Of a stretch of DNA of 25,091 nt, positions 1 through 25,091 are shown one piece after another. Position 1 is the stretch's first letter. Every line of letters starts with the position of its first letter. Origin of the DNA: Chloroflexota bacterium (lineage in GTDB: Bacteria; Chloroflexota; Anaerolineae; Anaerolineales; Villigracilaceae); contig JAJYOO010000004.1 in NCBI GenBank assembly GCA_021796155.1, forward strand, positions 1-25,091, in the 5' to 3' direction. The notes under the pieces were generated by a model, which was given only the letters and a program-made list of their open reading frames with translations, was not told where the DNA came from and made no database searches. Made by a program: the position numbers and the translations under genes.

Positions 1-55
1 ATAGTCCCACCCGGCATTCAAACGGACGCCTTTCTTTTGGTATTCCTATATTCAT
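1..55 (-). CDS. Alanine dehydrogenase / transhydrogenase alpha-like protein, N-terminal fragment
   Basis: Only the first 18 codons lie in the window, and the gene runs off the left edge. Reading leftward from the ATG at 55-53, the peptide begins MNIGIPKERRPFECRVGL, which matches the usual opening of the AlaDH/PNT N-terminal domain (PKE, then a Glu and an Arg-Val a few residues on). A good ribosome binding site (GGAGG, complement of 61-65) sits about six bases before the start. The gene follows ornithine aminotransferase on the same strand, but a strong hairpin at 72-106 separates them, so it may have its own transcript. Alanine dehydrogenase, transhydrogenase alpha and saccharopine dehydrogenase-like proteins share this opening and cannot be told apart from 18 residues. 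Confidence 0.6.
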   Translation of the reverse strand, partial: MNIGIPKERRPFECRVGL

Positions 56-71
56 TAGGACCTCCGAAAAT

Positions 72-106
72 AAAGCCCTAAAGGTATGTGAAACCTTTAG
101 GGCTTT
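72..106. terminator. Rho-independent terminator after ornithine aminotransferase
   Basis: A perfect 13-bp inverted repeat (72-84 with 94-106, AAAGCCCTAAAGG and its complement) encloses a 9-base loop. The A/T ends give a T-run on either strand. It lies four bases beyond the minus-strand aminotransferase gene and just before the next minus-strand start. Confidence 0.85.
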
Positions 107-109
107 GAC

Positions 110-1312
110 TCAATTCATATTGAGCACTTCTTTGATAAGCGGAAGCGCCCAATCAATTGTCTCTTTATCAATCACTAGCGGCGGCGCAAAGCGTATTACA
201 TTTTCATGCGTCTCTTTTGCAAGGATGCCTTTTTGTTGCATCGCTTCGCAGAAACGGCGCGCACCGCCAGCAGATGGCTTCAACTCGACGCCGATCAATA
301 ACCCTTTGCCGCGGACTTCTTTGACATGTCGGCTTGGAATTTCAGCCAATTGCTCCATAAAATATGTTCCAAGTTTGTCAGCGCGTTCGGCCAATTTTTC
401 ATCGCGGATCACCGCCAATGATGCGCGTGCAACTGCTGCGGCTAATGGATTTCCGCCAAATGTTGAGCCGTGTTCGCCGGGTGTGAATAAACCGAGAATG
501 GATTTATCCGCAAGAATGGCCGACACCGGATAGAAGCCTCCTGCCAATGCTTTGCCGACGATCATGACATCAGGCCGGACGCCTTCATGTTCACATGCGA
601 ATAATTTTCCTGTGCGCGCCAACCCGGTTTGGATTTCATCAGCGATGAACAAAACGTTGTTCTTCTTGCAAAGTTCGGAAACTTCTTTGAGATAACCCGC
701 GGGCGGAATAATGACTCCACCTTCGCCTTGAATCGGTTCGAGCATCACAGCTGCCGTGTTTTTGCTGATTGCTTTGTCCACCGCGGGCGCGTCGCCGTAG
801 GGGACGGTGACAAATCCGGGCGTGAACGGACCGAAGTCATCGCGATAGGCTGGCTCAGTGGAGAATGAGATGATAGTTGTCGTCCGCCCGTGAAAGTTGC
901 CTTGTGCGGTGACGATCTCAGCCTGATGACGCGGCACACCTTTGACTTGATATGCCCATTTGCGCGCCAGCTTGATTGCAGTCTCGACGGCTTCTGCGCC
1001 CGAATTCATCGGCAGGGACATTTCGTAGCCGGTCATCTCGGAAAGTTCTTTATAAAGAAGCGGAAGCTGGTCGTTGCGGAACGCGCGAGACGTCAGCGTG
1101 AGTTTCTTGGCTTGCTCGAGCATGGCGTTCAATATCTTCGGATGAACGTGTCCCTGATTGAGCGCGGAATATGCGGATAAACAATCCAAATATTTTTCCC
1201 CATCGACATCGTAAACCCAAACGCCTTCACCGCGTTCGATCACAACATCCAGTGGATGATAATTGTGTGCGCCGTACTGGTCTTCTAAAGCAATGTAATC
1301 TTTTGAATTCAT
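110..1312 (-). CDS. rocD: Ornithine--oxo-acid aminotransferase
   Basis: A 400-residue class III PLP-dependent aminotransferase. The family moves the delta-amino group of ornithine to 2-oxoglutarate, giving glutamate semialdehyde (which cyclises to pyrroline-5-carboxylate) and glutamate, in the cytoplasm. Visible landmarks are the N-terminal [15 protein letters not shown] block typical of ornithine aminotransferases, [17 protein letters not shown] near 103-119, GNFHGRT near 138-144, the DEIQTG cofactor motif near 225-230, and the Schiff-base lysine in VGKALAGGF (K254). Length is normal for the family. The ATG at 1312 has GAGGA about eight bases upstream. It follows argF on the same strand after a 51-base gap containing a hairpin, so ornithine is shared between carbamoylation and catabolism. 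Acetylornithine aminotransferase is the main alternative, but the N-terminus favours RocD. Confidence 0.9.
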
Positions 1313-1331
1313 AAAATTATCCTCGAATGGG

Positions 1332-1356
1332 TAGGGGCGACGTAACGGCGCCCCTA
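1332..1356. repeat. Small GC-rich hairpin between argF and rocD
   Basis: TAGGGGCG (1332-1339) and its complement CGCCCCTA (1349-1356) enclose a 9-base loop in the 76-base gap between the two minus-strand CDSs. It lacks a clear T-run, so it may be an attenuating hairpin or a copy of a dispersed palindromic element. The sequence alone does not decide. Confidence 0.5.
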
Positions 1357-1363
1357 GAATTAA

Positions 1364-2287
1364 TTATGCTGCACCAAACAATCTCGCCAAAATCGCCTTC
1401 TGTGCGTGCAGGCGATTGTGTGCCTGTGGGAAAATCACCGAATGCGGACCATCGGCTACATCATCGGTCAGTTCATGATTGCGATGCGCGGGCAGGCAGT
1501 GCATCACGATCACGTCTTTGTCGGCTTCGCCGACCAGTTTCGCGTTGACTTGATAAGGCGGAAAAACTTTTTCACGTTTGGCGGTTTCTTCTTCCTGCCC
1601 CATGCTGGTCCATGTGTCGGTATAAATCACCTGCGCGCCTTTGACGGCTTGATGCGGATCGCGCACGAAGTTCAATTTGCTTCCCGTTTCCTTTGCTGTG
1701 TTCTTTGCAACCTCAATCGCCTTCGGATTCAGGGCATAACCTTCGGGACTGGCAAGCGTGAAATTCCATCCGAGCTTGGCTGAGACGTGCATTAACGAAA
1801 CGGCTACGTTATTGCCATCGCCGACGAATGTAACGTTGAGTCCTTTCTTTTTGCCGAACTTTTCCTGAATGGTGAGCGCGTCGGCCATTCCCTGACATGG
1901 ATGGTTGTAATCGCTTAATCCGTTGACCACAGGAATACTTGACCACTTTGCTAATTCCAAGACATGCTCATGCTCGAAGACACGCGCCATCAATGCATGG
2001 ACATAACCCGAAAGTACGCGCGCCACATCCGCAATCGATTCGCGTTTGCCAAGTCCGATCTCGTTCGGCGAAAGATACAAAGCATCGCCGCCCATGTGAC
2101 GCATTGCCATATCGAACGAAACGCGTGTCCGCAGGCTGGGCTTCTGGAAGATCATCCCCAGAACTTTGCCTTTGAAGAGCGGGGGATTACCTTTCTCGAA
2201 ATATTCTTTTTTCAAACGAATTGCCAGGTCTAACAAATCCTGAACTTCCCCCGACGATAAATCTGAAACGGCCAGAAAATGGTTCAT
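1364..2287 (-). CDS. argF: Ornithine carbamoyltransferase
   Basis: A 307-residue transcarbamylase that makes citrulline from ornithine and carbamoyl phosphate in the cytoplasm, the sixth step of arginine synthesis. The carbamoyl-phosphate loop reads SLRTR (51-55), a known variant of STRTR. HPCQ (129-132), the ornithine-loop SMG (228-230) and the catalytic HCLP (263-266) are all present. Length is normal for the family. The start is the ATG at 2287: GAGGAG lies about six bases before it. An in-frame TTG two codons upstream has no well-placed binding site. A TATACT -10-like element lies upstream on this strand near 2306-2311. The gene heads a minus-strand pair with rocD. Since ArgF is biosynthetic and RocD catabolic, the pairing could balance ornithine flux, or the ArgF could work in reverse (inference). 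Confidence 0.95.
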
Positions 2288-2345
2288 TGCCAACTCCTCG
2301 ATGCATTAAGTATAGTGGTTTAGGCCAATTGTAACCTGTCTAAAT

Positions 2346-2366
2346 CGTCACTTGTTCGATGTGACG
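2346..2366. promoter_or_regulatory. Inverted repeat in the argF / SPFH divergent region
   Basis: CGTCAC (2346-2351) is followed nine bases later by its exact complement GTGACG (2361-2366). It lies between the divergent argF and SPFH genes, upstream of both candidate -10 elements. The symmetry suits a dimeric regulator, but the sequence matches no operator I can name. Confidence 0.35.
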
Positions 2367-2408
2367 TATATCTATGGCAAAATCCAGTTTGATTGCGGTA
2401 TATTGGCG

Positions 2409-2414
2409 TATAAT
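2409..2414 (+). promoter_or_regulatory. Candidate -10 element for the SPFH gene
   Basis: A perfect TATAAT lies 111 bases before the SPFH start codon. No convincing -35 is seen at 16-18 bases spacing; the nearest TTGATT is only 14 bases away. The promoter is therefore tentative. Confidence 0.4.
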
Positions 2415-2525
2415 TTATGCTAATTATTTGTAGGGTGCTGTTGTATGCCACGCTTCATGGGGTAGTTGTAAACCACAATGCTTGTAACTCATAGCTGGGC
2501 TAAAAAGTAAACAGGAGACAATAAT

Positions 2526-3323
2526 ATGCAAACATTACCTACCTTGATGGAATGCGTCATAGTGCCTTTTGGTATCTTGGTGTTGCTTGTATTCTTCGCA
2601 GGATTGCGAGTGATTCAGGAATATGAGCGTTCGGTCGTGTTTCGCTTAGGGCGGTTTGCACGGGTAGCTGGTCCGGGCCTGTACTGGATTATTCCGTTAT
2701 TTGAATGGCAAAGAAAAGTGGATATTCGAACGAACACGGTCTCTGTAGAGCAACAAGAGACTATAACCAAAGATAGCGTAACGGTAAAGGTTAATGCGGT
2801 ATTGTGGTACAAAATTGTCAATCCTGCAAAAGCAATAATTTCAGTTGCAGATTTTAGAATGGCGGTACAACAAGTTGCACTTACAAGTCTGCGAAATATA
2901 ATCGGTCAACATGTTCTTGATGAAGTCCTTAAAGAGCGAGATAATATTAATAATACATTACGACACATTGTCGACTCTGCAACAGAACCATGGGGGATAA
3001 AGATCGAAATGGTAGAAATGAAAGATGTAGAAATACCGACCACAATGCAAAGGGCAATGGCAAGAGAGGCCGAAGCTATTAGAGAAAAGCGGGCAAGAAT
3101 TATTAAGGCGGAAGCGGAACTTGAAGCCTCTGTAAAATTATCGCAAGGCGCAAAGCAAATTAGTGAGAATCCTGTAGCATTAGAGTTGCGTCGGCTTCAA
3201 ACGATTTCGGAAGTAGGCGCTGAACAAAACTCAACCACAATAATTTTATTGCCTTCTGATTTTGTGACTCTGGCGAAAGATATATCCCAAAAAATAAATC
3301 CATCAAAATACCAGAAAGAATAA
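2526..3323 (+). CDS. Stomatin-like SPFH domain membrane protein
   Basis: A 265-residue stomatin/prohibitin-family protein. A hydrophobic N-terminal segment (residues about 10-27) anchors it, followed by the family signature EYERSVVFRLGRF (32-44) and GPGLYWIIP (49-57), the SPFH core, and an Ala/Glu-rich helix (about 175-215) containing EAEAIREKRARIIKAEAE, which typically drives ring assembly. The family organises membrane microdomains and is often paired with an NfeD protease-like gene, but no NfeD gene adjoins it here. AGGAGA precedes the ATG at 2526. The coding sequence uses visibly more A/T-ending codons than argF or the MoxR operon, which hints at separate origin. A broken PA-IL-like gene follows 66 bases downstream. 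The family is clear; the physiological role is unknown. Confidence 0.9.
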   Translation: MQTLPTLMECVIVPFGILVLLVFFAGLRVIQEYERSVVFRLGRFARVAGPGLYWIIPLFEWQRKVDIRTNTVSVEQQETITKDSVTVKVNAVLWYKIVNPAKAIISVADFRMAVQQVALTSLRNIIGQHVLDEVLKERDNINNTLRHIVDSATEPWGIKIEMVEMKDVEIPTTMQRAMAREAEAIREKRARIIKAEAELEASVKLSQGAKQISENPVALELRRLQTISEVGAEQNSTTIILLPSDFVTLAKDISQKINPSKYQKE

Positions 3324-3389
3324 TCCAAAATAACTAGACCCTAGCTGTTGGGCAAATCATCACAGCTACTAAGGAGTGCAAGCTTAATT

Positions 3390-3917
3390 ATGCTCTCAGA
3401 AATGATCAGTATCATTATAACAATCACAGGTTTAGCGGCTGTTATATTAGCTCTCAGATGAACTTAAGAAGAATAAACGACTTAAATATGCTTTAGTAGT
3501 CGTCTTATTTGCTCTTTCTGCTTATGCTATGTTTGGGAGTTTGATTACTTTGTCAAGCCCTGCAAATCCCGCTCTGCCATCAAACGTACCAATTGCAATC
3601 GACTCGAGAAGAGATTGGCAATTTACAGGCGCTCTTGTTCAGGAGGGATATAGCTATACAATTTCAAAGGTAACAGTTCAACTTGCTTTGAATACAGCGG
3701 AATCGCCTGCCCGATTCCCATGGCAAACGTCGGTGCGCTTATCGGAAAAATTGGTTTAGACGGAGAACCATTCATCATTGGAAACCAGAAGACTGTAGCG
3801 GTAACAAGCAGCGGTAGATTGTTTCGCAGAATAAATGATGGAACCGATGACTCGACAGTTGGTTTGAATGATAATGCTGGTGTTTTAGCGGTTCAAATTG
3901 AAATTGTTGGCAAGTAA
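3390..3917 (+). pseudogene. PA-IL-like (LecA-type) domain membrane protein, broken by two frameshifts
   Basis: No single frame covers this gene, but joining frames gives a coherent protein. It opens at the ATG at 3390 (AAGGAG at 3371-3376) with a hydrophobic segment, ISIIITITGLAAVILA. It must shift within 3451-3458, because the opening frame stops at 3459-3461, to continue as LSDELKKNKRLKYALVVVLF, a charged turn and second membrane segment, then a PA-IL-like start (DSRRDWQFTGALVQEGYSYTI). A second, opposite shift between about 3654 and 3719 restores the original frame for ANVGALIGKIG, the GNQ region, GRLFRRINDG and LNDNAGVLAVQIEIVGK. The GALIGKIG and ND...DN motifs are typical of PA-IL-like galactose/calcium-binding domains. 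Two shifts of opposite sign may mean a decayed gene or sequencing errors. The stop is five bases before an attC-like core. Confidence 0.65.
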
Positions 3918-3921
3918 TCTG

Positions 3922-4047
3922 CCTAACACAACGTGTGGCGAACGGCGAGGATTCTGTGGGCTTTCAAGCATCTTTAACGCCTCAAAAAGCATTCTACTCC
4001 CAAGCAGAACTAATGCCCGCCCTGCCGCTGTCACACCTCGTTCCGCC
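3922..4047 (+). repeat. Integron attC-like recombination-site remnant
   Basis: Immediately after the broken PA-IL-like gene stands GCCTAAC (3922-3928), which fits the R'' core pattern RYYYAAC. It is followed by a left arm GGCGAACGGCGAGG (3938-3951) and, about 85 bases on, a partly complementary right arm CCTCGTTCCGCC (4036-4047). A match to the opposite core pattern GTTRRRY (GTTGGGC, 3347-3353) lies upstream of the same gene, so it is bounded as an integron cassette would be. The terminal R' box that should close this site is missing; the sequence instead runs into a remnant of the neighbouring hydrolase gene. No integrase gene is in the window. This is pattern-based inference. Confidence 0.35.
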
Positions 4048-4106
4048 GCCATCCTGACTTATTTCCAATAACGATACATTCCGTCTGCGCTCATGCCGAG
4101 CGGGTT
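4045..4106 (-). pseudogene. Decayed duplicate of the 3' end of the MBL-fold hydrolase gene
   Basis: These 62 bases match the last codons of the hydrolase gene at 5075-5136, at an offset of 1030 bases, with about nine mismatches by eye. Read on the minus strand they give NPLGMSADGMYRYWK followed by a TAA stop, where the intact gene has a second Lys and continues VRMAA. The similarity ends near 4106, before the -10 element of the next gene, and no upstream part of the hydrolase is present. With the intact copy, it places the LuxR-type gene between two direct repeats. Confidence 0.75.
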
Positions 4107-4121
4107 TACGATTCCCAGATG

Positions 4122-4127
4122 TATAAT
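4122..4127 (+). promoter_or_regulatory. Candidate -10 element for the LuxR-type gene
   Basis: A perfect TATAAT lies 44 bases before the ATG at 4172, immediately beyond the hydrolase remnant. No good -35 is visible at the usual spacing. Confidence 0.45.
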
Positions 4128-4171
4128 TCGTTCAGAAGTGATTATCAAGCAAACTGAAAAGGAAAGTCGTT

Positions 4172-4999
4172 ATGTCACAATTTGACAAACTGAGTAACCG
4201 CGAATGGCAAGTTGTAAAACTTCTTCTACAAGGCAAAAGCAATAAGCTAATTGCTTCATCGCTTGGCATCTCTATCCGTACGGTTGAATTTCATTTGAAA
4301 AATATTTATGCCAAGTTTCAAGTGAGTTCGAGAATCGAATTGGTTTTGAAACTGGGGAACACCACAGGTAATGCTGAAATTGAAAAACTGGGGTATTCCA
4401 CAGTTGATAAAGCTGGGCGAAATGCCGAAAATAGAGACACGCTCAATTCGGGAACGAATCGGGTTGCATCTTTCAGAGATACCGTCTCTACAATCGGTAA
4501 GGAGTTAGAAATGAAGAACCTTTTGAATACAATGCATGTGCCTGTGGGCGTGGTCGCGGCGCTTTTTACAGGTTTTGTGTGGGTTGCCCTGTTGAGACGC
4601 TTCGGACACATGTCGCTCGACGCAATCAAGCCATGGATCGTTCCACTAGTCATTGTTTTGACGCTCATCGGTTTGACCATTGGTCTTCTCGGAAAGCGTA
4701 ACGGTAATTCGTCCGTAAAAGTAATTTTCAGTACACTGTTCGGCACAGGCTTTGGCGCATTTGCGATGCTTCCGCTTGTGGGATTTGTTGTTTACCCCTT
4801 TGTAAAATTCCTTGAATGGCTTGGACTCGTTGACCGATCCATAATCTCAAACGATGTTTCTTCCGTGCTTGTATATGTCATCATGCTCATCGCATGGCTC
4901 ATTGTTGGGATCGCGATTGGAGCGATGTTATTGCACATAACAATTGGCAAATCACAGCACACTGATATTCAAAGGCGTGTGTCAGAACATAGCATGTGA
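4172..4999 (+). CDS. Membrane-tethered LuxR-type HTH regulator
   Basis: A 275-residue protein with a GerE/LuxR helix-turn-helix at the very N-terminus (residues about 5-60: LSNREWQVVKLLLQGKSNK..., GISIRTVEFHLKNIYAKF), a polar linker (about 62-118), then about four hydrophobic segments near 125-146, 154-175, 185-212 and 228-258. In most LuxR-family regulators the HTH is C-terminal behind a sensor domain. Here it leads a membrane domain, suggesting a one-component regulator that senses a membrane signal while bound to DNA. No receiver domain or ligand-binding fold is seen. AAGGAAAG precedes the ATG. The gene sits between a broken copy and the intact copy of the hydrolase 3' end, and converges on the hydrolase across a shared terminator. 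Target genes are unknown. Confidence 0.8.
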   Translation: MSQFDKLSNREWQVVKLLLQGKSNKLIASSLGISIRTVEFHLKNIYAKFQVSSRIELVLKLGNTTGNAEIEKLGYSTVDKAGRNAENRDTLNSGTNRVASFRDTVSTIGKELEMKNLLNTMHVPVGVVAALFTGFVWVALLRRFGHMSLDAIKPWIVPLVIVLTLIGLTIGLLGKRNGNSSVKVIFSTLFGTGFGAFAMLPLVGFVVYPFVKFLEWLGLVDRSIISNDVSSVLVYVIMLIAWLIVGIAIGAMLLHITIGKSQHTDIQRRVSEHSM

Positions 5000-5031
5000 T
5001 GCGGTGTTGCGCCATCAATACAACAACTAAC

Positions 5032-5062
5032 AAAACGCGCGGGATTCTTTCCTGCGCGTTTT
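5032..5062. terminator. Bidirectional terminator between the LuxR-type gene and the MBL-fold gene
   Basis: AAAACGCGCGGGA (5032-5044) pairs with TCCTGCGCGTTTT (5050-5062), with one G-T wobble, around the 5-base loop TTCTT. The T-run on the plus strand and the complementary A-run let it serve both converging genes. Confidence 0.85.
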
Positions 5063-5070
5063 AAAAATCA

Positions 5071-5976
5071 TTACGCTGCCATCCTGACTTTTTTCCAGTA
5101 GCGATACATTCCGTCTGCAGACATTCCAAGCGGGTTCGCTAGTTCATAAGCTCTCACCGCGTCCACACTCAAACCTTGCTTTCGGCCTTCTTCGTTTGCC
5201 CAATCGGCAAACCGCTGGCGTAATTCTTCAACGGGCGGTTGTTTTGTCATCGCGACTTCGAGCCAGCGTTCTGATGAATCTAATTCCTTTTGAACTTCAT
5301 TCAAATGCCATTCGGGATCGTCGAACATGCCGAAGTGAGTCGGCGCGATGTGCGTGAATTTTTCTTTTCGTAGACGTGCAATTGACTCGCGCCATTTTGG
5401 AAAATGTAGTTCAGGTGGTGGCATGGGGACGCGCAAGTATGGATAACCCGGAATACGGACTCCACCGACATCGCCGCTGAAGCAAATATCTTCAAATAAA
5501 TACGCGTAATGATGTTCGGCATGCCCGGGCGTGTTGAGCGGAATAAATTCGGCGTTTCCGATTTTTATCGATTCCGCATCATTAGCGATGTGAAGTTGAC
5601 TCTCCGGCACAGGCAGGAACTCGCCCCAAAGCTGATCCATCTTATCGCCGTAGATGCGCGTAGCGCTTGCTAAAAGTTTTTCCGGGTTCAACATATGCGG
5701 TGCGCCAATCGGATGGACATAAATCTGTGCGCCTTGCCGCGCCAGCCAGCCTGCCGCGCCTGCGTGGTCAAGATGAATATGCGTCAGCAAGACGTGCGTG
5801 ATGTTAGAGACGCGCAAGCCATTTGCCGCAAGGCCCGCTTGAAGTCCCGCGAGAGTCGAGCCCGGTCCGCTTTCGATTAATACCGCGCCGCTTGAGTGTC
5901 GAATTAGATACGATGCGATTGCCTGAGTCTTGCCCTGAAAATTCAAGTCAAGTGTGATAACGTTGGTCTTTGCCAT
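5071..5976 (-). CDS. Metallo-beta-lactamase-fold hydrolase
   Basis: A 301-residue MBL-fold protein with the full metal-binding set: H66-x-H68-x-D70-H71 in THIHLDHAG, H152 in TPGHAEHH, D169 in FSGDVGG, and a final His in APTHFG (H214). After the core comes a helical tail of about 80 residues ending NPLGMSADGMYRYWKK. The family hydrolyses a wide range of substrates (thioesters, lactones, glyoxalase II-type), and the substrate here cannot be read. The start at 5976 lies 34 bases inside the end of the DUF58 gene, with AGGAAG before it, so translation is probably coupled. It is the last gene of the MoxR-DUF58-MBL operon. A decayed duplicate of its 3' end lies about 1 kb further left. Confidence 0.88.
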   Translation of the reverse strand: MAKTNVITLDLNFQGKTQAIASYLIRHSSGAVLIESGPGSTLAGLQAGLAANGLRVSNITHVLLTHIHLDHAGAAGWLARQGAQIYVHPIGAPHMLNPEKLLASATRIYGDKMDQLWGEFLPVPESQLHIANDAESIKIGNAEFIPLNTPGHAEHHYAYLFEDICFSGDVGGVRIPGYPYLRVPMPPPELHFPKWRESIARLRKEKFTHIAPTHFGMFDDPEWHLNEVQKELDSSERWLEVAMTKQPPVEELRQRFADWANEEGRKQGLSVDAVRAYELANPLGMSADGMYRYWKKVRMAA

Positions 5977-7262
5977 TGGGTAACTTCCTGTGAAATATTA
6001 TTTGACGAAAAAGTCGAAAGCGTTTGTCCGAGGTCGGCGTCGCAATAAACGAAACAAACAGGGACGTGCTGTTCCATTAAGTGTTGGGACAGTGTATCCG
6101 CGCCTTTGCTACCTCCGAAACTTTCCGCAGCCAACAGAATAACGACAGGCCGCAGGTTTCGTCGCCTGAGATCGTCGGCGGCTACCAACAGATCAGGCGA
6201 AACGGTCGGCGTGACAAGGATCACACTCGAGCCTTGCGGAAATTGTTTAAGTTGTGCACTGACCAGCTCCGCGATGGATAGATCGCCTTTGCCTTCGAGA
6301 TATGCCAGTGTTTCGAGAATTTTGTTTTCCTGCCGTTCGCTTCGTTCGGCTGAAATTATTGTGTGCGTTAAGTCTTTGGTCACGAAGCCGACGGCCCGCT
6401 TTTGCGCGATAAAGTAGTGTGCCAATGAAGCTGTTATGCTGATCCCGTATTCCAGTGTAAATGGCGGCATTGTCAATTTGGGCTTGCGAGTGAAGAGCAA
6501 TTTTTCAAGTGGCATATCCGGCATTTCGAACGATTTATGTGTTTGCACTTTTTCCTGCGCGTCGAGGAACAGCCAGACTTCCGATTGCGGATCCAATTCA
6601 AATTCCTTGACCATTAATTGTCCGCGCCGCACGGATGTGGGCCAATGAATCTTTTTCATTGGATCGCCCGGAATGTATTCGCGGATGCCAGCCGCATGCG
6701 GCGTAATATCCATTGACTTGCGCCGTATGACGTGGCCGCCGGGCAACAATCCGGGCGGCGATAGGAACGATGTGATGGGGAATACCATCGGAAGAATGAC
6801 CAGCGTTTTCTCGGCTGGGAATCTTTTCTTTACGCGGAACAGACCAAGCGGGTCAGACACTATGAGCAGCGTTGGCCCAAGCGGAAACGCTCCACGCCAC
6901 GTTAGCCACGTCCGCGCGACATAAGATTGTATTTCGCGCGGGTGAAGATGTGTCAATAAACGCGAACCGGCTGCGGTGGGCAACGGCATTTCGTTATACA
7001 GCTCCACCCAAAGTCCTGGCAAGCGGCTGCGATTCAGGACTTCGAATCGTTCCTTGAAGATGTCGCCAACACTGGCGCGTGTGAAATCACCCTTGCGGGT
7101 TAAATGCAGCGAACGCGCCACGACCATCACCCAAACCCATGCGCCGACGAGCAAGATCAGGCCGAGATATAAAATATGGGAATAAAAGGCTGCGCCCGTG
7201 ATCGCCGATCCGACAAGACCGGTGAAAACCAAAAGGGCAACGACCACGCGCCCGACATTCAT
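5943..7262 (-). CDS. DUF58 domain-containing membrane protein
   Basis: A 439-residue protein with two closely spaced N-terminal membrane segments (about 5-26 and 28-50), a beta-rich middle and a DUF58 region whose signature REYIPGDPMKKIHWPTSVRR appears near 193-212. DUF58 proteins resemble von Willebrand factor A domains and are nearly always encoded beside MoxR ATPases. They are thought to act with them in assembly or activation of extracytoplasmic or redox complexes. The gene overlaps MoxR upstream by 4 bases (ATGA) and the MBL-fold gene downstream by 34 bases, a tightly coupled operon. Length is normal for the family. The specific target is unknown. Confidence 0.9.
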   Translation of the reverse strand: MNVGRVVVALLVFTGLVGSAITGAAFYSHILYLGLILLVGAWVWVMVVARSLHLTRKGDFTRASVGDIFKERFEVLNRSRLPGLWVELYNEMPLPTAAGSRLLTHLHPREIQSYVARTWLTWRGAFPLGPTLLIVSDPLGLFRVKKRFPAEKTLVILPMVFPITSFLSPPGLLPGGHVIRRKSMDITPHAAGIREYIPGDPMKKIHWPTSVRRGQLMVKEFELDPQSEVWLFLDAQEKVQTHKSFEMPDMPLEKLLFTRKPKLTMPPFTLEYGISITASLAHYFIAQKRAVGFVTKDLTHTIISAERSERQENKILETLAYLEGKGDLSIAELVSAQLKQFPQGSSVILVTPTVSPDLLVAADDLRRRNLRPVVILLAAESFGGSKGADTLSQHLMEQHVPVCFVYCDADLGQTLSTFSSNNISQEVTQWQRPTLSHLT

Positions 7263-8236
7263 TTTGAGTTCTTTTTCTCCGCAGAAGCCTGCCGAAAGTC
7301 GCCGCCGGGTGCGGGCGTGCTGTGGACGATTTCCTGAACGATGCGGTCTGCGCTCAACTCGCGAAGACGCGCTGCCGGGCTGACGATAATGCGATGCGCC
7401 AGCACAGGCATTGCAATTTCTTTGACGTCGTCCGGCAGAACGTGATCGCGTCCGTTTAACGCCGCGCGCGCTTGCGCCGCCCGTGACAAAGCTAGTGTGC
7501 CGCGCGGACTGGCTCCCAGATAAATGTCGTTGCTTTGACGCGTGCGACGAGTCAGATCAGTGGCATAGCGTTTTGCAGCAGGCGATACAAATATGGCTTT
7601 GACCGCTTCTGCGGCGTCCAGCACTTCTTTTGTCTTGGCAATCGGCTTGAGCGTTTCAATTGGATGCCTGAGTCGCTGCTCATCTAGGATTTTGATCTCG
7701 TCTATAAAATCTGGATAGCCAAGCCGGACACGCATGAAGAATCGGTCGAGCTGTGCTTCGGGCAGCGGGAATGTCCCTTCGTATTCGATTGGGTTTTGTG
7801 TGGCAAGAACCATGAACGGACGTGGCAAGATGTGCGTGGAACCGTCCACGGTAACCTGGTGTTCCTCCATCGCTTCGAGCAAGGCCGCCTGCGTTTTTGG
7901 CGTGGCGCGGTTGATCTCATCTGCGAGAATGATCTGCCCGATGATCGGACCCGCGCGGAATTCGAATTTGCCCTTCTGCTGGTTGTAGATCGAAACTCCC
8001 GTTACATCGCTGGGCAGCATGTCGGGTGTGAATTGGATCCGGTTGAAAGTACATGCCAGCGATTTTGCCAAACTGCGCGCCAGCATTGTTTTTCCCACAC
8101 CCGGTACGTCTTCGATCAGAATATGTCCCTGGCACAGCAGGCCGATCACGATCAATTCGATTGCATCCCGCTTGCCGACAATGACTTTTTCGAGATTGTT
8201 GATCAACCGCTCGCCAAACGCCTTAATGTCTGCCAT
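7259..8236 (-). CDS. MoxR-family AAA+ ATPase
   Basis: A 325-residue MoxR/RavA-type AAA+ ATPase. The Walker A loop is PGVGKT (45-50), Walker B is IILADE (102-107) followed by INRATPKTQAALLEAMEE, and the sensor-1 region is VLATQNPIEYEGTFPLPEAQLDRF. A C-terminal helical lid includes GASPRGTLALSRAAQARAAL. MoxR ATPases act as chaperones that mature or insert metal cofactors in partner complexes, typically with DUF58/VWA proteins, and the next gene is a DUF58 protein overlapping by 4 bases. AGAGGA precedes the ATG at 8236. A TAGAAT -10-like element lies upstream on this strand without a clear -35. It is the first gene of the operon. Confidence 0.95.
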   Translation of the reverse strand: MADIKAFGERLINNLEKVIVGKRDAIELIVIGLLCQGHILIEDVPGVGKTMLARSLAKSLACTFNRIQFTPDMLPSDVTGVSIYNQQKGKFEFRAGPIIGQIILADEINRATPKTQAALLEAMEEHQVTVDGSTHILPRPFMVLATQNPIEYEGTFPLPEAQLDRFFMRVRLGYPDFIDEIKILDEQRLRHPIETLKPIAKTKEVLDAAEAVKAIFVSPAAKRYATDLTRRTRQSNDIYLGASPRGTLALSRAAQARAALNGRDHVLPDDVKEIAMPVLAHRIIVSPAARLRELSADRIVQEIVHSTPAPGGDFRQASAEKKNSK

Positions 8237-8350
8237 GTGTTAGTCCTCTGAGATTGGATAAGCTGATTCTACCTTAATAAATCCTATCAGCGGGTTATAT
8301 GGATCAAAGTGGCGAATCTTGTGCGATGCGGCGTGGCTAATCTTTTCGTG

Positions 8351-8356
8351 TATAAT
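8351..8356 (+). promoter_or_regulatory. -10 element of the tRNA-Arg gene
   Basis: A perfect TATAAT ends ten bases before the first tRNA base, placing the transcription start just upstream of the mature 5' end. A -35 at the usual spacing is weak. Confidence 0.65.
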
Positions 8357-8365
8357 CCTCGTCAC

Positions 8366-8438
8366 GCCCCCGTAGCTCAATGGACAGAGTGCCTGACTTC
8401 GAATCAGTAGGTTGAGAGTTCGAGCCTCTCCGGGGGCG
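8366..8438 (+). tRNA. tRNA-Arg, anticodon TCG
   Basis: A complete 73-base cloverleaf. The acceptor stem GCCCCCG (8366-8372) pairs with CGGGGGC (8431-8437), the D stem GCTC pairs with GAGT, and the T arm is GAGAG-TTCGAGC-CTCTC. The anticodon loop is CTTCGAA, with anticodon TCG at 8399-8401, which reads CGA arginine codons. The outermost anticodon-stem pair is a C-T mismatch. The 3' CCA is not encoded: CC then a T-run follows the discriminator G. The T-run may help termination. Confidence 0.93.
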
Positions 8439-8559
8439 CCTTTTTTAACTATCCCTTGAACAGATTCAATTCATTTGGCTTTTTCTATGGAACGCCAAAA
8501 GGTTTTGAAAAAGGAGTGGATAGAGGCTGCAAGATTGAATTGATACCTGGTATTGTAAT

Positions 8560-8593
8560 GAAAAAGGGCCCGGCGGCCTCCGGGTCCTTTTTC
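8560..8593. terminator. Strong hairpin terminator downstream of the dihaem cytochrome gene
   Basis: A 14-base arm GAAAAAGGGCCCGG (8560-8573) pairs with CCGGGTCCTTTTTC (8580-8593), all but one base, around a 6-base loop. It has a T-run on either strand, so it can end the minus-strand cytochrome operon and also stop read-through from the tRNA. The rest of 8439-8695 shows no convincing gene. Confidence 0.8.
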
Positions 8594-8695
8594 ACGAACT
8601 TATCCCTACAGGAGAATGCATGAAGGATTATTCTTCCGGTTCAGCGTAGAAACGTGGATGCGCTCCTCGCTCGTTATTTTAATGCTCCCGTCAAC

Positions 8696-9547
8696 TCAAT
8701 TGCTTGCCGTTTGGATGTATTGGATAAGGCTGTCCACTTGAGCCTGAGAGAGGTTTGACCAGCGCGGCATCATGGTGTTCAAGTCGCCACCTGTTTCATC
8801 TTGTCCTTTGGTTATTGCCAGTGTGAGTTGCTGTTCCACTGTGCCGCGGCTTGGCTGGCTTTGATATGTTGTGCTCAGATCGCTCCACGCCAACGCTGGG
8901 ACTGAAATTTTCTGTCCATCCTTGTCAAACGTATTCCCCGCACGATCCTTCCCGTGACATGCAGCGCAGGCTGTTTGGTAAAGTTGTTCACCCATCAAGT
9001 TTGTTGCGACCGGCGTCAACGTAGGAGTTGTGCTAGTTGTCGTGTCCGCCGTTTGGATGTATTGGATAAGGCTGTCCACTTGAGCCTGAGAGAGGTTTGA
9101 CCAGCGCGGCATCATGGTGTTCAAGTCGCCACCTGTTTCATCTTGTCCTTTGGTTATTGCCAGTGTGAGTTGCTGTTCCACTGTGCCGCGGCTTGGCTGG
9201 CTTTGATATGTTGTGCTCAGATCGCTCCACGCCAACGCTGGGACTGAAATTTTCTGTCCATCCTTGTCAAACGTATTCCCCGCACGATCCTTCCCGTGAC
9301 ATACTGAGCAGGACAATTGATACAGCGAGGCACCAGTAAGTTCTGTGCCAGTATCTGTGGCTGCTGCGGCAGCAGCAGGCGCACTTGTTGGAGCGACAGT
9401 TGGAGCGACAGTCGTTGGCAGGGACAGCGGCGTTGGCGTGGATGGAATAGCTGTTGGGGTCTCGGTCGGCGTCGAAGCACAAGCCGCGGCAAGCACCAGT
9501 AACATTGCAGCGCCCAGGAGTAGTATGGTTAGTTTAAGAGTTCGCAT
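8696..9547 (-). CDS. Dihaem cytochrome c lipoprotein with two tandem cytochrome domains
   Basis: A 283-residue exported electron carrier. The N-terminal signal ends in a lipobox (LAAAC, C23), and a Thr/Pro/Ala-rich linker spans about 25-68. Two class I-like cytochrome c domains follow, each with a CxxCH haem site (CSVCH at 80-84, CAACH at 194-198) and a probable axial Met in TMMPRWSNLS (near 145/146 and 259/260). From the CH of each haem site onward the two domains are identical in protein and, by eye, in DNA, while the 15 or so residues before each haem site differ. It is the last gene of the NrfD-FeS / Ig-like / cytochrome operon, 71 bases after the monohaem cytochrome. The lipid anchor would hold it on the outer face of the membrane, where it likely takes electrons from the complex. 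Confidence 0.92.
   Translation of the reverse strand: MRTLKLTILLLGAAMLLVLAAACASTPTETPTAIPSTPTPLSLPTTVAPTVAPTSAPAAAAAATDTGTELTGASLYQLSCSVCHGKDRAGNTFDKDGQKISVPALAWSDLSTTYQSQPSRGTVEQQLTLAITKGQDETGGDLNTMMPRWSNLSQAQVDSLIQYIQTADTTTSTTPTLTPVATNLMGEQLYQTACAACHGKDRAGNTFDKDGQKISVPALAWSDLSTTYQSQPSRGTVEQQLTLAITKGQDETGGDLNTMMPRWSNLSQAQVDSLIQYIQTASN
8706..8960. repeat. 255-bp direct repeat, copy 1
   Basis: Identical by eye to 9048-9302 at an offset of 342 bases. It encodes the region from the second haem-site CH to the near C-terminus of the dihaem cytochrome. Synonymous positions are identical too, which points to very recent duplication or gene conversion. Confidence 0.9.
9048..9302. repeat. 255-bp direct repeat, copy 2
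   Basis: This is the partner of 8706-8960 and encodes the first cytochrome domain from its haem-site CH onward. Sequence on both sides of the repeat diverges at once (for example CSVC versus CAAC upstream in the protein). Confidence 0.9.
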
Positions 9548-9618
9548 TATTTTCTCCTCGAAGATAGAATATAGAAAAATACTTTCAGATTCAGAATATC
9601 TGTGTATTCAGTATCTTT

Positions 9619-10068
9619 TTATTTGTTCATTGCATTGAGATATGCGGCTATGGCTGCAAGTTGCTCATCGGTCAGCGCACCGGACGCGTAGGCAGGCATA
9701 CCTTTCGGTCCCACCGACGTTTTAGAGCGTAACTTGTCCGCTTTCGTTCCAACGATGGGTGGCCCGACGATACCGCCGCGTCCGTCTATGCCATGACAGG
9801 TAGCGCAGTCTTTGGTGATGAATAACTGCTTCCCATATTCAACTTGATCGCTGGCTTGCGACACCGCAAGTCCATCGCCAGTAAATGGAACGGGTGCGCC
9901 CACGAAAGTTTGTTCCGTGCGCGTATAGCGCGGATCGAAGCCCGGGTTTAGATTGGAATGGGTATAGGGACCGCGTGCAACGATGGTCAACAGCGTGAGC
10001 GCGATCACCAGCACAGCGGCGCCGATGAAAGCGGGTAGAAGCATGTTCTTGGTGGAATATTGTGTCAT
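9619..10068 (-). CDS. Membrane-anchored monohaem cytochrome c
   Basis: A 149-residue protein with one N-terminal membrane segment (about 9-31) that looks like an uncleaved anchor, a linker of about 45 residues, and a class I cytochrome c domain with the haem site CATCH (88-92) and a probable axial Met in GPKGMPAY (M124). The start overlaps the stop of the upstream Ig-like gene by 4 bases (ATGA), so the two are translationally coupled. By position and size it resembles the monohaem cytochrome of alternative complex III-like operons (comparison by layout only). It probably passes electrons from the iron-sulfur subunit to the dihaem lipoprotein cytochrome or an oxidase (inference). Confidence 0.9.
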   Translation of the reverse strand: MTQYSTKNMLLPAFIGAAVLVIALTLLTIVARGPYTHSNLNPGFDPRYTRTEQTFVGAPVPFTGDGLAVSQASDQVEYGKQLFITKDCATCHGIDGRGGIVGPPIVGTKADKLRSKTSVGPKGMPAYASGALTDEQLAAIAAYLNAMNK

Positions 10069-10757
10069 AGCGAACTCCCCGGATTTGAGGAAGCTGGATC
10101 TTCATCGTTCTCGCGTCCAGCTGCAGCCACACGAAAGACAAATGTCACAGCAAAGAAATACGTCGCCCACACAAGGAGCAACACGGCGGCGATGGGCCAG
10201 CCGTTCATTGCGGGCCACAGGCTTCGTATAAATCCAGCAAGACCCTGCTGCGATTGGATGGAGGCTTGTGGCGCGCCGACTGGTGGCACGTTGAAACCTG
10301 GAATATCCACGCCGATATGATCAACATACACCTGGTCTTCGCCGACAGCGGCTATCTGGGCCGTTGCATTCGACGCGGCGTATTGTGCATCTCCGCGAAA
10401 TTCGGCGTGCAGGGTGATCGCCTCGGAGAAATCGTCCGTGAATTCGGCGACCGCTTGACCGTCTTTGTTGGTCACAGCTTGGGCCAACACCACATCGCCG
10501 CTATTGTTCAAGAAAGTCGCGTTTGTAGTGAAGTAAACAGTTTCCTTGGAAATCGGATTCCCGCGGCTATCTACCAGCAGAGCTTGCACCGTGAGCGGCG
10601 TGCCCAAATTTGCCTGTGCGGGTGCGCCAATGCTGATCTGCGTTGCTTCTTGTGCGCTTTGTGCGCTGACGGTACGCGGCGCAACTATCAGCACGGCCAA
10701 GGCTATTGGAATAACCAACGTGCGAAGCATCGCTGCATGGAATTTCATCTTGTCCAT
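10065..10757 (-). CDS. Exported Ig-like protein with C-terminal membrane anchor
   Basis: A 230-residue protein of unknown function. It has a signal peptide (about 1-31, ending near VSAQ), a beta-rich domain (about 35-140) with the pattern of bacterial Ig-like folds (LTVQALLVDSRGNPISKETVYF, TNKDGQAVAEF), then a segment with DHIGVDIPGF and one C-terminal membrane helix (about 180-208) ending in a charged tail. The ATG at 10757 is preferred because AAAGGAAG lies about seven bases before it. An in-frame start 36 bases further upstream has none, and another ATG nine bases downstream would overlap the previous stop as ATGA. The gene overlaps the NrfD-FeS gene by 13 bases and the cytochrome gene by 4, so it is probably a structural subunit of the same membrane complex. 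Confidence 0.82.
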   Translation of the reverse strand: MDKMKFHAAMLRTLVIPIALAVLIVAPRTVSAQSAQEATQISIGAPAQANLGTPLTVQALLVDSRGNPISKETVYFTTNATFLNNSGDVVLAQAVTNKDGQAVAEFTDDFSEAITLHAEFRGDAQYAASNATAQIAAVGEDQVYVDHIGVDIPGFNVPPVGAPQASIQSQQGLAGFIRSLWPAMNGWPIAAVLLLVWATYFFAVTFVFRVAAAGRENDEDPASSNPGSSL

Positions 10758-13045
10758 GTTACGCTTCCTTTCAACTTTTCCTGCCAGGGCCACTCAGTGG
10801 GCAGTCGTCCCGTCTTATATGCGTCGCGCCCAACCAATTCTCCATGACCGGGGATGTAATACACCCGCGGCTGCGTTCCCAAATTTTCCTTCAGGCGATA
10901 AGCCGAATCTTCTGCCAGCATTTCCGAAAGCTTGACAACCTGCGCGCCGTTCGTTGCAATGTCCTCTTCCAGATCGCCATAGTAGATCGCGTGATTAGGA
11001 CACCCCTGCGCGCAGTATGGCAGTTTGCCGGTGCGCGCCATATCTGGACAGAAATCGCACTTCATCACTGTGCCTTTGATGGCCGGAGACTGGTGCATTG
11101 GATCGTATTCCATGAACGTCGCTTCAGGCGGGATGGGAGGCTGACCCCAGTTAAAGAAGCGACGGTCATACGGACAGGCTTCCATGCAAAGACGACAGCC
11201 GATGCAGCGTTGCTGATCAATCAGTACAACGCCTTCGGGTGTTGCAAATGTCGCGCCAACCGGACATACATTCACGCAGGGCGCGTTCTGACATTGCTGA
11301 CAGGGCGTGGGGATGAATTGAGTGCCACCGCCCGGCAGCGATGGTTCATAGACTTGAATCCATTCCATTGGTTGAGGAGCAAAGTGTCCCTGAATGCACG
11401 CCTCGGTGCATTGCGGCGGCTTGCCAATGGACTGACAACCGTCACAGTAACGAAGGTCAATGACCATTGCCCAACGGCGCAGGCGTTGACTGGTATTCGC
11501 GCTTGCAGAGCTTGTAGAACTATTGAATTTTTTTCCAAGGTCTAAAAAGAGTGCCGGTGCGACGACTGCACCCAGCGCCACACCGCCCATAATCTTCAAA
11601 GTCTCGCGGCGCGTCATGGATACACCCGGCATGGGCGTTTGAGGGACTTTGCTTTCGGGTTTGATTGTCCTTCCTGAACCTTGCCCTCCATGCAAGTTGC
11701 TAACAGTGTCCGACTCTTCCACTGGCTCTGGACCGCGATGTTCAACCACTTCCCAGATCGAAACCACCGGAAAGAGCTTTGCGAAAACAGAAATTATCAA
11801 TGCGAACAGTGCGAAGCCACCAGCTAGGATGGACCACTCAACCCAACTCGGAGAATAATCCCTGGGCATATAGGCCATCAGTGGTACGCGGAAGCCAGCG
11901 ACGATGATCAAATAGCGTTCAATCCACATCGCGACGAGCACTAACACTGCCGAGAAAATGATTCCTTTGATTGTCCGCGTGCGCCGGGAACTCACCAGTA
12001 ATATGGGCAGGAGGATGCCACCCAAGATATAAAACCAGAACAATCCCGCGTATTGCCCAACGAACAACTCTTGGATGTAGAAGATGATGCCTTCTTCCAT
12101 CTTGTAACCAGTCGTGATGTACTCGGAAATGTTCAGGTATCCCATGATGGCTGCCATCGCGACAAGCAAATAGCCCAGATATACGAACTGGGTCTTGGTG
12201 ATGAATTCTTCCAAGTGCAATACCCAGCGCAAGACTGCCATCAGGATGATGATCGCAGCAATACCGGAATAGATAGCACCGGCAACGAAGAACACGCCAA
12301 AGATCGAGCTGTTGAGCGGATCGCGCAGTGTCATCGCAAAAACCCAAGCTACAACGGTGTGCACCGAGACTGCCACCGGAATGATGACAATCATCATGAT
12401 GGACATGGCGCGCTCCAACGCATGACGTTGGCCGGGTGTTCCCTTCCAACCGATTGATGCAGTTGTAAAGAGCCAGCGCTGCCATGTAGGTGCTTGCGTG
12501 CCTAAACGATCCCGGCATAAAGCGAAGTCCGGAATGAGCGGCAGGTAGAGATAAATGAGGCTGCCAGTCAGATACGTGATGAGGGCGATGATGTCCCACA
12601 TCAACGGGGACTGCCAGCGTCCAAAGAGCGCCATATTCAAAATGCGGTCGGGCCGTCCCATGTCAATGGCGGGAAACAACGCCGCGACCATCAACGCCAC
12701 GCCCGTAATGAATTCCGCCATACGCGTGATGGACATTTGCCAGCGCGCACGCGTCACGCGCAGAATTGCAGAGAGCAATGTTCCGGCATGGCTGATTCCG
12801 ATGAAGAAAACGAAACTGGCGATATAGAGTCCCCATGAGATGCGGTCGCGCATGTTGGTGACGATCAGACCATTTTCAAGCTGCTGGACATAGGCGAATA
12901 GCGCCCAGCCAATCACCGCTAACAACAACGCAACCCAGGCATAATATCGCCAGCCCGTGCCGCGCAGCGGTGCGAGTACGCGTTCTTCAAGGCGTGCCCG
13001 CCACTCCGCGAGAGCGCTACCTTGATTCAGATTTAATTCATCCAT
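10745..13045 (-). CDS. NrfD membrane subunit fused to a four-cluster ferredoxin subunit
   Basis: A 766-residue fusion. Residues about 30-435 form an NrfD/PsrC-type membrane domain with many hydrophobic helices, the kind that binds quinone. After a polar linker comes a twin-arginine-like motif, MTRRETLKIMGG (477-488), plus a hydrophobic stretch to about 502. A PsrB/DmsB-like ferredoxin domain follows with sixteen cysteines in four groups: C534/537/546/550, C582/585/590/594, C614/617/620/624 and C663/666/678/682. In most relatives these are two genes, the ferredoxin carrying its own Tat signal. No obvious signal-peptidase site follows the internal Tat-like segment, so it may remain as an anchor. 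GGAGG precedes the ATG at 13045. It heads the cytochrome operon. Without a molybdopterin subunit, a role moving electrons between menaquinone and cytochromes c is likely but inferred. Confidence 0.9.
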   Translation of the reverse strand: MDELNLNQGSALAEWRARLEERVLAPLRGTGWRYYAWVALLLAVIGWALFAYVQQLENGLIVTNMRDRISWGLYIASFVFFIGISHAGTLLSAILRVTRARWQMSITRMAEFITGVALMVAALFPAIDMGRPDRILNMALFGRWQSPLMWDIIALITYLTGSLIYLYLPLIPDFALCRDRLGTQAPTWQRWLFTTASIGWKGTPGQRHALERAMSIMMIVIIPVAVSVHTVVAWVFAMTLRDPLNSSIFGVFFVAGAIYSGIAAIIILMAVLRWVLHLEEFITKTQFVYLGYLLVAMAAIMGYLNISEYITTGYKMEEGIIFYIQELFVGQYAGLFWFYILGGILLPILLVSSRRTRTIKGIIFSAVLVLVAMWIERYLIIVAGFRVPLMAYMPRDYSPSWVEWSILAGGFALFALIISVFAKLFPVVSIWEVVEHRGPEPVEESDTVSNLHGGQGSGRTIKPESKVPQTPMPGVSMTRRETLKIMGGVALGAVVAPALFLDLGKKFNSSTSSASANTSQRLRRWAMVIDLRYCDGCQSIGKPPQCTEACIQGHFAPQPMEWIQVYEPSLPGGGTQFIPTPCQQCQNAPCVNVCPVGATFATPEGVVLIDQQRCIGCRLCMEACPYDRRFFNWGQPPIPPEATFMEYDPMHQSPAIKGTVMKCDFCPDMARTGKLPYCAQGCPNHAIYYGDLEEDIATNGAQVVKLSEMLAEDSAYRLKENLGTQPRVYYIPGHGELVGRDAYKTGRLPTEWPWQEKLKGSVTWTR

Positions 13046-13163
13046 CGTTTATTGGCCTCCGAATGAACCAGCATTTTTTATCATTCTCCTTGTGAATCCA
13101 TTTCTGGATGGAGTCGCTAACACAATTTTCCTGCCCTTTAATAACATTAGAACGCGTATAACG

Positions 13164-13181
13164 AATGTCGCGAAATGTCGC
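13164..13181. promoter_or_regulatory. Tandem direct repeat, candidate OmpR-family binding site
   Basis: AATGTCGC occurs at 13164-13171 and again at 13174-13181, a spacing of exactly 10 bases, in the 188-base region between the cytochrome-complex operon and the divergent two-component genes. Ten- to eleven-base direct repeats are typical targets of OmpR/PhoB-type regulators, and one is encoded next door. The assignment is inferred. Confidence 0.45.
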
Positions 13182-13219
13182 AATTGTGTCCTCGTTTTTC
13201 CCGCCTGCGCCGAACTGGA

Positions 13220-13225
13220 TATAAT
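13220..13225 (+). promoter_or_regulatory. -10 element immediately before the histidine kinase gene
   Basis: A perfect TATAAT ends only eight bases before the kinase ATG at 13234, so transcription from it would start at or within a base or two of the ATG. No Shine-Dalgarno sequence lies between them. The -35 region is weak. Confidence 0.55.
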
Positions 13226-13233
13226 CTATTTAA

Positions 13234-14331
13234 ATGAAAACGAGTTTACTGGCAAGCGTCAAAAATTTTGTACAGCACGGATGGAACTGGCTACTGGACT
13301 TGGATGTGCTCCAATGGGCGCTTCCAATTTTCCTGTCCATCACCGCCATCATCTTCGAGCTGATTGAGCATGTTCCGCAAAACGAACTGGATGATCCTTA
13401 CTTTTACGGCGAGATCATCATTTTTGGCATTATGGGACCGTTCATCATCCGCGGCCTCATTATCTGGATGCAGCAATTGCTGACGGCGCAAAAACACGCT
13501 GCTGCTGAAGTCCAGGCATTGAACCGTGATTTGGAAAGCAAAGTCATTGAACGCACCGCCGCTTTGGAACAGCGCAATGTGGAGCTCGATCGGCTGAACA
13601 GGGAGCTTCGCGATCTCGATGAAATGAAATCCGATTTTGTAGCGCTGGTCAGCCATGAATTGCGTGCGCCGTTGACAGCGTTGAACGGCGGATTGGAATT
13701 GGCTTTGCAGTCGAGTGAAAACCTGCCAGCGCGTTCGCGCACGATTTTGGAAATCATGGAAGAAGAAAGCAGACGGCTGACGAACTTCGTCCAGACGATT
13801 CTGGATGTGTCCCGCCTCGAAGCTGGAAAGTTTGCGATCACACTTGGACCCGTGGCTGTGCGCCCTTTGGTCGAGCAGGCCGCGGCGATTGTTCTCGCGT
13901 CGGGTCAACGCAAGGTCGAGTGGAATATCACGCCCGATTTGCCGCCGATGTGGGGCGATGAAATTTACCTGGAACAGACCATCCGCAACTTTATTTCCAA
14001 TGCTGATAAATATTCCCCGGTGGATAAGCCAATTCAACTATGTGCCTGCATGGACGGCGAAAAGATTCGCATTAGCGTCAAAGATTACGGCCCTGGAATT
14101 TCGAACGAAATGGGCGAACGGATTTTTAGTCGCTTCAGCCGGCTTCAAAGTGCGGAAAGTTCTCCGCCGGGTTGGGGTTTGGGATTGTATTTGGGACGCA
14201 AGTTGATCGAAGCACAAAACGGTGAGATTGGCTTTGTCTCACCAATTTGGGAGAACGGCGGAGTCGAATCGGGTACTGAGTTTTACATCCTGATGCCTGT
14301 TGCACAAACGCCCGAGGATGATCTCGAATGA
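13234..14331 (+). CDS. Membrane-bound sensor histidine kinase
   Basis: A 365-residue kinase with two hydrophobic N-terminal segments (about 28-46 and 60-78), a short coiled-coil-like linker (about 84-130), then the HisKA domain with the phosphorylated His in FVALVSHELRAPLT (H141). The HATPase domain has the N box NADKYS (N256), G1 DYGPGIS (284-290), the F box FSRF and G2 GWGLGLYL (313-320). The loop between the two membrane segments is about 12 residues, so there is no large external sensor domain; the signal may be membrane or redox state. The stop overlaps the response regulator start by 4 bases. The gene is divergent from the cytochrome-complex operon, which is a likely target. There is no visible ribosome binding site. 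Confidence 0.93.
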   Translation: MKTSLLASVKNFVQHGWNWLLDLDVLQWALPIFLSITAIIFELIEHVPQNELDDPYFYGEIIIFGIMGPFIIRGLIIWMQQLLTAQKHAAAEVQALNRDLESKVIERTAALEQRNVELDRLNRELRDLDEMKSDFVALVSHELRAPLTALNGGLELALQSSENLPARSRTILEIMEEESRRLTNFVQTILDVSRLEAGKFAITLGPVAVRPLVEQAAAIVLASGQRKVEWNITPDLPPMWGDEIYLEQTIRNFISNADKYSPVDKPIQLCACMDGEKIRISVKDYGPGISNEMGERIFSRFSRLQSAESSPPGWGLGLYLGRKLIEAQNGEIGFVSPIWENGGVESGTEFYILMPVAQTPEDDLE

Positions 14332-15017
14332 CTGGCCTCTTGATTATTGATGATGACAAGGGTCTGACTCAATTATTGAACGACTATTTTTCCAGTCAAG
14401 GTTACAGCGTCCGTGCCGTTGAAAATGGCAAACTTGGATTGCGTACCATGTATGAACGTCAGCCCGAAATCATCCTGTTGGATGTGACCATGCCGGAGAA
14501 AGATGGTTGGGAAACTCTCAAGCGCATCCGCGAGGTGAGCAATGTGCCGGTCATCATGTTGACGGCGCGCGGCGATGAAGCAGATATCCTGCATGGCTTC
14601 TCGCTGGGCGCAGATGATTATGTCACAAAGCCATTTTCGTTTGCTCAATTGGCCGCACGGTTGCATGCAGTTCTGGGACGTTCCGCGCAAGATAATATCG
14701 CAGAGACTAAACTTTCTGCGGATGGTCTGGAAGTGGATATTCGACTCAAGCGCGTCTGGCGGGACGGCGAACCTTTAACGTTAACTCCGACCGAATTCAA
14801 GCTGTTGGTGACTCTCATGCGCCATACAGGGGATGTGATCTCGCCGAAGGATTTAGTCAAGGAAGTATGGGGCGCACAATATGCCAACGAAATCGGACAC
14901 GTCCGTCGTTACGTCTGGCATCTGCGCCAGAAGATCGAGCCTGACCCTGAAAACCCGCGCTACATTCATAACGACCGCGGCTTCGGTTATCGGTTCGGTA
15001 GTGGGGAAGCTAAATAA
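14328..15017 (+). CDS. OmpR-family response regulator
   Basis: A 229-residue regulator with a receiver domain (1-115) and a winged-helix DNA-binding domain (about 128-225). The acidic pocket is IIDDD (6-10), the phosphorylated Asp is D52 in LLDVTMP, the conserved Thr lies in MLTARG (T79) and the Lys in VTKPF (K101). The effector domain shows LTPTEFKLLVTL and the C-terminal DRGFGYRF hairpin typical of OmpR/PhoB proteins. It overlaps the kinase by 4 bases, so the two form one unit. The direct-repeat box at 13164-13181 is a candidate site, which would imply autoregulation and control of the divergent operon (inference). Confidence 0.95.
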   Translation: MTGLLIIDDDKGLTQLLNDYFSSQGYSVRAVENGKLGLRTMYERQPEIILLDVTMPEKDGWETLKRIREVSNVPVIMLTARGDEADILHGFSLGADDYVTKPFSFAQLAARLHAVLGRSAQDNIAETKLSADGLEVDIRLKRVWRDGEPLTLTPTEFKLLVTLMRHTGDVISPKDLVKEVWGAQYANEIGHVRRYVWHLRQKIEPDPENPRYIHNDRGFGYRFGSGEAK

Positions 15018-15038
15018 ACATCAAGTCGGGATAAACCC

Positions 15039-15269
15039 ATGTCAACATCCCGCGAGCAAATTCAACTAATAAAGTTATTGCTCTCACGCCTTGAACGTGT
15101 CTCTGTTGATTCGTATTGGGCGCACCGCGCCAGCGGAATACGCGGGTCACTGCTTTGGGCGCTGGAAAAGCTTGAGGTCGGGCAAACCGTTGACGGGTCT
15201 GCATTGCAGCGGTTGTTGGATGGGGGATTTCAAATCCTCGAGCGCGCCGCGAAAGAACGAGTCAAATAG
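15039..15269 (+). CDS. Small hypothetical protein
   Basis: A 76-residue protein that I do not assign to a named family. It is rich in Leu, Arg and Glu, probably all helical (SREQIQLIKLLLSRLERVS at the start, LQRLLDGGFQILERAAKE at the end), with no signal peptide, Cys or membrane segment. It begins 21 bases after the response regulator on the same strand, so it may be co-transcribed with the two-component system. The ribosome binding site is weak (GGGA). The amphipathic pattern and codon use like its neighbours favour a real gene, but the function is unknown. Confidence 0.55.
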   Translation: MSTSREQIQLIKLLLSRLERVSVDSYWAHRASGIRGSLLWALEKLEVGQTVDGSALQRLLDGGFQILERAAKERVK

Positions 15270-15384
15270 ATACAAGCCCAAAATAAAAATCTGCGTCATT
15301 CGTCAATTCGTAGAATTCGCGTTTCGTTTTTTGAAGTAAGAGCCAATCTTTTGCTGCTATCTATGCTTGCAAAGGAGAGACATC

Positions 15385-16602
15385 ATGGTGCGGAAAACGA
15401 GCGGCAATCTTCATAATTTGAAGCCTTCATCTATCATGGTTTACGGCGCGGTCTGGTGTCCGGACTGCAAACGCGCCAAGCAATTTTTTGGTGAACAGCG
15501 CGTGCAATACAACAACGTGGACATTGACGAAGACCCGAAAAGTATCGCGTTTGTTGAAAAGATTAATGACGGAAAACGCATTATCCCGACCATCATTTTC
15601 CCTGATGGCGAAATTTTAGTTGAACCATCGAATGCACAACTTGCGCAGAAGCTTGGTCTCAAAACCAGCGCGCAGCGTTCCTATTACGATACGATTGTGA
15701 TCGGTGGGGGACCGGCAGGTTTGACATCGGCATTATATTTGGCGCGTGAAGGACTCGATGTTTTGGTGATTGAGAAGGCTGGGCTTGGTGGACAGGCTGG
15801 CATTACGCAAACACTCGATAACTTTCCTGGCTTCGACGAAGGCATTGCAGGTGCAGAATTTGCCGAGCGCCTCGGACGCCAAGCGCGCAAGTTTGGCGTT
15901 GAAATTTTGCAGGCACAGGAAGTCCGCGAGATTGATCATGATGGTCAATATCATTTTGCGGATACTGGCTCAGACACACATTATCACAGCAAGGCGGTTT
16001 TGCTGGCAACGGGTGCGCGTTATCGTCGCATGAACATTCCAGGTGAAGAGGAATTGATCGGTATCAATGTTCATTTCTGTGCAACCTGCGACGGCGCTTT
16101 TTATAAAGGCAAAAAAGTTTTGGTTGTTGGCGGTGGTAACAGCGGATTTGAAGAAGGACTCTTCCTGACCAAATTTGCAACGCAAGTGGATATCCTTGTT
16201 AATTCACCCGAACCCAAAGCCAGCAAGATTCTTCAAGACAAAGTCGCTGAGAAATCAAATATGCACGTGATTTTGAATCATGCAATTATAAAATTAAGCG
16301 GCAAAAACAAATTGGAAGCCATCCTTTTGAAAGATTTATCAACCGGCGAAGAAAAAGAGGTTCATTATGATGGTGTCTTTGTGTTCATTGGCGTGACGCC
16401 AAACAATGATCTTTTAAAAGAAAAGGCAGAACTCGACGAGCGCGGATTTGTCAAAGCGCCGCACATGATGACAAGTCTCCCTGGTGTGTTTGTTGCAGGC
16501 GACATCCGATCTGGCTCGACCAAGCAGGCGGCTTCCGCGGCAGGTGAGGGTGCGTCGGCGGCGCTGGCTGTACGCGAATATCTGAAATCGCTCGGCGAAT
16601 AG
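15385..16602 (+). CDS. Glutaredoxin-like domain fused to thioredoxin reductase
   Basis: A 405-residue fusion. Residues about 15-92 are a glutaredoxin/NrdH-like domain with active site CPDC (C25, C28) and the cis-Pro region RIIPTIIFPDG. Residues about 100-402 are a low-molecular-weight thioredoxin reductase fold with FAD motif GGGPAG (107-112), redox pair CATC (232-235), dinucleotide motif VVGGGNSG (247-254) and C-terminal FVAGDIRSG. The basic HRRxxxR loop that usually binds the NADPH 2'-phosphate is replaced by VNSPEPKAS, so the electron donor may not be NADPH. The fusion would let the reductase reduce its own attached redoxin. The start is the ATG at 15385 (AAAGGAGAG upstream); an in-frame TTG at 15367 lacks a binding site. 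A strong terminator follows. Confidence 0.92.
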   Translation: MVRKTSGNLHNLKPSSIMVYGAVWCPDCKRAKQFFGEQRVQYNNVDIDEDPKSIAFVEKINDGKRIIPTIIFPDGEILVEPSNAQLAQKLGLKTSAQRSYYDTIVIGGGPAGLTSALYLAREGLDVLVIEKAGLGGQAGITQTLDNFPGFDEGIAGAEFAERLGRQARKFGVEILQAQEVREIDHDGQYHFADTGSDTHYHSKAVLLATGARYRRMNIPGEEELIGINVHFCATCDGAFYKGKKVLVVGGGNSGFEEGLFLTKFATQVDILVNSPEPKASKILQDKVAEKSNMHVILNHAIIKLSGKNKLEAILLKDLSTGEEKEVHYDGVFVFIGVTPNNDLLKEKAELDERGFVKAPHMMTSLPGVFVAGDIRSGSTKQAASAAGEGASAALAVREYLKSLGE

Positions 16603-16614
16603 AATCAATCAATG

Positions 16615-16650
16615 ACAAATGGCATGAGTCAAATCATGCCATTTGTTTTT
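16615..16650 (+). terminator. Rho-independent terminator after the thioredoxin reductase fusion
   Basis: A perfect 13-bp stem (16615-16627 ACAAATGGCATGA with 16634-16646) encloses a 6-base loop, followed by a T-run to 16650. It lies 12 bases after the stop codon and argues that the next gene starts downstream at 16696. Confidence 0.88.
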
Positions 16651-16695
16651 GTCTTTGCAACTGGCTCATGCGATAATTCATACAACGAGGCTAAC

Positions 16696-16959
16696 ATGAC
16701 AGATTGTTGCACAGATCGTCCGACTCAAATTGTTGTTTATTCCGTTCGATGGTGCCCTGATTGCAAGCGCACCAAAGTGTTCCTCGCACAGAATCAAATT
16801 CCCCATGTCAACATTGACATTGACGAAAACCCGCAAGCTGCCGAGTTTGTCAAGCGACTCAACAGCGGCTTTCGAAGCGTCCCGACCATTTTATTTCCCG
16901 ATGGATCGAAAATGGTCGAGCCCTCTTCTGACGAGCTAAGAGTAAAATTCCAGGCATGA
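16696..16959 (+). CDS. Glutaredoxin-like / mycoredoxin-like protein
   Basis: An 87-residue thioredoxin-fold protein with active site WCPDC, cis-Pro region SVPTILFPDG and a C-terminal VEPSSDELR helix. It closely resembles the N-terminal domain of the upstream thioredoxin reductase fusion (shared WCPDCKR, DIDE, PTI.FPDG, VEPS), so the two are probably duplicates. An extra Cys-Cys pair occurs near the start (MTDCC). The start is the ATG at 16696, with ACGAGG before it; a longer reading frame from 16612 begins inside the terminator and is unlikely. The stop overlaps the FAD oxidoreductase start as ATGA, tying the two together. It may be reduced by the upstream fusion (inference). Confidence 0.85.
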   Translation: MTDCCTDRPTQIVVYSVRWCPDCKRTKVFLAQNQIPHVNIDIDENPQAAEFVKRLNSGFRSVPTILFPDGSKMVEPSSDELRVKFQA

Positions 16960-18311
16960 CGCGCAAATATCAAGTCGTCATTTGTGGCGCAGGCATCACC
17001 GGCGTCAGCGCGGCGTATTATCTTGCTAGGGCTGGCATTAAAGATATTTTGTTGGTGGATGAACGCGCTCCGCTGACTCTCACCAGTGATCGTTCGACGG
17101 AATGCTATCGCAACTGGTGGCCGGATGCTGAGATGCTGGCATTGATGAATCGTTCGATTGATTTGATGGAGCAGCTCGCGGACGAAAGCGGGAATGTCTT
17201 TCATATGAATCGGCGCGGCTATTTATACGTGACCGCGGACGAAAGCAAAATTCCCGAATTGATCGAGCGTTCCAGCCGGACTTCAAGTTTGGGCGCGGGG
17301 CAACTGAGAATTCATTCGTCTGACAGTTTGGACTACCAACCCGCGCACCCCGAGGGTTTTCGCGATGAACCCGAAGGCGCGGACATTTTGCTTGGCAGTG
17401 AACTCATCCGAAAACATTTTCCTTATTTGACCGATAAAGCGGTTGCTGCGCTGCACGTCCGACGTGCGGGTTGGCTGAGTGCCCAGCAGATGGGTGTGTA
17501 CATGCTTGAAACCGCGCACCGCTTCGGCGTCCAATTTGAATCGGTGCGCGTGGATGGAGTTGATATAATCAACAATCGCGTCAGCGGAGTCAAGCTGAGT
17601 AATAGCGAACGCGTCGAATGTCCCATCCTCGTCAATGCCGCGGGACCATATCTAAAACAAGTTGGTCAAATACTCGGCGTCGAAATTCCTGTTTATACTG
17701 AATTGCATTTGAAAGTCGCGTTCAAAGATTCTCTTGGGATCGTTGGACGAGGCGCTCCACTTTTGATTTGGGATGATCCACAATCGTTGCCTTGGACCGA
17801 CGACGAACGCGAAGCGCTTGCTGGTGACGACGAAACAAAATGGCTGACAGAGCCGTTTCCTGCCGGCGCGCATACCCGCCCTGAAGGCGCGGGTGAAAGT
17901 CAAACAATTCTGATGTTGTGGGAATATAAGACGAGAGTCATCACGCCAACATTTCCAACGCCGCTCGATGATCAATATCCAGAGATTGCCATGCGCGGCA
18001 TGTCAACCATGCTGCCCGCGTTGAAGGGATATTTCGACAAAATGCCTAAGCCGCAACTTGACGGCGGCTATTACACCAAGACGCGCGAGAATCGTTTGTT
18101 GGTCGGATCGTTGCCAGTCGAAGGTGCGTACGTGATTGGCGCGGCGTCTGGTTATGGAATCATGTCGGCGTGCGGGGCAGGGGATTTGCTCGCGGCTCAC
18201 ATTGCAGGAACAACATTGCCATCGTATGCGTCCGCATTTTTATTGGCGCGTTATGATGATCCTGAATATCAAAAGCAATTGGAAACTTGGGGCGAGAGCG
18301 GACAATTGTAA
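16956..18311 (+). CDS. FAD-dependent amine/amino-acid oxidoreductase (DAO family)
   Basis: A 451-residue D-amino-acid oxidase-superfamily protein. The FAD-binding fold is at the N-terminus with GAGITG (11-16) and an acidic Glu (E36) after the second strand. The middle carries AGWLSAQQMG and LVNAAGPY, and the C-terminal FAD region reads ENRLLVGSLPVEGAYVIGAASGYGIM. This layout matches sarcosine oxidase beta / glycine oxidase-like enzymes that oxidise secondary amines or amino acids; the substrate cannot be assigned. It overlaps the small glutaredoxin gene by 4 bases, an unusual partnership suggesting either thiol control of the oxidase or dithiol transfer. Length is typical for the superfamily. 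Confidence 0.85.
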   Translation: MTRKYQVVICGAGITGVSAAYYLARAGIKDILLVDERAPLTLTSDRSTECYRNWWPDAEMLALMNRSIDLMEQLADESGNVFHMNRRGYLYVTADESKIPELIERSSRTSSLGAGQLRIHSSDSLDYQPAHPEGFRDEPEGADILLGSELIRKHFPYLTDKAVAALHVRRAGWLSAQQMGVYMLETAHRFGVQFESVRVDGVDIINNRVSGVKLSNSERVECPILVNAAGPYLKQVGQILGVEIPVYTELHLKVAFKDSLGIVGRGAPLLIWDDPQSLPWTDDEREALAGDDETKWLTEPFPAGAHTRPEGAGESQTILMLWEYKTRVITPTFPTPLDDQYPEIAMRGMSTMLPALKGYFDKMPKPQLDGGYYTKTRENRLLVGSLPVEGAYVIGAASGYGIMSACGAGDLLAAHIAGTTLPSYASAFLLARYDDPEYQKQLETWGESGQL

Positions 18312-18314
18312 TTG

Positions 18315-18438
18315 TGTCGTTGTGATCGATGGTCGAGTAGCGAAGCGTACCGAGACCAAGTGACGAAGCGAACTTCTCTCATATCAAACTGTTCATTGGA
18401 TAAAAACATGAGATTGCTTCACTTCGCTCGCAACGACA
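18315..18438. repeat. Palindromic intergenic element
   Basis: The gap after the oxidoreductase gene is bounded by inverted ends: TGTCGTTG (18315-18322) and its exact complement CAACGACA (18431-18438). The right half, GAGATTGCTTCACTTCGCTC (18411-18430), resembles dispersed intergenic palindromes seen in many bacteria. Inside are further short inverted pairs (GGTC/GACC). No gene is seen. It may be a non-autonomous repeat or a structured transcript end. Confidence 0.5.
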
Positions 18439-18445
18439 TTTGAAT

Positions 18446-19324
18446 TTAGCTTTCCCGACTTGCAATTATCAACCCGATCCCAATCAACGCGCCACCAAAA
18501 ATGAATAGCGGCGTAATTTTTTCTCCGAGGAAGATAGCTCCCAGAAGAATTCCGACGACTGGCTGCGCGAAAAAAGTCAAAGATGCAACCGCGGCTGGTA
18601 ATTCAGCAAAAGCGTAATTCCAAAGGAACATCGCAATCGCGGTGGAAATGATTCCCAAAAACAGTATCCCGCCGATAATGCCGGGCGTGATCAAGCCAAT
18701 TCCTTCCGTTTTGATTTCCCACGCGCTGAACAAAATGCTCGATGGCAATCCGCCCGCCAACATGATCGCGGTTGGCGTGAAGACATCCGCCGTTTGCGTG
18801 ACTTTACGGACCAGTACTGAATACAAGGCCCACGTCAGTGCGGCGGCCAATAATGACATATTTCCCCAAAATAGCGTCGGCGATAATTCAGCCGTGCGTG
18901 GGTCGATCACCGCGACGACGCCCAATGTGGAAATGATCAATGCAACCACGCGACGCATTGTTGGCTTTTCATTCAGTAAAAAAGGGGCAAAAATCAAAAT
19001 GAACGCCGGTGTGGCAGAAGTCACGAGAGAGCCGTTGGACGCGGTGGAAAGCTTCGTGCCGACGAATTGAAATCCGAGTGAGATTCCATATCCAACAACA
19101 CCGACGAGAAAAATATTCCAAACTTGTTGTTTCGTCAAAGTTATTTTTGGACGAAAAGCGATCACGATTCCCAATGTCAGAATGCCGAGCAATAAACGCA
19201 GTGTCAATAACGTAAACGGAGGAATTACATCGAGCACCACTTTGCTTACCACATACATTCCGCCCCAAATGGAAGCCGCTGCCAGTCCGGAAAAGAGTCC
19301 GCGAAGAAATTGTGTGTTTGTCAT
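18446..19324 (-). CDS. EamA/DMT-family transporter
   Basis: A 292-residue membrane protein with about ten hydrophobic helices in two homologous EamA halves. The first half shows AAASIWGGMYVVSKVVLDVIPPFTL near residues 15-39, and the second starts near LLAAALTWALYSVLVRKV (about 155) and ends IFLGEKITPLFIFGGALIGIGLIIAS. The family exports or imports small metabolites such as amino acids, and the substrate cannot be told from sequence. Transcribed alone on the minus strand, it converges on the FAD oxidoreductase gene. Length is typical. Confidence 0.9.
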   Translation of the reverse strand: MTNTQFLRGLFSGLAAASIWGGMYVVSKVVLDVIPPFTLLTLRLLLGILTLGIVIAFRPKITLTKQQVWNIFLVGVVGYGISLGFQFVGTKLSTASNGSLVTSATPAFILIFAPFLLNEKPTMRRVVALIISTLGVVAVIDPRTAELSPTLFWGNMSLLAAALTWALYSVLVRKVTQTADVFTPTAIMLAGGLPSSILFSAWEIKTEGIGLITPGIIGGILFLGIISTAIAMFLWNYAFAELPAAVASLTFFAQPVVGILLGAIFLGEKITPLFIFGGALIGIGLIIASRES

Positions 19325-19387
19325 CCGCCCGATTATATCTGACGCGTTTTGAAATCGACTTGGTGATAATGGGAAGACATGATGGCG

Positions 19388-19810
19388 TCAAGAGTCTTCA
19401 GATGCTTTTGATCGAGCCCGCTTGACTTCTCCTCTTCGCTTTTTGATCTGAAGCCGTTTCTCTCTGGACGCCGCGGTCGGTTTCGTTTTTCTTCGAGACT
19501 TTGGCCTCGCTGACGCCTTTCTCAATAGCTCGCTGAATCGCTGAATGGCATCCTCGCGATTTTGTTCCTGCGTCCGATAACGCTTCGCTTCGATAATCAA
19601 GATTCTATCTGTGGTGACGCGGTGACCAGCGATCTTGAATAATCGTGTCTTGACTTCCCCAGATATCGATTCAGATCGCGCAATGTCGAATCGCAATTGG
19701 ACAGCACTCGCGACTTTGTTGACATTTTGTCCACCCGGCCCACTAGCGCGGATAAAGTCAAAAGTTAGCTCGCGTTCATCAATAAAAAGGGAAGGAGTTA
19801 TCTGAATCAC
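19388..19810 (-). CDS. arfB: ArfB-type peptidyl-tRNA hydrolase (ribosome rescue)
   Basis: A 140-residue release-factor-like protein that frees peptides from stalled ribosomes. The catalytic GGQ motif is at 26-28 in RASGPGGQNVNKV, and the basic C-terminal tail (KSRRKTKPTAASREKRLQIKKRRGEVKRAR) is the part known to enter the empty mRNA channel. A GTG start at 19810 is chosen because the peptide from there, beginning (M)IQITPSLFIDERELTFDF, gives the usual length. The open frame continues about 74 codons further upstream, but that part overlaps the promoter and start of the divergent lipoprotein gene and has no family resemblance. There is no strong ribosome binding site. It is transcribed away from the lipoprotein gene. 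Confidence 0.9.
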   Translation of the reverse strand: MIQITPSLFIDERELTFDFIRASGPGGQNVNKVASAVQLRFDIARSESISGEVKTRLFKIAGHRVTTDRILIIEAKRYRTQEQNREDAIQRFSELLRKASARPKSRRKTKPTAASREKRLQIKKRRGEVKRARSKASEDS

Positions 19811-19857
19811 GGTGCAAGTATAAAGCAATAAGTCGCGTCGAGACGCGCGGGCGTTGG

Positions 19858-19863
19858 TATAAT
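19858..19863 (+). promoter_or_regulatory. Extended -10 promoter for the lipoprotein gene
   Basis: TGG directly precedes a perfect TATAAT (TGnTATAAT at 19855-19863), the extended -10 form that can work without a good -35. It lies 41 bases before the ATG at 19905. Confidence 0.55.
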
Positions 19864-19904
19864 ATTTTTGCCAATCTTGATGATTGACTTGGATTGGAGG
19901 AAAG

Positions 19905-20438
19905 ATGAAAACTCGAAAATTGTATCTGCTCGCTTGCAGCCTCTTCGTGTTAATTACAATCCTGGCCTGTAATATTGGCGTGCAAACCAATGGTCCTGTG
20001 ACGGCTGCAACGATGGTAATCGAAACATTCACGGCATTAACCGCCGAAGCTGCGACTGCTCAAGCGGCGATTACTCCGACAGAAACATTCACGCCCGCTT
20101 CAACTTCAACCAATACCACAATACCAATTCCCATAGCCACCGCGCAGAATCCGCTGGTAATTAACGACACATTGTGCTGGCTGGGTCCCGGCCCGGTGTA
20201 TGTTGTGTCGAGCGCTATTCATACTGGCACGCGCGTGATGTTGCTTGGCAAGGGAAGCATCCCCGGTTGGTGGATCGTCAGCGACCCGATCTATCATGAT
20301 CCATGCTGGATATATCAGCAAGATTTGCAGATTGATCCGAACTATGATTTATCTAACCTGCAAATCTTCAATCCGCCGCCAACACCCACGCCCACGTTTA
20401 CACCAACTTCTACGGTTACACCCTCATCAACGCCATAA
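19905..20438 (+). CDS. Lipoprotein with SH3-like domain
   Basis: A 177-residue exported lipoprotein. The signal sequence ends in ITILAC (C22). A Thr/Ala-rich stretch follows to about 85, then a compact SH3b-like domain (about 83-142) with CWLGPGPVYVV, GTRVMLLGKG, GWWIVSD and CWIYQQDL, and a Pro/Thr tail. Two Cys flank the SH3-like core (C91 and C134) and may form a disulfide. Such domains often bind cell-wall material; the role here is unknown. GGAGG precedes the ATG at 19905, and an in-frame TTG seven codons upstream is disfavoured. Thr/Pro-rich linkers of this kind also occur in the dihaem cytochrome of this window. Confidence 0.82.
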   Translation: MKTRKLYLLACSLFVLITILACNIGVQTNGPVTAATMVIETFTALTAEAATAQAAITPTETFTPASTSTNTTIPIPIATAQNPLVINDTLCWLGPGPVYVVSSAIHTGTRVMLLGKGSIPGWWIVSDPIYHDPCWIYQQDLQIDPNYDLSNLQIFNPPPTPTPTFTPTSTVTPSSTP

Positions 20439-20446
20439 GTTTAAAA

Positions 20447-20477
20447 AAGAAAGCGCGCTGTTCAAGCGCGCTTTCTT
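20447..20477. terminator. Bidirectional terminator between lipoprotein and korB
   Basis: A perfect 12-bp stem AAGAAAGCGCGC (20447-20458) with its complement at 20466-20477 encloses a 7-base loop, with A and T runs outside. It separates the converging lipoprotein and korB genes. Confidence 0.9.
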
Positions 20478-20489
20478 ATCCATTGGCGG

Positions 20490-21545
20490 TTAGAACATCA
20501 AAGCGTTAACTTTGTCAATCATAGCGGGATCCGGACGAAGGTCCGCGTCGCCGAGGCGGTTGAGCGGAGTATCCACCAGATTGTATTGTTCAGTCAGCGA
20601 TGGTTTGCTTGTGTCCACATAGAGCAATCCAGTCACAAGCCAGTTGTTGCGCTGCGCTTCTTCCATCACGCGTAAAGCTTCGAAGCGGCTGGTCGGATCG
20701 TAGGCCTTGTCCAGATTCTTCAGGATGATAATTGAACCATCGTGCATGGTCACTTCACGGACTTCGCCTTCCTTCATCTCTTCTTCGAGAATGATCTCAT
20801 TGCGTGGGGCAACGTAAGTAATGTTATGAAGCGGTTCCTCGTGATCCTTGCCCCACGTGTAAGAATGATAAGCAGTGTCTTGGTTATTGAAAGTCACACA
20901 TGGACTGACGATATCCAACACAGCAAGCCCGTCGTGCGCCAGCGCGGCTTTTAGCAATTCTTTGACCTGTTTCGGATTGCCTGCGAAGGAACGCGCCACG
21001 AACGTTGCGTTGGAAGCAAGCGCTTCCATGCAAATGTCAACCGGCATGTATTCGTTGGTTCCCTGCTTCTTCAATTTCAAGCCAACTTCGGCAGTCGCAG
21101 AGAATTGACCTTTGGTCAAACCGTACACGCCATTGTTCTCGATGATGTACACCATATTGACATTTCTTCGGACGACATGTTTAAACTGTCCCATGCCGAT
21201 GCTGGCCGAGTCACCGTCGCCCGAAACGCCGATGCCTTTGAGGAACTGATCGCCAAACAATGCGCCTGTCGCGACAGACGGCATACGCCCATGTAAACCG
21301 TTGAATCCGAATGAGCGGTTTAGGAAATACGTTGGCGATTTGCTCGAGCAGCCGATGCCGCTGAACTTCACAACATTTTCCGGCACTACGTTCAATTCGT
21401 ATAACGCGCTGACGATTTGGTTCGCAATCGAGTTGTGCCCGCAGCCCTGGCAAAGCGTTGTCGGCGCGCCGCGATAATCGTTTTTTGTCAGCCCGGCCAG
21501 ATTTACCTGGGCACCTGTTCCAGCCATGGGGAGTGTTGTGGTCAT
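20490..21545 (-). CDS. korB: 2-oxoacid:ferredoxin oxidoreductase, beta subunit
   Basis: A 351-residue thiamine diphosphate-binding subunit. It shows LCQGCGH (32-37), the region around IGCSS (74-78), the TPP/Mg motif GDGDS (109-113) and ENNGVYGLTKGQ (136-147). With KorA it decarboxylates 2-oxoglutarate or a related oxoacid with CoA and passes electrons to ferredoxin. The order (alpha with fused gamma, then beta, with no delta ferredoxin gene) matches KorAB enzymes such as those of Mycobacterium. The start is 17 bases after the korA stop, with GAGAGGAG upstream. Only general KOR type is claimed; the exact oxoacid is not fixed by these motifs. Confidence 0.93.
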   Translation of the reverse strand: MTTTLPMAGTGAQVNLAGLTKNDYRGAPTTLCQGCGHNSIANQIVSALYELNVVPENVVKFSGIGCSSKSPTYFLNRSFGFNGLHGRMPSVATGALFGDQFLKGIGVSGDGDSASIGMGQFKHVVRRNVNMVYIIENNGVYGLTKGQFSATAEVGLKLKKQGTNEYMPVDICMEALASNATFVARSFAGNPKQVKELLKAALAHDGLAVLDIVSPCVTFNNQDTAYHSYTWGKDHEEPLHNITYVAPRNEIILEEEMKEGEVREVTMHDGSIIILKNLDKAYDPTSRFEALRVMEEAQRNNWLVTGLLYVDTSKPSLTEQYNLVDTPLNRLGDADLRPDPAMIDKVNALMF

Positions 21546-21562
21546 TTCGTTAACTCCTCTCT

Positions 21563-23485
21563 TTACTTCTTACCATTGGATTTCTTGGATGTTGCTTTTG
21601 ATTTTGCCGCGACTTTCTTCGGCTTTGCTACTTTCCGGGATTTTGTAGCGGCTGCCGTTTTCACAGCTTTCTTCGCCGCTGATGGCCTGACCGTTTCGAA
21701 CTTAGCCAGGATGCCTTCGCGTACCCATTTCGCCGAGGCGGGCATTCCATCGCCGAATGCGACCGATTTGAACTTCGTCGCAAACTCTGGATATTCAATT
21801 GTGAGCAGTTGATTCAACTGCCCATCGCGATCCATTTCGACGACGAAAATCTGATCGTACTTCTTGATGAACGCGGCGACCTCGTCTGTGAAGGGCAGAG
21901 CGCGTACGCGCAGGAAATCTGCCTGGATGCCATGCTCCGCGCTGAGCTGATGTTGAGCTTCGAGAATCGCGGCTTCGGTCGAGCCGAATCCGATAATGCC
22001 AACAGTCGCACCTTTCATGGAGTGAAGCACCGGCTTCGGGACAAATGCTCTTGCAGTATTGTATTTCTTCTTGAGACGTTCCATATTGCACTGCCACATG
22101 GATGCATCTTCTGAATATTTTGCATATTCGTCATGACCGGTTCCGCGCGTGAAGTAGGAGCTCATTGGACTCTTGTTGCCCGGAAATGTTCGGTAGGGAA
22201 TGCCATCACCATCTTTGTCGAGATAGCGGCCCCAATTGCCTTTGAGTTCTTCAAGGTCTTTTTCCCATAAAACTTTGCCGCGGTCCATTGGTGTTTTGGG
22301 GTATTCGAATGGTTTGCTCATCCATTGGTTCATGCCCATGTCGAGGTCGCTCAAAACGAAAACCGGCATTTGCATGTGTTCGGCAACATCGAAGGCGCGC
22401 CAGCCAAATTCAAAACATTCATTGACATTGCCGGGCAGAAGGATGATTTGTTGCGTGTCGCCGTGGCCCATGAAGTTGACAAAGGTCAAATCGCCTTGCG
22501 ATGTGCGCGTCGGCAATCCGGTGGACGGACCGATGCGTTGCACATCCCAAACCACGACCGGGATTTCCGCATAATAAGCCAGCCCGGAAAATTCGGTCAT
22601 TAAGCTCAAGCCCGGCCCGGACGTGGATGTCATGGAACGGAGTCCGCTCCAGCCTGCGCCGATAGCCATGCCGATGGCGGCCAGTTCATCTTCGGCCTGC
22701 ACGACGGCATACGTATGTTTGCCGTCTTCGCGCTTGCGGAGTTCTGGCAAATATTCATTCAACGATTCAGCCAATGAAGATGCAGGTGTGATCGGATACC
22801 ACGCTGCGAATTGCATACCTCCGAAGATCGAACCGACTGCGGCAGCCGTATTGCCATCCGCCATGATCAAACCTTCGGTCTTATTCATCGCTTCAACGTA
22901 GAATGGATCCTTCTTTGCAAGATTGGCTTTTGCCCATTCTGCCGCGGCCTTGACTGTGTTGAAGTTCATGTCAATTGGCTTTTGCTTGCCTTTGAAATGG
23001 AAATCCAACGCGGCTTGGATTGCGTTGATGTCAATGCCAAGCATGGCTGCAAGAACACCGACGTAAACCATGTTGCCAACCAGATCCCGGTAATCCGATG
23101 GGACATTCGGATCGCTTTTGACGATCTGCTTGACAGGCATCGGATAAACCGCAATGTCCGTGCGTGTGACGGGCTGCTTAATGTCGTCAGCGTAGTAGAA
23201 TGCTCCGCCGGGCACGACCGATGCCAGGTCCCGCGCGAACGATGCGGGATTCATTGCTACTACAATTTCCTGCTCATCGCGCCGGGCCGTGAATCCATCC
23301 TTGCTGGCGCGGATCGTGTACCACGTCGGCAAACCTTGAATGTTCGATGGGAAAAGATTCTTTCCCGAAACAGGAATACCCATCTTGAAGAGCGCGCGCA
23401 AGATGGTGTTGTTGGCTGTAGAACTGCCGGAGCCGTTCACTGTGCCAACGATGATAGAAAAATCGTTTACAACTTTACTAGCCAT
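21563..23485 (-). CDS. korA: 2-oxoacid:ferredoxin oxidoreductase, fused gamma-alpha subunit
   Basis: A 640-residue subunit. Residues about 10-185 are the gamma domain (GTVNGSGSSTANNTILRAL near 14-32), and the alpha domain follows from about 205 with YPITPASS (230-237), EDELAAIGMAIGAGWSG and TSTSGPGLSLMTE. The C-terminal 40-odd residues after FETVRPS are an unusual Lys/Ala/Ser-rich tail with repeated AAK, KPKK and SKKS motifs, like a histone H1 tail. Such a tail is not a usual part of the family and might bind nucleic acid or another acidic partner (inference). The gene follows the FCD regulator by 15 bases and precedes korB by 17, forming a three-gene operon. Confidence 0.94.
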   Translation of the reverse strand: MASKVVNDFSIIVGTVNGSGSSTANNTILRALFKMGIPVSGKNLFPSNIQGLPTWYTIRASKDGFTARRDEQEIVVAMNPASFARDLASVVPGGAFYYADDIKQPVTRTDIAVYPMPVKQIVKSDPNVPSDYRDLVGNMVYVGVLAAMLGIDINAIQAALDFHFKGKQKPIDMNFNTVKAAAEWAKANLAKKDPFYVEAMNKTEGLIMADGNTAAAVGSIFGGMQFAAWYPITPASSLAESLNEYLPELRKREDGKHTYAVVQAEDELAAIGMAIGAGWSGLRSMTSTSGPGLSLMTEFSGLAYYAEIPVVVWDVQRIGPSTGLPTRTSQGDLTFVNFMGHGDTQQIILLPGNVNECFEFGWRAFDVAEHMQMPVFVLSDLDMGMNQWMSKPFEYPKTPMDRGKVLWEKDLEELKGNWGRYLDKDGDGIPYRTFPGNKSPMSSYFTRGTGHDEYAKYSEDASMWQCNMERLKKKYNTARAFVPKPVLHSMKGATVGIIGFGSTEAAILEAQHQLSAEHGIQADFLRVRALPFTDEVAAFIKKYDQIFVVEMDRDGQLNQLLTIEYPEFATKFKSVAFGDGMPASAKWVREGILAKFETVRPSAAKKAVKTAAATKSRKVAKPKKVAAKSKATSKKSNGKK

Positions 23486-23500
23486 GATTCTCCTTTGGAT

Positions 23501-24175
23501 TTAAGACGGACGCTGGGCGAGCAAATCAATATGCTTGATCAGCGCGACGAGGCCGGTCTCATAGTCTCTATTGCAAATACTTTCAACCATCTGGGCATGG
23601 TAACCCCAGACTTCGTTCAAATAATCAATGCTGCCTGCATACATATTCAATCCGACTGCCTCGTATGCATCCCAATACGCTTCGAGAATGCCGGTCACAA
23701 ATGGGTTGTCGAGGCGGCTATAGATTAATAAATGCAGATTGCGATGTTCTTCATGGGGAACTTGCACAGGTGTGCCGGCTAATTTTTCTTTTGCGCGCGC
23801 AATCAACGCTTGGAGTTCTTGTTTATCTTCCTTGTTTAACTTTTGGACTGCTTCATTCCAATATGCGGACTCGATATGGTTTCGCAGTTCGGAAAATTTT
23901 TGGAAGTGACCATCGTTGAGCGCCAGCGCATAGCGCAGACTTTGCCGGACGGCTGGTGTAAACGTATAGGAAAGACGCCTCGTTCCGGTGCGCGGCCGGA
24001 CTTCCACCAAACCGAGCGCGCGCGCCACTTCAAGCTGTTCCCGCAACGCGGCGACGCTGATGCCAAGTTCGGACGCCAAGTCGGCCAGAGAGGGGAGTCC
24101 GCTATCGGCTTCTTTATGGGAAGCAAGGTAATGGAGGAACTCAGAAATATCGAAGGAAAGTCGTTCGCGAAGCAT
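23501..24175 (-). CDS. FCD-domain transcriptional regulator (GntR/FadR type)
   Basis: A 224-residue regulator with an N-terminal winged helix (residues about 8-75: SLADLASELGISVAALREQLEVARALGLVEVRPRTGTRR) and a C-terminal all-helical FCD-like domain (about 85-220) containing ELRNHIESAYW and EEHRNLHLLIYSRLDNPF. FCD regulators sense small organic acids and usually control the genes beside them. Here korA starts 15 bases downstream on the same strand, so the regulator probably controls its own operon in response to an oxoacid or related metabolite (inference). A consensus-like promoter with a direct repeat between it and the start codon lies upstream. Confidence 0.88.
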   Translation of the reverse strand: MLRERLSFDISEFLHYLASHKEADSGLPSLADLASELGISVAALREQLEVARALGLVEVRPRTGTRRLSYTFTPAVRQSLRYALALNDGHFQKFSELRNHIESAYWNEAVQKLNKEDKQELQALIARAKEKLAGTPVQVPHEEHRNLHLLIYSRLDNPFVTGILEAYWDAYEAVGLNMYAGSIDYLNEVWGYHAQMVESICNRDYETGLVALIKHIDLLAQRPS

Positions 24176-24179
24176 ACTG

Positions 24180-24196
24180 TCTGATTAATCTGATAA
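24180..24196. promoter_or_regulatory. Candidate operator of the FCD regulator
   Basis: TCTGAT is repeated at 24180-24185 and 24189-24194, nine bases apart, each followed by A/T. It lies between the mapped promoter and the regulator start codon, where a bound repressor would block the operon. The regulator assignment is inferred. Confidence 0.35.
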
Positions 24197-24209
24197 TTCT
24201 TAGGATTGT

Positions 24210-24238
24210 AGTATAATCCCGCAAAATAGGCGCGTCAA
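24210..24238 (-). promoter_or_regulatory. Sigma-70-type promoter of the regulator-korAB operon
   Basis: On the minus strand TTGACG (24238-24233) is followed after exactly 17 bases by TATACT (24215-24210). This is the best consensus promoter in the window. Transcription would start near 24203, about 28 bases before the FCD regulator start codon. Confidence 0.75.
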
Positions 24239-24744
24239 GGAATGATTTACACAAGAAGCGATGACATACATCATAATGGTCGATTCAAGGCGAAAGCTAA
24301 TTTCTTGATCGTTATTCAATGATCTGTTTTACGGCCATCGTTGTTGATACTCAACGCGATAAAACGTTCTTCGGGAAATTCGAATCAATTTGCGGATGGG
24401 TGGGTTCCTAAATGTGCTGGTTTCAAGTTATATGAACGATGCAATGTCGGCTTTTATATGTTCATGAAGTGCAATGTTCAAATTTATGGACGGCTTGATT
24501 GCCACCGCAGAAGAAAAGTTGATCTTTATCTCTGATGGCGGCAACCTATTGGCGTTTCATCAATTGAATTTCTATATTTCACAAGATTATAAAGAATGTC
24601 TCACGCGCTTTGTCTGTTCGGAGATGAGATTCATAACGTTGATGCAATGTTTTACGTAAAAAAACATCTGGAATTGAAGGTGCGACTGGAAGGTAGTGTA
24701 TAATTACAAAGCACGTTAGTGCATTCCACAGCAACAAGGACTCT
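24239..24744. other. About 500 bases with no supported gene
   Basis: Two short plus-strand open frames (24341-24535 and 24474-24659) occur, but neither has a good ribosome binding site or a recognisable product. The stretch is A/T-rich. Its right end carries a TATAAT at 24699-24704 with TTGAAG 19 bases upstream, a likely promoter for the gene starting at 24745. The rest may be decayed sequence or hold an unrecognised RNA. Confidence 0.5.
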
Positions 24745-25091
24745 ATGGCACGCAATTTTTCATTACCAGCTGATTACTGGAAGAATCTCCAAATCACCAA
24801 GCAAGACGTTGAATCACTGCATACACATCTGTTCGAAATCGAAACGCCATTGACCGCGCATGATTTGGCCGTAGTATTTGTGGCAACCCGCATCAAAGCT
24901 GAACGCGATGCGCTGGTAAAACAACGGCAGGCAGGCGGAAAGACATATTTTCCAAAAGAAAAATATGCTGAAGGCGATGAATTGGTGTTTCCGGCTTTGG
25001 ATTGGAAGCACGGAAAGGTCACAGCTGTACGCCAGGGGATGAATCCAGATATTGAAGCGTTTGATGTCATCACTGTTTCAATGAATGACGG
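24745..25091 (+). CDS. Unrecognised protein, 5' part (open at right edge)
   Basis: The frame from the ATG at 24745 stays open to the window edge, giving 115 codons. AAGGA lies about six bases upstream and a TATAAT at 24699-24704. The protein begins MARNFSLPADYWKNLQIT and is soluble with no signal peptide. A helical N-terminal half (EIETPLTAHDLAVVFVATRIKAE, then a basic KQRQAGGKTYFPKEKY) leads into a beta-rich part with LVFPALDWKHGKVTAVRQG, which resembles a small barrel. I do not assign a function. Codon use resembles the core genes of the window, which supports a genuine gene. Confidence 0.75.
   Translation, partial: MARNFSLPADYWKNLQITKQDVESLHTHLFEIETPLTAHDLAVVFVATRIKAERDALVKQRQAGGKTYFPKEKYAEGDELVFPALDWKHGKVTAVRQGMNPDIEAFDVITVSMND

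Follow-up and report, generated by a model that had tools for sequence, protein, structure and literature searches.

A single-chain NrfD-ferredoxin fusion with a predicted internal twin-arginine signal in Chloroflexota

Can a four-cluster ferredoxin be exported by the twin-arginine (Tat) pathway while it forms the tail of a multi-helix membrane protein, and what would such a chain do? This question is raised by a gene of a Chloroflexota bacterium, present in a stretch of 25,091 nucleotides (contig JAJYOO010000004.1, here called the window). A single reading frame encodes an NrfD domain, a twin-arginine motif and a ferredoxin domain, in this order. The features of the locus are:

10745..13045, minus strand: NrfD-Tat-ferredoxin fusion gene, 766 aa (single open frame, Pfam, alignment of relatives)
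11705..13012, minus strand: ActC-like NrfD domain, residues 12-447, with ten predicted membrane helices
11537..11614, minus strand: predicted internal twin-arginine signal, TRRETLK and weak helix, residues 478-503 (Arg codons at 11606-11611)
10826..11485, minus strand: ferredoxin domain, residues 521-740, with 16 Cys for four clusters
10065..10757, minus strand: Ig-like protein (Big_1 33.8 bits, below the cut-off of 34.9; signal peptide and C-terminal membrane helix by eye)
9619..10068, minus strand: monohaem cytochrome c (N-terminal hydrophobic anchor by eye; 4-base overlap with the Ig-like gene)
8696..9547, minus strand: two-haem cytochrome c (two CxxCH motifs; by eye a probable lipoprotein), internally repeated at 342-base spacing
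13234..14331, plus strand: divergent histidine kinase, adjoining the fusion also in locus L001 (88% identity)
14328..15017, plus strand: response regulator, partner of that kinase (92% identity in L001)

The fusion gene and its operon

A search of 5.8 billion protein sequences yielded 7547 matches, the best 120 of which were examined. The top 90 of these 120, the window's own protein included, are fused proteins of 635 to 805 aa. They outscore all shorter matches, some of which (P0091, P0094, P0095, P0098) are fragments of the fusion. The same architecture in 90 protein clusters rules out a frame error that merged two genes, the objection raised in the preliminary description of this DNA, whose claim of a single 766-residue chain is thereby upheld. 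With 117.3 bits (cut-off 25.8), Pfam recognizes NrfD at residues 62-385; Fer4_11 has its best match at 576-634. All sixteen cysteines claimed for the ferredoxin are present, in the groups 534/537/546/550, 582/585/590/594, 614/617/620/624 and 663/666/678/682, and every one of them is kept in at least 87 of the 90 fused relatives. The structure model of the fusion (pLDDT 85.3, pTM 0.83) resembles ActC and ArrB/PsrB folds. The solved structures closest in sequence are, for the NrfD part, ActC chains, which give E values of about 1e-48 to 1e-50 and align from fusion residues 21-37 to 433-459, and for the ferredoxin part, PsrB- and ArrB-type chains. The chain, its conservation and predicted folds, like the clade and gene order described below, were established by computation.

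The quinone site of ActC comprises His139, Ser164, Asp169 and Asp253, and in the NrfD/ActC family it lies on the P-side of the membrane (PMC8076601). Two of these four residues are identical in the fusion: Ser146, aligned to Ser164, and Asp151, aligned to Asp169, each in 90/90 fused proteins. Asp128 takes the place of His139 (Asp in 89 of 90). The position of Asp253 is occupied by Val (75 proteins) or Ile (15), which counts against the mechanism favoured below.

The start of the Ig-like gene was taken as the ATG at 10757, 13 bases inside the 3' end of the fusion gene; the automatic ORF list gives a GTG at 10793 instead. The preliminary description had stated that no catalytic gene adjoins the fusion, and this stands: two molybdopterin-like proteins used as queries found no match in the whole 25,091-nt window, the four operon genes included, and none of these four encodes a pentahaem cytochrome, ActD or a second NrfD. 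Within the two-haem cytochrome gene lie direct copies of 278 bases (8706-8983 and 9048-9325), 97% identical, while their counterparts in L001 are 263 bases long and 84% identical. This difference suggests a recent duplication or gene conversion. Elsewhere in the window, a glutaredoxin-like domain is apparently fused to a thioredoxin reductase-like protein (15367-16602, by eye), followed by a second glutaredoxin-like gene (16612-16959, by eye).

The internal signal and the topology of the chain

The motif TRRETLK occupies residues 478-484. Its arginine pair (479-480) is invariant in all 90 fused proteins, and Leu483 and Gly487 are kept in 88 and 87 of them, respectively. The surrounding linker changes fast: the mean share of the commonest residue in the 90 proteins is 0.44 at residues 436-475, compared with 0.88 at 30-435 and 0.91 at 523-740. 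An invariant pair in such a linker argues for the internal Tat-like signal as first proposed. It also makes it very improbable that the pair is a relic and that the ferredoxin remains cytoplasmic, serving a partner there. An NrfD protein with cytoplasmic ferredoxin probably does exist, as ferredoxin-first fusions lack the signal (0/112); against a relic in the present family, however, speak also the P-side quinone site (PMC8076601) and the c-type cytochromes encoded in the same operon.

A hydrophobicity scan detects ten segments before the arginine pair, in agreement with the roughly ten helices described earlier, one directly after it, and a weaker twelfth at 591-609, within the ferredoxin. 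Lysines and arginines number 5, 4, 6, 2, 4 and 7 in loops 0, 2, 4, 6, 8 and 10, and 2, 3, 1, 1 and 2 in loops 1, 3, 5, 7 and 9. By the positive-inside rule, this bias and the ten segments place the N-terminus inside and the twin-arginine loop in the cytoplasm, although that loop contains 8 acidic and 7 basic residues, a charge that counts against such placement. On the Hessa scale, 55 of 88 proteins have the putative Tat helix as the least favourable of their eleven helices; by Kyte-Doolittle, however, it ranks as least hydrophobic in no more than 8 of the 88, which counts against its reading as a weak helix. Behind it, residues 504-528 carry a median net charge of +5 (range +1 to +7).

The assumption that a Tat signal is N-terminal as a rule is not supported. 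Membrane proteins with a twin-arginine motif before the last helix are already described (Tooke 2017, PMC5449189), and low helix hydrophobicity and positive charges were found there to govern the hand-over from Sec to Tat. The dual Sec-Tat proteins treated there (actinobacterial Rieske, Sco3746, polyferredoxin, YkuE-like) share the plan of the fusion: helices, arginine pair, last helix, positive charges and C-terminal cofactor domain. Three of the features expected of such proteins are found here as well: an even number of predicted helices (ten) with the N-terminus inside, a conserved arginine pair directly before the last helix (90/90), and a positive charge of +1 or more behind it throughout. 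That source describes two, three or four helices before the Tat helix, compared with ten in the fusion. Unlike those proteins, the fusion contains an NrfD unit of quinone-binding type, and the term NrfD is absent from the main text of PMC5449189.

We consider it quite probable that Sec inserts the NrfD domain, that Tat exports the folded ferredoxin and that electrons from quinol reach periplasmic cytochromes. In a small respiratory complex facing the periplasm, the chain would be the core that handles quinone. Its ten NrfD helices would be inserted by Sec with the N-terminus inside, leaving the twin-arginine linker in the cytoplasm, and Sec would release the weak helix that comes next and is followed by positive charges. 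The ferredoxin domain would acquire its clusters in the cytoplasm, be translocated by Tat while tethered, and dock above the P-side quinone site. Quinol electrons would then run along the clusters, reach the monohaem cytochrome with its anchor and the two-haem cytochrome, and leave these for an oxidase or another periplasmic acceptor. It is the Tat transport, the uncleaved state, the docking and the electron direction that we infer.

The uncleaved state has a competitor of doubtful but appreciable probability, namely that the signal is used and then cut by signal peptidase, so that the mature complex consists of two chains and the fusion serves only co-expression. Split relatives do encode the ferredoxin as a separate protein, and Ala, Gly or Ser is frequent at positions 514, 516 and 518 (66, 56 and 55 of 90); column counts alone, however, reveal no two positions behind the helix that the 90 proteins conserve in the manner of a peptidase site. 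Quite unlikely, in our estimate, is an internal start in the linker from which a free ferredoxin precursor would also be made, its Tat signal then in the usual N-terminal place. Shortly ahead of the arginine pair, the window has ATG at codons 472 and 477. A linker Met occurs in 54 of the 90 proteins, at most 15 residues from the pair in 38, with GTG and TTG starts invisible at protein level; yet no more than 32 of the 90 retain Met477, and neither window ATG is preceded by a clear ribosome-binding site (by eye).

Split relatives and the order of domains

Genome contigs provided 20 loci, two fused (L001, L002) and 18 split. The ferredoxin gene precedes the NrfD gene in 18/18 split loci, in the order opposite to that of the fusion, and each of these ferredoxins carries an arginine pair and a hydrophobic stretch before its first cluster. 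The fusion therefore seems to have kept the whole precursor. In a sample of the phylum, which overlaps in part with the genomes of the 20 loci, 17 of 400 genomes match, and the ten for which both parts are listed always have ferredoxin, then NrfD. Beside the pair, all 20 loci have a monohaem-cytochrome match and 16 of them an Ig-like one; at L016 and L018 one frame matches both. Two of the 20 loci (L006, L019) have a molybdopterin-like protein within a few kb, with its own ferredoxin gene.

Chosen neighbours of split relatives fall into two kinds. All three of the downstream genes chosen have a cupredoxin domain; they lie behind the cytochrome in split Chloroflexota loci (L004:13520-14605, L019:13384-14445, L020:12192-13319). 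Both upstream genes chosen in actinobacterial loci are EB_dh genes (ethylbenzene dehydrogenase-like, PF09459), directly upstream of the ferredoxin (L014:8854-9819, L018:753-1670). The second fused genome also contains a split ferredoxin-NrfD-cytochrome operon (L069, G002:C289), with an NrfD 44% identical and a ferredoxin frame that begins directly at the first cluster, without signal.

From the 90 fused rows, 23 were sampled for two quick trees, one of 54 NrfD domains and one of 50 ferredoxins. In each tree they form one clade among split rows, with support of 99 for NrfD and 81 for the ferredoxin, and both trees have long branches. As both give a single fused clade, the simplest account for this lineage is one fusion event that reversed the gene order: the NrfD gene would have been joined once to a complete ferredoxin precursor, signal included. 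The fusion is a real, derived arrangement, of a dual Sec-Tat type that itself has known precedents.

Contrary to the initial view that NrfD and ferredoxin are always separate, at least 112 ferredoxin-first fusions were found and, by searches with ferredoxin regions, at least 10 further NrfD-first ones (P0124, P0125, P0130, P0149 to P0155). The NrfD domains of three such representatives share 21 to 26% identity with the window's; P0125 resembles DsrO/DsrP, and P0130 and P0154 resemble TtrB and NrfD. The ferredoxin tree places P0124, P0125 and P0130 together (support 93), apart from the window's clade, which indicates two probably independent origins of NrfD-first fusions.

An arginine pair with a hydrophobic stretch stands between the parts in 100 of 100 classified NrfD-first fusions and in front of none of the 112 classified ferredoxin-first ones, the latter mostly one family, so that the count overstates independence. 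In the sampled fusions, domain order thus goes with the presence of an export signal, an observation new here. It fits a need for Sec-inserted helices to precede a Tat-exported domain: a periplasmic ferredoxin could be joined only to the rear of the NrfD helices, since the work of Sec would have to be complete before that of Tat begins, whereas cytoplasmic ferredoxins would be fused in front. We lean towards the view that NrfD-first fusions are a recurrent, undescribed dual Sec-Tat class of at least two, perhaps three origins (ActC-like, DsrP-like, NrfD/TtrC-like), with the order dictated by biogenesis.

P0156 to P0267 mostly represent a large family of ferredoxin-first NrfD fusions of about 507 aa without signal, for which we know of no name. 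In P0122 (named Heimdallarchaeota) and P0123, PF03351 is followed by a hydrophobic segment, an arginine pair with helix and a four-motif ferredoxin, apparently another internal Tat signal.

Known complexes and respiratory context

By both sequence and structure, the best PDB relatives of residues 12-447 are ActC chains of alternative complex III (ACIII; 6btm, 6f0k, 6lod, 8k9e), which share their fold. Unlike ACIII, the fusion operon lacks a molybdopterin-like ActB, a pentahaem ActA, ActD and ActF, and its ferredoxin is fused to the ActC-like chain. Among NCBIfam models, the ferredoxin scores highest against DsrO of DsrMKJOP, but the curated cut-offs are missed for both DsrO (172.4 bits, cut-off 200) and DsrP (134, cut-off 350), and no DsrM, DsrK or DsrJ gene is named in the operon. 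NrfABCD was rejected: NrfC scores 126 (cut-off 377.6), and the operon cytochromes, with one and two CxxCH motifs, offer no pentahaem partner. Modules of tail-anchored ferredoxin, HybB/NrfD and cytochrome c (PMC10924467) are of similar small composition; they differ in that their ferredoxin is separate and C-tail anchored, often with an octahaem cytochrome.

In G001, the genome encoding a 95%-identical fusion protein, a different contig carries an ACIII-type operon with a molybdopterin protein, its own ActC-like NrfD, ActD and a pentahaem cytochrome; the stretch of this operon that was examined showed no ActF. The fusion operon therefore looks like a complex parallel to ACIII. The molybdopterin protein already has an NrfD of its own to pair with, which makes it no obvious candidate for the catalytic subunit of the fusion, though it may still serve as one. 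Family matches to bc-type cytochrome b occur in the genomes of 16 of 19 relatives; together with the ACIII-type operon of G001, they mean that an extra quinol:cytochrome c enzyme is not evidently needed. A quinol:cytochrome c role, as first proposed, is plausible, but the ACIII-type operon of G001 speaks against a strict substitute for ACIII. COX1 was found in 17 of the 19 genomes; it had no match in G009 or in G002, and the latter is one of two genomes with a fused locus. Its absence from G002 and the molybdopterin neighbours at two loci slightly lower our confidence in the mechanism.

Electrons might also run in reverse, from a periplasmic carrier to menaquinone as in Qrc, which we regard as unlikely. 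QrcABCD is described as having both its substrate site and its quinone site on the periplasmic side (PMC6303296). In actinobacterial loci, the EB_dh-like gene ahead of the ferredoxin gene would be a possible donor. Against this direction, cytochromes of such a kind are as a rule too oxidising for the reduction of menaquinone unless energy is supplied, and those of the operon contain just one and two CxxCH motifs rather than a large number.

Our literature search found no description of this NrfD-Tat-ferredoxin fusion, nor of an operon that combines ferredoxin and NrfD with an Ig-like protein and cytochrome c, as occurs in several phyla. If the favoured mechanism of Sec insertion followed by Tat export is true, Tat can accept a ferredoxin that has folded around four clusters and is still attached to a membrane protein of ten helices, and the rule of domain order would make the sequence of Sec before Tat testable with natural fusions.
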